NCBI RefSeq assembly: GCF_024055715.1
Contig: NZ_JAMXMV010000008.1
Span: forward strand, 124,001 to 188,000
Reading direction: 5' to 3'
Origin: Actinoallomurus soli
Lineage (GTDB): Bacteria; Actinomycetota; Actinomycetes; Streptosporangiales; Streptosporangiaceae
Length of the DNA stretch: 64,000 nt
Shown: piece by piece, positions 1 through 64,000 of the stretch
Layout of the letters: each line of letters begins with the position of its first letter
Numbering within the stretch: the first letter of the stretch is position 1
Notes under the pieces: generated by a model
Database searches by the model: none
The model's input: the letters and a program-made list of their open reading frames with translations, nothing else
Told to the model about the DNA's origin: nothing
Made by a program: the position numbers and the translations under genes

Positions 1-596
1 GCGGCCTGCTCGTCGTCGGGGGCGAGCCCGTCGACGCCCGGGGTCGCGATCGGTCCCGGCGCGATGGAGTTGACGCGGATGCCGCGGCCCTTGAGCTCGT
101 TGGCCCAGGTGCGGGCGAAGGACCGGATCGCCGCCTTGGACGCGCCGTAGACGCCGAACGCCTCGCTGCCCGCCGTCGCCGCGATGGAGCCGGTCAGGAT
201 GACCGACGCGCCGTCGTTCAGCAGCGGGAGCGCCTTCTGGACGGTGAACAGCACTCCCTTGACGTTCGTGCCGAACGTCGCGTCGAAGTGCTCCTCGGTG
301 ACCTCTTCGAGCGTCTTGAACTCACCGCCGCCGGCGTTGGCGAACAGGACGTCGATGCGCAGCCCCTGGTCGGCGAGGGTCGCGTAGAGGCTGTCGAGGT
401 CCGCCAGGTCGGAGCTGTCGGCCTGGACCGCGGTCACCGATCCGCCGATGGCGGCGGCGGCCTCGTCCAGGGTCTCCTTGCGGCGTCCGGTGATGACGAC
501 GCGGGCGCCCTCCTGTGCGAACCGCCGGGCCGCGGCCAGTCCGATGCCGCTGGTGCCGCCCGTGACGACGGCGGTCTTTCCGTCGAGCTGTCCCAT
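1..596 (-). CDS. SDR family oxidoreductase (3' end outside window)
   Basis: NAD(P)-dependent short-chain dehydrogenase/reductase of the classical type; substrate unknown. The first 198 residues are visible and the C-terminus lies beyond the window edge. The N-terminus has the TGGTSGIG dinucleotide-binding glycine motif (about residues 12-19), then an NAG-type motif (FANAGG) and the catalytic YGASK. The start is ATG at 596-594; an upstream TTGACA -35 box supports it. It is divergent from a MarR regulator, a common arrangement in which the regulator controls the neighbouring reductase, for example in response to a reactive or phenolic compound. The fold assignment is firm; the physiological role is inferred only from context. 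Confidence 0.9.
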   Translation of the reverse strand, partial: MGQLDGKTAVVTGGTSGIGLAAARRFAQEGARVVITGRRKETLDEAAAAIGGSVTAVQADSSDLADLDSLYATLADQGLRIDVLFANAGGGEFKTLEEVTEEHFDATFGTNVKGVLFTVQKALPLLNDGASVILTGSIAATAGSEAFGVYGASKAAIRSFARTWANELKGRGIRVNSIAPGPIATPGVDGLAPDDEQA

Positions 597-649
597 GGTT
601 CTCTCCTGTTCGGGTTCGCCAACCCGGGTGGGTTGTTCAAGCTTCAACT

Positions 650-677
650 AAGTTACCGCAACTAGGTGACGTGTCAA
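650..677 (-). promoter_or_regulatory. Predicted promoter of the SDR gene
   Basis: On the minus strand a perfect TTGACA (677-672) is followed after 16 bp by TAACTT (655-650), a fair -10 match. The promoter lies about 55 bp upstream of the SDR start codon. A small inverted repeat AGTT-N5-AACT overlaps the -10 region and could be a regulator half-site pair. Confidence 0.5.
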
Positions 678-710
678 CCAATTCCGCCGCAGAGAAAATG
701 TGCAGCTCAT

Positions 711-734
711 ACTGTTCAGGCTGAACTGGACAGT
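711..734. promoter_or_regulatory. Imperfect inverted repeat, possible MarR operator
   Basis: An ACTGT...ACAGT imperfect palindrome, with a perfect TTCAG-G-CTGAA core at 715-725, lies about 30-50 bp upstream of the marR-like start, between the two divergent genes. MarR proteins usually bind such 16-24 bp palindromes and repress themselves and a neighbour. Assignment as the operator is inference. Confidence 0.35.
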
Positions 735-762
735 TTGGGCTGAAGGTTTTACCGTGGTCGGC

Positions 763-1212
763 ATGGCAGAGATCGATCCGGCCGTCTCCGAATCGGCCGT
801 CCGCGCGGCGCGCGAGGTCCGCGTGGTGGTCGGCCGCCTGCGCCGGCGGTTCCGGGAGACCTACGACACGGAGGGGCTGACGCCGTCGCAGACGTCCGCG
901 CTGAGCAGGCTGAGCAAGGCCGGACCGGCGTCGGCGAGCGACCTGGCAGCCGCCGAACGCGTACGGCCGCAGTCGATGGCCGCCACGCTCGCGGTGCTGG
1001 AGGAGCGCGGCCTGATCCAGCGGCGGCGCGACCCCGGCGACGGCCGCCGGCAACTGCTCTCGGTGAGCGAGACCGGGCAGGCGTATCTGGAGGACAAGCG
1101 CCGCGCGGGCGAGGAGTGGCTGGCCCGCGCCCTCGAAGACGACTACACCGAGGGCGAACGACAGACCATCATCGAGGCGCTGGCCCTGCTGGACCGGCTG
1201 ACGCACCGATGA
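763..1212 (+). CDS. MarR family transcriptional regulator
   Basis: A 149-residue winged-helix regulator. It carries a typical MarR recognition region (LTPSQTSALSRLSKAGPAS, then ERVRPQSMAATLAVLEERGLI) and the wing motif DPGDGRRQLLSVSE. ATG 763 is chosen; an in-frame GTG at 754 is the alternative. The stop codon overlaps the ATG of the following MFS gene (ATGA-type overlap), so the two are translationally coupled. It probably represses its own efflux operon and perhaps the divergent SDR gene until a small hydrophobic or phenolic ligand binds. Ligand unknown. Confidence 0.93.
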   Translation: MAEIDPAVSESAVRAAREVRVVVGRLRRRFRETYDTEGLTPSQTSALSRLSKAGPASASDLAAAERVRPQSMAATLAVLEERGLIQRRRDPGDGRRQLLSVSETGQAYLEDKRRAGEEWLARALEDDYTEGERQTIIEALALLDRLTHR

Positions 1213-2651
1213 GGGCGGAGGCCGAACGCTCCCGCCGTGCCGGGAGCGAGGCGGGGGAGGCCTTCGACCGCAGGCTGCTCGCCCCGATGATCCTCGGCGC
1301 GGTGCTCAACCCGATCAACTCCTCGATCGTCTCGGTCGCGCTGGTGCCGATCGGCGCCGCGTTCGGGGCGCCGCCCTCCCAGACGGCCTGGCTGGTCTCC
1401 GCGCTGTACCTCGCGACCTCGATCGGTCAGCCGGTGGTCGGGCGGCTGATCGACCTGTACGGGCCGCGTCGGCTGTTCCTCGCGGGCACCTCCCTGGTGG
1501 GGATCGCGGGGCTGGTCGGCCTCCTCGCCCCGAACCTGGGCGTGCTCGTGGTCGCGCGGGTGCTGCTCGGCTTCGGGACCTGCGCGGGCTATCCCGCCGC
1601 GATGCACCTCATCCGCAGTGAGGCGGAGCGTACCGGCAGGGGCAGCCCCGCCGGCGTGCTGACGGTGATCGCGGTCAGCACCCAGACCGTCGCCGTCATC
1701 GGTCCCACCCTGGGCGGACTGCTGATCGCGGTGGGCGGCTGGCGGACCACCTTCGCCGTCAACATCCCGCTCGCGGTGGCCGGCCTGGTCGTCGGCTCGC
1801 TGCGCCTGCCGAGGACACCCCTGCCCGAGCGGACTACCAGGGAGCGGCCGACGGCCCGGCTGGACCTGCCGGGGATGGCCCTGTTCGCCGTGACGCTGGT
1901 CGCGCTGCTGCTCTTCTTGATGAAGCCCGGAGCCGGTCACTGGTACCTCCCGGCGCTCGCCGTCGTGGCGGCGGCCGGTTTCGCCCTGCGGGAGTCGCGC
2001 GCGGCCGAGCCGTTCATCGACCTGGGCGTCCTCGGGGGCAACGTGCCCCTGCTGCTGACCTACGCCCGCGCGCTCCTCGCGTACGTCGTGTCCTACTCCT
2101 TCCTCTACGGCTACACGCAGTGGCTGGAGGACGGGCGTGGGCTGTCCGCGTCACAGGCCGGGCTGGCGCAGCTGCCGCTGTTCCTGACCGGCATCCTGGT
2201 CTCGACCCTGACCGGGCGGCACAAGGAGATCCGCGGCAAGCTCCTCGTGGGCGCGACCGGCCAGATCGCGGCCTGCGCGTTGCTCCTGCTGCTCCACCGG
2301 GGAAGCGCGGTGTGGCTGCTCGTCGCCGTGGCCATCGTCTGCGGCGTTCCCCAGGGGCTGAACAGCCTCGCCCTGCAGAACTCGGTGTACCACCAGGCCG
2401 ACCCGGCGCGGATCGGCTCGTCCGCCGGGCTGCTGCGCACCTTCAGCTACCTGGGCGCGATGGTCTCCTCCGCCGCCTGCGGCGCCTTCTTCTCCCACCG
2501 CGCCGACACGGGCGGCCTGCACCACCTGGCCTGGTTCATGCTCGCCGCCGGGGCCGCGTTCCTGGCGGTCACCGTGACCGACCGCTCGCTGCGCCGGATC
2601 GGCAAGGACGACGACGAAACCTCCCTCCGGCCCGGAACGACCCGGGCCTGA
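1209..2651 (+). CDS. MFS transporter, DHA2-like drug efflux
   Basis: An integral membrane exporter of 480 residues, the length of the 14-TM DHA2 drug:proton antiporters. Recognisable parts are the first helix with LNPINSSIVSVALVPIGAAF, the loop motif GRLIDLYGPRRLF (motif A) and a motif-C-like segment GPTLGGLL. The ATG overlaps the marR stop, which is why the start is at residue MRAEAERSRR rather than further upstream. Regulation by the preceding MarR protein is likely. The exported compound cannot be read from the sequence. Confidence 0.92.
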   Translation: MRAEAERSRRAGSEAGEAFDRRLLAPMILGAVLNPINSSIVSVALVPIGAAFGAPPSQTAWLVSALYLATSIGQPVVGRLIDLYGPRRLFLAGTSLVGIAGLVGLLAPNLGVLVVARVLLGFGTCAGYPAAMHLIRSEAERTGRGSPAGVLTVIAVSTQTVAVIGPTLGGLLIAVGGWRTTFAVNIPLAVAGLVVGSLRLPRTPLPERTTRERPTARLDLPGMALFAVTLVALLLFLMKPGAGHWYLPALAVVAAAGFALRESRAAEPFIDLGVLGGNVPLLLTYARALLAYVVSYSFLYGYTQWLEDGRGLSASQAGLAQLPLFLTGILVSTLTGRHKEIRGKLLVGATGQIAACALLLLLHRGSAVWLLVAVAIVCGVPQGLNSLALQNSVYHQADPARIGSSAGLLRTFSYLGAMVSSAACGAFFSHRADTGGLHHLAWFMLAAGAAFLAVTVTDRSLRRIGKDDDETSLRPGTTRA

Positions 2652-2675
2652 TCACCTACCAGAAATGGGAAAAAA

Positions 2676-3230
2676 ATGACGGAGAACACCGCCCTGCTCG
2701 TCATGGACGTCCAGCAGGGGATCGTGAGCCGCGTATCGGACCCCGCCTACCTGCCGCGCGTGGTCCGCGCGATCGACGCGGCCCGCGCGGCCGGCATCCC
2801 CGTGATGCACGTCGTGATCGGCTTCCGCTCCGGCCATCCGGAGACGACCGAGCGGAACAAGGCGTTCGGGGCCCTGCCCGCGGGCGCCTTCACGCCCGAG
2901 GACCCCGGCGCGGCCGTCCACCCGGACATCGAGCCGCGGCCGGAGGACATCGTGATCACCAAGAAGCGGGTCAGCGCCTTCGCCGGCAGCGACCTCGAGA
3001 TGGTCCTGCGCGCCCGCGGGATCGAGCATCTGGTCCTGGCGGGCATCGCCACCAGCGGCGTCGTCCTGTCGACGCTGCGTCAGGCCGCCGACCTCGACTA
3101 CCGGCTCACCGTCCTCGCGGACGGCTGCCTCGATGGCGACCCCGAGGTGCACCGGGTCCTCACCGAGAAGGTCTTCCCCCGTCAGGCGGACGTGGTCTCC
3201 GTCGAGGAGTGGGTGTCGGCCCTGGCGTGA
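2676..3230 (+). CDS. Isochorismatase-fold protein lacking the nucleophilic cysteine
   Basis: A 184-residue protein of the isochorismatase/cysteine hydrolase superfamily. The conserved Asp is present (LLVMDVQQG) and so is a Lys segment (VITKKRVSAF). The segment that normally holds the catalytic cysteine (family form T-x-x-C-V-x-x-T) reads TSGVVLST, so the cysteine position is valine. Related actinobacterial proteins with the same change exist and are usually annotated as cysteine hydrolase, but the standard thioester chemistry should not be possible. It lies 24 bp after the MFS gene and is probably co-transcribed with marR-MFS. Confidence 0.85.
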   Translation: MTENTALLVMDVQQGIVSRVSDPAYLPRVVRAIDAARAAGIPVMHVVIGFRSGHPETTERNKAFGALPAGAFTPEDPGAAVHPDIEPRPEDIVITKKRVSAFAGSDLEMVLRARGIEHLVLAGIATSGVVLSTLRQAADLDYRLTVLADGCLDGDPEVHRVLTEKVFPRQADVVSVEEWVSALA

Positions 3231-3298
3231 CGCCGCCGCAGGCCGCCGGTCACGCGCTGGGCGTGGCCGGCGGCCACCGTGCGCGAAGCACCGGGTTG

Positions 3299-3315
3299 AT
3301 CTCGTATAGTGAGAC
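3299..3315. promoter_or_regulatory. Putative BCAA operator upstream of the ilvB leader
   Basis: TCTC-GTATAG-TGAGAC, an inverted repeat whose half-sites flank a TATAGT -10 hexamer (3305-3310). The same TCTC-N6-TGAGAC pattern occurs upstream of leuB (23813-23829) and cimA (27109-27125). Binding here would cover the -10 box, as expected for a repressor. The regulator is not encoded in the window; an IclR protein of the LtbR/NdgR group is a guess. Confidence 0.55.
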
Positions 3316-3354
3316 ATACCGTCCAGGGATTTGACGCGGGCCGGGAAACCCACC

Positions 3355-3411
3355 ATGGTTGACACCATGAACCGCAACCTGATTCTCGTACTTGGTCGGC
3401 GCGCAAGCTGA
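3355..3411 (+). CDS. ilvB leader peptide (attenuation)
   Basis: A short reading frame upstream of ilvB ends MNRNLILVLGRRAS-stop, with five consecutive BCAA codons (Leu-Ile-Leu-Val-Leu, 3379-3393). The ATG at 3355 gives 18 residues; an in-frame ATG at 3367 gives 14. Its stop codon (3409-3411) lies inside the loop of the perfect hairpin 3399-3408/3423-3432, and an intrinsic terminator follows at 3434. This is the design of a ribosome-mediated attenuator: stalling at BCAA codons when charged tRNAs are scarce changes downstream RNA folding. Similar leaders are known before ilvB in other actinobacteria. Confidence 0.85.
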   Translation: MVDTMNRNLILVLGRRAS

Positions 3412-3477
3412 CCGAGTAGATCGCTTGCGCGCTCCCCTCGACCGCCATCCGGCGCGAGGGGTTTTTTGTTGGCCATA
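3394..3477 (+). terminator. ilvB attenuator: leader hairpin and intrinsic terminator
   Basis: The first stem pairs GCGCGCAAGC (3399-3408) with GCTTGCGCGC (3423-3432), loop 14 nt. The terminator pairs CCCCTCG (3434-3440) with CGAGGGG (3465-3471) and is followed by six T. A possible antiterminator extends the first stem by GGTCG (3394-3398) with CGACC (3439-3443), bulging six bases and taking part of the terminator's left arm. The two stems and the T-run are visible; the switching scheme is inference. Confidence 0.8.
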
Positions 3478-3570
3478 ACCCCGGCCCCGCGCACCGCGTC
3501 CCGGACGGCACCGCCCGCCCGGCACGCTCAGGGGCAGAGCCCAGCGCTCAAGACCACAAGGATGAAGCAG

Positions 3571-5313
3571 ATGACCGAACGGATGACCGGATCCCAGGCG
3601 CTCATCAGAGCCCTGGAGGAGGTCGGCGTCGACACCGTCTTCGGGATCCCCGGCGGAGCCATCCTCCCCGCGTACGACCCCCTCTTCGACTCGCAGAAGA
3701 TCCGCCACATCCTTGTACGGCACGAGCAGGGCGCCGGCCACGCCGCTCAGGGGTACGCGCAGGCGACGGGCAGGGTGGGCGTGTGCATGGCGACCAGCGG
3801 CCCCGGGGCGACGAACCTCGTGACGCCGATCGCCGACGCGTACATGGACTCGGTGCCGATCGTCGCGATCACCGGCCAGGTCGCGAGCGGCGCGATCGGC
3901 ACGGACGCCTTCCAGGAGGCGGACATCTCCGGCATCACGATGCCGATCACCAAACACAACTTCCTGGTCACCGACCCGTCCGAGATCGGCCGTACGATCG
4001 CCGAGGCGTTCCACATCGCCTCGACCGGCCGGCCGGGCCCCGTCCTCGTCGACATCTCCAAGGACGCGCTGCAGAACGAGACCGACTTCACCTGGCCGCA
4101 GCCGATGCAGCTGCCCGGCTACCGGCCGGTGACGCGGCCGCACGCCAAGCAGGTGCGCGAGGCCGCCCGCCTGCTCGTCGAGGCCAAGCGGCCGGTGCTG
4201 TACGTCGGCGGTGGAGTGCTCAAGGCAGGGGCCGCCGACGAGCTGCGCGCCCTCGCCGAGCTGACCGGCGCCCCGGTGGTGACCACGCTGATGGCCAAGG
4301 GCGCGCTGCCCGACAGCCACCCGCTGCACATGGGCATGCCCGGCATGCACGGCAGCGTCGGCGCGGTGGGCGCGCTGCAGCGTTCGGACCTGCTGGTCAC
4401 GCTGGGCGCGCGGTTCGACGACCGGGTCACCGGCCGGGTGGACAGCTTCGCCCCCGGGGCGAAGGTCGTGCACGCCGACATCGACCCGGCCGAGATCTCC
4501 AAGAACCGCCACGCCGACGTGCCGATCGTCGGTGACGCCCGCGACGTCCTCACCGACCTGGTCAACGCCGTGCGCGCCGAGCACGCGGCGGGCCGCAAGG
4601 GCGACTACGAGGACTGGTGGCGCCAGCTCAACGCCTGGCGCGAGACGTACCCGCTGGGCTACGACCAGCCGGAGGACGGCAGCCTGGCGCCGCAGTACGT
4701 CATCGAGCGCATCGGCAAGGTCGTCGGCCCGGACGCGCTGTACGTCGCCGGGGTGGGCCAGCACCAGATGTGGACCGCGCAGTTCATCGGCTACGAGAAC
4801 CCCGGATCGTTCATCAACTCCGGCGGGCTCGGCACGATGGGCTACGCCGTGCCGGCCGCGATGGGCGCCAAGCAGGGCCGGCCCGACACCCCGGTCTGGG
4901 CGATCGACGGCGACGGCTGCTTCCAGATGACCAACCAGGAGCTGGCCACCTGCGCCATCGAGGGCATCCCGGTCAAGGTCGCCGTCATCAACAACGGCAA
5001 CCTCGGCATGATCCGCCAGTGGCAGACCCTGTTCTACGACGGGCGCTACTCCAACAGCGACCTGCAGTCCCGGCGGATCCCCGACTTCGTCAAGCTCGCG
5101 GAGGCGTACGGCTGCGTCGGGCTGCGCTGCGACAACGCCGCCGACGTGGACGCCACGATCGCCAAGGCCATGGAGATCAACGACGTCCCGGTCGTGATCG
5201 ACTTCGTGGTCCACCAGGACGCGATGGTCTGGCCGATGGTGGCGGCCGGCACCGGCAACGACGAGATCAAGATCGCCCGGGACATGGCGCCCGACTGGGA
5301 GAACGGTGACTGA
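3571..5313 (+). CDS. ilvB: Acetolactate synthase large subunit
   Basis: A ThDP-, FAD- and Mg-dependent enzyme that condenses two pyruvates to 2-acetolactate (valine/leucine) or pyruvate with 2-oxobutanoate to acetohydroxybutyrate (isoleucine). The 580 residues show the three-domain family layout: N-terminal ThDP-PYR domain with catalytic Glu52 in [10 protein letters not shown], a central FAD-binding domain, and a C-terminal ThDP-PP domain with the GDGCFQMT...NNGN metal/ThDP motif. ATG 3571 has AAGGA eight bases upstream; ATG 3562 is a less likely alternative. It is followed after 5 bp by ilvN and then ilvC, one operon controlled by the attenuator and operator upstream. Confidence 0.96.
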
Positions 5314-5318
5314 CTGAC

Positions 5319-5843
5319 ATGAGCAGGCACACGCTTTCGGTGCTGGTCGAGAACAAGCCCGGCATTCTCGCCCGGGTCGCCTCGCTGTTCTCCCGGCGCG
5401 GATTCAACATCGACTCCCTCGCCGTCGGCACGACCGAGCATCCGGACATCTCCCGGATGACGATCGTCGTCAACGTCGAGGAGCTCCCGCTGGAGCAGGT
5501 GACCAAGCAGCTGAACAAGCTGGTCAACGTCATTAAGATCGTCGAGCTGGACCCCTCGGCGTCGGTGCAGCGCGAGTTGGTGCTGATCAAGGTTCGCGCC
5601 GACTCCGAGACCCGCTCGCAGGTTCTGGAGACGGTCCAGCTCTTCCGCGCGAAGGTCGTCGACGTGGCCACGGACGCGGTCACGGTCGAGGCCACCGGCA
5701 GCAGGGACAAACTGGAGGCTCTGATTCGGGTCCTGGAGCCGTTCGGTATCAAGGAACTGGTGCAGTCGGGCATGGTGGCCATCGGCCGTGGCGCCCGCTC
5801 CATCACCGACCGCTCGTTGCGCGCCATCGAGCGCAGCGCGTGA
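5319..5843 (+). CDS. ilvN: Acetolactate synthase small (regulatory) subunit
   Basis: A 174-residue regulatory subunit that activates IlvB and gives valine feedback inhibition. The N-terminal ACT domain (HTLSVLVENKPGILARVASLF, RGFNIDSLAVG) is followed by a second ACT-like C-terminal domain (about residues 80-165), the normal length for actinobacterial IlvN. It starts 5 bp after ilvB, so expression is coupled. Nothing unusual is visible. Confidence 0.96.
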   Translation: MSRHTLSVLVENKPGILARVASLFSRRGFNIDSLAVGTTEHPDISRMTIVVNVEELPLEQVTKQLNKLVNVIKIVELDPSASVQRELVLIKVRADSETRSQVLETVQLFRAKVVDVATDAVTVEATGSRDKLEALIRVLEPFGIKELVQSGMVAIGRGARSITDRSLRAIERSA

Positions 5844-5864
5844 GATCTAGAGAGGCAAGATCAA

Positions 5865-6857
5865 GTGGCTGAGATCTTCTACGACAACGACGCCGACCTG
5901 AGCGTCATCCAGGGCCGCCACGTCGCGGTGCTCGGATACGGCAGCCAGGGGCACGCGCACGCGCTCTCGCTCCGCGACTCCGGCGTCGACGTGCGCGTCG
6001 GCCTGCCGAAGGACTCCAAGAGCCGGGAGAAGGCCGAGAACGACGGCCTGCGCGTCGTCACGCCCGAGGAGGCCTGTGAGGAGGCCGACCTCACGATGGT
6101 GCTGATCCCGGACCACCTGCAGCGGCAGGTGTACGCCGACGCGATCGCGCCGTCCCTCGTCGAGGGCGACGCCCTGTTCTTCGGGCACGGTCTCAACATC
6201 CGCTACGGCCTCATCGAGCCGCCGGAGGGCGTCGACGTGGCCATGGTCGCGCCGAAGGGCCCGGGCCACCTCGTGCGCCGCCAGTACACCGAGGGCCGCG
6301 GCGTGCCGGTGCTCGTCGCCGTCGAGCGCGACGCCAGCGGCAACGCCTGGCCGCTCACCCTCTCGTACGCGAAGGCCATCGGCGGCACCCGTCCGGGCGC
6401 GCTGAAGACGACCTTCAAGGAGGAGACCGAGACCGACCTGTTCGGCGAGCAGGCCGTGCTGTGCGGCGGCGTCTCCGAGCTCATCAAGGCGGGCTTCCAG
6501 ACCCTCGTCGACGCCGGCTACCAGCCCGAGGCCGCCTACTTCGAGTGCCTGCACGAGATGAAGCTCATCGTCGACCTCATGTACGAGGGCGGCCTGTCGA
6601 AGATGCGCTGGTCGATCTCTGACACCGCGGAGTTCGGCGACTACACCCGCGGCCCGCGCATCATCACCGACGAGACCCGCGAGGAGATGCGCAAGATCCT
6701 CAAGGAGATCCAGGACGGCACCTTCACCAAGGAGCTCGTGGAGGAGTTCGACGCCGGCCGGCCGAACTTCCTCAAGCGCCGCGAGGAGGAGCAGAACTCC
6801 CCGATCGAGCAGACCGGCGCCAAGCTCCGCCCGATGATGTCCTGGCTGCAGGACTGA
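5865..6857 (+). CDS. ilvC: Ketol-acid reductoisomerase (class I)
   Basis: Converts acetolactate or acetohydroxybutyrate to the 2,3-dihydroxy acids by Mg-dependent alkyl migration and NAD(P)H reduction. 330 residues is the length of the short, class I enzyme. The Rossmann motif [10 protein letters not shown] is near residue 26 and the knotted C-terminal domain carries the metal-binding Glu residues ([20 protein letters not shown]). It starts with GTG, preceded by an AGAGAGG ribosome site, 21 bp after ilvN. It is the last gene of ilvBNC; a 10-bp GC hairpin follows at 6879. Confidence 0.96.
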
Positions 6858-6878
6858 TCCACCGGACCGGCTGAACCT

Positions 6879-6911
6879 CGCCCCGGCGTGTGCGACCGCA
6901 CCGCCGGGGCG
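6879..6911 (+). terminator. Hairpin after ilvC
   Basis: CGCCCCGGCG (6879-6888) pairs perfectly with CGCCGGGGCG (6902-6911) around a 13-nt loop. There is no T-run, as is frequent for high-GC actinobacterial terminators. It lies 22 bp after the ilvC stop. Confidence 0.6.
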
Positions 6912-6965
6912 ACGTCGTCCGGGGGCGCGAAAGTCGGCAACCGCCGGAACCTCGGGCTTGGTCAA

Positions 6966-6992
6966 TAGCACTTCGTAAGTCAGTGCTACGAA
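6966..6992. promoter_or_regulatory. Inverted repeat upstream of the 4-TM/TS-fold operon
   Basis: TAGCACT (6966-6972) and AGTGCTA (6982-6988) form a 7-bp inverted repeat; TTCGTA and TACGAA give an overlapping alternative pairing. The stretch 6912-7138 otherwise holds no gene. It may be an operator or leader structure for the gene at 7139; function unknown. Confidence 0.35.
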
Positions 6993-7138
6993 TGCCGGTT
7001 CGGGGCGCGCCTCAACCTCATTTCGGCACAGACCGGCGGCGGGAAGGAGGATACTTACGGCGGTAAATGGGCGGTTTCGACGCCGGTGGTCGTGGGTGCC
7101 CGGAACCGTGCCCTGAGGCGCGAGAGCGGGACGGGCTC

Positions 7139-7837
7139 ATGCGTAAGACATCTTTAGGACCCTCGAAGACCGAACACCACGAACGCCGGGCCGAGATCGA
7201 CCCGACCGACTTCATCCCCCTCCTGGCCACCGACTTCGGCGGCATCTACCAGGTCTACCTCGCCGCCTCCGACGAGCGGCTGAAGATGCTGCGGCTGGCG
7301 ATGAGCCTGCTCGCCGCGCCGTTCGCCGCGGTGGTCGCGCTGACCAGCGCCAAGGTTCTCGACCCGGCCGCGCTGACGTCCTGGCACCGCATCCCCGCGT
7401 ACGTCTTCGCCCTCACGGCGATCTTCGGGGCGATGGGCGTCCTGCCGTACCTCCGCCTCATCGAGGCGACGTCCCGGCACCTGCGCACCGCGCGGGCGGT
7501 GAACAACTTCCGGCTGCTCTACGTCGAGGAGCTCCGCGACCACTTCAGCCAGGTCGGCTGGGCCCCGAACCTGCCGGTCGACCCCGCCTACCCGGAGGCG
7601 TTCGCGCCGACCTCCAGCTCCGGCCTCACCGCCATCGGGCTCGCGATCGTCGACGCAGCGTACATCTCGATCGGGCTGCTCGGGCTGTCGGGCGCACGGC
7701 CGACCATGATCGTCGTGACGGTCTGGATCGCGGTCACCGCCACGCTGCTGTTCCTCATCTACCACGTCCGCCTCGGCGCGGCCCGCCGGCGGCAGGGCCC
7801 GGCCAACCCGTACGGCTTCCCGTCGGTGGAGTCCTGA
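7139..7837 (+). CDS. Four-TM membrane protein of unknown function
   Basis: Not recognised as a named family. The 232 residues hold a charged, soluble N-terminus of about 55 residues (PTDFIPLLATDFGGIYQVYL), two hydrophobic helices (about 62-82 and 95-115), a polar linker with VNNFRLLYVEELRDHF, and two more helices (about 165-187 and 193-213), ending in a basic tail. ATG 7139 is taken; the frame stays open upstream to 7067. The next gene starts 1 bp after this stop, so the two products are translationally coupled and probably act together. The small 4-TM layout could suit a channel or pore, but no motif proves this. Confidence 0.75.
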   Translation: MRKTSLGPSKTEHHERRAEIDPTDFIPLLATDFGGIYQVYLAASDERLKMLRLAMSLLAAPFAAVVALTSAKVLDPAALTSWHRIPAYVFALTAIFGAMGVLPYLRLIEATSRHLRTARAVNNFRLLYVEELRDHFSQVGWAPNLPVDPAYPEAFAPTSSSGLTAIGLAIVDAAYISIGLLGLSGARPTMIVVTVWIAVTATLLFLIYHVRLGAARRRQGPANPYGFPSVES

Positions 7838-7838
7838 G

Positions 7839-8465
7839 GTGGAACGCTGGCACACGTGCGGCGAGGCGTGGATCGGCCTGATGCGGCACGTCTGGACGAC
7901 GGGAGTGGCGGGCCTGGACGACCGGGGCCCGGTCATCGAGGCGCCGCCGCGGCTGTTCGAGATAGCGACGCTCGGCTGGGACGACCCGATCGTCCGCGCG
8001 TACGGCGACGCCGAGGCCGTCGCCCGCTACACCGCCAAGTTCACCCGGACGGACGTCGTGCCTCCCTTCAAGTACAGCTACGGGGCGCGGCTGCGCGACC
8101 TGCTCGGCGTGGACCAGATCGACTGGGTGATCGAGCTGCTGCGGGTCCGTCCGTGGACCAAGAGCGGGTGGATCTCCCTCACGGTCCCCGGCGAGCGGCA
8201 GGACGCCGTGCCGTGCCTCGCCGCCCTGGCGTTCCGCGTACGGTCCTCGCGCCTGTCGATGACCGCGACGTTCCGCTCGCAGAACGCCTTCACGAGCTAT
8301 CTGAACTACCTGCCGCTGCGCGCGGTGCAGGTGGAGGTCGCCGGGGCGGTCGGCCTCCCCGCCGGGACGATGCGGGTCTTCGTCGACGTGCCGCACGTGT
8401 ACATTGCCGACACCGGCGCCGTCACCGCCGTTCTGGCGCGGACCGCCATGCGCGGCGCCGCCTGA
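7839..8465 (+). CDS. Thymidylate synthase superfamily protein
   Basis: A 208-residue protein with thymidylate synthase/dCMP hydroxymethylase fold hallmarks, resembling the short archaeal-type members. These are an N-terminal segment with GLDDRGPVIEAPPRLFEI, the F-YSYGARLRDLLGVDQIDWVIELL block, a PC dipeptide at the catalytic cysteine position (AVPCLAALAFRV), an RS pair in ATFRSQNAF, an Asn in SYLNYLPL, and PHVY near the end (compare THLY in ThyA). The Asp after RS that binds dUMP is replaced (RSQN), so the substrate may differ. GTG start, 1 bp after the membrane protein. A role as the cell's dTMP source is doubtful given the partner and substitutions. Confidence 0.8.
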   Translation: MERWHTCGEAWIGLMRHVWTTGVAGLDDRGPVIEAPPRLFEIATLGWDDPIVRAYGDAEAVARYTAKFTRTDVVPPFKYSYGARLRDLLGVDQIDWVIELLRVRPWTKSGWISLTVPGERQDAVPCLAALAFRVRSSRLSMTATFRSQNAFTSYLNYLPLRAVQVEVAGAVGLPAGTMRVFVDVPHVYIADTGAVTAVLARTAMRGAA

Positions 8466-8475
8466 GCGAGCGCGG

Positions 8476-9657
8476 TCAGCGGCAGTCGTCCGGCGCGGGA
8501 TCGCCGTGGAGGCGCGCCCTGATCCAGGCGTTCAGATCCGGGGCCGCCGAGGGCACGACGTTGTGGTAGGCGTGCGGGTAGAGCCGGTAGGCGATGACGC
8601 CGCCACGGCCGCACATCCGCCCGATGGCGGCCTTGGTCACCCCGGGCGGGATGATCGGGTCGCGCCCGCCCTGCAGGATGAGGACGGGGACGGCCCGGGG
8701 GAGCGCGCCGACGCTGTCGGCGGCCAGGCCGGTGGACCAGGGCGGTGTCGTGCGCGGATCCCGGGTGAAGACCTTGCCCGCGGACAGCTTGGAGTACGCC
8801 TCGATCACCTCGTCGTCACATCCCTTCTCCAGGACGCCCAGCCGGGCCCGGCCGGCGGCGGTCATGATCGACTCCAGCCGGGCCGACGGGTCGGCCGCGC
8901 TGTACCCGGCGGCCACCTCGACGAGCCGCCCGGTGCCGTAGTCGAGGTCCGTGACATGGCGCGCCAGCGCGGGCAGGTCGATGGGCGGTGACGCCGCCGC
9001 CACGCCGACGAGGCGGAGGCCGGGCGCGTAGGACGACGCGACCTCACCGGCGAACAGCGCCGCGTGCGCCCCCTGCGAGTGGCCGAAGACCACGACCGAC
9101 CTGCCCAGGGCGGCGCCCGGCAGGCGGGCGGCGGCACGGACCGCGTCCAGGACGGAGTGCGCCTCGCTCTTCCCGACCAGGTAGGGATGGGGCCCGGGAG
9201 TGCCCAGGCCCTCGTAGTCGGTCGCGACGATCGCGTCGCCCGCCGCCAGCAGCGCGCGACCGTCCTCGATCCCGCCGATCGGGTCCGGGTCGGTGGACGG
9301 CGCGCAGGAGTCGCCCAGTCCCGTCGTCCCATGGGCCCACGCGACGACGGGCCGTCCTCCGGCCGGCGGCGCGCCCCCCGGGACGAACACCGAGCCGGAC
9401 ACGGCGATGTCCCGGCCCGCCGTGTCGCGCGAGTGGTAGAGGATGCGCCAGGCGCGCGCTCCCGCCGGCGCGGCGACCGATTCGCTGCGGATGAGGGTGC
9501 CGGGCGCTCGCCGCGGCAGGGGCACCGGCGGGCGGTAGAACGCCCAGGCGGGGCGCGGGTGCGGGCTCGCCTCGCCCGCGTCGGGATCCGTACCGGAACC
9601 GGAGCACCCGGTGAGCAGGATCGCTCCGGCGGCCCCGATGGAGATCAACCGTTTCAT
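8476..9657 (-). CDS. Secreted lipoprotein lipase (secretory lipase family)
   Basis: An alpha/beta hydrolase of 393 residues resembling the secretory lipases (LIP family). The N-terminus is a lipoprotein signal peptide with lipobox LLTGC (Cys18), so the enzyme should be anchored outside the membrane. The oxyanion segment AWAHGTTG, the nucleophile motif GHSQG, an Asp in LQGGRDPIIPP and a His in YPHAYHNV give the expected Ser-Asp-His triad. Substrates are probably acylglycerols or other esters. It is convergent with the TS-fold gene and divergent from the ABC transporter; no operon partner. Confidence 0.88.
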   Translation of the reverse strand: MKRLISIGAAGAILLTGCSGSGTDPDAGEASPHPRPAWAFYRPPVPLPRRAPGTLIRSESVAAPAGARAWRILYHSRDTAGRDIAVSGSVFVPGGAPPAGGRPVVAWAHGTTGLGDSCAPSTDPDPIGGIEDGRALLAAGDAIVATDYEGLGTPGPHPYLVGKSEAHSVLDAVRAAARLPGAALGRSVVVFGHSQGAHAALFAGEVASSYAPGLRLVGVAAASPPIDLPALARHVTDLDYGTGRLVEVAAGYSAADPSARLESIMTAAGRARLGVLEKGCDDEVIEAYSKLSAGKVFTRDPRTTPPWSTGLAADSVGALPRAVPVLILQGGRDPIIPPGVTKAAIGRMCGRGGVIAYRLYPHAYHNVVPSAAPDLNAWIRARLHGDPAPDDCR

Positions 9658-9913
9658 GCGTGACGACGCTAGGAGCGGCGCGGACGTCTGTCCTCGTGCC
9701 GGCGGCCGATCAGTGCCTCACCCGTTCGACGACCCGCCCGACCGGCGGACGGACCCCGGCTGCCCCGGATCCCCACGGCACGGCAGGCCGGCGGTGGGCG
9801 GCACGGCGGCGCCGGAACCCGTACGACACGGCCGCCCCGTCGTCGAATGGACGACCTCCGGTTCAGCCCGCCGGGGGAGGACCGCGCGGCCGTGACTGCC
9901 TACGGTCGGTGCC

Positions 9914-10828
9914 ATGCAGGTGATCCGATGCGAGGGACTGACGAAGCGGTACGGCGACACCGTCGCGGTCGACCGGCTGGACCTGACGATCGGGGGCGGT
10001 CAGGTCTTCGGCTTCCTGGGGCCGAACGGCTCGGGCAAGACCACGACGATGCGCATGCTGCTCGGCCTCATCACGCCGACGGCCGGGCGGGCCTGGGTGA
10101 ACGACCGGCCGCTCCCGGATCCGGACGGCCTGGCCCGGATCGGCGCGATGATCGAGGAGCCGGCGTTCCATCCGTGGCTGACCGGACGGCGCGCCCTCGA
10201 CGTTCTCGCCCTGCACGGGCCGCCGCCGCGACGCCGTGACGCCGTGGCGGCGGCCCTGGACCGGGTCGGTCTGTCCTCCGTCGCGGACCGGAAGGTCAAG
10301 GGGTACTCCCAGGGGATGCGGCAGCGGCTGGGACTGGCGGCGGCGCTGCTGCGCGACCCGGCGCTGCTCGTGCTGGACGAGCCGACGAACGGCATGGACC
10401 CGGCCGGCATCCGGGAGTTCCGTGCCCTGCTGCGCGCTCTGGCCGACGACGGCACGACGGTGTTCCTGTCCAGTCACCTGCTCGCCGAGGTGGAGCAGGT
10501 CTGCGATCGGGTGGCGGTGATGAACCGGGGGCGCCTGGTCGAGGAGGGACCGGTCGCCGAGCTGGCCACGGTACGACGGCGGGTGCGGGTCGTCCTCGAC
10601 GAGGGCGATCGGGATCGTGCCCGGGAGGTCCTGGCGGGGCGGCGGGCCCGTGTCGACGGCCCGGGGACGCTGCTGGTCGAGGAGGCCGACGGCCGTGAGG
10701 TCAACGAGGCTCTCGGCCGCGCCGGCGTGTGGGCCCGGGAGATCCTCGTCGAACGACCCGGCTTGGAAGAGGCGTTCCTGACCCTCACCGCGACCGAGGA
10801 GGACGACCGTGCGATCCCTGCGCGCTGA
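9914..10828 (+). CDS. ABC transporter ATP-binding protein
   Basis: A 304-residue ATPase of the multidrug/lantibiotic-type exporters. Walker A GPNGSGKTT (about residues 36-44), signature YSQGMRQRL, Walker B LLVLDEP, and an H-loop (SSHLLAEVEQ) are in place; the C-terminal 80 residues form the usual DrrA-like extension. The stop overlaps the GTG of the permease, and a NarL-type two-component system follows, so an operon sensing and exporting a cell-envelope compound is likely. Confidence 0.93.
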   Translation: MQVIRCEGLTKRYGDTVAVDRLDLTIGGGQVFGFLGPNGSGKTTTMRMLLGLITPTAGRAWVNDRPLPDPDGLARIGAMIEEPAFHPWLTGRRALDVLALHGPPPRRRDAVAAALDRVGLSSVADRKVKGYSQGMRQRLGLAAALLRDPALLVLDEPTNGMDPAGIREFRALLRALADDGTTVFLSSHLLAEVEQVCDRVAVMNRGRLVEEGPVAELATVRRRVRVVLDEGDRDRAREVLAGRRARVDGPGTLLVEEADGREVNEALGRAGVWAREILVERPGLEEAFLTLTATEEDDRAIPAR

Positions 10829-11759
10829 GTTGCGCAAGCTGAACCGGCCACTGCTGTACGGCGTCGCGTTCGCGGTCATGCTGTTCTGCGTTCTGCTGGC
10901 GGTGGGCGGCGCGTCCAACGCCGCGAAGAACGCCGCCGACGCCGGACGCGTGCCGTCCTCGTGCACCGAGTTGAGGATGCCGGAGGGACCGGCGTGCGAG
11001 GCCACGAAGGTGAGCGTCCGCGCGCGGGCGGCGCTCGACCGCGTTCGGCGGCTGCAGGACGCGAAGCGGACCGCGGCGCAGCTCGACCCGGCGGCCGCCG
11101 GCGCGGAGGCGGCCGGGCTCATGGCCTCGCTCCCCGGCGTGCTGGCCGTCGCCCTGCTCGCCGGCGGCCATGTCGGAGGCGAGTGGTCCGGACGGACCCT
11201 GAAGACCGTGCTCACCCACTGCGGCCGCCGCGAGCGGGTGCTCGCGGCGAAGCTGGTGAGCCTGTGGCTGGCCGCGGTGGGCCTCATCGCGGCGTGCTGG
11301 GCGGCGCTCGCCGTGGCCGGCCCGATCCTCGTACGGGCGTACCATCTGCCGTCCCCGCACGCCTCGGCGGCCGACGAGCTGCGGCACTCGGCAGGGCAGG
11401 TCGGGCGGGCACTGGCGGTCGTCGCGGTGTTCGCCGTGATCGGGGTGCTCGCCGCCGTCGTCACGCGCGGCTCCATCGGCACGATGGCCGCCACGGCCGG
11501 GATCTTCGTGACGGCGCTGGCGCTGGCCGGGCTGCCGGGCACCGCGCGCTGGACGCCCGCCACCTGGGTTCAGGAGTGGATGGGCTTCGCGGCCGGGCTC
11601 GGGTCGGTCACCACGCTGCCGGACAACTTCTGGTCGCGGTTCATCCCCGCGACCGGCTCTCCGCCGGGGCCGTCGGCCGGCCTGGCCGGCCTCGCGGCCA
11701 CCGCCCTCGTCGGCGTGCTCGCGGCCGTCGTGCTCTTCCGCCGGTCCGACGTGGGCTGA
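10809..11759 (+). CDS. ABC transporter permease
   Basis: A 316-residue membrane subunit with about six helices. The first is near residues 15-35; a long extracytoplasmic stretch of about 60 residues with two Cys (SSCTELRMPEGPACEA) follows, then five further helices. The GTG start overlaps the ATPase gene by 20 bp, which indicates coupling. This fits the ABC-2 type permease that pairs with the preceding DrrA-like ATPase. Substrate unknown; the two-component genes downstream may control it. Confidence 0.9.
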   Translation: MRSLRAELRKLNRPLLYGVAFAVMLFCVLLAVGGASNAAKNAADAGRVPSSCTELRMPEGPACEATKVSVRARAALDRVRRLQDAKRTAAQLDPAAAGAEAAGLMASLPGVLAVALLAGGHVGGEWSGRTLKTVLTHCGRRERVLAAKLVSLWLAAVGLIAACWAALAVAGPILVRAYHLPSPHASAADELRHSAGQVGRALAVVAVFAVIGVLAAVVTRGSIGTMAATAGIFVTALALAGLPGTARWTPATWVQEWMGFAAGLGSVTTLPDNFWSRFIPATGSPPGPSAGLAGLAATALVGVLAAVVLFRRSDVG

Positions 11760-11849
11760 TGAGATCGTGATGGGACCGGCGAGCGGGAGGAACCGGCCCT
11801 GCCTGCCGGGGACGTGTGGGCGCGCCGGGTGGACTGGGAGGAGCCGGTC

Positions 11850-13025
11850 ATGTCGGCTGGGGACGTGACGCCGTGCCGGGGGCCGAGCTGGAGGGACCCG
11901 GCCGTGCCCCGTGGGGTCCTGACGCCGCGCCGGGTCGACGCCGCCGTCGCGGCGGGCCTGTTCGCCTGGGGCGCGCCGGACGTCCCGTGGTGGTGGAAGC
12001 CGGCCTCGCACGTTCCGGTGACGCCCGTGGTGCTCGGCTACCTGGGCCTGGAGCTGGCGGCCTCCGTCCCGTTCCTGTGGCGACGGCGCGCCCCGGTGCC
12101 CGTCCTGCTGGCCACGAGCGGCGTGCTCGCGGTCCGTGCGGCCCTGCACCAGCACGCGATCGCGGCCTTCGCCGCGGTGCTGGTCGCCGCGTACGGGGTC
12201 GGCGCGTACGGCGTGCAGACGCGGAGACACGCACGGTGGCTCGGCTGGCTCGGACTGATCGCCGGAGCGGTCGTCGGCGTCATGGTCAACCTCCACCGCG
12301 TCGCAGGGGTGCCGTTCGCGCTGCTCGGCGCGGCCTTCCTCGCCGGGGACGCGGCGACCGCGCGCCGGGCCGAGGCCGCGCTCGCCGTGGAGGCCGCGCA
12401 CCTGACCGAGCGCACCCGCATCGCCCGTGAGCTGCACGACGTCCTCGTGCACCAGCTCTCGGCGATCACCGTCCAGGCCGGTGCCGCCCGCCTGACCGGC
12501 TCCGCCCCGGCCGAGACGCTCGGCACGGTCGAGCGGCTCGCCCGCGAGGCGCTGAACGAGCTGAACCACCTGCTCGGCACGCTCCGGCGGGAGGACGAGA
12601 AGGGCGGCCCCCGGCGTCCGGTTCCCTCTCTGGCCGAGATCGGCGCGCTGATCGCGATGGCACGGGACGCCGGTGTCCCCGCGGACCTGGAGGTGACCGG
12701 CAGGGCGCGCGAGCTCAGTCCCGGCCTGCAGCTGTCGGCGTACCGCATCGTCCAGGAGTCGCTCACGAACGTCGCCCGGCACGCGCCCGGCGCCGCGACC
12801 CGGGTGACGCTGCGCTACCTCGACGACCGCCTCGCCGTCGAGATCACCAACGGGCCGCCGGGCCGGGGACGCCGCGGCGGCCGGTCGGCGTCCGGCGGCC
12901 GGGGCCTGCTCGGCATGCGCGAGCGCGCGGAGTCGCTGGGCGGGGATCTGCGCGCCTCGGCCACGGACCGGGGGTTTCGGGTGACCGCGGCGCTTCCGTA
13001 CGGCGCGTGGAAGGGCGGATCATGA
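11850..13025 (+). CDS. Sensor histidine kinase, NarL-partner (HisKA_3) type
   Basis: A 391-residue membrane sensor with about five helices in residues 40-175. The dimerisation/phosphoacceptor motif ERTRIARELHDVLVHQ puts His196 as the phosphorylated residue, and a HATPase domain follows (N-box ESLTNVARHA, G-box GRGLLGMRERAESLGG). ATG 11850 is preceded by GGAGGAG; the frame is open further upstream but without a better site. Its stop overlaps the response regulator start (ATGA). Like LiaS/DesK-type kinases it has no large external domain, so it may sense the membrane or its transporter. Confidence 0.94.
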   Translation: MSAGDVTPCRGPSWRDPAVPRGVLTPRRVDAAVAAGLFAWGAPDVPWWWKPASHVPVTPVVLGYLGLELAASVPFLWRRRAPVPVLLATSGVLAVRAALHQHAIAAFAAVLVAAYGVGAYGVQTRRHARWLGWLGLIAGAVVGVMVNLHRVAGVPFALLGAAFLAGDAATARRAEAALAVEAAHLTERTRIARELHDVLVHQLSAITVQAGAARLTGSAPAETLGTVERLAREALNELNHLLGTLRREDEKGGPRRPVPSLAEIGALIAMARDAGVPADLEVTGRARELSPGLQLSAYRIVQESLTNVARHAPGAATRVTLRYLDDRLAVEITNGPPGRGRRGGRSASGGRGLLGMRERAESLGGDLRASATDRGFRVTAALPYGAWKGGS

Positions 13026-13705
13026 CGGCGAGCGCGCCGATCAGCGTGCTGATCGCCGACGACCAGGCGCTCGTGCGCGCGGGTCTCGTCGCGTTGGTGG
13101 GCGCACAGGCGGATCTCACCGTGGTCGCCGAGGCGGCCGACGGCGCGGAGGCGGTGGCGCGCGCCCGCGAGGTCCACCCCGACGTCGTGCTGATGGACAT
13201 CAGGATGCCCGTGCTGGACGGCCTGGCGGCGACCCGCCGGATCCTCACCGGATCGGCCGGCCCCGCGCCGCGCGTCGTCGTCCTGACCACCTACGACCTG
13301 GACGAGTACGTCTACGACGCGCTGTGCGCGGGGGCCTGCGGGTTCCTGCTGAAGCACGCGCCGCCGGAGGAGCTGCTCCTGGGCGTCCGCGCCGCCGCCG
13401 GCGGCGGCGCGCTCATCTCTCCGGCGGTGACGGGGCCGCTGATCGAGGCGTTCACCGGCAGGAGGCGCGCCCGGGCCCGGCCGCCGGTGGCCCTGGCCCG
13501 GCTCACCGCCCGCGAACGTGAGGTCTTCGACCTGGTGGTGGAGGGGAGGACGAACACGGAGATCGCCCGGATGCTGTCCATCGCCGAGACGACGGTCAAG
13601 ACGCATCTCGGGCGCGTTCTGGACAAGCTCGGCCTGCGCGACCGGGTGCACGCCGTGATGTACGCGTACGAGAACGCGCTCGTCCCGCCCGGCACCCGGC
13701 GGTGA
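13022..13705 (+). CDS. Response regulator, NarL/LuxR family
   Basis: A 227-residue regulator: receiver domain (residues 8-125) with acidic pocket IADDQ, phosphoacceptor Asp59 in VLMDIRMP, and a C-terminal LuxR helix-turn-helix (LTAREREVFDLVVEGRTNTEIA, about 160-220). It is translationally coupled to the kinase. The last 309 bp (13397-13705) are repeated almost exactly at 16959-17267, two mismatches over 394 bp; this copy is the intact gene. Confidence 0.95.
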   Translation: MTASAPISVLIADDQALVRAGLVALVGAQADLTVVAEAADGAEAVARAREVHPDVVLMDIRMPVLDGLAATRRILTGSAGPAPRVVVLTTYDLDEYVYDALCAGACGFLLKHAPPEELLLGVRAAAGGGALISPAVTGPLIEAFTGRRRARARPPVALARLTAREREVFDLVVEGRTNTEIARMLSIAETTVKTHLGRVLDKLGLRDRVHAVMYAYENALVPPGTRR

Positions 13706-13790
13706 GGGCCGATCGGTCAGCGCCGGACGACGTCGGCGTTCATGTCGGCGAGGAACTCCTCGCTCTCGGCGTCGGCGACGTGGGCGAACA
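13397..13790. repeat. 394-bp direct repeat, left copy
   Basis: Matches 16959-17352 with two mismatches by eye. It contains the last 309 bp of the response regulator and the adjoining 3' end of the convergent SseB-like gene. Together with the right copy it brackets about 3.2 kb of accessory DNA. Confidence 0.95.
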
Positions 13791-13886
13791 GACGAGGAAG
13801 CCCTGGATGTCGCTGAACGGGATGAGAGCGGCGTCGTCGCTCTCCGGGTCGATCACCATCGCCTGGACCTCGCCGCTGCGGGCGAT
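13717..13886 (-). pseudogene. SseB-like gene fragment
   Basis: A broken copy of the gene at 17279-17953. Bases 13717-13790 match 17279-17352 and 13791-13886 match 17618-17713, so 265 bp are missing inside, which also breaks the frame. The match stops abruptly at 13886 and unrelated sequence follows. No start codon region is present, so it is not functional. Confidence 0.9.
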
Positions 13887-14110
13887 TTTCGCCGGCCGCT
13901 GCCGGGCATCACCACGGTCGTCAGCATCGAGCGGTGGCCGGACCTGGCCCGGCAGGCCCGGCAGAGGCGGGACGGCAGGTGGCCGTCATGACCGTGATCC
14001 CCTTCTGCCATGCCCGCCGAGGAAGCCGTCCAGGCCTGAAGGTCAAGCAGCGGAGTCTGCAGATCGGTATCACCGAGGCATGCGCAAGTCCGCTCTCTCG
14101 GGATCAGAGG
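13887..14110. other. Unassigned junction sequence of the island
   Basis: 224 bp between the SseB fragment and the lipoprotein gene. A plus-strand frame reads PGITTVVSIERWPDLARQ up to a TGA near 13990 and looks like the tail of a lost gene, but I do not recognise it. No intact gene is visible. Confidence 0.4.
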
Positions 14111-15358
14111 TCAAGCTCGGTAATGCTGTAGGGCGCGGAACTGGCGGCACCATGTGCGGTTTCTGCCGGGCAGGCCGCTGGGTTCGGGCTTGCACACGTA
14201 CGGGCAGAACATGCTGTTGAGCACCCAGGGAGTGCTGTTCGGGCCGAAGTCCTTTGGCATCGCTGAGGCCTGGGTGATGCCGTAGGCGGCCACGGCCAGT
14301 TTCCCGGTGCTGCGGAAGCGCTCCATCTGGTCGGCCAGGAAGTTCTTGTTGTCCGCGTACCACGTGTTGGAGAGTAGGAAGTCGTTCCACTCCTGCTCGT
14401 CGAAGGGGCGCTGGGTGGCGTCCTTGATGACCTGCCACACGGGGGTCCCCTTCGCGATGCCGTGGCTGCGGGCGAAGGCAGGGTTCACCGCGTCGCTCAT
14501 GTGCTGCTTCCAGAGCTGTACCAGGGAGAACTCGGTGGCGAGGAACCTCTGGTCGCTGCGGAGGAACGGCAGCACGTAGTCGAGGTACTTCTTCGCCGCG
14601 GCCGGGCCGGGTACGTGCGGGTGGATGTCCACGCCTGCGATGGACGGCGTGTGGGCGGTGAAGGTCATCCAGCGCCGCGTCTGCGCGGTTTCGGCGCCGG
14701 GCCGGTAGAGGGCGGTGAGCGCTCCCATGTAGATCTTGGTCTTGCAGTTCGCTCCGAAGTGCTTCTGCCGGTATTGGGCGGTGTGCAGGGCGAGCGCCTC
14801 GTAGAAGGTGTTGATACGGGGAGTTTCGCGGTCCGTCTTGCTCGTCTCGAAGAAGGGCTCGTTGCCGATGGTCAGGATGTCGACCTTGCCCATGGTCGCG
14901 GCCAGAACCTTGTCCAGCCGTGCCAGGGCGGTCGTCATGGCCGGGCTGCCGGGTGTGGGGATGGGCCTGTTCTGGTACTGGAACTTCGTGGTCAGTACGG
15001 TGCCGTAGCCGTGGGCGGCCGCCTGGAGCAACTTAGCGAATCCGGTCTGGGTCGCCGGGTTCCCCTGGTCGGCGTTGGACATCAGATAGAAGCCGCGTAT
15101 CCAGGTGCCCGAGACCGCCTGCAGCTCGGCGTAGTCGATCTTCTCCAGAGCCTGGTTGACATTGGCGGCGAGTACGCCGGAGGCAGGCGGCGCGCTCACC
15201 GTGCCCGGGCTGGAGGAGGAGCCCGCGGCGGGAGAGGAATTGTTCCCGTCCGGGCCGCAGGCCGCCGTTCCCAGGGCCGCCAGCACGGCACCCCCGGACA
15301 AGGCAAGCATCTGCCGCCGGGAAGTCTCCCCGCGCTGCCGTCCCCTATCGAATCCCAT
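14111..15358 (-). CDS. Secreted TIM-barrel (glycosidase-like) lipoprotein
   Basis: A 415-residue exported protein. The start ATG at 15358 has GGGAG just upstream. The N-terminus combines an RR pair (TSRRQMLALSGG) with a lipobox (LGTAAC), suggesting Tat export and lipid anchoring, then a Ser/Gly/Pro-rich linker. The main domain resembles a clan GH-A TIM barrel: ILTIGNEPFFE (NEP as acid/base), DIHPHVPGP, and FLATEFSLVQLW with a possible second catalytic Glu. The family and substrate are not recognised. It is the largest gene in the direct-repeat-bounded island, reading opposite to the flanking response regulator copies. Confidence 0.7.
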   Translation of the reverse strand: MGFDRGRQRGETSRRQMLALSGGAVLAALGTAACGPDGNNSSPAAGSSSSPGTVSAPPASGVLAANVNQALEKIDYAELQAVSGTWIRGFYLMSNADQGNPATQTGFAKLLQAAAHGYGTVLTTKFQYQNRPIPTPGSPAMTTALARLDKVLAATMGKVDILTIGNEPFFETSKTDRETPRINTFYEALALHTAQYRQKHFGANCKTKIYMGALTALYRPGAETAQTRRWMTFTAHTPSIAGVDIHPHVPGPAAAKKYLDYVLPFLRSDQRFLATEFSLVQLWKQHMSDAVNPAFARSHGIAKGTPVWQVIKDATQRPFDEQEWNDFLLSNTWYADNKNFLADQMERFRSTGKLAVAAYGITQASAMPKDFGPNSTPWVLNSMFCPYVCKPEPSGLPGRNRTWCRQFRALQHYRA

Positions 15359-15494
15359 TTCGCTCCCTCGCATGGGCCTGCCCGCCTCCCGGCTTGTCCG
15401 GCTCGTCCGTGCGGCCCCAACAGGTCCGGTTGAACCAGGCCATTACATATTAGGACGACACAATACCTATATCGCTTCTCGCCGAATTTCGGGA

Positions 15495-15998
15495 TCACGG
15501 GGACGCAGGAACACCGACCGGTTCCTGGGCCCCAGTGACCGTACCGTCGGCGTTTTCGGTAAAGCGGATGACCAGAAAATGCTTGCGATCGGCTAGCGCA
15601 ATCACCGAGAACGGCTGCCCATCCTTCAGGCCTGGCGCTTTGAAGTCCACCCGGGATCCAAAGGCCGAACCGAACTGCGGGCAGCGCCGGTGCCGGTCCT
15701 TGTCGAACGGGTCACGGCCGTGACCGGTGGGCGTCCTCACCCGTTCGCTGAATTTCCTGTTGTCGGGTCGGGTCTCGGTCCCGATGTTCGCGGTGTACCA
15801 GACGCGGAACGGCACGTCCGAGCAGACCGCGATAATGCCGTTCCCTTGAGGATCTGGATCCGTGTTGTTGAGCCTGTTGTTGACGTCGTTGGTGAAGACG
15901 GACGCGGCCAGCACGGCAATGCCCCCGAAAATACCGACCCCGGCGGCGATGGCGACGGCGACGAAGGCGAACCGGCGCGTGCGAACAAGCGGGAGCAT
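15495..15998 (-). CDS. Hypothetical membrane-anchored protein
   Basis: 167 residues, no family recognised. One N-terminal helix (FVAVAIAAGVGIFGGIAVLAA, about residues 11-32) probably anchors a polar external domain with two Cys (AVCSDVP, HRRCPQF). ATG 15998 has a GGAGG site. Island gene between the glycosidase-like lipoprotein and the DUF3592 protein, all on the minus strand. Confidence 0.65.
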   Translation of the reverse strand: MLPLVRTRRFAFVAVAIAAGVGIFGGIAVLAASVFTNDVNNRLNNTDPDPQGNGIIAVCSDVPFRVWYTANIGTETRPDNRKFSERVRTPTGHGRDPFDKDRHRRCPQFGSAFGSRVDFKAPGLKDGQPFSVIALADRKHFLVIRFTENADGTVTGAQEPVGVPASP

Positions 15999-16127
15999 GA
16001 CCCTCCAGGTGTGTAGTCGAACCTAAGCCGCTTTGACGGACCAAACCCAGTAGGGCTACGGGGCGACGGCGGAGGGGATGACCCGGCGGGCGGTGCTGTG
16101 GCGGAGATCCCATCGGTGGCAGCACTC

Positions 16128-16577
16128 TTATCGGACACCGCCGAAAGCGATGAGCACGAATGGGAAGACTATGAAGAACGCACTGGCCACGAACCCGAGG
16201 ATGATGCGCTGCCGTCGGTCCGAGCGCCGGTCAATGCGGGCGGTGGTGGAGGGGGAGTCGGGCAGGTAGATCACCGGGACGGCGAGGCCGATCGGCCGAC
16301 GCCGGACGCCCGAGCGGGTGGGTTTGCATTCGTGCATATTGCCGTACGCGTCAGCGAAGCTCACCATCGCGAACGTGACCCAGCCGGCGGACTCGCCCGC
16401 TCCGGACCATTCCCTCTTGTAGCGGCTCACGGTCCCCTGGACCCGTATGCCCTGTCGCTGCAGCCGGCCCTGGAGCCGCACCTCACGTACCTGGACGACA
16501 AGGCACGCCAGCCCCGCCAGTACCGACAGACCCAGGAGTGCCACCGCCGCACCCGCCTTCCGCTCATGGCCAATCAA
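16128..16577 (-). CDS. DUF3592-like membrane protein
   Basis: 149 residues with an N-terminal helix (about 9-28), a middle beta-rich stretch (IRVQGTVSRYKREW, VTFAMVSFADAYGN, VPVIYLPDSPSTTARI) and a C-terminal helix (about 125-146). This is the DUF3592 layout, in which a soluble domain lies between two membrane helices. The longest frame starts with TTG at 16577 and lacks a clear ribosome site, so the start is uncertain. Function of the family is unknown. Confidence 0.65.
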   Translation of the reverse strand: MIGHERKAGAAVALLGLSVLAGLACLVVQVREVRLQGRLQRQGIRVQGTVSRYKREWSGAGESAGWVTFAMVSFADAYGNMHECKPTRSGVRRRPIGLAVPVIYLPDSPSTTARIDRRSDRRQRIILGFVASAFFIVFPFVLIAFGGVR

Positions 16578-16734
16578 GGTGTTGCGACGAGAGGGAGAGC
16601 GGGACGGTTTGCGGACGTACGCGTGATCGTGATCACCCTCGGCGTCACCGGCAGGATCGGCCAGACATGCCTCCGGCGGGGGTTCTCCGGCTCGGGGATG
16701 CCCCCGGCACGCGCCACTGTCGGCCAGGGACCAG

Positions 16735-16875
16735 GAACTTCGACGAGGTGTTCACCTCGCTGGGCGCGCGGGTGACCCGCACACCGGTCCGCGCACCACG
16801 AGCGAACGCGATGGCCGAACGCCGGGTCGCCACCGTACGCCGAGAGTGCACCGACCGGATCCTGATCACAGGTGT
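16735..16875 (+). pseudogene. Transposase/integrase-core remnant
   Basis: About 47 codons (NFDEVFTSLGARVTRTPVRA, then PRANAMAERRVATVRRECTD, then RILITG) match the end of a DDE integrase-core transposase of the IS3/IS481 kind; AERxVxTVRRECxDRILI is a typical segment with the third catalytic Glu. Neither end continues as transposase. It shows a mobile element once sat at the right end of the island. Confidence 0.75.
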
Positions 16876-16894
16876 CGTGACGGCCTCGCCCGGC

Positions 16895-16936
16895 GCCGGT
16901 GTGCGAGAACTCCTCCAGATGGGATCGCACACCGGC
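16895..16936. repeat. Perfect 12-bp inverted repeat
   Basis: GCCGGTGTGCGA (16895-16906) and TCGCACACCGGC (16925-16936) around 18 bp. It lies between the transposase remnant and the right copy of the direct repeat. Could be an element end, a hairpin, or chance in GC-rich DNA. Confidence 0.6.
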
Positions 16937-16958
16937 GTCGCCTATGAGGATCACTCGT

Positions 16959-17267
16959 GCCGGCGGCGGCGCGCTCATCTCTCCGGCGGTGACCGGGCCG
17001 CTGATCGAGGCGTTCACCGGCAGGAGGCGCGCCCGGGCCCGGCCGCCGGTGGCCCTGGCCCGGCTCACCGCCCGCGAACGTGAGGTCTTCGACCTGGTGG
17101 TGGAGGGGAGGACGAACACGGAGATCGCCCGGATGCTGTCCATCGCCGAGACGACGGTCAAGACGCATCTCGGGCGCGTTCTGGACAAGCTCGGCCTGCG
17201 CGACCGGGTGCACGCCGTGATGTACGCGTATGAGAACGCGCTCGTCCCGCCCGGCACCCGGCGGTGA
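16959..17267 (+). pseudogene. Response regulator C-terminal fragment
   Basis: Encodes the last 102 residues of the regulator at 13022-13705, including the whole LuxR helix-turn-helix, without the receiver domain. An ATG at 16899 is in frame and would add 20 unrelated residues, so a stand-alone DNA-binding peptide of 122 residues is conceivable, though no ribosome site or promoter is evident. Confidence 0.85.
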
Positions 17268-17352
17268 GGGCCGATCGGTCAGCGCCGGACGACGTCGGCG
17301 TTCATGTCGGCGAGGAACTCCTCGCTCTCGGCGTCGGCGACGTGGGCGAACA
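16959..17352. repeat. 394-bp direct repeat, right copy
   Basis: Near-identical copy of 13397-13790. It holds a C-terminal response regulator fragment and joins directly to the intact SseB-like gene. Confidence 0.95.
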
Positions 17353-17953
17353 CCGGGACGTCGCTGGCCGGCAGCTTTTCCATCGTCGCCTGCAGCAGCT
17401 CATTGGCCAGCTGCGGGTCGGCGCCCTCGGAGACCACGACGTGCAGCATGATGCCCTCCACGCCGCTGGGCATCCGGACGTCGGAGATCCAGACCCGCTC
17501 GACCGCGGGGTAGTCCGAGAGCCGCTCGGCGACGCCCTCCTTCAGGGGCCCGACCAGCTCGTGCTCGCTGGCGCGGAACGCCACCTCGACGTCCTCGTCG
17601 ACGCCCATGCCCTGGGTGACGAGGAAGCCCTGGACGTCGCTGAACGGGATGAGAGCGGCGTCGTCGCTCTCCGGGTCGATCACCATCGCCTGGACCTCGC
17701 CGCTGCGGGCGATCTCCAGCAGCAGGGCCGCGTCGGCGTGCTGGAACTCCTCGCTCGCGGACTTCTCGCTGTACGCCTCCGGGCGCGTGAAGGCGGCCAG
17801 CGCGACGGACTCGTCCTCCAGCTGCCCCACCAGGACCGAGCCGTCGGGGTTCGTCACGATGAGGACCCCGCCGTCGACGAGCGCGCGCAGGATCTCCTCA
17901 GGTTCACCGCGCTGAGCGAGCACGTCGGCCAGCTTCGGGTTTCCATTAGCCAT
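17279..17953 (-). CDS. SseB family protein
   Basis: A 224-residue cytoplasmic protein of the SseB (enhanced serine sensitivity) family: N-terminal SseB domain (LADVLAQRGEPEEILRALVD to about residue 115) and a C-terminal SseB_C-like part with VERVWISDVRMPSG and a beta-strand VEGIMLHVVVS. ATG 17953 is taken. The E. coli namesake affects serine sensitivity, and serA lies next door, but a functional link is not shown. Convergent with the regulator fragment, 11 bp apart. A deleted copy lies at 13717-13886. Confidence 0.88.
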   Translation of the reverse strand: MANGNPKLADVLAQRGEPEEILRALVDGGVLIVTNPDGSVLVGQLEDESVALAAFTRPEAYSEKSASEEFQHADAALLLEIARSGEVQAMVIDPESDDAALIPFSDVQGFLVTQGMGVDEDVEVAFRASEHELVGPLKEGVAERLSDYPAVERVWISDVRMPSGVEGIMLHVVVSEGADPQLANELLQATMEKLPASDVPVFAHVADAESEEFLADMNADVVRR

Positions 17954-18137
17954 ACGCCCGACACTAGTGCGTGGGCGATGGCCCATGGGCCGATCCTGGC
18001 CACCGGACCGGTTATTCGCCTCGTCTCACTGGCATGTTCACCGGCCGTTACTACCATCGTGTAGGGCGAGGTCACGCCGAGGGCGCTCGGGATCGACGCA
18101 CGCCCCCACGCCGTGCAGCCACACGTAGGGGGTCCTC

Positions 18138-19721
18138 GTGAGCAGGCCTGTGGTCCTCATCGCCGAAGAGCTCTCACCCGCCGGTCTGGCGCTCCTGGAG
18201 CCGGACTTCGAGATCCGCCGCGTCGACGGCGCCGACCACGACGCGCTGGTCGCCGCGGCCGCCGGCGCGGACGCCCTGATCGTCCGCAGCGCGAGCACGG
18301 TCGACGCGGCGGTGTTCGCGGCCGCGCCCCGGCTGCGCGTCGTGGCCCGCGCGGGAGTCGGCCTCGACAACGTCGACGTCGAGGCGGCGACCAGGGCCGG
18401 CGTCATGGTCGTGAACGCGCCGACCTCCAACATCGTGACGGCCGCCGAGCACGCGATCGCGCTGCTGCTGGCCACCGCCCGCAACATCCCGCAGGCCCAC
18501 TCCTCGCTGAAGCGCGGCGAGTGGCGGCGCGCCGCGTACACCGGCGTCGAGCTGCAGGACAAGACGCTCGGCGTGCTCGGGCTGGGCCGCATCGGCGTGC
18601 TCGTCGCGCAGCGGCTCGCCGCGTTCGGAATGCGGGTGATCGCCTACGACCCGTACGTCCAGGCGGCCCATGCCGCGCAGCTCGGCGCGCGGCTCGTCCC
18701 GCTCGACGAGCTGCTGCGCGACAGCGACTTCATCACCGTCCACCTGCCGAAGACCCCCGAGACGCTCGGCCTGATCGGCGACCGTGAGCTGCGGCTGGTC
18801 AAGCCGTCCGTGCGGATCGTCAACGCCGCGCGCGGCGGCATCGTCGACGAGGACGCCCTCGACCTCGCGCTCAAGGAGGGGCGCGTCGCGGGAGCGGGCA
18901 TCGACGTGTTCCGCACCGAGCCGTGCACGGACAGCCCGCTGTTCCAGCACGACAACGTCGTGGTCACGCCGCACCTCGGGGCGAGCACCCATGAGGCGCA
19001 GGAGAAGGCCGGCACCCAGGTGGCGCGCTCGGTACGGCTGGCGCTCGCCGGCGAGTTCGTGCCGGACGCGGTGAACGTACGCGGCGGCGTCGTCGCCGAG
19101 GAGGTCAAGCCCGCGCTGCCGCTGGCGGAGAAGCTCGGGCGGATCTTCACCGCGCTCGCCGGCGGCCTGCCCGTGCGCGTCGAGGTCGAGGCGCGCGGGG
19201 AGATCGCCGCCCACGACGTGAAGGTCCTGGAGCTGGCCGCGCTGAAGGGCGCGTTCACCGACGTCGTCGAGGAGGCGGTGACGTACGTCAACGCGCCCCT
19301 CCTGTCCCGGGCCCGGGGCGTCGAGGTGACGCTGACCGGCGACGAGGAGAGCCCGGACTGGCGCAACCTCCTGACGGTCCGCGGCACGATGCCCGACGGC
19401 GTGGTCGTCTCGGTCTCCGGCGCGCTGACCGGGCCGCGCCACGTGGAGCGGATCGTCGAGGTCAACGGCTACGCCATGGAGATCACCCCGGCGGCGCACA
19501 TGGGCTTCTTCACCTACACCGACCGGCCGGGGATGGTCGGCGTGGTGGGCCGCCTGCTCGGCGACGCGGGCGTCAACATCGCCGGCATGCAGGTGGGGCG
19601 GCACGAGAAGGGCGGCCGGGCGCTGATCGCCCTGACCGTCGACTCCGCGCTGACCCCCGAGCTCGTCGACGCGATCGTCGAGGAGATCGGCGCCGAGCAG
19701 GGCCGCCGCGTCGACCTCTGA
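18138..19721 (+). CDS. serA: D-3-phosphoglycerate dehydrogenase
   Basis: First step of serine synthesis: oxidises 3-phosphoglycerate to 3-phosphohydroxypyruvate with NAD. 527 residues with the long, type I layout. Substrate-binding and NAD domains come first (GLGRIG near residue 147, active Arg in NAARGG, Glu in TEP, His in PHLGAST), then an intervening ASB domain (about 315-440) and a C-terminal ACT domain (GMVGVVGRLLGDAGVNIAGM) for serine feedback. GTG start. It keeps the actinobacterial order after ilvC, interrupted here by the lipase-ABC-island block. Confidence 0.96.
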   Translation: MSRPVVLIAEELSPAGLALLEPDFEIRRVDGADHDALVAAAAGADALIVRSASTVDAAVFAAAPRLRVVARAGVGLDNVDVEAATRAGVMVVNAPTSNIVTAAEHAIALLLATARNIPQAHSSLKRGEWRRAAYTGVELQDKTLGVLGLGRIGVLVAQRLAAFGMRVIAYDPYVQAAHAAQLGARLVPLDELLRDSDFITVHLPKTPETLGLIGDRELRLVKPSVRIVNAARGGIVDEDALDLALKEGRVAGAGIDVFRTEPCTDSPLFQHDNVVVTPHLGASTHEAQEKAGTQVARSVRLALAGEFVPDAVNVRGGVVAEEVKPALPLAEKLGRIFTALAGGLPVRVEVEARGEIAAHDVKVLELAALKGAFTDVVEEAVTYVNAPLLSRARGVEVTLTGDEESPDWRNLLTVRGTMPDGVVVSVSGALTGPRHVERIVEVNGYAMEITPAAHMGFFTYTDRPGMVGVVGRLLGDAGVNIAGMQVGRHEKGGRALIALTVDSALTPELVDAIVEEIGAEQGRRVDL

Positions 19722-20002
19722 CGGGGAGATCCACCGTCAGGGCGGGCGGCGAAGAATCCGCAGGTGGCAGGGGCTCACCCCGGAACGCGTCTTGCGATGT
19801 GAGATTCCTGGTCGCGAGGCGAGACACGCCGGGACGCAGCGGGTAGCGTCGGGAAGGTCATGCGGCGCTTCGTGCTCACCCTTCGCCGCCGTGGCGGGGC
19901 TTGATCCCGGGCAGGCCGGCGACCCGCCGCGGAGTGTGCCGCCGGCCGTCGGTCCCGCCTGATCCGCTCGCCCTGATGACGATCTTCACGGAGACGATTC
20001 CC
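19722..20002. other. Intergenic region, no gene seen
   Basis: About 280 bp after serA. No convincing frame, RNA gene or strong terminator hairpin was seen. Confidence 0.5.
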
Positions 20003-20113
20003 ATGAACGCCACTTCCGCTTGGACCCCAGCCGACGACGCCGCCGAAGAGGCGGTCAGAGCCGTGCAGACCGCGCTGGACCGCCGCGACAACGGCGGCGC
20101 CGCAGGCCGCTAG
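20003..20113 (+). CDS. Possible small ORF (36 aa)
   Basis: A short frame with a GGAGA site upstream encoding an acidic, Ala-rich helical peptide (DAAEEAVRAVQTALDRRD). An in-frame ATG at 19976 would extend it to 45 residues. It is convergent with the ROK kinase gene. No family recognised and it may not be real. Confidence 0.25.
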   Translation: MNATSAWTPADDAAEEAVRAVQTALDRRDNGGAAGR

Positions 20114-20131
20114 TTCCAGACGGCGCCGGCC

Positions 20132-21028
20132 TCAGACGGCCCCGACGCCGAGGGCCACCGCGCCGATCAGCGCGGCGTCGTCGACGAACCGCGCGGCCTC
20201 GACCGGCGGCGGGAAGGGCACGGCCCGGCCGACCGCCGCGCGTACGGCGGGCAGGAACGCCTCGGTCATCCCGCCGCCCACGACGACGCGTTCGGGATCG
20301 AGGAAGGTCGTCAGGTTGGCGACCGCCATCCCGACGGCCGCGGCGGCGTCGTCGAGCAGGGCGGCCACCGCCGGCTCGTCCCGGCGCGCGAACAGCGCCT
20401 CCGCGGTGACCCGCTCGCCGAGCAGCGCGGAGCCGCGGGCGGCCAGCCCGCTTCCGGAGGTGTACTCCTCCAGCGGCGCGCGTCCCTCCGCGTATCCCGG
20501 CTCGGCCGGTTCGCGCAGCAGGTACCCGATCTCGCCGGCCGCGCCGTGCGTACCGGGCACCACCCGGCCGCCGACCACCACCGCCGCGCCGGTCCCGGTG
20601 CCGAAGTTGACGTAGAGGCCGACGTCGGCGCCTTGGAGCCGTCCCCAGCGCAGCTCCGCGGCGGCCGCGGCGTTGACGTCGTTGTCGACGCGGACGGCCG
20701 GCACGCCGAGCCCGTCCTGGAGCAGGGCCGGCAGCGGCAGGTCGTCCCAGCCCGGCACGTTCGGCGCGAGGCGCACGCGACCCTCGCGGATCACCCCGAA
20801 CGTCGACACGCCGGCCGCGGCGAGGCGGCCGGGCGTCTCGGCGATGAGGCCGTGCGCCGCGGCCAGGACCCGGCGCATCACCTCGTCCGCGCCGTCGGCG
20901 GCGCGGGTCGGCAGGCGCGTGCCGCGCAGCCGTTCCCCGGTGACGCTCGCCGTCGCGAGCGCCACCTTGGTCCCCCCGAAGTCGATCCCGAGCACGAACT
21001 CGCCGACCGACGTCATGCCCGTCGTCAT
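20132..21028 (-). CDS. ROK family sugar kinase-like protein
   Basis: 298 residues with the ROK kinase layout: phosphate-binding GIDFGGTKVALA, a VDNDVNAAAAAE segment with catalytic Asp, GTGTGAAVVVGG, and GAAGEIGYL. The family's zinc motif (CxCGxxGCxE region) is missing; only LEEYTSGSGLA remains. The ATG overlaps the stop of the permease gene (ATGA). It probably phosphorylates a sugar or amino sugar taken up by the upstream permease; substrate not readable. Confidence 0.88.
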   Translation of the reverse strand: MTTGMTSVGEFVLGIDFGGTKVALATASVTGERLRGTRLPTRAADGADEVMRRVLAAAHGLIAETPGRLAAAGVSTFGVIREGRVRLAPNVPGWDDLPLPALLQDGLGVPAVRVDNDVNAAAAAELRWGRLQGADVGLYVNFGTGTGAAVVVGGRVVPGTHGAAGEIGYLLREPAEPGYAEGRAPLEEYTSGSGLAARGSALLGERVTAEALFARRDEPAVAALLDDAAAAVGMAVANLTTFLDPERVVVGGGMTEAFLPAVRAAVGRAVPFPPPVEAARFVDDAALIGAVALGVGAV

Positions 21029-22431
21029 GCGGCGGCCTGCCCCTGGGGCTCGGCGGGCCCGACGAAGGACTCCCTGATCTCCTTCGGCCCGAACGGCCAG
21101 GTCCTCTCGGCGCGGGCCCAGAGCAGGTAGGCGATGACGCCGAGGGCCAGCCAGGCGAGGGAGAGCAGGATCGGCTTGGCCCCGGCGGCCTGGTAGATGT
21201 AGACCCACCCGGCCAGCGCGACGATGCTCGGCAGCGGGTAGAGCCACATCTTGTACGGCCGGGGCAGGTCCGGCTGCCGCCTGCGCAGCACGGTGAGGGC
21301 GACGATCTGCGCGATCGACTGCACGAGCACGAACGCCGTGGTGAGCATGCTGATCACGTCGGTGAGGGTGAACAGCGAGCCGATCGCCGTGATGATGCCC
21401 ATCGCGTACAGGCCGGCGGTGGGGAAGTGCAGGCGCGGGTGCAGCCGCCCGAACCACGGGAGGAACACCTTGTCGCGCGCCGCGTTGTAGGGCACCCGCG
21501 AGCCGCCGAGCAGCCCGGCGAAGACGGACGCGAACGCCGTGATGATGATGCCGACCGTGAAGACCTGCGCGACGCCCTTGCCCCAGGCGCGTTCGAGCAC
21601 GAGCGAGGCGACCGAGCTGGAGTTCTTGGCCTCCTGCCACGGCACGACGCCGAGCACGCCGACCTGGAGCAGGAAGTACAGCCCCATGATGCCGAGGATC
21701 GCGTAGACGATCGAGCGCGGGATGACCCGGCCCGGGTCGCGGACCTCGGCGCCGAGGTAGGCGCTGGTGTTGTAGCCGAGGTAGTCGTAGACCGCGATGA
21801 CCAGGCCGGCGCCCAGTCCGCTGAAGAACTTCGAGCCCGCGTCATGCGGGAAGCCGAAGGCCACGCTGCCGTGGAAGTGGGTGAACGCCGCGACGATCAC
21901 GCCGAGCACCGTGACCAGCATGACGACGAAGAAGATCGAGGTGAGCTTGCCGACGTCGTCGATCCGGCGGTAGAGCGCCAGGACCACCAGCACGACGACG
22001 CCGACCGCGAAGACGTGCCCGAGTCCCGACAGCCCGTTGCCGTGGACGAGCGCGGGCCACAGGTAACCGGCGTACTGCACGAGCCCGATCGCACCGGTCG
22101 ACATGATCAGCGGGATGAACAGCACCGCCGACCACACGAACAGGAACGGCATCAGGCGGCCCGTGCGGTACTGGAACGCCTCACGCAGGTAGAGGTACGT
22201 GCCGCCGGCGCCGGGCATCGACGCGCCGAGCTCGGCCCAGACGAGGCCGTCCGCGACGACGATGATCGCGCCGATCAGCCAGCCGAACATGGCCTGCGGG
22301 CCCTGCAGAGCGCTGACCATGGCGGGGATGGTGACGAACGGCCCGATGCCGCACATCTGGGTCATGTTCACGGTGGTGGCCTGGAACAGTCCGAGGCGTC
22401 GTTCGAACCCCGGAGCCGTGGGAGACGACAT
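21025..22431 (-). CDS. APC family permease
   Basis: A 468-residue transporter with about 12 helices of the amino acid-polyamine-organocation superfamily. The first helix carries the broken-helix motif (MTQMCGIGPFVTIPAMVSAL) and PGAGGTYLYLREAF follows helix 2. It is in one operon with a ROK kinase-like gene and is divergent from a ROK repressor, an unusual partner set for a presumed amino-acid transporter. The substrate may be an amino sugar or another amine-bearing compound. A ROK-type operator lies in its upstream region. Confidence 0.9.
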   Translation of the reverse strand: MSSPTAPGFERRLGLFQATTVNMTQMCGIGPFVTIPAMVSALQGPQAMFGWLIGAIIVVADGLVWAELGASMPGAGGTYLYLREAFQYRTGRLMPFLFVWSAVLFIPLIMSTGAIGLVQYAGYLWPALVHGNGLSGLGHVFAVGVVVLVVLALYRRIDDVGKLTSIFFVVMLVTVLGVIVAAFTHFHGSVAFGFPHDAGSKFFSGLGAGLVIAVYDYLGYNTSAYLGAEVRDPGRVIPRSIVYAILGIMGLYFLLQVGVLGVVPWQEAKNSSSVASLVLERAWGKGVAQVFTVGIIITAFASVFAGLLGGSRVPYNAARDKVFLPWFGRLHPRLHFPTAGLYAMGIITAIGSLFTLTDVISMLTTAFVLVQSIAQIVALTVLRRRQPDLPRPYKMWLYPLPSIVALAGWVYIYQAAGAKPILLSLAWLALGVIAYLLWARAERTWPFGPKEIRESFVGPAEPQGQAAA

Positions 22432-22495
22432 GACTCCCCACTCCCTTTCGTGGCGCGTTACCGCCTTCTCGCTGGTGAGCGACGTTGCAGAGAAT

Positions 22496-22514
22496 GTAAG
22501 AGAGGCTCCCTAAC
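22496..22514. promoter_or_regulatory. Putative ROK repressor operator
   Basis: GTAAGAGAGGCTCCCTAAC, an imperfect 19-bp palindrome (GTNAG...CTNAC) between the divergent permease and ROK regulator genes. Its shape fits operators bound by ROK repressors. Inference. Confidence 0.5.
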
Positions 22515-22568
22515 AAAGCAAGCCCAGGGGGACGTGCGACACTTCCGTCAGCGACCCACGGGGAGGGG

Positions 22569-23801
22569 ATGGCGGTGCCCAGCGGCGGGGAGACGGCCAA
22601 CACGACGAGCGTGTTGCGCATCATGAACGAGCGGGCCGTGTACGAGCGGATCCGCCTGCTCGGCCCGGTCTCACGGCCGCAGCTGGCCGAGGCGACCGGG
22701 CTGTCCAAGCCGACGATCTCGCTGGCCCTCGCCGACCTGGAGCGCGCCGAGCTCGTCCGCCCGGTGGGGCACCGGACCGGCAACGCGGGCCGCGCCGCGC
22801 TGCTGTACGAGATCCGCCCCGAGGCCGGCTGGGTGATCGGCCTGGACGTCGGCCGCCAGTGGGTGCGCGCCGCCCTCGCCGACCTCGGTGGGGAGATCGC
22901 CGTACGGGAGGACGTCCCCGCGGACTCCGGCGACGCCGGCGCGTTGATCGACCAGCTCGGCGAGATCGTCGACAACCTCACGGCCGGGGCCGGAGGGCAG
23001 ATCACCCACATCGTCCTCGGCACGCCCGGCGTGTACGACGCCGGCAACGAGCGCCTGCACCTCGCGCCGAACATCCCCGGCTGGAACGAACCCGGCGTCA
23101 CCGCGAAGCTCGCCGAGCGGTTGCCCGCGCCGTTCGCGATCGAGAACGACATCGCCCTGGCCGCGCTCGGCGAGCAGGGCTACGGCCTCGGCGCCGACCT
23201 GCGGCACTTCGTCTACGTGTCGATCGGCACCGGCATCGGCATGGGGATCATCGTCGACGGCCGGCTGTACCGCGGCGCGCGCGGCGCCGCCGGGGAGATC
23301 GCCTTCCTGCCGATGGGGGAGACCGACCCGCTCGCGCACGCCGCGGACTCCCGGCGGCACGGGATGCTGGAGTCGGTCGCCTCGGCGCCGGCGGTGGTCG
23401 CCACCGCGCGGCGGATGGGGATGACCGGCGAGATCACCGCCAAGCGCGTCTTCGACGAGGCGCGCGACGGCGAACCGGCGGCGGTGCGCGCGGTGGCGCG
23501 GGAGGCCGACCACGTCGCCCACGCGCTGGCCGGTGTGATCGCCCTGCTCGACCCGGAGCTCATCGTCCTCGGCGGCGGGATCGGCGGGCACGGCGCCGAC
23601 GTCTTCCTCGGCGAGGTCCGCGACCGGCTGGAGACGATGACCCCGCTGGGCGCGCCGCGCGTCGAGGTGTCGCCGCTGGGCGATGAGGCCGTCGTCCTGG
23701 GCGCGCTGGCGACGGGGCTGGCGACCGCCCGCGCGCTGGTGTTCGACCGGGCCATCACCGGCGCGGCCGACCTCCCCGGAACGGTCACGAATCGCCCATA
23801 G
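22569..23801 (+). CDS. ROK family transcriptional repressor
   Basis: 410 residues: N-terminal winged helix (SRPQLAEATGLSKPTISLAL, about 35-95) joined to a ROK domain (GLDVGRQWVRAALADL, AIENDIALAALGEQ, IGTGIGMGII). As in the divergent kinase, the zinc-binding cysteine motif is absent. It is divergent from APC permease-ROK kinase and probably represses that operon until the transported or phosphorylated sugar binds. Confidence 0.92.
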   Translation: MAVPSGGETANTTSVLRIMNERAVYERIRLLGPVSRPQLAEATGLSKPTISLALADLERAELVRPVGHRTGNAGRAALLYEIRPEAGWVIGLDVGRQWVRAALADLGGEIAVREDVPADSGDAGALIDQLGEIVDNLTAGAGGQITHIVLGTPGVYDAGNERLHLAPNIPGWNEPGVTAKLAERLPAPFAIENDIALAALGEQGYGLGADLRHFVYVSIGTGIGMGIIVDGRLYRGARGAAGEIAFLPMGETDPLAHAADSRRHGMLESVASAPAVVATARRMGMTGEITAKRVFDEARDGEPAAVRAVAREADHVAHALAGVIALLDPELIVLGGGIGGHGADVFLGEVRDRLETMTPLGAPRVEVSPLGDEAVVLGALATGLATARALVFDRAITGAADLPGTVTNRP

Positions 23802-23803
23802 TT

Positions 23804-23829
23804 TGAGACGAGTTCTCATGGGATGAGAC
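23804..23829. promoter_or_regulatory. Putative BCAA operator upstream of leuB
   Basis: TTCTC-ATGGGAT-GAGAC (23813-23829), preceded by a further half-site giving TGAGA-N5-TCTCA (23804-23818). So three alternating half-sites precede leuB. Same core as at ilvB and cimA. A TAAGGT hexamer at 23837-23842, seven bases before the ATG, suggests a leaderless transcript with the operator at about -36 to -20. Confidence 0.55.
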
Positions 23830-23848
23830 GAACCGCTAAGGTGCATGC

Positions 23849-24895
23849 ATGGCTTCCCGCAGCATCCGGCTGGCCGTCGTTCCGGGCGACGGCATCGGCC
23901 CCGAGGTCGTCGCCGAAGGTCTCAAGGTCCTCGACGCGCTCGGCATGAAGATCGAGCAGACGCCGTACGACCTGGGCGCGACCCGGTGGCACAAGACCGG
24001 CGAGACGCTGCCCGACTCCGTGCTGGAGGAGATCCGGCAGCACGACGCGATCCTGCTGGGGGCCGTCGGCGACCCGAGCGTGCCGAGCGGCGTGCTGGAG
24101 CGCGGCCTGCTGCTCCGTCTGCGCTTCGAGCTCGACCACTTCGTCAACCTGCGGCCGGTCCGGCTCTACCCGGGCGTCGAGACGCCCCTCGCCGACACCC
24201 GGCCCGAGGACATCGACATGCTGGTCGTCCGGGAGGGCACCGAGGGCCCGTACGCCGGGGCCGGCGGCGTCCTCCGCAAAGGCACGCCGCACGAGGTCGC
24301 GACGCAGGAGAGCCTCAACACCGCGTTCGGCGTCGAGCGCGTCGTGCGCTACGCCTTCGAGCAGGCGGCCCGCCGCCCGCGCAAGAAGCTCACCCTCGTG
24401 CACAAGAACAACGTCCTGGTCTATGCGGGAGACCTCTGGTCGCGTACGGTCGACGCCGTGGCCGCCGAATTCCCCGACATCGACGTCGACTACTCCCACG
24501 TCGACGCCGCCACGATGTTCTTCGTCAGCCAGCCGGAGCGCTTCGACGTGATCGTCACCGACAACCTGTTCGGTGACATCATCACCGACCTGGGCGCGGC
24601 GGTGGCCGGCGGCATCGGGCTGGCCGCCAGCGGCAACATCAACCCCACCGGCGCGGCGCCGAGCATGTTCGAGCCCGTGCACGGCAGCGCTCCCGACATC
24701 GCCGGGCAGGGCAAGGCGGACCCGACCGCCACGATCCTCTCGGTCGCGTTGCTCCTGGACCACCTCGGGCTGACCGACGAGGCGCGCAAGGTCGAGCAGG
24801 CCGTCGCCGACGACCTCATCGAGCGTCAGGGCGCCTGGGCCGCGCGTTCGACCCGTGAAGCGGGCGACGACATCGCCGAGCGAGTAGCCGGCTAG
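23849..24895 (+). CDS. leuB: 3-isopropylmalate dehydrogenase
   Basis: Oxidative decarboxylation of 3-isopropylmalate to 2-oxoisocaproate in leucine synthesis, NAD- and Mg-dependent. 348 residues. The GDGIGPEV start motif, RxxxxxLRxxRLYPG substrate region, [12 protein letters not shown], and the signature [20 protein letters not shown] are all present. No ribosome site is seen before ATG 23849, fitting a leaderless mRNA. Followed by a strong terminator and then ilvE. Confidence 0.96.
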
Positions 24896-24922
24896 GGCGC
24901 GCCTCTCCATAAGGAAACCCTC

Positions 24923-24950
24923 CGGGCGCGCCCCACGGCGCGCCCGTTTT
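24923..24950 (+). terminator. Intrinsic terminator after leuB
   Basis: A 10-bp stem CGGGCGCGCC/GGCGCGCCCG with a 4-nt loop followed by TTTT. Confidence 0.85.
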
Positions 24951-25040
24951 GGGCTGCCGTGCGGTAAGGAGACTTGAACGCGACAAAAGGCGACAATGGG
25001 TACGGAGCGGCGACGAGGCCGTACCGCGAGAGGACCTCAG

Positions 25041-26138
25041 ATGAGCATCGACTTCGACATCCGGCTCTCCGACCACCGCGTGTCGGCGGACGAGCGCGAA
25101 CGACTCCTTGAGAAGCCCGGCTTCGGCCAGGTCTTCACGGACCACATGATCACGATCCGGTGGGACACGGAGCAGGGCTGGCACGACGCGCGCCTCGAGC
25201 CGTACGCGCCGCTGACCCTCGACCCGGCGACCGCGGTCTTCCACTACGCCCAGGAGCTGTTCGAGGGCCTGAAGGCCTACCGCCGGGCCGACGGATCGAT
25301 CGTCGCCTTCCGCCCGTACGCCAACGCCGCCCGCTTCAACGCCTCCTGCGAGCGGATGGCGATGCCGCCGATCCCCGAGGAGACCTTCGTCCGGTCCCTG
25401 GAGCTCCTCGTCGACGCCGACCGCGACTGGGTCCCCACCCAGCAGGGCCACAGCCTCTACCTGCGTCCCTTCATCATCGCGACGCAGCGCGGCCTCGGCG
25501 TGAACAGCCCGTCCTCGTCGTACCTGTTCATCGTCATCGCCTCGCCCTCGGGCGCCTACTTCACCGGCGGGATCAAGCCGGTCTCGGTGTGGCTGTCGGA
25601 GGAGTACACGCGGGCCGCCCCGGGTGGCACCGGCGCCGCCAAGTGCGGCGGCAACTACGCCGCCGCGTTCGTCGCTCAGGCCCAGGCCGTCCAGGAGGGC
25701 TGCGACCAGGTCGTGTGGCTCGACGCCAACGAGCACCGCTGGGTCGAGGAGATGGGCGGCATGAACCTCTTCTTCGTGTACGGCTCCGGTGCGGACGCCC
25801 GCGTCATGACGCCTTCGCTGACCGGCACGCTGCTGCCCGGCATCACGCGGGACGCGCTCCTCAAGCTCGCCCCCGACCTCGGCGTCCCGGCCTCGGAGGA
25901 CCGCATCTCCACCGACCAGTGGCGCGAGGGCAACGCCTCCGGGGAGCTGACCGAGGTGTTCGCCTGCGGCACCGCCGCCGTGATCACCCCGGTCGGCCGG
26001 GTCAAGAGCGCCAAGGACGAGTGGCTCATCGGCTCCGGCGAGCCCGGCCCGGTCACCATGCGGCTCCGCGAGGAGCTCGTCGGCATCCAGTTCGGCGACC
26101 GCCCCGACCCGTACGGCTGGATCCACAAGATCGCCTGA
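25041..26138 (+). CDS. ilvE: Branched-chain amino acid aminotransferase
   Basis: PLP-dependent class IV aminotransferase that makes the final transamination to Val, Leu and Ile. 365 residues. FEGLKAYR and LYLRPFIIAT are in the N-terminal part; the PLP Lys is in AAKCGGNYA; VEEMGGMNLFFV and the phosphate-binding ACGTAAVITPVG segment follow. ATG 25041 has a GAGAGG site. Its own promoter is expected because a terminator separates it from leuB; no copy of the TCTC-N6-TGAGAC element was found before it. Confidence 0.95.
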   Translation: MSIDFDIRLSDHRVSADERERLLEKPGFGQVFTDHMITIRWDTEQGWHDARLEPYAPLTLDPATAVFHYAQELFEGLKAYRRADGSIVAFRPYANAARFNASCERMAMPPIPEETFVRSLELLVDADRDWVPTQQGHSLYLRPFIIATQRGLGVNSPSSSYLFIVIASPSGAYFTGGIKPVSVWLSEEYTRAAPGGTGAAKCGGNYAAAFVAQAQAVQEGCDQVVWLDANEHRWVEEMGGMNLFFVYGSGADARVMTPSLTGTLLPGITRDALLKLAPDLGVPASEDRISTDQWREGNASGELTEVFACGTAAVITPVGRVKSAKDEWLIGSGEPGPVTMRLREELVGIQFGDRPDPYGWIHKIA

Positions 26139-26152
26139 CACGAACCCGCGGA

Positions 26153-26178
26153 GGCGCGTCTCCCGACGGGGACGCGCC
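26153..26178 (+). terminator. Hairpin after ilvE
   Basis: GGCGCGTC (26153-26160) pairs with GACGCGCC (26171-26178), extended by TCCC/GGG. No T-run. Confidence 0.55.
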
Positions 26179-26223
26179 CTCGGCCGGGCCGGCCGCCGAT
26201 GCTCGTGTCCGCCGCGCCGCGCG

Positions 26224-26562
26224 CTACCGATCCGAGTCCCAGCGAAGGTCCAGCTCGGACCGGTAACCGGCGTGGTCGCCGGACTCGTCCTGTCCCCGGA
26301 CCGTCGAGCCGGTGACATCCGATGCCCGGCGGACTTCGACCGCCCGGAAGGAGTAGCCGTCCTGATCGGCCTCCTCCCAGGTGAACAGGACGGCGTCCCG
26401 AGGGCGCAGCGCGCGGTAGCCGCCCGGGTCGGCGAGGCGGATGGCGGAGAAGTGCGCCCACACCTCGCCGGGCACCTCCGGCGAGGTCAGCACCCCCCAA
26501 CCCGCTTCGTCGTCCCAGGAGGCGACCTGTCCCCGGACGGACCGTCGCTGCGTCATGCCCAT
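26224..26562 (-). CDS. Cold-shock-domain-like protein
   Basis: 112 residues; the first 75 resemble a divergent cold-shock OB fold (VRGQVASWDDEAGWGVLTSP, VWAHFSAIR, LRPRDAVLFTWEEADQDGYSFRAVEV), where WGVL and HFSAI replace the usual FGFI and FVHFSAI RNA-binding strands. The C-terminal tail is charged and unique. It may bind nucleic acid. Convergent with ilvE. Confidence 0.75.
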   Translation of the reverse strand: MGMTQRRSVRGQVASWDDEAGWGVLTSPEVPGEVWAHFSAIRLADPGGYRALRPRDAVLFTWEEADQDGYSFRAVEVRRASDVTGSTVRGQDESGDHAGYRSELDLRWDSDR

Positions 26563-26608
26563 GTGCTTCTCCCGGAGAGCGGCTAGCGGAGACGGCCGGG
26601 TCAGCCGG

Positions 26609-26959
26609 TCAGCCGGCCGGTGTCGATCGTGCGTAGACGTGGTCGTCGCCCCACAGGGGCGGATCCTGCGGCACGACCAGCACGTCCGGCCGGTACCGGT
26701 CCACCTGGGGACCGAGGAAGAGCGCGACGTCCTGCCAGATCTCCCAGCCGCGCTCGGTGACGAAGGGCATGAGCTGGAGCAGGAGCCGGAAGATGATCCG
26801 AGCGTGATCAGTGGTGGGCACCTCTCTCACCACGATCCGGCCGTCGATGACCTCGACCTTGCGGTCCGGCCAGCGCCGGCTGAGCTCCGCGTAGCGGCGC
26901 TCGACCTCGGTGCGTTCGTCGGTGTCCACGTCGATCGGCTTCTCCAGCACGATGGACAT
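26609..26959 (-). pseudogene. Truncated Uma2 family (DUF820) protein
   Basis: 116 residues matching the N-terminal half of the Uma2 nuclease-fold family, abundant in actinomycetes and usually about 190 residues. VEVIDGRIVV, HARIIFRLLLQL and RYRPDVLVVPQDP are typical. The part that normally follows, with the second acidic residue and Lys of the nuclease site, is missing: the frame ends soon after DHVYAR. It may be a decayed gene. Confidence 0.7.
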
Positions 26960-27108
26960 GTTCCCATCATCTCCCGTCGTCCAGAACGTAAAGTACGCGA
27001 CAAGTCACGGAAGGTAGTCGATGGCGATGGTCGCGCGCAGGGGAATCGGCCGATAGTCCGTGTGATTCAGGTCCCCAGGTATGGTGAAACCGCTGGTGGA
27101 CGAGTTGC

Positions 27109-27125
27109 GTCTCGGGTGATGAGAC
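27109..27125. promoter_or_regulatory. Putative BCAA operator upstream of cimA
   Basis: GTCTC-GGGTGAT-GAGAC. It shares the core TCTC-N6-TGAGAC with the ilvB and leuB sites, and GACGAGTT lies just upstream as it does at leuB. Located 45 bp before the cimA leader peptide. Confidence 0.55.
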
Positions 27126-27169
27126 GGATGTGTCCGTCGCGGCGGGGATGTGGCAGACTCGGTGCCATC

Positions 27170-27214
27170 ATGCGCAGCAGCCTGGTCATTATCGGCTGGC
27201 GCGCCGGCACCTAG
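27170..27214 (+). CDS. cimA leader peptide (attenuation)
   Basis: A 14-residue frame MRSSLVIIGWRAGT-stop, with Leu-Val-Ile-Ile in a row (27182-27193). The stop (27212-27214) lies in the loop of the perfect hairpin 27199-27208/27226-27235 and is followed by an intrinsic terminator, the same design as the ilvB leader. No strong ribosome site is visible, so initiation is inferred from the codon content and layout. Confidence 0.8.
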   Translation: MRSSLVIIGWRAGT

Positions 27215-27271
27215 ACGAGCACTCCGCCGGCGCGCAGACCTCTCACGTCCCGTGAGGGGTCGTTTTGTTTT
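27199..27271 (+). terminator. cimA attenuator: leader hairpin and intrinsic terminator
   Basis: First stem GCGCGCCGGC (27199-27208) with GCCGGCGCGC (27226-27235), 17-nt loop. Terminator stem GACCTCTCACG (27237-27247) with CGTGAGGGGTC (27251-27261), then GTTTTGTTTT. Switching by ribosome position on the leader is inferred. Confidence 0.8.
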
Positions 27272-27314
27272 GCGGCGCCGGCGCACAATCCGGGACTACC
27301 AAGGGGATCGACCC

Positions 27315-28886
27315 ATGCGGGATGACGGCTTCCACGTCTACGACACGACGTTGCGCGACGGGGCCCAGCAGGAGGGCCTCAACCTCACCGTGGCGGACAA
27401 GCTGATCATCGCGCGCCGCCTCGACGAGCTGGGCGTCGGGTTCATCGAGGGCGGCTGGCCCGGAGCCAATCCCAAGGACACCGAGTTCTTCCGGCTCGCC
27501 CGGACGGAGCTCGATCTCAAGCACGCGCAGCTCGCCGCGTTCGGCGCGACCCGCCGGGCCGGCGCGAAGGCCGCCGACGACCCTCTGGTGGCCGCGCTGC
27601 GCGAGTCCGGCGCGCCGGTCGTGACCCTTGTCGCCAAGAGCCACGACCGGCACGTCGAGCTGGCCCTCCGCACGACGCTGGAGGAGAACCTCGCGATGAT
27701 CCGCGACACCGTCTCCCACCTGCGTGCGGAGGGCCAGAGGGTCTTCCTCGACGCCGAGCACTTCTTCGACGGTTACCGGTCGAACCCGGCCTACGCCCTG
27801 GAGGTCGTGCGGACCGCCGCCGAGGCCGGTGCGGACGTCATCGCCCTGTGCGACACCAACGGCGGGATGCTGCCCGACGAGCTGGCCGACGTCGTCGCCG
27901 CGGTCGCGGCCGAAGGCGCGCGGCTGGGCATCCACTGCCACGACGACAGCGGCTGCGCGGTGGCCAACACCCTCGCGGCCGTGCGCGCCGGGGTGACGCA
28001 CGTCCAGGGCTGCGCCAACGGGTACGGCGAGCGCAGCGGCAACGCGAACCTCTTCACGGTCGTCGGCAACCTGCAGCTCAAGCGCGGCTACGACCTCGGT
28101 GTCGAGCTGCGGGAGATGACGCGGATCGCGCACGCCGTCTCCGAGGTGACCAACGTCGCGCCCAGCTCGCAGCAGCCGTACGTCGGCATGTCGGCGTTCG
28201 CTCACAAGGCGGGCCTGCACGCCTCGGCGGTCAAGGTCGACCCGATGCTGTACCAGCACATCGACCCGGAGCTGGTCGGCAACGACATGCGCATGCTGAT
28301 CTCCAGCATGGCGGGCCGGGCGTCGGTGGAGCTCAAGGGCCGGGAGCTGGGGTACGAGCTGTCCGGCGACAAGGCGCGGCAGGTCGTGGAGCGGGTCAAG
28401 GAGCTCGAGTCGGCCGGTTACACCTTCGAGGCGGCGGACGCGTCGTTCGAACTCCTGCTGCGCGAGGAGGCCGACGGGGAGCGCACCCGCTACTTCGAGG
28501 TGGAGTCCTGGCGGACGATCGTCGAGCGCCGGCCCGACGGCGTCATGGTCAGCGAGGCGACCGTCAAGCTGCACGCCAAGGGCGAGCGGATCGTCGCGAC
28601 CGGTGAGGGCAACGGCCCGGTCAACGCCCTGGACCGCGCCCTGCGGCTGGCCCTGGAGCGGATCTACCCGGAGCTGTCCGCCCTGGAGCTCGTCGACTAC
28701 AAGGTGCGGATCCTGGAGGGTGCGCACGGCACCGACGCGCGCACCCGGGTGCTCATCGAGTCCAGCGACGCCTCCGGCGAGTGGGGCACCGTCGGCGTCG
28801 AGGACAACGTCATCGCCGCCTCCTGGGAGGCTCTCGCGGAGTCGGTGACCTACTGCCTCCTGCGCGCCGGATACGGCGCGTCCTGA
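27315..28886 (+). CDS. cimA: (R)-citramalate synthase
   Basis: Condenses acetyl-CoA with pyruvate to citramalate, giving 2-oxobutanoate for isoleucine without threonine. 523 residues with the LeuA-like barrel: YDTTLRDGAQQEGLN, FIEGGWPGANPKD, HCHDDSGCAVANTLAAVRAG and the metal-binding His region, then a C-terminal LeuA dimer/allosteric domain for feedback inhibition. The GGWPG...D variant and length fit CimA rather than 2-isopropylmalate synthase. The start ATG 27315 follows the attenuator by 43 bp; the long upstream open frame runs through the leader hairpins and is not used. Confidence 0.93.
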   Translation: MRDDGFHVYDTTLRDGAQQEGLNLTVADKLIIARRLDELGVGFIEGGWPGANPKDTEFFRLARTELDLKHAQLAAFGATRRAGAKAADDPLVAALRESGAPVVTLVAKSHDRHVELALRTTLEENLAMIRDTVSHLRAEGQRVFLDAEHFFDGYRSNPAYALEVVRTAAEAGADVIALCDTNGGMLPDELADVVAAVAAEGARLGIHCHDDSGCAVANTLAAVRAGVTHVQGCANGYGERSGNANLFTVVGNLQLKRGYDLGVELREMTRIAHAVSEVTNVAPSSQQPYVGMSAFAHKAGLHASAVKVDPMLYQHIDPELVGNDMRMLISSMAGRASVELKGRELGYELSGDKARQVVERVKELESAGYTFEAADASFELLLREEADGERTRYFEVESWRTIVERRPDGVMVSEATVKLHAKGERIVATGEGNGPVNALDRALRLALERIYPELSALELVDYKVRILEGAHGTDARTRVLIESSDASGEWGTVGVEDNVIAASWEALAESVTYCLLRAGYGAS

Positions 28887-28898
28887 CGCACGGCCGGG

Positions 28899-28922
28899 CG
28901 GGTCACCCCTCCGGGTGACCCG
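28899..28922. terminator. Bidirectional hairpin between cimA and the SDR gene
   Basis: A 10-bp stem CGGGTCACCC/GGGTGACCCG with CTCC loop between the two convergent genes. Confidence 0.65.
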
Positions 28923-28933
28923 ACTCCTGGCTG

Positions 28934-29707
28934 TCAGGGCCGGAAGTGATCCTTGAGCCACGCGTCGAACTCGGTGGCCACGACCCGCTCGCCGGTCACG
29001 CCGTCCGAGTCCGCGGAGCAGAGCCAGCGAACGGGGTCCTCCATGATCGCCGGGTCCAGCAGGGCGTCACGGACCGCCGCGGGGACGTCGTCGGGGATCA
29101 TCCCGGTGACCGTCGCGCCACCGGGCAGCAGCATGTTGACGGTGACACCGTGATCGGCGAGGTCCGCAGCCATGATCGCGGACAGCGACTCGGCGCCGGC
29201 GCGGGACGGCCCGTACGGGACGAAGCCCCGGCGCCGCATGGTCTCGTGGTTCATCGAGATGTTGATGATCTTGCCGTGGCCCTGTTCGACGAAGCGGGGG
29301 GCGACGGCGCGGGCGACGAGGAAGTACCCGGTGAGGTTGGTGTCGACGACGTCCCGGAAGCCGTCCGCGGAGACCTCCCAGAAGGGCTGCGGTTCGCTGA
29401 GGAAGCGGGGGTTGACGTGTCTCATCCCCAGGCCCGCGTTGTTCACCAGGACGTCCAGCCCGCTCAGCCTCTGGAGCGCCTCCTCGACGCCGCGGCGCAC
29501 CGACGCCTCGTCGCGCACGTCCATGACGATCCCGTCGATCGAACCGGGGCTTCCGGACAGCGTGGACACGGCTCCGCGTACGCGGTCCGCGTCGCGGCCC
29601 GTGATCAGCACGCGGGCGCCGCCGTTGACGAGACCGCGCGCCATCGCCAGGCCGAGACCGCTCGTCCCTCCGGTGATGAGCACCCGAACACCTGCCACAT
29701 CGGGCAT
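28934..29707 (-). CDS. SDR oxidoreductase with atypical YxxxR active site
   Basis: 257-residue classical short-chain dehydrogenase. It has TGGTSGLG for cofactor binding, VNNAG, and NISMNHE at the catalytic Ser region. The active site reads YGPSR: the nearly invariant YxxxK lysine is arginine. Activity may be altered or lost, or Arg may substitute. A CxxD-like pattern suggests no particular substrate. Convergent with cimA; stands alone. Confidence 0.88.
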   Translation of the reverse strand: MPDVAGVRVLITGGTSGLGLAMARGLVNGGARVLITGRDADRVRGAVSTLSGSPGSIDGIVMDVRDEASVRRGVEEALQRLSGLDVLVNNAGLGMRHVNPRFLSEPQPFWEVSADGFRDVVDTNLTGYFLVARAVAPRFVEQGHGKIINISMNHETMRRRGFVPYGPSRAGAESLSAIMAADLADHGVTVNMLLPGGATVTGMIPDDVPAAVRDALLDPAIMEDPVRWLCSADSDGVTGERVVATEFDAWLKDHFRP

Positions 29708-29876
29708 GACGACCTCCTCCGGTGACTGCCGCGGTGGGGACGGGGACCCTCGCGGGTACGCCCGGTTCGCGGGACCTTGCCCGACGTACTCTAGGCTCCG
29801 TCGTCACGCAGAGTGCTCTGCCCCCCTGGGCGTCCGTCCGGTCACCGGCTCGCCGTCCTCCGGACCGGCCGGCGGG

Positions 29877-30227
29877 TCACCCCTTGGGCTCGGCCTGCTC
29901 GACCACCTCGAATGACCAGAGTTCGGCGCCGCTCGCGGCCGGGCCGCCGTGCCCATGGCCGTGTCCCTCGGCGGCCCCGCGCTCGGACGCGGCCTGGGCG
30001 TGTCCCTCCGCGAACGCCCGGCTCTCCGTCCAGCGCTGGAAGTCCTCCTCGCTGCGCCAGCGCGTGTAGACGAGGTAGCGGTCGGTCCCCTCGACCGGGC
30101 GCAGCAGTTCGAAGCCCTCGAAGCCGTCGGCCTCCTCGACGAGCCCGGCGCGACCGGCGAACCGGCGCTCCAGCTCCTCGCGCATGGGCTCGGGCACGGT
30201 CAGCACGTTGATCTTCACGACGCTCAT
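29877..30227 (-). CDS. Antibiotic biosynthesis monooxygenase-domain protein
   Basis: 116-residue dimeric ferredoxin-like protein of the ABM/HmoA type: KINVLTVPEPMREELERRF, GFEGFELLRP, YLVYTRWRSEEDFQRW. Such proteins are cofactor-free oxygenases or heme-degrading monooxygenases. After the core comes a His-rich insert (GHGHGHGG), which might bind metal, and a closing beta strand (LWSFEVVEQ). ATG 30227 has an AGAGGA site. Confidence 0.85.
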   Translation of the reverse strand: MSVVKINVLTVPEPMREELERRFAGRAGLVEEADGFEGFELLRPVEGTDRYLVYTRWRSEEDFQRWTESRAFAEGHAQAASERGAAEGHGHGHGGPAASGAELWSFEVVEQAEPKG

Positions 30228-30717
30228 GGGGAAATCCTCTCCTGACGCGCCCGCGGCTCCCCGCCAGGGGCACTCCGAAGGCCCCGGCGTGTCGTTGCGG
30301 TGTCGCGCGGATGCGCACGTGCCACGAAATGGGAACGTGCCTGTGCACGTGCAAATGAACGGCCGAATAGGGCGTGCATCGGCGGCGGTATGTCTGGATT
30401 CCGCCTCTTTGTAAGCCGATATCGTGATCACAATGAGTGGTCACCGTAGAGGTCGGGAACCGTTCGGAATCTAATTCTGTTTAACGCGGATCGCCACAGG
30501 TGAGAACCTCATCCTGGCGTCGTCGTCTAGAGGAAGAGACCTTCGGGATACCGAAAAGTCACCCGAGGTTGGAGAATCGGTAGCGGACGAAGGTCATTAA
30601 GCGCCAAACTCTCCCCGTACGGCCAGGGTCGTCGCGGCGCAAAAAAGCGACGGCCCCCTGTTGCAGCAGGAGGCCGTCGACTTCGGCAAGTCCGAATCTC
30701 AGGAGGTTCGAACGACC
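30228..30717. other. 490-bp intergenic region
   Basis: No gene seen. It holds a GTGCACGTGCA element (30343-30353) resembling the centre of the palindrome at 62619-62654, and a hairpin at 30641-30678 that is an intrinsic terminator for the minus strand. Confidence 0.5.
30641..30678 (-). terminator. Orphan leftward intrinsic terminator
   Basis: Read on the minus strand, GACGGCC-x-CCTG pairs with CAGG-x-GGCCGTC (30678-30649, one mismatch, 6-nt loop), then GC and TTTTTT (30646-30641). No minus-strand gene is seen just to its right, so the transcript it ends is unknown. Confidence 0.65.
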
Positions 30718-30966
30718 ATGACTGTACGTGTCTTCGGCCGCAGTGGCCAGAGGAACGACGCGATGGGACCCGGTGAATCCGCGGCTCCGCGCGGTCCGCA
30801 CTTCTCGCCGCGGACGGGGCTGATCGCCCTGTACGCCCTCGTCACCGCCGTGCTCGCCGGCGTGCTCACCTTCATCGGTGATCACCGGCCCGCGGCGGCG
30901 GTGGCGGCGGGCGGAGTCGCCTTCGTCAGCGCCTTCATGTTCTTCGACAAGATCATCGGCGATTGA
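30718..30966 (+). CDS. Small two-TM membrane protein
   Basis: 82 residues with two hydrophobic helices (GLIALYALVTAVLAGVLTFI and a second in AVAAGGVAFVSAFMFF) after a polar N-terminus. AGGAGG upstream supports ATG 30718. Followed 8 bp later by another small gene, probably one transcript. No family recognised. Confidence 0.6.
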   Translation: MTVRVFGRSGQRNDAMGPGESAAPRGPHFSPRTGLIALYALVTAVLAGVLTFIGDHRPAAAVAAGGVAFVSAFMFFDKIIGD

Positions 30967-30974
30967 GAGGTCGC

Positions 30975-31172
30975 ATGCCTTCCAAGCGACGTACGAACTC
31001 GCTGCGGTACGACCGGGACGCCGAGCTCCGGCTGATCGCCGAGGCCGGCCACTGGCTGGCGGACGCCGGCCGCCGGCGGCCTGAGGCCGTCAAGTCGATC
31101 ACGGCGATGCTGGACCGGCAGCAGCGGCTCGCCGCCTGCCGGGCCTTCGACCGGCCGCTCGAGTCCTCGTAG
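30975..31172 (+). CDS. Small basic hypothetical protein
   Basis: 65 residues, Arg-rich and helical (AELRLIAEAGHWLADAGRRR, AVKSITAMLDRQQRLA), no known domain. GAGAGG site before ATG 30975. Co-transcribed with the preceding small membrane protein by position. Confidence 0.5.
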   Translation: MPSKRRTNSLRYDRDAELRLIAEAGHWLADAGRRRPEAVKSITAMLDRQQRLAACRAFDRPLESS

Positions 31173-31282
31173 CCCACACCGGCGAGCGCCCGCCCGGACC
31201 CGGCCGTGCGGGCGCTCGCGCGTTCTGAACCAACCCGGCCCGCCGATCGTCAGAACCAGAAAGAGAGGGAGGTGGCGCGACG

Positions 31283-32203
31283 GTGGGTGATCGGGACGGC
31301 GAGGAGGTTCTCCCGCACCTGCGGGCGACCGAGGAGATTCCGCGCCCCGCGCGGCCCGTACCGGCGACCGACGTGCAGCTGCGGCCGGTCGTCCCGCCGC
31401 CTGAGCCGCCCGCCGCGCCGGCGACCGTACAGGAGAGCGTCCCGGCCTCCTACGACGCGCCCATGACCATCGCCGAGGGTGTCCCCACCTCGTACGACGC
31501 GCCGATGACCGTGGCCGAGGGGGCCCCCGCCCGACTCGACGCGCCACCGACCGTGGAGCAGGGCGTCCCCACCCCGCCGCCGGGCCCGTACGGCACGCCG
31601 GCGACCGTGGAGGAGCCGCTGCCGTACACGGGGGAGCAGGGCGCCCCCCTTCCGCCGGGCGGCCCGCGGCGGCCGTCGGGCACCTCGTGGCGGTCGCCGG
31701 ACCCGGCCGGGACCCGCGGACGGGTCTCGCGGAGGCTCGCCCTGATCGTCGGGGGCGCGGCCGTGCTGCTGGCCGCGGTCGGGATCCTGGTCGTGGCGCA
31801 CGGCACGTCGAGCCGCCCTGCGAAGGCGCCCGCCCCCTGCGGGCACGGGCCGTGCCCGTCCTCGCCGACCCACGTCGCAGCCGCCCCGGCCGCGCAGGTC
31901 GCGTACCGCACCGTCGAGCGCGACGCGGGCTACTTCGAGGGCACCGTCACGATCGCCAACCACGGGGACCGGCCGATGCGGTCCTGGACGCTGTCCTTCA
32001 CGTATCCGGGCGCCGACATCCACAACACCTGGGACGCCGTACTGCAGCGGCGGGGAGCGGAGACGGTCCTCACCGGCACGGCGACGGCCCCGCCGATCGC
32101 GCCCGGGGCGTCCCTGCAGGTGCGGTTCGGGGGCTCCGGCACGCCGTCCATGCCGGCCGGCTGCCGTCTCAACGGCGCGCCGTGCGCCTTCGTCGCAGGC
32201 TGA
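31283..32203 (+). CDS. Membrane-anchored protein with CBM2-like domain
   Basis: 306 residues. The cytoplasmic N-terminus (1-145) is Pro-rich with imperfect repeats around APMTVAEGVPTSYD. One helix follows (LALIVGGAAVLLAAVGILVVA, about 152-172), then an external domain (200-306) like cellulose-binding family 2: FEGTVTIANHGDRPMRSWTL, IHNTWDAVL, APPIAPGASLQVRFGG, LNGAPC. In secreted enzymes CBM2 binds cellulose or chitin; here it seems to be shown on the cell surface without a catalytic domain. GTG 31283 follows a GAGGGAGG site. Confidence 0.75.
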   Translation: MGDRDGEEVLPHLRATEEIPRPARPVPATDVQLRPVVPPPEPPAAPATVQESVPASYDAPMTIAEGVPTSYDAPMTVAEGAPARLDAPPTVEQGVPTPPPGPYGTPATVEEPLPYTGEQGAPLPPGGPRRPSGTSWRSPDPAGTRGRVSRRLALIVGGAAVLLAAVGILVVAHGTSSRPAKAPAPCGHGPCPSSPTHVAAAPAAQVAYRTVERDAGYFEGTVTIANHGDRPMRSWTLSFTYPGADIHNTWDAVLQRRGAETVLTGTATAPPIAPGASLQVRFGGSGTPSMPAGCRLNGAPCAFVAG

Positions 32204-32283
32204 GCCGCCGATTGCGGTGACCGGGCCCGGCCGGACCGAGGCCGGGGGCGGGCGCACTGCCGCGGTGTCGATAGCCTCGTATC

Positions 32284-33048
32284 GTGCGTATCGCGAGGTT
32301 CACCAAAGACGGCGGCCTGTCCTTCGGCGTGGTCGAGGACGACGAGACCATCGCCACCATCGCCGCCCACCCGTTCGGCGAGATCCAGCTCACCGGGGAG
32401 CGCCAGCCCCTGGCGGACGTGCGGCTGACGGCGCCGATCCTGCCGAGCAAGGTCGTCGCGATCGGCAAGAACTACGCCGAGCACGCCCGTGAGATGGGCG
32501 GCGAGCCGCCCGCCGAGCCGGTGATCTTCATGAAGCCGTCCACCGCGGTGATCGGTCACCGCGAGACGATCGCCTACCCGAGCCTGTCCGAGCGGGTCGA
32601 CTACGAGGGCGAGCTCGCCGTCGTCATCGGCCACCTCTGCCGCGACGTTCCGGCGTCGCGTGCCGCGGACGTCATCCTCGGCTACACCTGCGCCAACGAC
32701 GTCACGGCGCGCGACCTTCAGCAGCGCGACGGGCAGTGGACGCGGGCGAAGGGCTTCGACACGTTCTGCCCGCTCGGCCCGTGGATCGAGACGGAGCTCG
32801 ACCCGTCGGACCTGGCCATCACCACCACGGTGAACGGCGAGACCCGGCAGTCGTCCCGTACCAAGCAGCTCCTGCACGGCATCCCCGAGCTGATCGAGTA
32901 CGTCAGCCGGGTCATGACCCTCCTGCCGGGGGACATCATCCTCACCGGCACCCCGGAGGGCGTGGGGCCGCTGCAGGTCGACGACGAGGTGTCCGTGACG
33001 ATCGAGAAGATCGGCACGCTCAGCAATACAGTGGTGTCCCGTGACTGA
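32284..33048 (+). CDS. Fumarylacetoacetate hydrolase family protein
   Basis: 254 residues of the FAH/2-keto-4-pentenoate hydratase fold. [16 protein letters not shown], the metal-binding [38 protein letters not shown] and [13 protein letters not shown] place it near FAHD1-like acylpyruvases or oxaloacetate decarboxylases. GTG 32284 sits about 7 bp after a TAGCCT hexamer, so the mRNA may be leaderless. The last codons overlap the gltX start, a conserved actinobacterial pairing. Confidence 0.92.
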
Positions 33049-34474
33049 CCCTTCTTCCCCGGAGCACGCCTCCGGCACCGTCAGAGTCCGGTTCGCGCCG
33101 TCGCCGACCGGAATGTTCCACGTCGGGGGAGCGCGTTCGGCGCTGCACAACTGGGTGTTCGCCCGCCAGCACGGCGGCACGCTCGTGCTGCGCATCGAGG
33201 ACACCGACGCCTCCCGCAACCGCCCGGAGTGGACCGAGGGGATCATCCGCGCCCTCGCGTGGCTGGGCATCGACGAGGACGAGTACGAAGGGCCGTACTT
33301 CCAGTCCGCCAACGCCGACGAGCAGCGCAAGGCCGTCGAGCGGCTGCGCGCGGACGGCCGCGCGTACTTCTGCGACTGCACGCGCGACGACGTGATCGCG
33401 CGGACCGGCGACTCCTACCGCGGCTACGACGGCCACTGCCGCGACCGCGGCCTGGAGGCGGGCCCGGGGCGCGCCCTGCGCTTCCGCACCCCGGACGAGG
33501 GCGTGACCACCGTCGTCGACCTGATCCGCGGCAAGCCGACGTTCGAGAACGCCAACATCGAGGACTTCGTCATCGCGCGCGGCGACGGCTCGGTGCTGTT
33601 CATGCTCGCCAACGTCGTCGACGACATGATCCAGGGCATCACGCACGTCATCCGCGCCGAGGAGCACCTGTCCAACACGCCGAAGCAGCAGCTGCTGTGG
33701 GAGGCGCTCGGCGCGCAGCCGCCGATCTGGGCACACGTGCCGGTCGTCGTGAACGAGAAGCGGCAGAAGCTCTCCAAGCGCCGTGACAAGGTCGCGCTGG
33801 AGGACTACCAGGCCGAGGGCTTCCTCGCCGAGGCCATGCGCAACTACCTCATGCTCCTGGGCTGGGCGCCGTCCGGCGACCGCGAGATCGTCCCGTGGAG
33901 CGTGATCGAGGAGGAGTTCCGGCTCGAGGACGTCAACCCCTCGCCGGCCTTCTTCGACGTCAAGAAGCTGCGCGCGTTCAACGGCGAGTACATCCGGGCG
34001 CTGCCGGTCGAGGACTTCATCGAGCGGTGCGAGCCCTGGCTCCGCGAGCCGTACGCCTCGTGGTCGCCCGAGCGGTACGACCCGGCGGTCTTCGCCCGGC
34101 TCGCGCCGCTGGCCCAGACGCGTGTCGCGGTGCTGTCGGAGATCACGGCCATGGTCGACTTCGCGTTCCTGGACGAGCCGGTGATCGACGAGGCCTCCTG
34201 GAAGAAGGGCATGAAGGAGCCCGCCGCGGACATCCTCCGAGGTGCCCTGGAGGCCTTCCAGGACGCGGAGTGGACGGCCGAGGAGCTCAAGACGCGGGCC
34301 GAGGAGATCGGCGCCCGCCACGGCCTCAAGCTCGGCAAGGCCCAGGCCCCGATCCGCGTGGCCGTCACCGGCCGTACGGTCGGCCTGCCGCTGTTCGAGT
34401 CGCTTCAGATCATCGGCCGGGACCGCACCCTCGCCCGCGTACGGGCGGCACTCGACCGGCTCTCGGCGGAATAG
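33041..34474 (+). CDS. gltX: Glutamyl-tRNA synthetase
   Basis: Class I aminoacyl-tRNA synthetase of 477 residues. The HIGH-type motif is [20 protein letters not shown] and KMSKS is KLSKRRDK. Most actinobacteria lack GlnRS; the enzyme then also charges tRNA-Gln with Glu, and GatCAB amidates it. That fits a tRNA-Gln gene 2.3 kb downstream and a tRNA-Glu further on. GTG start overlapping the FAH gene by 8 bp, so the two are coupled. A 9-bp hairpin (34493-34517) follows. Confidence 0.95.
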
Positions 34475-34492
34475 CCGGACTCCCGACGGGCA

Positions 34493-34517
34493 TGGACGGT
34501 CCCGCCACGACCGTCCA
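34493..34517 (+). terminator. Hairpin after gltX
   Basis: TGGACGGTC (34493-34501) pairs with GACCGTCCA (34509-34517), 7-nt loop, no T-run. Confidence 0.5.
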
Positions 34518-34533
34518 CGCCCGAGGGAGCGTC

Positions 34534-34917
34534 ATGAGCGACCGGCCCGAGCTGTCCTTGATCGGTTTCGTCCTGGACGCGCCCGACGCCCGCGAGCTCG
34601 CCGGCTTCTACCGGCGGCTGCTGGGCTGGGACACCGTCCACGACGATCCCGCGTGGGTGAAGCTGGCCCCGCCGGGCGGCGGACCGAGCGTGTCCTTCCA
34701 GACGGCGAAGGAGTACGTCCCGCCGACCTGGCCCACCGAGACGGACCACCAGCAGATGATGGCCCACCTGGACATCCGGGTCCACGACCTGAGCGCCGCC
34801 GTCGCGTACGCCCTCGAACAGGGCGCCGTCCTCGCCGAGCACCAGCCTCAGGAACGCGCCCTGGTCTGCCTCGACCCCGCCGGCCACCCGTTCTGCCTGG
34901 CCCTGCCCGGTTCCTGA
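34534..34917 (+). CDS. VOC family (glyoxalase-like) protein, copy 1
   Basis: 127 residues, single glyoxalase-like VOC domain pair: LSLIGFVLDAPDARELAGFYRRLLGW, SFQTAKEYVPP, MMAHLDIRVHDL, CLDPAGHPFCL. Closely similar in length and sequence to the gene at 35000-35383, with the same first residues, so the two arose by tandem duplication. Metal ligand positions are only partly kept. Substrate unknown. Confidence 0.88.
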   Translation: MSDRPELSLIGFVLDAPDARELAGFYRRLLGWDTVHDDPAWVKLAPPGGGPSVSFQTAKEYVPPTWPTETDHQQMMAHLDIRVHDLSAAVAYALEQGAVLAEHQPQERALVCLDPAGHPFCLALPGS

Positions 34918-34999
34918 CCCCCACGCCTGGGGTGGGGCCCAGCGACCTAGTCTTGATCACCGTCCCCTCTGGGCCGGCCGGCCCGGTACAAGGAGTGCG

Positions 35000-35383
35000 A
35001 TGAGCGACCGTCCGAGGTTGAAGCTGACCGGAGTCGTCCTGGACTCGACCGACGCGCGGGAACTCGCCGGCTTCTACCGGCGGCTGCTGGGCTGGGAGGC
35101 CGTGGAGGACGAACCCGAGTGGGTGGTGCTGGCGGCGCCCGACGGCGGAGCCGGCCTGTCCTTCCAGACGGACGAGGACTACGTACGGCCCGCATGGCCC
35201 GGCGATCGGGGCCACCAGCGGATGATGGCCCACCTCGACATCGCGGTCGACGACCTGGACGCCGCGGTCGCGCACGCCCTCACCCAGGGCGCCGTCCTCG
35301 CGGACTACCAGCCCCAGGACCACGTACGCGTCTGCCTCGACCCGGCAGGCCACCCGTTCTGCCTCTACCTGCCGAACTCCTGA
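35000..35383 (+). CDS. VOC family (glyoxalase-like) protein, copy 2
   Basis: 127 residues, tandem paralogue of the previous gene: LKLTGVVLDSTDARELAGFY, LSFQTDEDYVRP, MMAHLDIAVDDLDAAV, CLDPAGHPFCLYLPNS. Its own ribosome site (AAGGAGTG) is present. Divergence between copies is mostly at surface and pocket positions, so substrates may differ. Confidence 0.88.
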   Translation: MSDRPRLKLTGVVLDSTDARELAGFYRRLLGWEAVEDEPEWVVLAAPDGGAGLSFQTDEDYVRPAWPGDRGHQRMMAHLDIAVDDLDAAVAHALTQGAVLADYQPQDHVRVCLDPAGHPFCLYLPNS

Positions 35384-35445
35384 GCCTCGGCGCCGAGGAT
35401 TCTGGCTGCTGTGACGACCAGAAGCCACGGCGCTGAGCCTCGGGG

Positions 35446-36588
35446 TCAGGTGCGAGAGGTGAGCGTACGGGCCACCAGGGCGACCAGCAGGGCCGGGACG
35501 ATCAAGTACGCGGTGCGCAGGCCGACCGTGTCGGACAGCCGGGCGAGGAGGAAGGGGGCCCCGCCGATCGCCAGACCGGAGGCCATCGCCGCCCGCGCCG
35601 CCGCCTTGTCCGGAGCATGCGGCCAGGCGGCGATCGTACGGCTCACGGTGGTGGGGTAGAGCAGTGCGACGCCCAGCCCGGCGACGGCCAGCCCGACGCC
35701 CGCGAGCGGCAGCGTCGGGGCGGCCCAGAACAGCGCGAACCCGGCCGCGGCGACGGCCGTGCAGCCGAGCAGCAGGGTCCGGTGCCCGTGCACCCGCCGG
35801 GTGACCGGGACCGCGAGGGAACGCCCGGTGGCCATGCCGACCAGGAACAGCGCCGCGACGGCGGGAGCCAGGCCCGATGAGGCGTGGTGCCAGTCACCGA
35901 CCGCTGAGGCAGCCCAGAAGACCATGCAGAACTCCACGCTGACCGAGAGCAGCACCTCGATCCACGGACCGATCAGCGCGGCCCTGGAGCCCGCCGGGGC
36001 GTCGTCGGGAACGTCGGCGGCGTTCGGCATTGGCACGTTCCAGGAGAGCAGTGCGACGATCGCCAGCAGCACCAGCGGAGCCACCAGGTAGCCGGCCTGC
36101 CAGCCGAGACCGGCGGCGAGCGCCCCGGCCACCGCCAGCGGCGCCAGCACGGACACGGCGCTCGCCAGCCCGTTCGCCTCACCGACCGCCGCCGTCGGAG
36201 CATGTGGGTGCAGCGCGCCCAGCAGCGCGGGGACCAGCTGAACGAGCAGCGCCCCGCCGATCCCGAGGAGCAGCGCGCCCGCCAGGGTCAGCGACCGTAC
36301 GGGCGTGGCCAGCAACAGCCCGCCTGCGATCATGCAGACGACCGAGATGCGGAGCGTCACGACCCTGCCGACGCGGCCGACCAGCGGCCCGCCCACCAGG
36401 CCGATCAGCAGGAGTCCCGCCGCGAAGAGCGTGGGGTAGAAGGCCACCTGCGCCCGGTCCACCCCGAGGTCGTCCTGCAGCGGCGCCAGCACCGCCCCCA
36501 TCCCGTTGAGCAGGTAGCTCATACAGCTCAGCACGGCGTACAGCACCCAGGTCGCGGTGTCGCGCGTCAACCCGCCCGTCTGATCCAC
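35446..36588 (-). CDS. MFS transporter
   Basis: A 12-helix major facilitator of 380 residues with short loops. The motif-A region (LVGGPLVGRVGRVVTLRISV) and glycine-rich helices (GLAVAGLGVALLYPTT) resemble the CynX/NimT-like group, but the substrate is not clear. The start appears to be GTG at 36588 with no ribosome site. Convergent with the VOC genes and upstream of tRNA-Gln on the opposite strand. Confidence 0.85.
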   Translation of the reverse strand: MDQTGGLTRDTATWVLYAVLSCMSYLLNGMGAVLAPLQDDLGVDRAQVAFYPTLFAAGLLLIGLVGGPLVGRVGRVVTLRISVVCMIAGGLLLATPVRSLTLAGALLLGIGGALLVQLVPALLGALHPHAPTAAVGEANGLASAVSVLAPLAVAGALAAGLGWQAGYLVAPLVLLAIVALLSWNVPMPNAADVPDDAPAGSRAALIGPWIEVLLSVSVEFCMVFWAASAVGDWHHASSGLAPAVAALFLVGMATGRSLAVPVTRRVHGHRTLLLGCTAVAAAGFALFWAAPTLPLAGVGLAVAGLGVALLYPTTVSRTIAAWPHAPDKAAARAAMASGLAIGGAPFLLARLSDTVGLRTAYLIVPALLVALVARTLTSRT

Positions 36589-36749
36589 AAGCGGAGACTA
36601 TCCGCGTCGGACGCTCCGGAACATGGCCGGACATCGCCCCCTCGGCGAGATCGCTCGCGGCATCCGCCGGCGTCGGATCGCGTTCGCGAGCACTGCGAAG
36701 GTCCGCTAGACTTCCTGAGGCGCTGGAGATCGGAAGATCCGCAGGCCAG

Positions 36750-36820
36750 TGGGGTATGGTGTAATCGGCAGCACGACTGATTCTGGTTCAGTTAGTCTAG
36801 GTTCGAGTCCTGGTACCCCA
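36750..36820 (+). tRNA. tRNA-Gln (CTG)
   Basis: A 71-nt cloverleaf: acceptor TGGGGTA/TACCCCA, D-arm, anticodon stem ACTGA/TCAGT with loop TTCTGGT (anticodon CTG, codon CAG), and T-arm CTAGG-TTCGAGT-CCTGG. CCA is not encoded. A terminator follows. Confidence 0.95.
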
Positions 36821-36837
36821 GCAAGTACCTGAGCAGG

Positions 36838-36866
36838 GCGGGAGTCTCACTGAGGCCCCCGCTTTT
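36838..36866 (+). terminator. Terminator after tRNA-Gln
   Basis: GCGGG...CCCGC with an inner CTC/GAG stem, then TTTT. Confidence 0.75.
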
Positions 36867-37135
36867 GTCGTTCCTGGGGTCGCCTGGGGACGTAGGGAGG
36901 AACAGTAGACCATGATCGTGCTCTCAGCGTTCTGATGCCGGCGTTTCGTCGGCTGTCGTAGCCGCGCGCTCGCGTCGGCCGTACGCTACGGCGCTGTGGA
37001 CCCGGCTTACGGCGAGCTTCCCGCCGACGTCGAGATCTGCAGGCCTGTGACGAGCTAGGTCTGATGCGCCTGCCTGACAGCGTGTGCCAGCGCCTGGGCG
37101 ATCCCCGTGAGCACTTTGTTCACCAACCGCCGTGC

Positions 37136-38611
37136 TCATTGTCGGCTGACGGCTCGGGTGATGCCGGCTACCACGGTCGTGGCCAGGATCCAGCCTGCCG
37201 CGATCAGTAGATAGGCGAGCCACTGGTAGAGGCCGTGGGGGTTGAACGCCTTCTCCTGGCCGAAGTCGATGATCGGCAGGAGTAGGTCGAGCGTGTAGAT
37301 CAGGGCGTTGAAATCTGGCGCCTTGCCGGGTTCGACCGGCTGAGGGTGGTGGAGGCCGTAGACGACCGTTCCGGTGAGGAGGAGCGCGAGAAGCCAGGCC
37401 ATGGCGCGTGTCGGTCGATAGCCGTAGCCGACGGTCACGTCTTGAACGGCGCCCCAGAGCTTGGCGTACCAGGACAGCGTTCTGCGGTGGCGGCGTTGCT
37501 TGGCCAGTTGCACGGTGCGTGCGCCGGCGTCGTCACCGATACGCCGGTATGCGGCGGAGAGTTGTTCGTAGGAGTGCGGCACGTAGCCGTCCTCATCGCG
37601 CTCCAGCAGCTCCAGTCGCTCGTCGGCGGGAAGCCGTGGACTGAGCGAGCTGAAAGTGAGACCGTCGAGCTTCACGCTGGCAGGCCATACGTCCGGAGTC
37701 GCCTCGATCAGGTCGAACTGTGAGCGGCGCAGCCTTACCGAGCCCTCGATGGGTGCCGCGTTGTGCAGCCAGAGCTCGCCGATCGCGCAGCTGCTGGCCC
37801 ACAATGCCGTTCTTTCAGGGTTGGACAGGCGGGCCTCGATGAGGTCGAGATGTCCGGGGATCTTCGCGCCGCGCAGATCGACCGCTCCGCTGACGCGGAG
37901 CCGCGAGGCGCTCAGGTTCGTTCCGACCTTCAGGTTCTCGGCGTCCAAGGCGGTACGGCCTGGCTCGCTCAGTTCGGCCTCGTCCAGGTTGACGGCCCCC
38001 GCGACGGTTGCTCCGGCCAGCCTGACCGTTCCGTGCGCCACAAGGTGGGGTCCCCAGACGTCATCGTTGATGGTGGCGTGGTTGAGCTGCAGGACCGGGT
38101 TGCGTTCCAAGTCGTCGGAGCGTGCCCGACCGAGGTGCGCTCGGTCGAGGAAGAAAGCGCCGGAGATGCGCGCGCCACCGAGCCGTACTTCGCCGGGGAT
38201 ACGTGAACCGGTGATCCGGAGGACACCGTCAACGCGGATGGTGGCAGCGTCTAGAGCCGGAAGGTAGCACTCGCTGAAGTTGAGCTGGCGGACCGCCATG
38301 GCGTACAGGAGCGGAGCGCGTTCGAAGTAGCAGCCCCAAAAGCGAACCGCGTAGGGGACCTCCGCGTACCTCAGATCCAGCTGGCCGGAGATACGTACGC
38401 CCGCCAGGCGCAATGCCGCGACCTCCCCGTCAGCGGGGCGGCTGGTGAGAAGGAGCTTTCGGAGCACCTCGGCGCGTACCGTCCGATCGGGACCCCAGGA
38501 ACGGCCTTCCTCGGCCTTGTCGTTGCCGGCGTCAGGAGACTCGACGCCCCGGCCGCGTGGAAACGCATCCCACACTTCGCGCTCGAAAGGTGTCAGATTG
38601 GCGATCCTCAT
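37136..38611 (-). CDS. Beta-helix protein with two C-terminal TM helices
   Basis: 491 residues. Residues 60-320 are a right-handed beta-helix of repeated rungs (LRLAGVRISGQLDLRYAEV, VDGVLRITGSRIPGEVRLGG, VSGAVDLRGAKIPGHLDLIE), then a helical domain (about 340-390) and two membrane helices (about 400-425 and 460-485). Close relatives in Streptomyces carry the label membrane-associated oxidoreductase, but no cofactor motif is visible and that name is not supported here. The 2-TM end with a short loop could form an oligomeric pore or tether. GAGAAGG upstream of ATG 38611. Confidence 0.75.
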   Translation of the reverse strand: MRIANLTPFEREVWDAFPRGRGVESPDAGNDKAEEGRSWGPDRTVRAEVLRKLLLTSRPADGEVAALRLAGVRISGQLDLRYAEVPYAVRFWGCYFERAPLLYAMAVRQLNFSECYLPALDAATIRVDGVLRITGSRIPGEVRLGGARISGAFFLDRAHLGRARSDDLERNPVLQLNHATINDDVWGPHLVAHGTVRLAGATVAGAVNLDEAELSEPGRTALDAENLKVGTNLSASRLRVSGAVDLRGAKIPGHLDLIEARLSNPERTALWASSCAIGELWLHNAAPIEGSVRLRRSQFDLIEATPDVWPASVKLDGLTFSSLSPRLPADERLELLERDEDGYVPHSYEQLSAAYRRIGDDAGARTVQLAKQRRHRRTLSWYAKLWGAVQDVTVGYGYRPTRAMAWLLALLLTGTVVYGLHHPQPVEPGKAPDFNALIYTLDLLLPIIDFGQEKAFNPHGLYQWLAYLLIAAGWILATTVVAGITRAVSRQ

Positions 38612-39256
38612 CGGCCGGACCTTCTCGTGACGACGGCTGTCATGTCAACGGATCGACAGCAGACATGGGGGACCTGAAGCGATCACGGCTGCGCGAGTTC
38701 ACCAGTCTCGACACCTGCCGCCGCGTCGGCGCGGAGTTCCGCCGCCCCTGAGCCACCCGAGGCAGCGCGGATCGCCGTATCCCGGCACCCCTGCGGCCGA
38801 GTGCTGTGAAGTCAGGCAGCACGGTGGGTCATCCGAACCATCTGAGACGCCGAGCAGTTGCGAGCTCATGACGCCGCGTGGCCGATACCGCCGGCATGAG
38901 GCCGTACGCTCCACCGCATCATTCCTGCCTTCCTCGACCTGCGCTATCACGGGATAGGGCGAAGGTGTGAAGCAACGTGCGGTCGCTCACGGCGTCGGAG
39001 TTCTGCTCGGGACCTACGCAGATTGCCTAGTCGGGCGGGACTGTTCGTAGGCTGATTGCCTAAGTCCGTGACTGGAAATCTCCGCACAGTGGACGAGGTC
39101 GCTGGAAGCGGATGGTGTGCGAAGGTGTGCACGAGACGAACGTTTGATTCAGAAGGTCTAGGAAGCACTCCGTGTACCGGCCCTACCGTCGGCGGGTGTC
39201 AACTTGCCGTGGGCTCCGAAATCGCGCCTAACAATCCGATCGATGGGAATCGAGCC
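38612..39256. other. 645-bp region without a clear gene
   Basis: No gene supported. GATTGCCTA occurs twice as a direct repeat (about 39020 and 39053), possibly a regulator site for the secreted peptide at 39257. A short plus-strand frame ending at 38751 may be a gene remnant. Confidence 0.4.
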
Positions 39257-39499
39257 GTGAACCTCAAGCGTATCGCCGTCGTCGCATCCGTCGCACTCTC
39301 CGGTGTCGGCCTTTTCGTCGCTCCGGCGCGGGCTGACACGGTGATCAGTGTCTGGGCGAACAGCGAGGCCGGCAGGATCGGCTGTACTGCCGTGGCCTCC
39401 TCCTTGGAGGCACGGAAAGAGCAGGCCGAAGGATACCCGGGGAATTGGTATTACTGCGCGCATGCACCCGATGGGTCGTGGGACGTCTACGAACGCTGA
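39257..39499 (+). CDS. Small secreted protein
   Basis: 80 residues with a Sec signal peptide (LKRIAVVASVALSGVGLF, cleavage near PARA-DT) leaving about 53 residues with two Cys (IGCTA, YYCAHAP), probably one disulfide. GTG 39257 is the best start. No family recognised; another small secreted protein gene follows 98 bp later. Confidence 0.6.
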   Translation: MNLKRIAVVASVALSGVGLFVAPARADTVISVWANSEAGRIGCTAVASSLEARKEQAEGYPGNWYYCAHAPDGSWDVYER

Positions 39500-39597
39500 G
39501 TCGTCCCCGACCGGCCTACAGGGCGCAGGGCATGACCTGTCGTAGCGCCGAGCGCTCGGCGGCCTGAAAGTAGTGCTCAATACAAAGGAGAAATCTC

Positions 39598-39948
39598 GTG
39601 GGAGCTCGTATCAAGGCACTGGTGGGCCTGACCATGGCGGGGCTGGCCGCGTCCACTCTGGTCTCTCCGGCGGCGCACGCGAGTGCCGGATATTTCGAAT
39701 TCTGCAACGTTCAGGGAAATATCCCCAGCCCGGTCTCCGAGTATGTGGCGTTCCCGTACCACGGATGGTACGCGTCGCCGATCATTACGTCGGGCGTGTC
39801 GCAGAGCCCGTGCTGGGTCACCTCGTTCGACGGTGTCGCCAACGATGAGGCTGTGGGCTACCGGTTGGTCAACGGCCAGTGGCTGGCCGTCGCCACGATG
39901 TGGTTCAACGACGGCCCCAATTCGGGCCCGTACAGGTTCGAATTCTGA
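39598..39948 (+). CDS. Small secreted protein
   Basis: 116 residues; signal peptide (IKALVGLTMAGLAASTLVSP, cleavage after AHA-S) and an aromatic-rich mature part of about 87 residues with two Cys (FEFCNV, SPCWVT). A strong AAGGAG site precedes GTG 39598. No known domain; beta-rich by pattern. A 15-bp bidirectional terminator separates it from the PlsC gene. Confidence 0.65.
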   Translation: MGARIKALVGLTMAGLAASTLVSPAAHASAGYFEFCNVQGNIPSPVSEYVAFPYHGWYASPIITSGVSQSPCWVTSFDGVANDEAVGYRLVNGQWLAVATMWFNDGPNSGPYRFEF

Positions 39949-39961
39949 GGTCTCCTGCCGT

Positions 39962-40002
39962 GGCCATGGCCCGGTCTCGCGATCGCGGACCGGGCCATGG
40001 CC
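39962..40002. terminator. Strong bidirectional terminator hairpin
   Basis: GGCCATGGCCCGGTC (39962-39976) pairs perfectly with 39988-40002; the 11-nt loop is itself TCGCGATCGCG. It lies between convergent genes. Confidence 0.75.
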
Positions 40003-40004
40003 TG

Positions 40005-40988
40005 TCATACGGCGGAGCGCGGGCGGTTGTCCGCGATCCAGGCGTCGATCTGCTCCCACCAGTCGAACAGCCACTGCTCCCGGCCGTCCTCGGGGATCTC
40101 CTCGCGCGGAACCCACCACCACCGCGCGCGCAGTGGCCGGTCCAGCGGGATGCTCCGCCAGATGTCCCCGGCGGTCATGAGGTCGTCGACCCCGGTGTGG
40201 GCGACGAAGACGACGTCGGCCTGCGGGGCGGCGTCGATCGCCGCGAGCGAGCCGGCCGGCCGCGGCGGCAGGACGTTCGCCATGTTCCGGGCGCGTTCGG
40301 CCGCGTCCCGACGGCCCTGCCGGCGTAGCCGGCGGATCGCGCGTACGCGGCGTCGTGGCGTGAAGTTCCCGCCCTCGGGGAAGATCAGCAGCGCGTCGTC
40401 GGGGCCGATGCCGGTCGCCAGCCGGCCGATCTCGTCGACGATCCCCTCGCGTGGTGCGGAGCCGTTCGGTGGGACGAAGGCGTTCGGCAGCCGGTTGAGC
40501 AGCACGTCGGCCGTGGGGTCGAGCTGCAGGGCGGCCTTCATGACGATCCGGGGCCGCCGCGCGTACACGTTGAGCAGGTAGTGCACGATCAGGATGGAGT
40601 CACCCGGCCCGCCGTGCCGGCTGAGCACGATCACGGGCCGTCCGGGAGCCACGCCGAGCGGTTCCTGGATCTCGACCACGAGCCCGAGCGTCCGGGCCGC
40701 GACGGCGTCGATGCGGGCGAGCAGCCATCCGCACAACGCGTAGTGCCGCGCCCGTACGGTCTCGGGGCCCCCTCCCGCCAGCCACAGGCCCAGGGACGCC
40801 GTGAGCACGGCGCATTCCAGGGCCAGCCAGCAGACCGTGAGGACCGCGACCCGCAGGAACCGGTGGCGGTGGCGGGCGGCCACCACGCCGATGAGCAGCA
40901 GCAGCGGCGAGACCGCCACCGCCGCGATCGCGATCGCGAACAGCAATGGGGTCAGGACCAGGCGCCTGACGAACCGCGGAGGCAGCAT
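40005..40988 (-). CDS. 1-acylglycerol-3-phosphate acyltransferase-like protein (PlsC family)
   Basis: 327 residues. Two N-terminal helices (about 10-35, 45-70) are followed by a PlsC domain with the HX4D motif (SRHGGPGD) and the FPEGGNFTP motif that binds glycerol-phosphate. It transfers acyl chains to a lysophospholipid or related acceptor at the membrane. The patatin gene ends 6 bp upstream, so the pair is one operon, hydrolase first. Confidence 0.87.
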   Translation of the reverse strand: MLPPRFVRRLVLTPLLFAIAIAAVAVSPLLLLIGVVAARHRHRFLRVAVLTVCWLALECAVLTASLGLWLAGGGPETVRARHYALCGWLLARIDAVAARTLGLVVEIQEPLGVAPGRPVIVLSRHGGPGDSILIVHYLLNVYARRPRIVMKAALQLDPTADVLLNRLPNAFVPPNGSAPREGIVDEIGRLATGIGPDDALLIFPEGGNFTPRRRVRAIRRLRRQGRRDAAERARNMANVLPPRPAGSLAAIDAAPQADVVFVAHTGVDDLMTAGDIWRSIPLDRPLRARWWWVPREEIPEDGREQWLFDWWEQIDAWIADNRPRSAV

Positions 40989-40994
40989 CGCAGG

Positions 40995-41837
40995 TCAGAG
41001 ATCCGACGGATCCGACAGTCTCGACAGGTACGCGCGGCTCGCCTCGTACGCCCGCTCGATGTTCGTCTCGACCCGGGAGGCGTCGCGGTAGCGGAGCTGG
41101 GACAGGCCCACGCTCTGGCCGTTCGACCCGGTGGGCAGGAGGTGGACCGTGACGTCGTCCGGCAGTTCGGCCATCTCCTCGGCGAACCGGTGGCGCCGGG
41201 CGATCTCGAAGGCGACCAGCCCGACCTGCCAGGGCCTCGTCGGCGCGGTGAGGGGCTTCTCGATGCGGCCCACCTGCAGGACGTACACCGTCCGCGCCCC
41301 CTCTCGCAGAGCGCGGCCGATGGGGATGCTGTGCACGAGGCCGCCGTCGTAGAAGTGCTCGTCGCCGATGCGGACCGGCGGGAGGACGCCGGGGACCGCG
41401 CACGAGGCCAGCACCGCCGGGACGAGCGGGCCGCGCGTGAACCACCGCGCCTCGGCGCGTTCGATGTTGGCGGCCACACAGTGGAACGGCACGGCCAGGT
41501 CCTCGATCCGGTCGGCGGGGATCAGCGCGTCCAGCGCGGTCGCCAGGAGCTCGGTCGAGTGCAGGTGCGTACCGGAACGGATCAGGGTCGACACGCGGCT
41601 GAAGAACGAGCCGGCGAACACCGACCCCGCTCCCTTGCCCTGCCACGCCTGGGTCAGCAGGTCGGCGGCCTTCTCCGGGTCGGATGCCACGAACGCCCCG
41701 TTGAAGGCGCCGACCGAGGTCCCGACGATCAGGTCCGGCCGGATCCCCGCCTCGGCGAGCGCCCGCAGCATGCCGACCTCATGGGCGCCCAGCAGCCCGC
41801 CGCCACCCAGTACGAACGCGGTCTTGGGATCATTCAC
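40995..41837 (-). CDS. Patatin-like phospholipase
   Basis: 280 residues with the Ser-Asp dyad fold: oxyanion glycine stretch LGGGGLLGAHEVG, nucleophile motif GTSVG (Ser near residue 41) and the catalytic Asp in YDGGLVHSIP. Hydrolyses acyl chains from phospholipids. Directly upstream of a PlsC acyltransferase, which suggests a deacylation/reacylation pair for membrane lipid remodelling. Confidence 0.92.
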   Translation of the reverse strand: MNDPKTAFVLGGGGLLGAHEVGMLRALAEAGIRPDLIVGTSVGAFNGAFVASDPEKAADLLTQAWQGKGAGSVFAGSFFSRVSTLIRSGTHLHSTELLATALDALIPADRIEDLAVPFHCVAANIERAEARWFTRGPLVPAVLASCAVPGVLPPVRIGDEHFYDGGLVHSIPIGRALREGARTVYVLQVGRIEKPLTAPTRPWQVGLVAFEIARRHRFAEEMAELPDDVTVHLLPTGSNGQSVGLSQLRYRDASRVETNIERAYEASRAYLSRLSDPSDL

Positions 41838-41993
41838 AGCGTCTCCCTGTCGAGAAGGCCACAGCCAGCGTCGAAAGACGACAGCGAGCCCCTCTTACCC
41901 CGATCGAGGCGATCGACGACCTTTGACCCGGTACGTACGAGCCGGGAGGAGCCGGCCACGGGGGAGACGGTCCCGCCGCGGCCGGTACGGAGG

Positions 41994-44393
41994 TCAGGGC
42001 AGGGTCCACTTCTGGTTGGCGCCGCCGTTGCAGTCCCACAGTTCGAGCTGGGTGCCGTTGGTGGTGCTGGACGCGGGATCGTCCAGGCAGCGGCCGGACT
42101 GGACGCCCTTGAGCGTGCCGTCCGCCTGCGGCGTCCACTGCTGGTTGGTTCCGCCGTTGCAGTCCCACAGCTCGACCAGGGTGCCGTTGGACGTGCCCTG
42201 GCCGGTGACGTCCAGGCACTTGCCGCCCGGCCCGCCGAGCCGCAGCATGCCGTTGCCCCACCACCACGTCTGGGCGGCGCCGCCGTTGCAGTCCCAGATC
42301 TGGACGCGGGTGCCGTCGGCGGTCGAGCCTGCGTTGTCGTCGAGGCACATGGCGGTCAGGCCGGACGTGACCGGGCCGAGGTGCTGCTGCCCTGCGGTGC
42401 CCGGCGTGAGGGCGAAGTTGTCGAACTGGTCGGTCTGGTAGCCGGTGACGCCGAGGCCCGCCTGGCCGGCGGTGTACGAGGCGTCGGTGGCGCTGCCGAC
42501 GGTCACGCCGTCCACGGCGGCGGTCAGGGTGGTGTCCTGCAGTTTCAGCGACAGCCGGTGCCACCGGTTCAGCCCGAGCGCCGACGTGGTCCCGCTCGCC
42601 AGCGTCGTGAAGTGCCACGACGTGTCGCTCTTCACGATCGACCACGCCCCGCTGTCGGCGACCCGGAAATGGTAGGCGTTCAGGCCGTTGTTGTTGGTCC
42701 CCTGGAGGTTGACGCGGCCGAGCAGTTCGACGCTGCCGGACTGTTCCAGCATGGCGTCCGCGGCGACCGTGTAGTTGCCCCACGACCCGTCGCCCATGAT
42801 CGTGTACGGCGCGGTGTACGACTCGCCGGTCCAGCGGATCGGCGTGGTCGCGGCCATCTGCCGTACGCAGGATCCGGACCGGCCACCGCCGCATGCCACC
42901 CGCTGGAACGCGCCGTTCATGTCGGAGAAGTACTTCGGCGAGGTGGTGGTGGCCGCGGTCTCGAAGTCGTCGGAGTACGGCAGGGCCATCGCGGCGGCGG
43001 CCGGAGGGGTCGCGGTGCCCTTGCCCTGCCCCGTCGTGGTGGTGAGGGTGTAGACGGTCCCGGGCTGGAGCGTCAGGGAGTACGCCCCGCCCGACGGCGT
43101 GACGTCCGCGACGTGCGCGAGCTGGTCGGCGGGGCTGGAGGAGTTCACCTTGGTGGACCAGACGTGGACCTGCCCGGTGGACAGGCCACCCGTCACGGTG
43201 AAGGACGCGGTCTGCGCCGCGGTGGCGTCGACCGTCTCGACCACGGTGGTGTAGTCCGTGTTGTTCGTCGACTTGAGCGTCACATAGCTGCCGTTGGCGC
43301 GGTCGCCGCCCAGGAAGCCGCTCGCGGAGTCGATGTAGTGCCAGCCGGGCTTGGTGAACTGGGTGGTCTGCGCGGTGACCCAGGTCGTCCTGCCGATGGA
43401 GTAGTTCCCCGACCACGGCTGCGCGGCGATCGACATGCCGTCGGTGCTGTAGTGGAGGTTGGGGTACAGGGCGGCGATGACCGGCCAGTTGATGTAGGAG
43501 GTCATCCGCCCGTCGATGTAGTCCCGGTTGATGGCACGCGCGACCGCCGGGGCGCCGCCGTCGGTGTCCTCCGAGCCGTTCTCACTCGCCCACAGCGGCT
43601 TGCCGAGGCCCTGCGCGGTGGAGGTGCTCGGGCAGGAGGTGAACGCGGTCATATAGCCGCAGGGGTAATGCGTCCCGACGATGTCGACGGCGTTCTTGAA
43701 CGCCGGGTCGGAGGCCATGGCGTCGGCGACGTCCCACCCGCTGTCGGCCGCGACGACCTTGATCGACCCGTAGCCGTTCGCGGCGAGGGCGGACTTGAGG
43801 TTCTCGTACCAGCCGGCGTTCCAGTTGCGTTCGTTCCAGCCGCCGAGGTAGTCGATGCTCAGGTTGTGCTGTTTGGCGCAGCCGAGCCAGGACATCAGGT
43901 AGTCGATCATGTCCTGGGACCAGAAGTTCCCGCCGCCGATCCAGCCCGGCGCGCCCCAGGCGAGGCCGTACAGCCTGATGGCGGGGTTGCGGGCCTTGGC
44001 CTGCTCGGCCAGCCACCACTCGTACCCCTGGCCGCAGTCGACGGCGCCCCGGGTGTGCTCGTGGCTGGCCTCGGCGCCGTCGGTGGAGTTGGTGTCGCCG
44101 CCGATCTCGATCTTCAGCGTCTGCAGCGCGGCGCCGTACCCGGGCTTGAAGAGGTAGTCCAGCAACTGGCTCCGCTGCGGCTCGGGATAGTCGGCCAGCA
44201 GGCGGGAGTTCCCGCCGCCGCCGCTGATCGCGCCGACGCCGTCGAAGACCAGGCCGGGCTTGGTGCCGTCCAGGGTGATCGACGTGGCGACCGCGGCGTG
44301 GGCGGTACGGGCCGTCGTCACCCCGGCCAGTACGCCCAGCAGCAGGACCAGGACGGCGAAGAGAGGGATGCGAGGCCGTGCTGCGCGGGTCAT
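41994..44393 (-). CDS. Secreted GH59-type galactosidase with ricin-B lectin domain
   Basis: 799 residues. Signal peptide (about 1-33); GH59 galactocerebrosidase-like TIM barrel and beta-sandwich (VFDGVGAISGGGGNSRLLAD; acid/base Glu188 in WNERNW; nucleophile near Glu271 in WASENGSED); a lectin-like middle domain (about 500-650); and a C-terminal ricin-B/CBM13 domain (about 665-799) with three repeats ending CNGGAAQTWWW, CNGGTNQQW and CNGGANQKW. It probably releases galactose from galactans or galactolipids outside the cell. GGGAG lies before ATG 44393. Confidence 0.88.
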   Translation of the reverse strand: MTRAARPRIPLFAVLVLLLGVLAGVTTARTAHAAVATSITLDGTKPGLVFDGVGAISGGGGNSRLLADYPEPQRSQLLDYLFKPGYGAALQTLKIEIGGDTNSTDGAEASHEHTRGAVDCGQGYEWWLAEQAKARNPAIRLYGLAWGAPGWIGGGNFWSQDMIDYLMSWLGCAKQHNLSIDYLGGWNERNWNAGWYENLKSALAANGYGSIKVVAADSGWDVADAMASDPAFKNAVDIVGTHYPCGYMTAFTSCPSTSTAQGLGKPLWASENGSEDTDGGAPAVARAINRDYIDGRMTSYINWPVIAALYPNLHYSTDGMSIAAQPWSGNYSIGRTTWVTAQTTQFTKPGWHYIDSASGFLGGDRANGSYVTLKSTNNTDYTTVVETVDATAAQTASFTVTGGLSTGQVHVWSTKVNSSSPADQLAHVADVTPSGGAYSLTLQPGTVYTLTTTTGQGKGTATPPAAAAMALPYSDDFETAATTTSPKYFSDMNGAFQRVACGGGRSGSCVRQMAATTPIRWTGESYTAPYTIMGDGSWGNYTVAADAMLEQSGSVELLGRVNLQGTNNNGLNAYHFRVADSGAWSIVKSDTSWHFTTLASGTTSALGLNRWHRLSLKLQDTTLTAAVDGVTVGSATDASYTAGQAGLGVTGYQTDQFDNFALTPGTAGQQHLGPVTSGLTAMCLDDNAGSTADGTRVQIWDCNGGAAQTWWWGNGMLRLGGPGGKCLDVTGQGTSNGTLVELWDCNGGTNQQWTPQADGTLKGVQSGRCLDDPASSTTNGTQLELWDCNGGANQKWTLP

Positions 44394-44782
44394 GCCGACT
44401 CCCTTGGGCACCGTCACCGACGACGACCCCTCGGATCCGGCCGTTCGGCACCGACGGCCAGAAGCGGACGCCGGTCCCATCGGTTCGAAAGGTCGATCGG
44501 CCGGATGCTACGAAAGGGCTCCGGAGCGGTCAACGGCCGATGGCGAGGGGCCGGGTTCGCCCTGATGAGAGCCGCGTGTCCCGGCCGGCCGCCGTACGTC
44601 CTTTCATCGGTTTTCATGGGCACCGCCCGTGGGCCCGGCGGCACGCGTCTCCGTACGGGTGTCCGCACACCGCACCGTGTCGGTGCGTTCGTCGGATTAA
44701 GCACATATCGGCAGCTTTGCCGGGATTTGCCAAACGTTCGATTTCTCGCTCCCTTCCGGCCAACCGCGATCTTTAGCGTCCT
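44394..44782. other. Divergent intergenic region
   Basis: Separates the GH59 gene from the ABC operon. No gene seen; a locally AT-richer stretch around 44695-44780 is probably the promoter of the ABC operon. Confidence 0.4.
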
Positions 44783-44846
44783 CTTGCCGAAGATCGAGCC
44801 GAGGGAGACGCTCCCCTTGCTGATGATCAAGCTGAGGGAGACGCCA
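44783..44846 (+). repeat. Tandem 32-bp repeat carrying the ribosome site
   Basis: Two copies of a 32-bp unit (44783-44814 and 44815-44846) sharing GATC-x-AGC-x-GAGGGAGACGC. Each brings a GAGGGAG Shine-Dalgarno; the second serves the ABC ATPase at 44846. Confidence 0.75.
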
Positions 44847-45799
44847 TGCACGAAAGCCCCGCGGTCCGGGGTCGCCGAATCAAGAAGTCCTTCGGTGACG
44901 TGGTCGCGCTCGACGGTGTCGACCTCGACGTGGCGGCCGGTCAGGTCCACGGTCTGGTCGGTCCGAACGGCGCGGGAAAGACGACCCTCCTCGGTCTGCT
45001 CCTGGGCCTGGCGGTCGCCGACGGCGGCGAGCTGGAGATCCTGGGCACCCCGGTCGGCCGGACGCTCGCCGTCCCCGACGGCGTCGCGGGCTTCGTGGAC
45101 GGGCCGGGCCTCTACCCCTCCCTGACCGCGCGGCAGAACCTCTCGGCCCTGGCCTCACTGCGCGGGTACGACGCGGGCCGGGGCGTCGACGACGCGCTCG
45201 AACAGGTCGGGCTCACCGACGTCGCCGACGACCGTATCCGGGGATTCTCCCTCGGGATGCGCCAGCGGCTCGGGCTGGCCGCCGCGCTGCTCACCAGACC
45301 GCGCCTGCTGGTCCTCGACGAGCCGGCCAACGGCCTGGACCCCGCCGGCAAGCACCACGTGCACCGCGTCATCACCGGGCTCGCCGCGGACGGGGTCGCG
45401 GTGGTCCTGTCCAGCCACCGGATGGACGACCTCGCCGCGCTGTGCTCCGAGGTCACCGTCCTCGCGACCGGGCGGGTCGTCTTCTCCGGGCCGGTGACCA
45501 AGCTCGCCGCCGAGAGCGGAGCGCTCGACTACCGGCTGCTCACCTCCGACACGGCGGCCGCCCGCCGGGTGGCACTGGACACGCCGGGGATCCGCGTCCC
45601 CTCCGGCGGCGACCGCGTCCAGCGGCCGGACGCCGACGTGCTCGTGGTCCGCGGGGCGGTGCCGGCCGTCGAGGAGCTGGTGGTGCGGCTGGTACGGGCC
45701 GAGGTGGCCGTACGGGAGCTGGCGCCCGTCGTCGCGCCGCTCGAGGCCGCGTTCCTGGCCCTGACCGGAGCCGTACCGACCGATGAGGAGGTCTCATGA
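44846..45799 (+). CDS. ABC transporter ATP-binding protein
   Basis: 317-residue ATPase of the CcmA/DrrA group: Walker A GPNGAGKTT, signature FSLGMRQRL, Walker B LLVLDEP, H-loop SSHRMDD, and a C-terminal extension of about 100 residues. The start follows a duplicated GAGGGAG site. Coupled to the permease (ATGA overlap) and followed by a secreted phosphoesterase gene 3 bp after the permease. Confidence 0.93.
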   Translation: MHESPAVRGRRIKKSFGDVVALDGVDLDVAAGQVHGLVGPNGAGKTTLLGLLLGLAVADGGELEILGTPVGRTLAVPDGVAGFVDGPGLYPSLTARQNLSALASLRGYDAGRGVDDALEQVGLTDVADDRIRGFSLGMRQRLGLAAALLTRPRLLVLDEPANGLDPAGKHHVHRVITGLAADGVAVVLSSHRMDDLAALCSEVTVLATGRVVFSGPVTKLAAESGALDYRLLTSDTAAARRVALDTPGIRVPSGGDRVQRPDADVLVVRGAVPAVEELVVRLVRAEVAVRELAPVVAPLEAAFLALTGAVPTDEEVS

Positions 45800-47151
45800 C
45801 CACCACCGTCACGCCGCCCGCCGTCGAGGCGCGGCCGGCGCCGGTGCTGCGCGGCTACCGGTTCGAGCTGGTCAAGCTGCTCTCCCAGTGGCGGATCCGC
45901 GTGCTGCTGCTCGCCTGCTGGATCGCCCCGGCGGGCTTCGTCGCGGCGGTCAGCCTGCAGAGCGTGCTGCCCGCCGACACGGTCTTCGGCCGCTGGATGC
46001 ACGCCACCGGCTGGGCGGGGTCGCTCGTCGTGCTGGACTTCTCGCGCAGCTGGGCGCTCCCGCTGCTGACGGCGCTGGTCGCCGGTGACGTCTTCGCGGC
46101 CGAGGACCGGCTGGGCACCTGGCGTCACCTCCTCGTGGCGGTCCGCTCGCCGAGACGCATCTTCGTGTCCAAGGGCCTCGCCAGCCTCACCGTGCTCCTG
46201 CTGCTGGTGGCGGGGCTGGCCGGATCGAGCATCGCCGGCGGCCTGGCCGCGGTCGGGAACCACCCGCTCGTCGGCCTGGACGGCCATCTGCTCGCCCCGG
46301 CGGACGCGGCCGGCACGGTCCTGCTGTCGTGGGCCTGCGTGCTGGCGCCGACGCTGGCGTTCGCCGCGATCGGCCTCCTCGGCTCGGTGGCCCTGGGCCG
46401 CTCCACGATGGGGCTGCTGATGCCCGCGCTGCTCGCCTTCGCGCTGCAGCTCGCGCAGCTGCTTCCCCTGCCGGTGGCCGTACGGCTGGCCCTGCCGAGC
46501 CACGCCTTCCTCGCCTGGCGCGGCCTCTTCACCGGCCCGGCGCAGACGGGCCCCCTCTTCATCGGCCTCGCGGTGAGCCTGGCGTGGGCGGTCGTCGCGA
46601 CCGTGGCGGCCTACCACCTGTTCCTGCGCCGTGACTTCACCGATCTGACGTACGACGGATCGGGCCGGCGCGTCCTCGTGGCGGGCGCGCTGCCGCTCGC
46701 CGCCCTGGTCCTCCTCACCTTCGCCGTCGTCACCGCGACGACCCCGGCCAAGGGCTCCGGGATCGAGCGGGCCAAGGTCGAGGGCTCGCTCGCCACGGCG
46801 TACGCCCACCTCTACCGGATGCAGACGCGGGAGCTCCATCGCCCCGACGTCACCGAGGCCCAGTTGCGGGCCACCGCGTCCTGCGACAAGGGCGGCTCCC
46901 GGGTCGCCGACCAGGGACCGGGCAACGACTGGCGGTGTGTCGTGTCCTGGCACCTCCCCGGCGCGACCGCCGTGGGCACCGCCATCTACCAGCTCGACGT
47001 CACCGCGGATGGGCGGTACGTCGCCGACGGAGACGGGCCGAAGGAGGTGAACGGCTACTTCCAGGTGCGCACCTCGACCGGGGACGCACCTAACCCCCTG
47101 TGGCAGTTCGACGGGAACGTCGACCTGCTCGCGAGCACTTCGAAGGACTGA
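45796..47151 (+). CDS. ABC-2 type permease with external C-terminal domain
   Basis: 451 residues; about six helices up to residue 315, then roughly 130 residues outside the membrane (IERAKVEGSLATAYAHLYRM, SCDKGGSRVADQGPGNDWRC with two Cys). The added domain is unusual for ABC-2 permeases and might touch the exported substrate or the phosphoesterase encoded next. Operon with the ATPase and the phosphoesterase. Confidence 0.88.
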   Translation: MTTTVTPPAVEARPAPVLRGYRFELVKLLSQWRIRVLLLACWIAPAGFVAAVSLQSVLPADTVFGRWMHATGWAGSLVVLDFSRSWALPLLTALVAGDVFAAEDRLGTWRHLLVAVRSPRRIFVSKGLASLTVLLLLVAGLAGSSIAGGLAAVGNHPLVGLDGHLLAPADAAGTVLLSWACVLAPTLAFAAIGLLGSVALGRSTMGLLMPALLAFALQLAQLLPLPVAVRLALPSHAFLAWRGLFTGPAQTGPLFIGLAVSLAWAVVATVAAYHLFLRRDFTDLTYDGSGRRVLVAGALPLAALVLLTFAVVTATTPAKGSGIERAKVEGSLATAYAHLYRMQTRELHRPDVTEAQLRATASCDKGGSRVADQGPGNDWRCVVSWHLPGATAVGTAIYQLDVTADGRYVADGDGPKEVNGYFQVRTSTGDAPNPLWQFDGNVDLLASTSKD

Positions 47152-47154
47152 TCC

Positions 47155-49938
47155 ATGCACGTCACCCGCCAGCGCGTCACGAAGAAGGCCCCCAGTGGGC
47201 TCTTCGGCCGACGCACCGGCCACCGCATCCGCCTGGTGGCCGCCGGAACCGCAGCTCTCGCCATCGCGAGCGCGAGCATCGCCTACGCCTCCACCGACGT
47301 CTTCGGCGGCAACCATGTCGGCTCCACCACCGACGCGGGTCTGCAGCTCGCGAGCGACCAGGCCCTCAACCCGATCGGTGACCGCCTGCTCGTCGACAAC
47401 GGCAAGCTGCTCGCCTCGACGGTCAGCCCGGACGGCCGGTTCCTCGCGGCGCTCACCAACGACCGCTCGATCGCGCTGACCATCGTCGACCTGAAGAACT
47501 ACAAGGTGCTGCAGCAGGCCGGGACCGCCTCCACCGCCGGCGTGCGCATCTCCAGCAACAGCGTCGGGCAGGAGGGACCGGCCTACTCACCGGACGGCAA
47601 GACCCTCTGGCTGCCGCAGCTCGACGGCTTCAGCCGGTTCCCGGTGAACGACGACGGCACCCTCGGCAAGCCGACGTCCATCCCCATCGCCGCGCAGGGC
47701 TCCAAACACGCGATTCCGGCCCAGGCGGTCTTCTCCGCCGACGGCAAGACCGTGTACGTGGCCGTCAACGGCCAGAACCGCGTCGTGGCGATGGACGCGG
47801 CGACTGGAACGATCCAGCAGAACTGGAACGTGGGCATCGCGCCGCGGGGCCTCGCGCTCGTCGGCGGCAAGCTCTACGTCAGCAACGAGGGCGGCCGTCA
47901 GGCCAAGCCCGGCGAGACGACGATCAACTCCTACGGCACCGACGTGCCCGCCGACCCGAAGACGGGCGCGACGACCACCGGCACCGTCAGCGTGATCGAC
48001 GTCGCCGACCCGGCCGCCTCGGTCGGCTCCATCGAGGTGGGTCTGCACCCGACCGCGATGCACGCCGCCAGTGGCGCGCTGTTCGTCACCGACACGTTCG
48101 GCGACCAGGTCTCGGTCATCGACACGTCCAAGGACAAGGTCGTCCAGACGATCGCCACCCAGCCGTGGCCCGAGGCCAAGGTCGGCTACGCCCCGGACGG
48201 CGTGACCCTGACCAAGGACGGCCACCTGCTCGTCACCCTCGGGCGGGCCAACGCGGTCGCCGTCTACCGCTACACCAAGCCGCAGGAGCCGGTCAGCTAC
48301 GTCGGCCTCCTCCCGACGGACTACTACCCGGAGGAGGTCACCACCGTCGGCGACGACGTGATCGTGACCAACACCCGCGGCATCGGTGAGCGCGGCCCGA
48401 CGCGCACGATCAGCGAGGGCGCCGGCACCACGCCGGCCACGGGCCACAACACCCACGACTCGACCGGTTCGCTGCTCCGGTTCAAACTGCCGTCCGACCG
48501 GGCGATCACCAAGTCCACGGACACGGTCTTCGCGCTGAACGCCTGGGGCAAGCACGACGTCAAGGAGAGCCAGGGCAAGTCACGCAAGGCCGTGCCCGTC
48601 CCGAAGCGCCTCGGTGACCCGTCGACCATCAAGCACGTCTTCCTGCTGGTCAAGGAGAACCGCTCCTACGACCAGGTGTTCGGCGACGACACGCGCGGCA
48701 ACGGCGACCCGACGCTGGCGCAGTTCGGCCAGAAGGTCACCCCGAACCAGCACGCCCTCGCGAAGCAGTTCGGCCTGTACGACAACACCTACGACATCGG
48801 CACGAACTCCGCCGAGGGTCACAACTGGCTGATGCAGGCCGACGACCCGGAGTACACCGAGTCCAGCGCCGGCGAGTACGAGCGCAGCTACGACACCGAG
48901 GACGACGCGCTCGGCCACCAGCGCTCCGGCTTCATCTGGACCGGCGCCCAGGCCGCCGGCAAGACGGTGCGCAACTTCGGGGAGTTCAACCAGTTCGAGA
49001 CGATCCCGGCGGGCGCGACCTGGCAGAGCTTCTACTGTGACGCCAAGAACATGGACGCGACCGGCCAGGACACGACCCTGAAGACGGACACCGAGTCGCC
49101 GATCCCGTCGCTCAACGCCGTCACGGTGCACGACTACCCGAAGTTCGACACCAACATCCCGGACCAGTACCGGTACGAGATCTGGAAGCGCGACTTCGAG
49201 AAGAACGGCCCGGCCAACCTCAACATGTTCTGGCTGTCCAGCGACCACACCGGTGGGGCGCCGAACCCGGTCGCCCAGGTCGCCGACAACGACCTGGCCG
49301 TCGGCAAGATCGTGGACACCATCTCGCACAGCAAGTACTGGAAGGACTCCGCGATCTTCGTGATCGAGGACGACACCCAGAACGGCGTCGACCACGTCGA
49401 CGGCGCCCGCGGCCCCGTGCAGATCATCAGCCCCTACGCCCAGCACGGCACCGTGGACAGCCACTACTACACGCAGATCACCATGATCCGCACCATCGAG
49501 CAGATCCTCGGGATCCACCCGATGAACCAGAAGGACAGCGCCGCCACCCCGATGGCCGGAGCCTTCACCACCACGCCCGACTACACGCCGTTCACGGCGG
49601 TGCCCAACCAGGTCTCGCTCACCGGCGGCCTGGCCACCCCGCCGGCCTGCGGCAACGACGTCCCCGCCGGGACGACCGCCGCGGCGGCCCGCTCCCTGGC
49701 GACGGCGTCGACCATCCCCACCGACATGCGGCACACCGCCGAGCTCTGGACGGCCTGGGAGCAGAAGCAGCAGCTGACCGGCCCGAACGCGATCCCCGAC
49801 GTGGCCAACCCCCGGCTCATGAGCCACCTCACCTGGTACCAGGTGCACAACTGGAGCACCCCCTACCCGGGCGAGGACAAGATCTACACCCCGGACCAGG
49901 TCCCCGGCGGCTACCTGCCGGGCCCGGACGGGAACTGA
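47155..49938 (+). CDS. Secreted beta-propeller phosphoesterase
   Basis: 927 residues. N-terminal signal (RIRLVAAGTAALAIASASIA); residues 55-440 form a YVTN/NHL-type propeller (VSPDGRFLAALTNDRSIALT, FSADGKTVYVAVNGQNRVV, LFVTDTFGDQVSVID); about 485-800 is a phosphoesterase of the alkaline-phosphatase superfamily (VFLLVKENRSYDQVFGD with the metal/nucleophile region, WLSSDHTG, FVIEDDTQNGVDHVDGARGP). It resembles bacterial phospholipase C/acid phosphatase-like enzymes. Translated 3 bp after the ABC permease. Confidence 0.88.
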   Translation: MHVTRQRVTKKAPSGLFGRRTGHRIRLVAAGTAALAIASASIAYASTDVFGGNHVGSTTDAGLQLASDQALNPIGDRLLVDNGKLLASTVSPDGRFLAALTNDRSIALTIVDLKNYKVLQQAGTASTAGVRISSNSVGQEGPAYSPDGKTLWLPQLDGFSRFPVNDDGTLGKPTSIPIAAQGSKHAIPAQAVFSADGKTVYVAVNGQNRVVAMDAATGTIQQNWNVGIAPRGLALVGGKLYVSNEGGRQAKPGETTINSYGTDVPADPKTGATTTGTVSVIDVADPAASVGSIEVGLHPTAMHAASGALFVTDTFGDQVSVIDTSKDKVVQTIATQPWPEAKVGYAPDGVTLTKDGHLLVTLGRANAVAVYRYTKPQEPVSYVGLLPTDYYPEEVTTVGDDVIVTNTRGIGERGPTRTISEGAGTTPATGHNTHDSTGSLLRFKLPSDRAITKSTDTVFALNAWGKHDVKESQGKSRKAVPVPKRLGDPSTIKHVFLLVKENRSYDQVFGDDTRGNGDPTLAQFGQKVTPNQHALAKQFGLYDNTYDIGTNSAEGHNWLMQADDPEYTESSAGEYERSYDTEDDALGHQRSGFIWTGAQAAGKTVRNFGEFNQFETIPAGATWQSFYCDAKNMDATGQDTTLKTDTESPIPSLNAVTVHDYPKFDTNIPDQYRYEIWKRDFEKNGPANLNMFWLSSDHTGGAPNPVAQVADNDLAVGKIVDTISHSKYWKDSAIFVIEDDTQNGVDHVDGARGPVQIISPYAQHGTVDSHYYTQITMIRTIEQILGIHPMNQKDSAATPMAGAFTTTPDYTPFTAVPNQVSLTGGLATPPACGNDVPAGTTAAAARSLATASTIPTDMRHTAELWTAWEQKQQLTGPNAIPDVANPRLMSHLTWYQVHNWSTPYPGEDKIYTPDQVPGGYLPGPDGN

Positions 49939-49959
49939 CCCCGGCAGAACCCCTCTCAC

Positions 49960-49989
49960 GACGGCCCGCCGGAATCCCGGCGGGCCGTC
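49960..49989 (+). terminator. Terminator after the phosphoesterase operon
   Basis: A 13-bp perfect stem starting GACGGCCCGCCGG with a 4-nt loop, no T-run. Confidence 0.7.
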
Positions 49990-50021
49990 CGCCTACCGGC
50001 ACCACGGGCCAGGGCTGATCT

Positions 50022-50711
50022 CTAGAGATCGCCTGATCCGGCAGGAGTTTCGTTCTGACCGGTGCCGCGCCGTGGCGCCGTCAGTGGCGTCAGCACTTCG
50101 TCCACGATCGCCTGCACCTCTGCCTGGTCGACGGTTCCCTTCTCCAGCGACTCGGCGATGATCAGGCGAGGGCCCACGGACGCCACGCGCGGGGTGACGC
50201 ACTGGTGGGCCGCCTCACCGCGGTCGGCGGCCGCCTGCAGAACGGCCAGCAGGATCCGCTGGTGCGGGAGGACGACCAGGCGGCGGACCTCATCGAAGAT
50301 CTCGGGATGGCGGGCTCGCTGAGTCAGCAGGGGGCGCAGCGCTCGGCCTCGCGGCTCGTCCAGGACGCGGGCGAAGCGGCCGAGGAGCGCGATCAGGTCC
50401 CCGCGCAGGGAGCCGGTGTCGGGGGCGACGGGGTCGGCGAAGCCGGTGGACGGGTCGGTCAAGGCGGCGATGACCAGCTCCTTGGGAGTGGCCCAGCGGC
50501 GGTAGAGGGCCGACTTCCCGGTGCCGGCGAGGGGCGCGATCTTGTCGAAGGAGAGTTCCTCGAAGCTGGTGCACGCCAGTTCCTTCAAGGTGGCCTGGTA
50601 GATGGCGCGGGTCAGAGCCTCACCGCGACGCCGGGTGGCGCGGGGAGCGGCGGACCCGGGCGGCTGGGCCGCCGCGGCGGATGCATCGGGAGCGCGCGAG
50701 GTGGTGGCCAC
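50022..50711 (-). CDS. TetR family regulator
   Basis: 229 residues. A basic Ala/Pro-rich N-terminus precedes a TetR helix-turn-helix (FEELSFDKIAPLAGTGKSALYRRWATPKEL, about residues 45-85) and a C-terminal ligand/dimer domain (GRALRPLLTQRARHPEIFDEVRR). GTG 50711 is preferred over the upstream TTG at 50750. Divergent from an amidohydrolase gene; the 100-bp gap contains ACAG...CTGT and TCAC-N4-GTGA inverted repeats near the amidohydrolase promoter. It probably represses the amidohydrolase-SnoaL operon. Confidence 0.9.
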   Translation of the reverse strand: MATTSRAPDASAAAAQPPGSAAPRATRRRGEALTRAIYQATLKELACTSFEELSFDKIAPLAGTGKSALYRRWATPKELVIAALTDPSTGFADPVAPDTGSLRGDLIALLGRFARVLDEPRGRALRPLLTQRARHPEIFDEVRRLVVLPHQRILLAVLQAAADRGEAAHQCVTPRVASVGPRLIIAESLEKGTVDQAEVQAIVDEVLTPLTAPRRGTGQNETPAGSGDL

Positions 50712-50814
50712 CCGTCGGTTATAGCCGCCAGGCGAGTGAGCGTCGACCAAGGGGCGGATGTACAGTCACGTTAGTGAACAAATCTGTCCCTTATTTTGGG
50801 AGCTTCCCCTGACG

Positions 50815-51885
50815 ATGCCCACCAAGATCGCCCTGACCGATGTCCGGGTCTTCGACGGCCACCGGCTCACCCCTCCGCGCACCGTCGTCATCGATGGCGC
50901 GGTGATCGGCACCGACCCCACCGGCGCGCGGCGGATCGATGCCCCTGGCGCGGTGCTCCTGCCCGGCCTGATCGACGCCCACGTCCACCTGCACGGTCCG
51001 CAGACGCTGGACACACTGGCCTCCTGGGGCGTCACCACCGGATTGGACATGGCGTGCTGGCCGCACGAGCTCGTCATGTCCCTGCGCGAGGTCACCGGTT
51101 CCGCCGACTTCCGCACGGCGGGCCTGCCGGCGATCGGTCCCGTCGGCAACCACGCCCGCATGCCGGGCATGCCGGCCGAGGCCATCATCCTCACTCCCGA
51201 AGACGCCCGCAGGCACGTCGCGGCCCGTGCCGCCGAAGGCGTCGACTACATCAAGGGGGTCGCCGAGGCTCCCGGCGATGGCGGACCCACCCCAGAGGCC
51301 CTCCACGCCTTGGTCGCCGCCGCCCACGCGCACGGCCTGAAGGCCGTCGTCCACGCGGTCACCGTCGGCGCCTACACCGTCGCCGTCGACTCGGGCGCGG
51401 ATTTCATCACCCACGCCCCGCTGACCGGCACCATCCGGCCAGAGGACATCGCCGCGATGCGGGCCGGCGACCAGGTCGCCATTCCCACCATCACCATGAT
51501 GGAAGGCGTCCTGGCGGGCAGGGCCCCCATCGCCGACCTGCTCACCAGCGTGGCCGACCTGCATCGGGCGGGAATCGAGATCCTGGCCGGCACGGACGCC
51601 AACACCCAGCCCGGCTCACCCCACTCCGTCCCGCACGGCGAGAGCCTCCACCACGAACTCGAACTCATGGCCCGTGCCGGGATCGGTCCCGTGGACGTCC
51701 TGCGCTCGGCGACCGTCCTACCGGCCCGCGCCTTCGGCCTGACCGACCGCGGCGCCGTCGAACCGGGCCTGCGCGCCGACCTCGTCCTCATCGACGGCGA
51801 CCCGACCACCGACATCACCGCCACCCGCAAGATCCGCGCCATCTGGTGCGCCGGCCACCGGATCACCCCTGCCGCCGGCGCCTGA
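50815..51885 (+). CDS. Amidohydrolase family protein
   Basis: 356 residues of the metal-dependent amidohydrolase superfamily (imidazolonepropionase/prolidase-like). The N-terminal metal motif is LPGLIDAHVHLHG, a Lys that may bridge metals is in DYIKGVAEAP, metal His residues are in AVVHAVT and FITHAPL, and the Asp is in LAGTDANTQPG. ATG 50815 is chosen over the longer frame from 50758. No signal peptide, so cytoplasmic; substrate unknown. Followed 70 bp later by a SnoaL-like gene. Confidence 0.88.
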   Translation: MPTKIALTDVRVFDGHRLTPPRTVVIDGAVIGTDPTGARRIDAPGAVLLPGLIDAHVHLHGPQTLDTLASWGVTTGLDMACWPHELVMSLREVTGSADFRTAGLPAIGPVGNHARMPGMPAEAIILTPEDARRHVAARAAEGVDYIKGVAEAPGDGGPTPEALHALVAAAHAHGLKAVVHAVTVGAYTVAVDSGADFITHAPLTGTIRPEDIAAMRAGDQVAIPTITMMEGVLAGRAPIADLLTSVADLHRAGIEILAGTDANTQPGSPHSVPHGESLHHELELMARAGIGPVDVLRSATVLPARAFGLTDRGAVEPGLRADLVLIDGDPTTDITATRKIRAIWCAGHRITPAAGA

Positions 51886-51955
51886 CCACCGGCCGCGCCA
51901 CCACGGGCAGGACCGGCCCCACCATGCCGACGACCCGCACACCACAAGGGAAGAC

Positions 51956-52537
51956 ATGAGCAGCGACATCACCGAGATCACCCAACTCGTACTCCGCGAG
52001 CGGCAGGGCCGTGACCGTGGCTGGTGGGACCAGATGCGGTCCTGTTTCGCCGACGACGCGACCGTCCGCCTGAGCTGGTTCCGCGGCAGCGGCGCCGACT
52101 TCGTCACCGAGTCCGAGAAGATGGCCCGCCGCGGTGACACCACCGTTCACCGGCTCAGCCCTCCCGTCGTCCACCTCCACGGTGACCGCGCCCTGGTCGA
52201 ACTGCCCGCCCTCATCGAGATGCGCACCGACCTCGACGGCACCGAGGTCGACCTCGTCTCCGCCGCCCGCCTCTACTACCGCGTCGAACGCCGCGACCGC
52301 TGGCTGGTGGTCCAGATCGACCCGGTCTACGAACGCGACACCCTCACCGCCGCCCACCCCGGCGTCCCGTTGTCCGTCGGCCCGCAGGACGTCGCGGCCT
52401 ACCGGCCTGCCTACCGATTCCTGTCCTACGTGTTGTCCCGCCGCGGCTACACGATCGGCGACGACCTCTATGGAGACGACCGCCCCCAGGAGGCCGCCCG
52501 CTTCTACGACGACGCGCGTGCCTGGCTCAACGGCTGA
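51956..52537 (+). CDS. SnoaL/NTF2-like protein
   Basis: 193 residues with an NTF2-like cone fold in the first 130 (ITQLVLRERQGRDRGWWDQM, CFADDATVRLSWFRGSGADF, RALVELPALIEMRT, RLYYRVERRDRWLVVQID). Such proteins act as isomerases, dehydratases or cyclases on small ring compounds. The C-terminal 50 residues are an extra helical part (RPAYRFLSYVLSRRGYTIGD). Likely co-transcribed with the amidohydrolase under the TetR protein. Confidence 0.8.
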   Translation: MSSDITEITQLVLRERQGRDRGWWDQMRSCFADDATVRLSWFRGSGADFVTESEKMARRGDTTVHRLSPPVVHLHGDRALVELPALIEMRTDLDGTEVDLVSAARLYYRVERRDRWLVVQIDPVYERDTLTAAHPGVPLSVGPQDVAAYRPAYRFLSYVLSRRGYTIGDDLYGDDRPQEAARFYDDARAWLNG

Positions 52538-52565
52538 CGCTCCTTCGCGGCGGGCCCGAGGCGGG

Positions 52566-53396
52566 TCATCGGGCATCGTCGGTTCGTTTCGCGACGATCG
52601 CCACCGTGGTGTACGGCATCGTGAAGGCGCCTCCGAGCGCGTCGATGGCGGCCCCGACGCTGTCCAGGACCTCGGCCACCTTGTCCGCCGCGAGCCGGGT
52701 CAGCGGGCCCTGGGTGGGCAGTTGGTCCAGCCACTCGTCGCGGGTGTAGGTGCGCTCCCACTCGAAGCGCCACTGCTCCGGCTCGCCGAACCCGCCCGCC
52801 TCACGGATCCCGTCGCCGACCCTGCCGATGATCGTCTGGTACGCGTCCAGGGCCGATCGCGCCGCCCGCAGGTCGAACGGCGAGTCGGGCGCCACCCGCG
52901 CGTACACCGTGGCGAACGCCTCGGCCACTTCCGCCGGGAGGTCGGGCGTGTGCCAGAACGCGGCGAGCAGCCCGCCGGGGCGCAGCGCCTGCGCCGCCTT
53001 GGCCGCTCCCGCGACCGGGTCGATCCAGTGCCAGGCGGTCCCGGCCACGACCGCGTCGAAGCGCCGGCCGGCCGGGTCCCACGCCTCCAGGGTCGAGACC
53101 TCGGTCTCGACCCCGCTGCGCCGCGCGAACACGGCCATCCGCACGTCGGGCTCGACGCCCAGGACCGTGCAGCCGGCGGCCTGGAACTGCCGGGCCGCGA
53201 TGCCGGTGCCGCAGCCGACGTCGAGCAGGTCGCGCCCGGGAGCGGCGGCCACGATCCGTTCCACCAGGGCGCCGGGATAGGCGGGCCGGGTCCGGTCGTA
53301 GCGCTCGGCGTCCACGCCGAACGACTCCGCGTACTCTCGGGCCTCATGGGGCCGGCGCCGAGGGGAAGGCGTCTGTTCCGAAGGAAGAGTGGGCAT
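52566..53396 (-). CDS. Class I SAM-dependent methyltransferase
   Basis: 276 residues. The SAM-binding core has motif I LLDVGCGTGIAARQF and the acidic loop VLGVEPD, followed by VVAGTAWHWIDP and LRPGGLLAAFW. Typical of small-molecule methyltransferases similar to UbiE. ATG 53396 is taken; the frame is open a further 36 bp, but that would run through the operator. Divergent from a TetR gene; the palindromes at 53398-53427 begin one base before its start codon, so repression of this gene is very likely. Confidence 0.9.
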   Translation of the reverse strand: MPTLPSEQTPSPRRRPHEAREYAESFGVDAERYDRTRPAYPGALVERIVAAAPGRDLLDVGCGTGIAARQFQAAGCTVLGVEPDVRMAVFARRSGVETEVSTLEAWDPAGRRFDAVVAGTAWHWIDPVAGAAKAAQALRPGGLLAAFWHTPDLPAEVAEAFATVYARVAPDSPFDLRAARSALDAYQTIIGRVGDGIREAGGFGEPEQWRFEWERTYTRDEWLDQLPTQGPLTRLAADKVAEVLDSVGAAIDALGGAFTMPYTTVAIVAKRTDDAR

Positions 53397-53397
53397 G

Positions 53398-53427
53398 CGC
53401 CCACTATGAGTGGGCGATCGCCCACTC
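53398..53427. promoter_or_regulatory. Double palindrome, TetR operator
   Basis: GAGTGGGCGATCGCCCACTC (53408-53427) is a perfect 20-bp palindrome, and CGCCCACT-ATG-AGTGGGCG (53398-53416) overlaps it, giving three alternating CCCACT half-sites between the divergent methyltransferase and TetR genes. Confidence 0.75.
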
Positions 53428-53458
53428 GTCAACCGGGCAGAGAGAGGCGGGTTGCGCG

Positions 53459-54046
53459 GTGCCGACTGGAGTGGCCCTCCGCGACGTTCGTGAGCAGCTG
53501 TTCGACGCCGCCGAGCGCATCCTGCTGCGCGATGGGCCGAGCGCGCTGACCAGCCGGGCGGTCACCATCGAGGCGGGTTGCGCCAAGGGGGTCCTGCACC
53601 GGCACTTCGCCGACTTCGACGCGTTCCTCGCCGAGCTGGTGCTGGACCGGGCCGACCGGGTGAGCGGTCAGGCGGCCGCCCTGCGCGACTCCGCCGGTAC
53701 GGGCACCGTCGTCGGCAATCTCGCCGAGGCGCTGACGGAGCTGTTCGGGTCGGTCGCCGTGGCCATCGTCGCCCTCGTCACCTTCCGCGACGAGGTGCGC
53801 GCCCGGCTGCGCGAGCGGTGGCCGGTCGGGGTTCCGGTCCTGAGGGAGGCCGGAACGATGATCGCCTCCTATCTCGCCGCCGAGCGTGAGCTCGGCCGCA
53901 TCGCGGCCGACGCCGAGATCGATGTGCTCGCGCCCACCCTGATCGGCGCCGGGCATCTGCTGTTCGCCGACCGGAAGGGCGTACCCCCGGCGGCCGAAGC
54001 CGTCGAGAAGGTCGTGACCACGGTCCTCGCCGGCGTCCTGCGCTAG
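53459..54046 (+). CDS. TetR family regulator
   Basis: 195 residues: helix-turn-helix (LTSRAVTIEAGCAKGVLHRHFADFDAFLAE, about 30-60) and an all-helical ligand domain. GTG 53459 start. The divergent methyltransferase and the paired palindromes in the 62-bp gap make autoregulation and repression of the methyltransferase probable. The inducer may be the methyltransferase substrate. Confidence 0.92.
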   Translation: MPTGVALRDVREQLFDAAERILLRDGPSALTSRAVTIEAGCAKGVLHRHFADFDAFLAELVLDRADRVSGQAAALRDSAGTGTVVGNLAEALTELFGSVAVAIVALVTFRDEVRARLRERWPVGVPVLREAGTMIASYLAAERELGRIAADAEIDVLAPTLIGAGHLLFADRKGVPPAAEAVEKVVTTVLAGVLR

Positions 54047-54053
54047 GGCCTGG

Positions 54054-54380
54054 TCAGAGGTCGTGTCGGGTGGCCGGCCTGCCGGGGTGGTGGCGGCGGG
54101 CGAGCCATAGGGTGAGATCTTTGGCGATCTTGCTGCGGTTGGTCTGGACGGTCAGTTCGTGCTCGCGGTGGCGGGGGTCGCGATATTCGACCTCGTAGCC
54201 GCCCTCCTCCAGTCGCGATACCGAGGCGTACCAGGCGGCTTCGGGGTCGGCGGGCGTGATGGTGACGAAGGTGTTCTCGGTGGCGTCGAGGTCTTTCAGC
54301 AGCATGAACAGGGCGTCTTCGGACGGGTCGTCAATGTGGTCGCCGTCCTCGGTGTCGGCCACGTAGTAGTCGGCGTCCAT
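54054..54380 (-). CDS. Acidic hypothetical protein, possibly Imm1-like
   Basis: 108 residues with an acidic N-terminus (DADYYVADTEDGDHIDDPSE) and pattern typical of small alpha/beta immunity-like proteins (DALFMLLKDLDATENTFVTI, WYASVSRLEEGGYEVEY, IAKDLTLWLARRH). It resembles the Imm1 immunity group, but no toxin partner is adjacent. CGGAGGAACG before ATG 54380 decides the start. Convergent with the TetR gene, 7 bp apart. Confidence 0.6.
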   Translation of the reverse strand: MDADYYVADTEDGDHIDDPSEDALFMLLKDLDATENTFVTITPADPEAAWYASVSRLEEGGYEVEYRDPRHREHELTVQTNRSKIAKDLTLWLARRHHPGRPATRHDL

Positions 54381-54533
54381 CGTTCCTCCGCACGCTCGCC
54401 CGGTCGCAGGCCGAGGATCCCATGCAGGCCCGTGCCCCCTGGCCGACCTCTCGCCACGCGAACGGCCGCACGACCAGGGGTCGTGCGGCCGTCGTGCGGT
54501 CCGGGTCGGCCGGCCGGCCACCGGACCGGGTGG

Positions 54534-54986
54534 TCAGCTCCCGGTGGAGATGAGCCGTCTCCAGGTGGCCGGGCCCACGATCCCGTCGACCGTCAGTGCC
54601 ACCCGCTCCTGGAAGCGGCGCGTGGCGGTGTCGGTGTCCGGGCCGAAGACCCCGTCGACCTGGGCGGCCGTCTTGAGGTCACCGTGCTTCAGCAGCTCCG
54701 TCTGGGCCGCCTTGACGACCTCGCCCTGGGCGCCCTCGCGCACGGTGGAGCCGATCGTCGTTCCGTCGGTCAGCCTCTGCCAGGTCGCCGGGCCGGCGAT
54801 CCCGTCGACGGTCAGCCCCGCGACGCTCTGGAAGCCGCGTACGACGCTGTCCGTGGCCGGCCCGAACTCCCCGTCGGCCGCGAGCGTGCGCCACTGGTCA
54901 CGAGCGCCGCGCAGCAGGTACTGCAGCGTCGTGACGTTCGGCCCCGTGCCGCCCTGCCGTAGGACCGGCTATGCCGGTTCGGTCAT
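54534..54986 (-). pseudogene. Double peptidoglycan-binding-domain gene with amber codon 6
   Basis: A strong GGGGAGGTGG site precedes ATG 54986, then MTEPA and TAG (54971-54969). In the same frame the sequence continues without further stops through two PG_binding_1 domains: PVLRQGGTGPNVTTLQYLL, LAADGEFGPATDSVVRGFQ, GLTVDGIAGPATWQRL, then VREGAQGEVVKAAQTELL, VDGVFGPDTDTATRRFQ, LTVDGIVGPATWRRL. Relatives typically begin MTEPAYPVLRQG, so TAG most likely arose from a Tyr codon. No in-frame ATG, GTG or TTG lies just after the stop. Probably inactivated, unless amber is read through. Confidence 0.8.
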
Positions 54987-55184
54987 GTGATCCACCTCCC
55001 CATGGTGGTTCCCCCGCCGTTCGGCGGGACATAGGGGGAGACGTGCGTCTGACCAGGAGAGTTTCCAGAAGTAAACGGCGAGTCGCCGTTCGGTCAGCGG
55101 TTCGTGGCCCTTGCGGAACAGCGGACCAGTGTCGTTCGGCCGCGAGGGCGCCGTTTTGTCGTTGCCGGATGCCAGGATCGCCGC

Positions 55185-56738
55185 ATGTCGCCGAGAACGC
55201 TCAGCTCCGTCCTCCCCGCCGGGGACCCCGCGCCGGTCGATGAGCGGCCGGCTCCGGCCGTCCGGATCGTCCCGGCGGAGGACGCGCTGGCCGGACGGCT
55301 CGGCCGCACGACCCGTCAGGCGCTGGACCGGATCCGGGAGCAGAGCCATGACTCCCCTCCGACCCTGGATCACTGGGAGCGGCTCGCGGACTCGGCGTAC
55401 GCCGGGTTCGCGCGGACGGCGCTGGAGGCCGCCGCCGCCCGGGCCGCCGCGATCCAGGCGGGGGACATCCCCTACGTCGCGGACAAGGCGTTCACGCCCG
55501 AGGAGGTCGCGGTGCTCGGCCGGGCCTGCCGGGTCGCCCTCCTCCGTGACGAGCCCTGGCTGCCGGAGCTGTTCGAGCGGCTCCTGCCGGCGATCGCCGT
55601 CGCCCCCACACCGGCCCGTACGCTCCCGTCGCAGGCGCTGCTGTTCGAGCTGGCCCGGTCGGCGCAGGAGTTCCCGACGCCCGAGGCCGCCGCCGCGCTG
55701 CGCGCCGTCCGCGGTGTCGTCCGCCACGCCGGGGTGCCCAAGCAGCTCGACCGCAACCTGAAACGGATCGACGCCGGGCTGAGCGAACGCCCCGAGGTCG
55801 CCTTCCGGCTGCCCGACCTCGGGTTCGGCCCGGACGGCGTACGGCGCGTGCCGTTCGGCGAGTACGAGGCGCGGATCACGATCGGTGACGACGTGACGCT
55901 GACCTGGCATCGCCCGGACGGGCGGGAGTCGCGCAGCGTGCCCGCGGCGATCCGGCGTGACAGGACCGCCCGGCTGGCGGAGCTGCGCGAGCTGGTCAAA
56001 CGGACCCGTGCCCATCTCGCCACGCTCACCCGCGCCCTGGAGGCCGCGCTGCTCGGCGAGGCCGGGCAGCCGTACGGCCGGTGGCGCGTGGAGCAGGCGG
56101 AGCACCCGATCGGCCGTCCCCTCACCGAGCGCCTGCTCTGGGAGGTCGAGGTCGCTCCCGGGCAGTGGCGCGCCGGCCTGCCGGTGGAAGGCGGCCGCCG
56201 CTTCATCGACGCCGCCGGGGAGCCGTGGGCCGCCACGGAGGAGGACGCCGCCATCCGGCTGTGGCACCCGGCCCGCTCCACTCCGGAGGAGATCCGCTCC
56301 TGGCGCGACCACCTGACCGAGCGGCAGATCCGGCAACCGTTCGCGCAGGTGTTCCGGGAGATCTACGTGGTCGGCCCGGCGGAGCGGGAGACGCCGGGCT
56401 GCTCCACCCGCTACGCCGCGCGCACCCTGCGCTTCAGGGCGCTCTACGCGCTCATGAAGACCCGCGGCTGGGAGCCGGTCATGCTCGGCCCCTGGGACGG
56501 CGGGGACGAAGGGGAGGCGACGCGCGTGATCGCCGGTCGCGGCTGGCGCGGGCGCCTGTTCCTGAAGTACGCCGACGCCGCGCGGCACGAGGACCTCGCC
56601 ACCACCGGCCGGGTCAGGTTCGAGCGCCGTACGGAGGACGGGTGGCGTGCGGCGGCACCGGCGGAGGTGCCCCCCACCGTCTTCAGCGAGTTGATGCGCG
56701 ACGTGGACCTGCTCGTCGCCGCCGCCTCGACAAGCTGA
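55185..56738 (+). CDS. DUF4132-containing protein, possibly C-terminally shortened
   Basis: 517 residues. The C-terminal 200 (EEIRSWRDHLTERQIRQPFAQVFREIYVVG, CSTRYAARTLRFRALYALMKTRGW, VFSELMRDVDLLVAAAS) match DUF4132, a domain found in MolR/WGR-type proteins of unknown role. In other members the sequence continues for about 60-70 residues after the MRDVDLxV segment; here it stops at once, so the 3' end may be lost. The N-terminal half is helical and not recognised. ATG 55185 is one plausible start. Confidence 0.75.
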   Translation: MSPRTLSSVLPAGDPAPVDERPAPAVRIVPAEDALAGRLGRTTRQALDRIREQSHDSPPTLDHWERLADSAYAGFARTALEAAAARAAAIQAGDIPYVADKAFTPEEVAVLGRACRVALLRDEPWLPELFERLLPAIAVAPTPARTLPSQALLFELARSAQEFPTPEAAAALRAVRGVVRHAGVPKQLDRNLKRIDAGLSERPEVAFRLPDLGFGPDGVRRVPFGEYEARITIGDDVTLTWHRPDGRESRSVPAAIRRDRTARLAELRELVKRTRAHLATLTRALEAALLGEAGQPYGRWRVEQAEHPIGRPLTERLLWEVEVAPGQWRAGLPVEGGRRFIDAAGEPWAATEEDAAIRLWHPARSTPEEIRSWRDHLTERQIRQPFAQVFREIYVVGPAERETPGCSTRYAARTLRFRALYALMKTRGWEPVMLGPWDGGDEGEATRVIAGRGWRGRLFLKYADAARHEDLATTGRVRFERRTEDGWRAAAPAEVPPTVFSELMRDVDLLVAAASTS

Positions 56739-56970
56739 TGCCGGTCCGTCTGGTTTGGCGTCGATGTGATCACCCGGTAGAGTTAGGGACGTCGGAAGGC
56801 AGGGACGGACCGGTCCGGACCTGACAGCCGGCAGGGTCCTCCGGATCGCACCGGAAGCGGCCCGCTTCTCATGTAGGGCCCGGGTCCACCGAAACCCGGT
56901 TCGTGCAAGAGGAGAACGTCCGCTAAGCTGGGCGTCGCCCGCGAGGGAGACCGAGCGAGTGAGACACGAG
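56739..56970. other. Region upstream of tRNA-Glu
   Basis: 232 bp without a gene. TAGAGT (56778-56783) and TAAGCT (about 56920) are possible -10 hexamers; the latter would give a short tRNA precursor leader. Confidence 0.4.
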
Positions 56971-57041
56971 GTCCCGTCGTCTAGTGGCCTAGGACGCCGC
57001 CCTCTCAAGGCGGTAACGCCGGTTCAAATCCGGTCGGGACT
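56971..57041 (+). tRNA. tRNA-Glu (CTC)
   Basis: Cloverleaf: acceptor GTCCCG/CGGGAC, D-loop region TCTAGTGGCCTAGGA, anticodon stem CCGCC/GGCGG with loop CTCTCAA (anticodon CTC, codon GAG), T-arm GCCGG-TTCAAAT-CCGGT. CCA is not encoded. Confidence 0.95.
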
Positions 57042-57050
57042 ACGCAGGTC

Positions 57051-57090
57051 GAAGACCTGATCACCCAAGGGTGGTCAGGTCTTCGTCGTT
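57051..57090 (+). terminator. Terminator after tRNA-Glu
   Basis: A 16-bp nearly perfect stem (57051-57066 with 57069-57084) followed by GTCGTTTT. Confidence 0.85.
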
Positions 57091-57119
57091 TTCCGGCATT
57101 CTCCGAGGGCCGCCCGCGC

Positions 57120-57350
57120 GGACGCACCTCGGGTGCCCGCCGGTCTCGGCGGCGAGCGAAGCGAACGCCCCGTGAAGTGTCGTCGGTCACAGCGGTGAGC
57201 AGGGCGAGTGCGCCTCGGGCCTCGCCGGCCTCGGTGGTGAGCTAGGCGAACGTCCAGCCAGGCGAACGTCCCCTAAGGTGGCGTCGGTCACAGCGGTGAG
57301 CAGGGGAACGCGCCTCACGCCTCGTCGATCTCGGCGGTGAGCAGGGCGAC
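57120..57350. repeat. Tandem ~101-bp repeats at the 3' end of the AfsR-type gene
   Basis: 57161-57249 repeats at 57262-57349 (offset 101 bp) with scattered changes, and 57120-57160 looks like a worn third copy. The last copy includes the stop codon and final codons of the regulator at 57315-60791; the others are decayed duplicates downstream of it. Confidence 0.75.
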
Positions 57351-60300
57351 GACCTGGTCCTGCGACATCGCCGCGCCCCGGGCCCGTGCGGCGGCGAACG
57401 CCTCCGCGCCGAGGAGCTCCCGGCCCCGGGCGGTGACCCGCGCGACGTCGGGGTCCCCCGCCAGGGACAGACCGCGCAGCGCGGCCGCGGACCCGAGGAG
57501 AAGGGCGGCCCGCTCACCCTCACCTCCGAGCACCGCCGGTCCGGCGAGGGCCTCGGCGACATGGGCCATGATCCGGGAATCCCTCTGGGGGAGACCGGCG
57601 GCGAGCGCCCGGCGGAACCACGCCCCCGCCTCGGCGACATCGCCCGCCGCCTCGGCGACCCGGCCGATCCCGATCAGCGCCATCGCGCGGGAGTGGCGGA
57701 CGATGAACGCCTCCGCCGTGCACCGGCTCAGCGCGGCCTCGAAGTGACGGCGGGCCTCCGCCAGGTGGCCGCGGAGCCGGGCGACCTCTCCGAGGCCGAT
57801 CAGCGTCTCCGCGATCTTCTCGACGCCGCCGGACCGGCGGGAGAGGGCGTGGGCGTGCTCGTAGCATTCCCCGGCACCGTCGAGGTCACCGCGGCGGATC
57901 AGCATCTCGCCGCGGAGCTGCAGGCAGTCCGCCATGTCCTCGGCCGAGTCGAGCCGCCGGACGTGCTCGTACGCCTCGTCGAGCAGGGCGCGCGCCGTGT
58001 CCCAGTCGCCGCGCCACACGGCGAGGCGCGCGCGTTCGCCCAGCATCGCCGACAGTCCCCAGCGATCACCGAACGCGCGGAATCCCGCCTCTCCCCGCGC
58101 GAACTCGCCTTCGGCCCCGGCGAGGTCGCCGACGAGGAGATGGCGGTACCCGTAGCCGAAGTGGCGCAGGGCGCGGGACCACGGGTCCCGGCCCATCCGC
58201 GCCTCCTGCAACTCGGTGTTGGTCGCGGACGGCCCGGCGTTGAGCGCCCACAGGAGGGTCGACATCGGCCGCAGCGTCGGCCGGTCCGAGCCGAGATCCG
58301 CCATGAGCGAGTCGATCCGGCGCCGGTAGTACTCCACGGCCGGATCGTCTCCGCCGCCGTGGAGCGCGAGCATGACGCACAGCGCGTACTCCTCGGCCGC
58401 TTCGGGCGGCGGCTCGTCGCCCAGCAGGGCGAGTAGCTCGATGGCCACCGAGGCGCCTTCGCTGCGCAGCCCGCGCAGCCACCAGTAGGCCGACATCGCC
58501 GCCAGCATCCGCAGCGCCCCCGCGTGGTCGGTGTGCACCAGCAGGCGGAGCGCCGCCAGCAGGTTGCCGCGCTCGGCGTTCAGACGGGCCAGCCATTCCA
58601 GCTGGTCGGCCCGGCGCAGGTGGGGTTCGGCCGACTCCGCCAGTTCGAAGAAGTACGCGGCGTGCGCCGCGCGTGCGCGCTCGGCCTCGCCGGCCTCGGC
58701 CAACCGTTCGGCGCAGAACTCACGGATGGTGTCGAGCATGCGGTACCGCCCGCCATCGCCCTCGACGAGGGACTTGTCGGCGAGGTCGGTGAGCAGATCG
58801 TCGGCCTCCTCCTCGGCGAGGCCGCAGACCCGCGCCACCGCCTCCGGCGTGGCACCGCCCGCGAACACGGTCAGCCGCCGGGCGACCAGGCGTTCGTCCG
58901 CGCCGAGCAGGTCCCAGCTCCACTGCACCACGGCGCGCAGGGTCCGGTGGCGGGGGGCCTTGGTCCGGTCGCCTCGCGACAGCAGCCGGAACCGGTCGTA
59001 CGGCGCGGCGGGATCGCCCGGCGCCGCCCCGGAGTCCACGCTGTCCCCGCCCGTTCCGGCCCCGCCCGTTCCGATCCCGCCCGTTCCGATCCCGGTCGTT
59101 CCGGCCCCGGTCGTTCCGGCCCGGGTCGTTCCGAGGCGGGCGGCGACCTCATCGACGGTCAGCGTGCGCAGCCGGGCGGCGGCCAGTTCGATCGCGAGGG
59201 GCAGCCCGTCCAGTGCGGCGCAGATGCGCGCCACCGCGGCGACGGTGGCGGCGTCGAGCTCCAGACCGGGCCGTACGGCGGCCGCCCGGTCCGCGAACAG
59301 CCGCGCGGCCGGATAGGCGAGCGCGTCGGCCGGATCCACCTCGGGCGGCGGTGCGGCGAGCGGCGTCAGCGGGCACAGCGCCTCGCCGGTGATGCCGAGG
59401 GCCTCGCGGCTGGTCGCCAGCACCCGCAGGCCCGGACAGGCACCGAGCAGCCGGTGCACGAGCCTCGCCGCCTCGTCGATCACGTGCTCGCAGTTGTCCA
59501 GGATCAGCAGGAGAGCGCGGTCGGCGATGGCCTCGACGAGCCGTTCCGCCGGATCGGACTGCGCGCCGACGGGGACGGCCATCAGGCCGGCCTCCCGTAC
59601 GCCCAGCGCGTCGATGACCGCCTGGGCCACCGCGCCGTCCGGGCCCGCGCCGTCCTCCGGGCGGCGCTCGACCGCGGCGAGGTCGACGAACCGGACCTCA
59701 CCCGGTGCTCGGCCGCCCGCCTCGACCGCCAGGCGGGTCTTGCCGGTTCCGCCGGGGCCGACGAGCGTGACGAGGCGCTCGGCGGCGAGCAGGCCGCCGA
59801 TGCGGGCCAGCTCGTCCTGACGCCCGACGAAGCTGGTGAGCTGGGCGGCCAGCCCTCCGCGGGCGGCCGTCTCGCGGGACGCGGGCGCTTCCCGGCCGGC
59901 CGCTCCTTCCCGTACGGCCGGTTCCTCGGGGTGGACCGCTTCTTCACGGTCGGCCGGCTCTTGACGATCGGCCGGCCGGTCCCGATCGACCGGTTCTTCG
60001 CGGGGGCCAGGGGGCCGTTTCCGGGGCGGATGGGCGGTCAGGGACGGGTCGGCCCGGAGGATGGCGAGGTGGACCTGGACGAGCTCCGGTGAGGGATCGG
60101 CGCCGAGCTGGTCGGCGAGCGTACGCCGCGCGTCCTCGAACACCGCGAGCGCCTCGGCCTGGCGGCCGCCGCCGTACAGGGCGCGCATGAGCAGGCCGCG
60201 CAGGCGCTCCCGCAGAGGATGGGCGGCGACCGGCTCCCGGAGTTCGATCACCAGGTCGCGGTGGTCGCCCAGGGCGAGCAGCGCTTCGGCGTAGTCCTCG

Positions 60301-60791
60301 AACGTCTCCAGCCGCAGATCTTCGAGCCGGGCGGCCTGCGCCTCGGCGAACGGCGCGGCGGCCATGTCGGCCAGAGCCGGTCCGCGCCACAGGTCGAGGC
60401 CCTCGCGCAGGAGCGCTGCGGCACGGCTCGGATCGCCGGCCGTCAGGGCGCGCCGGCCGTCCCGCGCCAGCCGTTCGAAGCGGAGGGCGTCGACCTCGCC
60501 GGGATCGACCGCGAGACGGTACCCGGCGGGATGGAACTCGACCAGGTCCCCTGACCCGTCGGCGGTGCCGAGGCCGCGCCGCAGCCGGGACACCTGGGAT
60601 TGCAGGGCGTTCGGCGCGCCTGCCGGGGGCTCCGCGCCGTACAGGCCGTCGATCAGGCGTTCGACGGTCACCACGTGGCCCGCGTCGAGGAGGAGCAGGG
60701 CCAGCAGGGAGCGTACGCGCGGCCCTCCGACCGAGACCGGGGATCCGTCGGAGGCGCGGACCTCCATCGGGCCTAGGACGCGGAATCGCAT
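57315..60791 (-). CDS. AfsR/SARP-type transcriptional regulator
   Basis: 1158 residues. Order: OmpR-like winged helix (MRFRVLGPMEVRASDG to about 90), BTAD (about 95-240), a Glu/Pro/Arg-rich linker (EEPVDRDRPADRQEP), NB-ARC ATPase (P-loop GPGGTGKTRLA near 340; LLLILDNCEHV Walker B), and C-terminal TPR repeats (about 780-1140). These are large ATP-dependent activators of secondary metabolism or development in actinomycetes. A run of 5-residue repeats GT(T/G)x(A/I) at about 552-581 interrupts the region after NB-ARC. No biosynthetic cluster is adjacent. ATG 60791 gives the canonical start. Confidence 0.93.
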   Translation of the reverse strand: MRFRVLGPMEVRASDGSPVSVGGPRVRSLLALLLLDAGHVVTVERLIDGLYGAEPPAGAPNALQSQVSRLRRGLGTADGSGDLVEFHPAGYRLAVDPGEVDALRFERLARDGRRALTAGDPSRAAALLREGLDLWRGPALADMAAAPFAEAQAARLEDLRLETFEDYAEALLALGDHRDLVIELREPVAAHPLRERLRGLLMRALYGGGRQAEALAVFEDARRTLADQLGADPSPELVQVHLAILRADPSLTAHPPRKRPPGPREEPVDRDRPADRQEPADREEAVHPEEPAVREGAAGREAPASRETAARGGLAAQLTSFVGRQDELARIGGLLAAERLVTLVGPGGTGKTRLAVEAGGRAPGEVRFVDLAAVERRPEDGAGPDGAVAQAVIDALGVREAGLMAVPVGAQSDPAERLVEAIADRALLLILDNCEHVIDEAARLVHRLLGACPGLRVLATSREALGITGEALCPLTPLAAPPPEVDPADALAYPAARLFADRAAAVRPGLELDAATVAAVARICAALDGLPLAIELAAARLRTLTVDEVAARLGTTRAGTTGAGTTGIGTGGIGTGGAGTGGDSVDSGAAPGDPAAPYDRFRLLSRGDRTKAPRHRTLRAVVQWSWDLLGADERLVARRLTVFAGGATPEAVARVCGLAEEEADDLLTDLADKSLVEGDGGRYRMLDTIREFCAERLAEAGEAERARAAHAAYFFELAESAEPHLRRADQLEWLARLNAERGNLLAALRLLVHTDHAGALRMLAAMSAYWWLRGLRSEGASVAIELLALLGDEPPPEAAEEYALCVMLALHGGGDDPAVEYYRRRIDSLMADLGSDRPTLRPMSTLLWALNAGPSATNTELQEARMGRDPWSRALRHFGYGYRHLLVGDLAGAEGEFARGEAGFRAFGDRWGLSAMLGERARLAVWRGDWDTARALLDEAYEHVRRLDSAEDMADCLQLRGEMLIRRGDLDGAGECYEHAHALSRRSGGVEKIAETLIGLGEVARLRGHLAEARRHFEAALSRCTAEAFIVRHSRAMALIGIGRVAEAAGDVAEAGAWFRRALAAGLPQRDSRIMAHVAEALAGPAVLGGEGERAALLLGSAAALRGLSLAGDPDVARVTARGRELLGAEAFAAARARGAAMSQDQVVALLTAEIDEA
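59047..59136. repeat. 15-bp tandem repeat (6 copies) in the AfsR-type gene
   Basis: Six in-frame 15-bp units related to CCGCCCGTTCCGATC, coding for repeated Gly-Thr-rich pentapeptides. Copy number can change by slippage without a frameshift. Confidence 0.85.
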
Positions 60792-60840
60792 GCCCCGATT
60801 GTGGCGGATCATCGCTGGTGATCAGGTCGACGGCGGAAGC

Positions 60841-60865
60841 AATGTTGACGAAAATCAATGTTGAC
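60841..60865. promoter_or_regulatory. Direct repeat AATGTTGAC
   Basis: AATGTTGAC at 60841-60849 and 60857-60865 (16-bp spacing) in the gap between the divergent AfsR-type and DUF2332 genes. SARP proteins bind direct repeats, but those are usually 11 or 22 bp apart, so identity as its own site is uncertain. Confidence 0.4.
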
Positions 60866-60896
60866 CGGTATCGACGACCCTGGCCAGCATCGCGGT

Positions 60897-61922
60897 ATGC
60901 CCTTTGACGACCTGGCTCGGCTGTTCGAGGCCGCCCCGTCCCAGTTCGCCACTTCGCCGCTCTACGGCCGCCTCGGCGCGGTCGTCGCGGCGGACGAGCG
61001 GCTGTTGGCGATCGCGGCGGAGGCCCGCCCCGGGCAGCTTCCCTCCAACCTGCTGTTCGCCTCCGCGCACTATCTGCTGCTCCGCGATCCCTCGCACGAC
61101 CTGGCGGCCTGGTATCCCACGACGGGTGCGGCGCGGCCGCCGGAGGACGATCCGGGCCCGGCGTTCACCGACTTCTGCCTTACCCGGCGAGCGGACATCG
61201 TCGAGTTGATGCACGGCCGCCTCGTCCAGACGAATGTGGTGAAGCGGGCGACGGCCCTGCGGCTCGGGCTCGCTCGCGTCGCCCGCCTGACCGGCGAGCC
61301 CGTCACGGTGATCGAGGTGGGCTGCAGCGCGGGTCTGTTGCTGCGGTTCGACGAGTACCACTACGACTTCGGCGGGCGAACGTGGGGGGAACCCGCCTCA
61401 CCGGTCGAGATCCGTACCCGCTGGGAGGGCGCCGCGCCGGCGCCGGACCTCGGTCCCCTGCCGGCCATCGCCGATCGGGTGGGCGTGGACCTGCACCCGG
61501 TGGACGTCACCGACCCGGACGAGCGGCTCTGGCTCCGCGCGCTGATCTGGCCGGAGAACCGCGCCCAGGCCGACCTCCAGGACGCGGCGCTGCGCGTGGT
61601 CGCCGCGGATCCGCCGAGGACCGTCGCCGGGGACGCGGTGGAGGTGCTTCCGCGGCTCGTCGCGGAGGTGCCCGCAGGCACGCCGGTGGTCGTGTTCCAT
61701 GCCGCGACCCGCCTGCACGTGGCGGCGGACCGGCGCGATCGGTTCGACCAGACGATCGCGGCCGTCGGGCGGACGCACGCGCTGTTCCATCTGTCCCTGG
61801 AGGCGGAGCCCGATCTCGCCGGGGTCGCCTTCGCGCTACGCCTGCGACACGGCGACGGCACCGAACGGCTCGCCATCGCCGATGGCCACGTCGAGTGGAT
61901 CGCCGAGCCGCCGGCCCGGTGA
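60897..61922 (+). CDS. DUF2332 family protein
   Basis: 341 residues of the DUF2332 family: FATSPLYGRLGAVVAADERL, LPSNLLFASAHYLLL, VVKRATALRLGLARVA, VTVIEVGCSAGLLLRFDEY, then LWPENRAQ-like and VVVFHAATRLHV. The VEVGCSAGLLL segment resembles a SAM-binding motif I, so a methyltransferase-like fold is possible. ATG 60897 is preferred; ATG 60858 would add 13 residues across the direct repeat. Divergent from the AfsR-type regulator. Confidence 0.82.
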   Translation: MPFDDLARLFEAAPSQFATSPLYGRLGAVVAADERLLAIAAEARPGQLPSNLLFASAHYLLLRDPSHDLAAWYPTTGAARPPEDDPGPAFTDFCLTRRADIVELMHGRLVQTNVVKRATALRLGLARVARLTGEPVTVIEVGCSAGLLLRFDEYHYDFGGRTWGEPASPVEIRTRWEGAAPAPDLGPLPAIADRVGVDLHPVDVTDPDERLWLRALIWPENRAQADLQDAALRVVAADPPRTVAGDAVEVLPRLVAEVPAGTPVVVFHAATRLHVAADRRDRFDQTIAAVGRTHALFHLSLEAEPDLAGVAFALRLRHGDGTERLAIADGHVEWIAEPPAR

Positions 61923-62021
61923 CCGCGACGTGGACCGTCGGCCCGGATCACGGTGAAACGGCGGTGAAAGGGGACCGGTCGGGCGGCGGTGAGAGCGGCG
62001 TGGCGGTGAGAGCGGCTGGGA

Positions 62022-62525
62022 TCAGGCGATCGAGAATGCGGCCCAGACGGCCTTGCCGCCGCCCAGCAGGGGAGTCCAGCCCCAGGCCCTGCTGATGGCG
62101 TCGATGATGTGCAGGCCTCGTCCGGTCTCGGCGACGAAGTCGGGCTCCCGCATCCGCGGGGCCCGGTCCGCCGGGTCGGTGACCATGCACACCAGGTGGC
62201 AGCGGTAGCGGACGAGGACGAGCCGGAGGGCCTCTTCGGCGTCGGCGCCGCAGCGCAGGCCGTGGCGGACCGCGTTGGTCACGAGCTCTGACACGACCAC
62301 GGACGCGTCGTCGTAGAACCGGGCGAGACTCCACTCCGCCAGAGTCGTCTTCGTGACGTGCCGGGCGATCTTCGGTGACTCGGCCTCCGCGGGCAGATTC
62401 CGGGTCGCCACCCACGGGCGCTCGGGAACCTGATGCGGGGGGTTGTCGAGACGCGTCAGCCAGTCATCCCAACCTCGGTGGGCGAGGGGGATACCGGTGG
62501 TCTCGCGGAGCGGAGACTTGGTCAT
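62022..62525 (-). CDS. ATP-binding protein (HATPase_c, anti-sigma-like)
   Basis: 167 residues. The C-terminal 120 form a GHKL ATPase domain as in RsbW/SpoIIAB-like proteins: ASVVVSELVTNAVRHG (N-box), CMVTDPADRAP (G1-like) and GRGLHIIDAISRAWGW (G2). Such small proteins are very common next to XRE/DUF397 pairs in streptomycetes and act as kinases or regulators without a clear target. ATG 62525 is taken; the upstream open frame runs across the palindrome and is unlikely to be translated. Confidence 0.88.
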   Translation of the reverse strand: MTKSPLRETTGIPLAHRGWDDWLTRLDNPPHQVPERPWVATRNLPAEAESPKIARHVTKTTLAEWSLARFYDDASVVVSELVTNAVRHGLRCGADAEEALRLVLVRYRCHLVCMVTDPADRAPRMREPDFVAETGRGLHIIDAISRAWGWTPLLGGGKAVWAAFSIA

Positions 62526-62618
62526 TGGCGAACCCTGGGGGAAGTCGTGTTCGTCGCGAGGCGCCCGGTGCGCCGCTTCCGCTATCTTGCTCCTCAAGTC
62601 GTGCATATGCAAGCACGC

Positions 62619-62654
62619 TTGCACACTCAAATGCACGTGCATCTGAGCGTGCAA
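62619..62654. promoter_or_regulatory. 36-bp palindrome between divergent regulator genes
   Basis: Left arm TTGCAC-A-CTCA-A-ATGCAC mirrors right arm GTGCAT-C-TGAG-C-GTGCAA with two mismatches per 18-bp arm. Nearby GTGCATATGC and AAGCACGCTT repeat the theme. It sits midway in the 203-bp gap between the ATPase and DUF397 genes and is a good candidate binding site for the XRE regulator at 63091. Confidence 0.65.
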
Positions 62655-62728
62655 CATGGGGGGAGCGGCGCCCGGCCGGCGCCATGAGGCGCGACCGGGC
62701 ATTCACGACAGAGGCCAGGAGGGGCGAG

Positions 62729-62965
62729 ATGTATCAGGCCTACAACGGAATGTCGGCGGCGCTGCTGCGCGAGGTCAGCTGGCTCAAGAGCAGGGCCAGC
62801 AACCCGAGCGGCAACTGCGTCGAGCTGGCGGAGCTGCCCGACGGCGCCATCGCGGTGCGGAACTCCCGCTTCCCGGACGGCCCGGCGCTGCTCTACACCC
62901 GCGCCGAGATCGACGCCTTCATCCAGGGAGCCAAGGACGGGGACTTCGACCACATGCTCCTCTGA
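62729..62965 (+). CDS. DUF397 protein
   Basis: 78 residues: WLKSRASNPSGNCVELAELPDGAIAVRNSRFPDGPALLYTRAEIDAFI matches DUF397, whose members pair with XRE-DUF5753 regulators (for example near whiJ and bldB-like loci) and are thought to modulate them. CCAGGAGGGG precedes ATG 62729. The XRE gene follows 125 bp downstream on the same strand. Confidence 0.9.
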   Translation: MYQAYNGMSAALLREVSWLKSRASNPSGNCVELAELPDGAIAVRNSRFPDGPALLYTRAEIDAFIQGAKDGDFDHMLL

Positions 62966-63090
62966 GGCCACAGCGGACGCGCGGCGTCACATGCCCCTCT
63001 GACGGGGCGTGTGTCGCGTTGACCTGAGCACTTTGCAATCAGTGCCTCCGGTGGGACACTGGGCGGATTCCGGTGTCCTGAGGGGAGCGC

Positions 63091-63996
63091 ATGATCGGTT
63101 CTGCGCCTGATGGCGAGAAGGCCGTGAGCAGCATGTTCGGTCATCATCGTGGTGGTCCGACGGTGCTGCGTATTGTGCTGGGGGCGCAGTTGCGGCGGTT
63201 GCGTGAGGCGCGGGGGATCACGTGTGAGGAGGCCGGTGAGGCGATCCGGGCGTCGCATTCGAAGATCAGCCGGATGGAGTTGGGGCGGGTTCGGTTCCGG
63301 TCGCGGGATGTGGCGGATCTGCTGAGTTTGTACGGGGTTGCCGATCAGGAGGAGCGGTCGGCGATGCTGGCGTTGGCGGAGCGGGCGAATGAGGCGGGGT
63401 GGTGGCATTCGTACTCCGATATTCTGCCGGGCTGGTTCGAGGTGTACATCGGGTTGGAGGAGGCGGCGTCTCGGATCCGTGCGTATGAGGTGCAGTTCGT
63501 TCCTGGGTTGTTGCAGACCGAGGATTATGCGCGTGCGGTGACGTTGCTGGGGCATCCGGATGCGCCGGGGCATGAGGTGGAGCGGCGGGTGGGGTTGCGG
63601 ATGCGGCGTCAGTCGTTGCTGTCGGGGGAGGATCCGCCGCATTTTTGGGCGGTGGTGGATGAGGCGGCGTTGCGGCGGCCGTTGGGTGGGGTCGCGGTGA
63701 TGCGGCGGCAGTTGGAGCACCTGATCGAGGTGACGGAGTTGCCGCATGTGACGTTGCAGGTGGTGCCGTTTCATCTGGGGGGTCATGCGGCGGCGGGTGG
63801 GCCGTTCAGTATTTTGCGGTTCGCGGAGCCGGATTTGCCGGATGTGGTGTATTTGGAGCAGTTGACCAGTGCGTTGTATTTGGACAAGCGTGAGGATGTG
63901 GATGATTATCTGGCGGTGATGGAGCGGTTGTGCATTGACGCCGAGCCCGCCACCCGCATCCGCGACACCCTCGGACGCATCCTCAAGGAGCTCTGA
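63091..63996 (+). CDS. XRE family regulator with DUF5753 domain
   Basis: 301 residues: an N-terminal helix-turn-helix of the Cro/C1 type (LRRLREARGITCEEAGEAIR, ASHSKISRMELGR) and a C-terminal DUF5753 domain (WWHSYSDILPGWFEVYIGLE, FVPGLLQTEDYARA, LPHVTLQVVPFHLGGH, EDVDDYLAVMERL). This is the WhiJ-like regulator group that works with DUF397 partners. Codon choice from about 63130 to 63940 is unusual: many codons end in G or T (TTG, GCG, CAT, GAT) rather than C as in neighbours. GAGGGGAGCGC supports ATG 63091. Confidence 0.94.
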   Translation: MIGSAPDGEKAVSSMFGHHRGGPTVLRIVLGAQLRRLREARGITCEEAGEAIRASHSKISRMELGRVRFRSRDVADLLSLYGVADQEERSAMLALAERANEAGWWHSYSDILPGWFEVYIGLEEAASRIRAYEVQFVPGLLQTEDYARAVTLLGHPDAPGHEVERRVGLRMRRQSLLSGEDPPHFWAVVDEAALRRPLGGVAVMRRQLEHLIEVTELPHVTLQVVPFHLGGHAAAGGPFSILRFAEPDLPDVVYLEQLTSALYLDKREDVDDYLAVMERLCIDAEPATRIRDTLGRILKEL

Positions 63997-64000
63997 CCTC

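Follow-up and report, generated by a model that had tools for sequence, protein, structure and literature searches.

In Actinobacteria, leaders upstream of ilvB were predicted in 2005, in a survey that included Thermobifida fusca (Seliverstov et al., PMC1262725). The paper reports no conserved structures upstream of other amino acid pathway genes, and it cites older work in which mutagenesis of the control codons of Streptomyces coelicolor ilvB was reported to be without effect. For Mycobacterium tuberculosis ilvB1, a leader reporter is induced by inhibition of branched-chain synthesis, and replacement of LVVI by AAAA abolishes the induction; among these sources, this is the only leader for which control-codon dependence of regulation has been shown (PMC13236596). 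A transcriptome study of Streptomyces lividans describes ilvL as MRTRILVLGKRVG with a leaderless start, and none of its eight leaders belongs to cimA (PMC8079986). Likewise, the element described here is absent from the accessible parts of all three ilvB-leader papers. An earlier note on this DNA had called attenuation of citramalate synthase little described, and our literature search agrees with it: subscription papers aside, we found no leader or attenuator described for cimA or SCO5529.

Citramalate synthase is the entry step of the threonine-independent isoleucine route. Its gene, cimA, occupies 27315..28886 on the plus strand of the 64,000-nucleotide stretch of Actinoallomurus soli DNA analyzed here (the window), preceded by a ribosome-binding region read from the sequence (AAGGGGATCGACCC, 27301..27314, plus strand). 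The 523-codon ORF scored 645.6 bits against TIGR00977 in a profile search (cut-off 450). Matches at E<=0.001 were found in 60 of 60 relatives searched, some of which had only LeuA-type homologues; among named organisms, Actinoallomurus spadix had the nearest cimA (98% identity), ahead of Actinomadura, Nonomuraea and others. The window also holds leuB (23849), ilvE (24996), serA (18138) and ilvB (about 3562). Since the gene upstream of the leader (26609-26959) lies on the opposite strand, we assigned the leader to cimA. Elsewhere in the window, the 3' portion of a gene for a LuxR-type response regulator and the DNA following it occur twice, at about 13340-13800 and 16900-17360. Both copies have a PGTRR ending followed by MRADRSAPDDVGVHVGEELLALGVGDVGE, and a transposase-like fragment lies beside one copy, near 16600-16800; judging from the sequence, the repeat appears to be a segmental duplication.

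The earlier note had proposed a leader peptide specific to cimA, its stop codon placed inside a 10-bp hairpin loop, followed by an 11-bp terminator and a U-tract. This observation was confirmed to the base, with every part of it present. The leader peptide, MRSSLVIIGWRAGT, is encoded by 14 codons on the plus strand (27170..27214; ATG at 27170, TAG stop at 27212-27214) and is supported by orthologous short ORFs with conserved isoleucine in 125 genomes. Its control codons, AUU AUC (Ile-Ile), occupy 27188..27193 of the same strand, the last of them 8 nt upstream of the first hairpin. Hairpin 1 comprises 10 bp and a 17-nt loop that contains the leader stop codon. Its 5' arm, GCGCGCCGGC (27199..27208, plus strand), consists of the last leader codons and is supported by covariation and folding, and its 3' arm, GCCGGCGCGC (27226..27235, plus strand), by an arm permutation test. 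Starting one base past hairpin 1, an intrinsic terminator stem-loop, GACCTCTCACG-TCC-CGTGAGGGGTC (27237..27261, plus strand), forms an 11-bp stem in which 27237-27247 pairs with 27251-27261, and the U-tract GTTTTGTTTTG follows (27262..27272, plus strand). The transcript 27170-27275 is predicted to fold into both hairpins at -54.5 kcal/mol, whereas dinucleotide shuffles gave -40.3 +/- 3.6 kcal/mol (z = -4.0), none of the 200 reaching so low an energy, and a scan for terminator-like sites found 2 against 0.1 expected.

Upstream of the leader, a -10-like hexamer, CAGACT (27154..27159, plus strand), lies 10 nt 5' of the ATG. This hexamer is no match to the sigma-70 consensus; in about nine-tenths of the leaders considered below, a CANNNT or TANNNT hexamer precedes the start codon at a distance of 3-14 nt (mostly 6-10). 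Its position implies, as we infer from the sequence, that the leader mRNA is leaderless or almost so. Further upstream, an inverted repeat, GTCTC-N7-GAGAC (27109..27125, plus strand), was read from the sequence; its first base, 27109, is also where the interval of the earlier note begins, and it lies 5' of the transcribed element. A TCTC-N6..8-GAGA repeat also precedes the ilvB promoter (3300-3314), and such repeats occur in 24 of 44 cimA upstream regions of the same family, 12 of 109 others and 17 of 55 ilvB upstream regions. We regard it as a candidate operator, possibly common to cimA and ilvB. NdgR was considered as the factor for this repeat and set aside, as the repeat is unlike its published ChIP-seq motif (PMC4340878) when the two are compared by eye rather than by motif scan.

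The earlier note had suggested comparing upstream regions of cimA in other actinomycetes. We assembled such regions from 153 genomes, which represent 33 families of the class (f1 holds the genera Actinoallomurus, Actinomadura and Nonomuraea; f20 includes Streptomyces). A codon-blind search for two hairpins followed by a T-run recovered the tandem arrangement in 129 of the 153. Leader ORFs, picked for their start codon, a -10 hexamer and the place of the stop, with no use of isoleucine content, were clear in 125 genomes from 25 families and encode peptides of 7-22 residues. The peptides are diverse (MTYSLIIS, MFYCMIII, VAQALIIG, VLHHVIIIR, MTTFVIIIGKRV, MLRSRSIIG, VRSLTIIGP, VLSFATIIGSRRAGPQ), and isoleucine is their sole conserved feature. 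Ile-Ile is present in 112 of 125 and the remaining 13 have two separated isoleucines or a single one (8 of 125). Isoleucine leaders were found at 71 of the 80 loci with organism names, among them Actinoallomurus, Actinomadura, Nonomuraea, many Streptomyces and Thermobifida; the leader of Thermobifida fusca cimA is MPPQAIIIVRRAG. The tandem hairpins were missing from 24 regions, including almost all sampled members of f19 and f25, and essentially no isoleucine leader was found in these 24. This co-occurrence of leaders and hairpins counts in favour of an attenuator. The earlier note had named a leader frame or codons left unconserved within conserved DNA as the outcome that would speak against it; the isoleucine codons proved to be conserved, which favours its reading.

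Several lineages depart from this pattern. The cimA genes of f19 and f25 (for example L114, L135 and L074) have neither leader nor tandem hairpins; in f25 cimA sits directly after ilvE, and the f19 upstream regions have a different GC-rich conserved sequence in common. At L024 the leader keeps Ile-Ile and has lost the usual stop, so that the frame continues through the terminator. In some Streptomyces-type leaders of f20 (L050, L053, L058, L060) M-I-M replaces I-I, and only the central AUU is kept.

Both hairpins are conserved as structures. When arms were permuted with those of other families, hairpin 1 was far more stable in its matched than in its permuted form (-18.0 versus -12.8 kcal/mol, z = -9.4); for the arms of the terminator, z was -8.2. 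An RNAalifold alignment of 50 sequences contained double-sided changes in 8 of 15 pairs, with column pair 42:70 occurring as CG 24, UA 16, AU 2 and GC 1 times. Given this comparative evidence, the cimA leader and its two hairpins are confirmed as real, beyond chance.

The codons themselves carry a further signal. AUU is present in all 125 leaders and accounts for 169 of 274 leader isoleucine codons, versus 14 of 841 (1.7%) in the cimA ORFs of 53 of these loci. The Fisher p of about 1e-107 overstates independence, as the genomes are related; when each family contributes a single leader (32 AUU, 21 AUC) the trend is the same, with p about 1e-33. Among the 112 Ile-Ile pairs, AUU-AUC occurs 50 times, AUU-AUU 41, AUC-AUU 21 and AUC-AUC not at all. 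Third bases thus vary within a preserved Ile-Ile, which is the signature of coding and would go unexplained if the RNA were purely structural. This preference for the rare AUU (and for GUA and CUU in ilvB leaders, by a seeded count) points to selection for control codons that are read slowly.

These patterns bear on whether the element might be a protein- or ligand-binding RNA, such as a riboswitch or T-box, in place of a leader peptide. The alignment does contain invariant GCGC bases, and the structure is strong and GC-rich. However, where unpaired bases are conserved they belong to the isoleucine codons, and start, stop and reading frame are preserved despite leader lengths of 7 to 22 codons. 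Rfam searches, T-box included, returned no family at gathering score. We therefore hold an RNA element of this kind to be extremely unlikely. The best Rfam hit, at 27166-27278, was a weak resemblance to Atu_C8, a rhizobial sRNA to which the element is unrelated (24.6 bits, cut-off 50); it is perhaps a convergent tandem-hairpin leader.

The spacing of the element is constrained as well. The last isoleucine codon starts 8-11 nt upstream of the hairpin 1 arm in 114 of 124 leaders, so that, as in trp-type attenuators, a ribosome stalled there would cover the 5' arm. The stop codon is variable relative to the same arm (-4 to +23), falling 2-4 nt before it in many families and 7-23 nt past its start in others. 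What selection has fixed is where the control codons lie with respect to hairpin 1, not where the stop lies, as expected if a ribosome halted at isoleucine has to make contact with the base of that hairpin. Hairpin 1 in turn adjoins the terminator: of 124 leaders, 101 have no nucleotide between the two and 18 have a single one.

The earlier note had also claimed that the layout copies the ilvB leader, and the architecture is indeed the same. The ilvB leader of the window (MNRNLILVLGRRAS, 3367..3411, plus strand) has its own hairpin and terminator, extending to about 3470. A covariance model was trained on 50 cimA leaders, this locus among them, and run on the 9.4 Mb genome, where it found two convincing places: the cimA leader at 77.8 bits, a score for a sequence on which it was trained, and the untrained ilvB leader (window 3361-3470) at 32.2 bits (E 8e-4). 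Nothing else in the genome fell below E = 0.3. Outside the class most of what the model found were ilvB leaders carrying LVLI or LVVI, together with one cimA leader with four isoleucines (TSIIIIR). In other classes of the phylum, the element was also seen upstream of two leuB-like genes, L240 and L245 (leaders SIVIIR and QVVIIR), which may also serve the citramalate route.

For a direct comparison, we gathered ilvB upstream regions from 54 of the same genomes and from this window. The hairpin 1 and terminator arrangement resembles that of cimA in the printed folds, to which this comparison was confined because the ilvB terminator register was off in 17-18 of 52 sequences. These leaders have the spacing of the cimA leaders and often share a GRRAG end, but they carry Leu-Val; in f20 genomes the leader is MRTRILVLGKRVG. 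Isoleucine makes up 20%, leucine 7.5% and valine 4.4% of codons in the 125 cimA leaders, whereas the shares in the ilvB leaders of the same genomes are 5%, 18% and 15%, from a set seeded on the valine codon GTA, whose GTA count is therefore circular. The pair of cimA (Ile-Ile) and ilvB (Leu-Val) is a natural swap of control codons within one shared architecture, and such a swap within the same genomes argues that the codons are the sensor.

The same comparison narrows the branched-chain sensing envisaged by the earlier note to isoleucine; its leucine and valine parts did not hold up. A general branched-chain sensor, in which leucine and valine codons count too, would fit the Leu-Val ahead of Ile-Ile in the leader of the window and the LL of many relatives within its own family. 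Outside that family, however, leucine and valine are absent or variable while isoleucine is always there, and ilvB leaders show the opposite codon bias. We find a general sensor improbable; most likely, on this codon evidence, the cimA leader reads Ile-tRNA alone.

Together, the leader ORF, the conserved isoleucine and AUU, their fixed distance from hairpin 1, and the covarying, abutting hairpins lead us to regard the cimA element as very probably a ribosome-mediated transcription attenuator that senses charged isoleucine tRNA. RNA polymerase would start at or just upstream of the leader ATG (27170), and a ribosome would initiate the 14-codon leader without a Shine-Dalgarno sequence. With Ile-tRNA plentiful, the ribosome would reach the stop, which lies inside the hairpin 1 loop here and just before hairpin 1 in most other families, and depart; polymerase would then halt at the terminator (27237-27272). 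With Ile-tRNA scarce, the ribosome would stall at AUU-AUC, 8-11 nt upstream of hairpin 1, and prevent the base of hairpin 1 from pairing. Transcription would read through into cimA, and the supply of 2-ketobutyrate for isoleucine would be restored. We infer the leaderless start, leader translation, stalling and regulation from the sequence, and take the sign of the response (isoleucine shortage leading to read-through) by analogy from the M. tuberculosis ilvB1 reporter. Some leaders count against this reading, namely those with a single isoleucine (8 of 125) or with MIM (a few Streptomyces), as does the codon-change result reported for S. coelicolor ilvB (cited in PMC1262725).

How a stalled ribosome would act on the terminator was approached through predicted folds, in which a 26-nt occlusion stood for the ribosome, following the treatment of M. 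tuberculosis ilvB1 (PMC13236596). In most families the predicted terminator probability was about 0.95-0.99 whether the ribosome was absent, at isoleucine or at the stop; exceptions were f8 and f28 (0.57-0.58 when stalled) and f14, whose bulged terminator was scored out of register. Hairpin 1 was predicted at about 0.9-1.0 with no ribosome and at roughly 0.2-0.6 with a ribosome at isoleucine, and was mostly lost with one at the stop. A terminator predicted in all ribosome states is what a constitutive terminator would give, the hairpins setting a fixed read-through fraction and the ORF being decorative rather than a sensor. Yet across 25 families of otherwise variable peptides, isoleucine, rare AUU and the distance to hairpin 1 are conserved, and ilvB leaders carry pathway-appropriate Leu-Val. 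We consider a constitutive terminator very unlikely.

In a classical trp/his-type attenuator, the stalled ribosome would permit an antiterminator helix that excludes the terminator. Leader ORF, control codons, 1:2 hairpin and terminator are all present here, and for M. tuberculosis ilvB1 a helix of this mutually exclusive kind has been proposed (PMC13236596). However, among candidate antiterminator pairings involving the hairpin 1 3' arm, loop, leader, terminator arms and downstream DNA, none beat cross-family permutation (z = +1.4, +0.07, +2.4, -0.25 and similar). The main pairings, including those with the terminator arms, were also no better than shuffled controls, and for almost all families and ribosome positions the prediction still gives the terminator. 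The classical scheme therefore seems unlikely: the earlier note's attenuator stands as a leader with an attenuator-like terminator and is not supported as strict classical attenuation, for which no terminator-excluding helix was found. Two specific pairings were considered and rejected. That between GGTCTGC in the leader and GCAGACC at the border of hairpin 1 and terminator occurs in only part of the family and is absent elsewhere, and a loop-loop pairing, GGAC/GTCC, is lineage-restricted as judged by eye.

As a competing helix was not found, we prefer, over a classical antiterminator, a model in which the abutting hairpin acts mechanically and directly on terminator closure in the polymerase exit channel, or else affects pausing. 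From the modelled folds, we think that hairpin 1 is the switching element, acting on the terminator via its position. Extending this to a class-wide mode of antiterminator-free attenuation is a tentative suggestion, and somewhat doubtful. In it, the isoleucine-stopped ribosome would determine whether the abutting hairpin forms, and this hairpin would alter termination mechanically, by stacking on the terminator or blocking it in the polymerase exit channel; cimA and ilvB would use the same switch with exchanged codons.

In Streptomyces, Nonomuraea, Actinomadura, Thermobifida and a wide range of further actinomycetes, of which several produce antibiotics or enzymes, the element probably gives the citramalate route an isoleucine-specific control point. 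It also sharpens an old puzzle, that of actinobacterial branched-chain attenuators with leader, codons and terminator, and apparently without antiterminator. The 0-nt hairpin spacing offers a concrete, testable lead on this missing part.

Among known systems, the E. coli trp, his and ilv attenuators share with the cimA element a leader peptide rich in the end product, a 1:2 hairpin and a terminator; unlike them, the cimA element has no exclusive 2:3 antiterminator that we could find, a probably leaderless start and a very short ORF. The translational T-box of actinobacterial ileS likewise senses isoleucine tRNA charging, but the window has no T-box match, and sensing at cimA would proceed via leader translation. 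The actinobacterial LEU element upstream of leuA also places a control-codon leader ORF before a homologous enzyme gene. As described in PMC1262725, it is a leucine-run pseudoknot that pairs with the leuA Shine-Dalgarno sequence and has no terminator, whereas the cimA element has a terminator and conserves isoleucine but not leucine. The closest likeness is to the actinobacterial ilvB attenuator, which is carried by the same genomes. In both, a short branched-chain-codon ORF lies directly upstream of the gene and near a hairpin, an intrinsic terminator with a U-tract follows, and the two are akin in sequence and structure. The probably leaderless start also has a counterpart, in S. lividans ilvL. 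The differences are that the present element precedes cimA and that its codons are Ile-Ile (AUU) rather than the Leu-Val (CUC-GUA) of ilvB. We conclude that the cimA element is real and well supported, and that it is best read as an attenuator of the actinobacterial ilvB type in which no antiterminator can be recognised.
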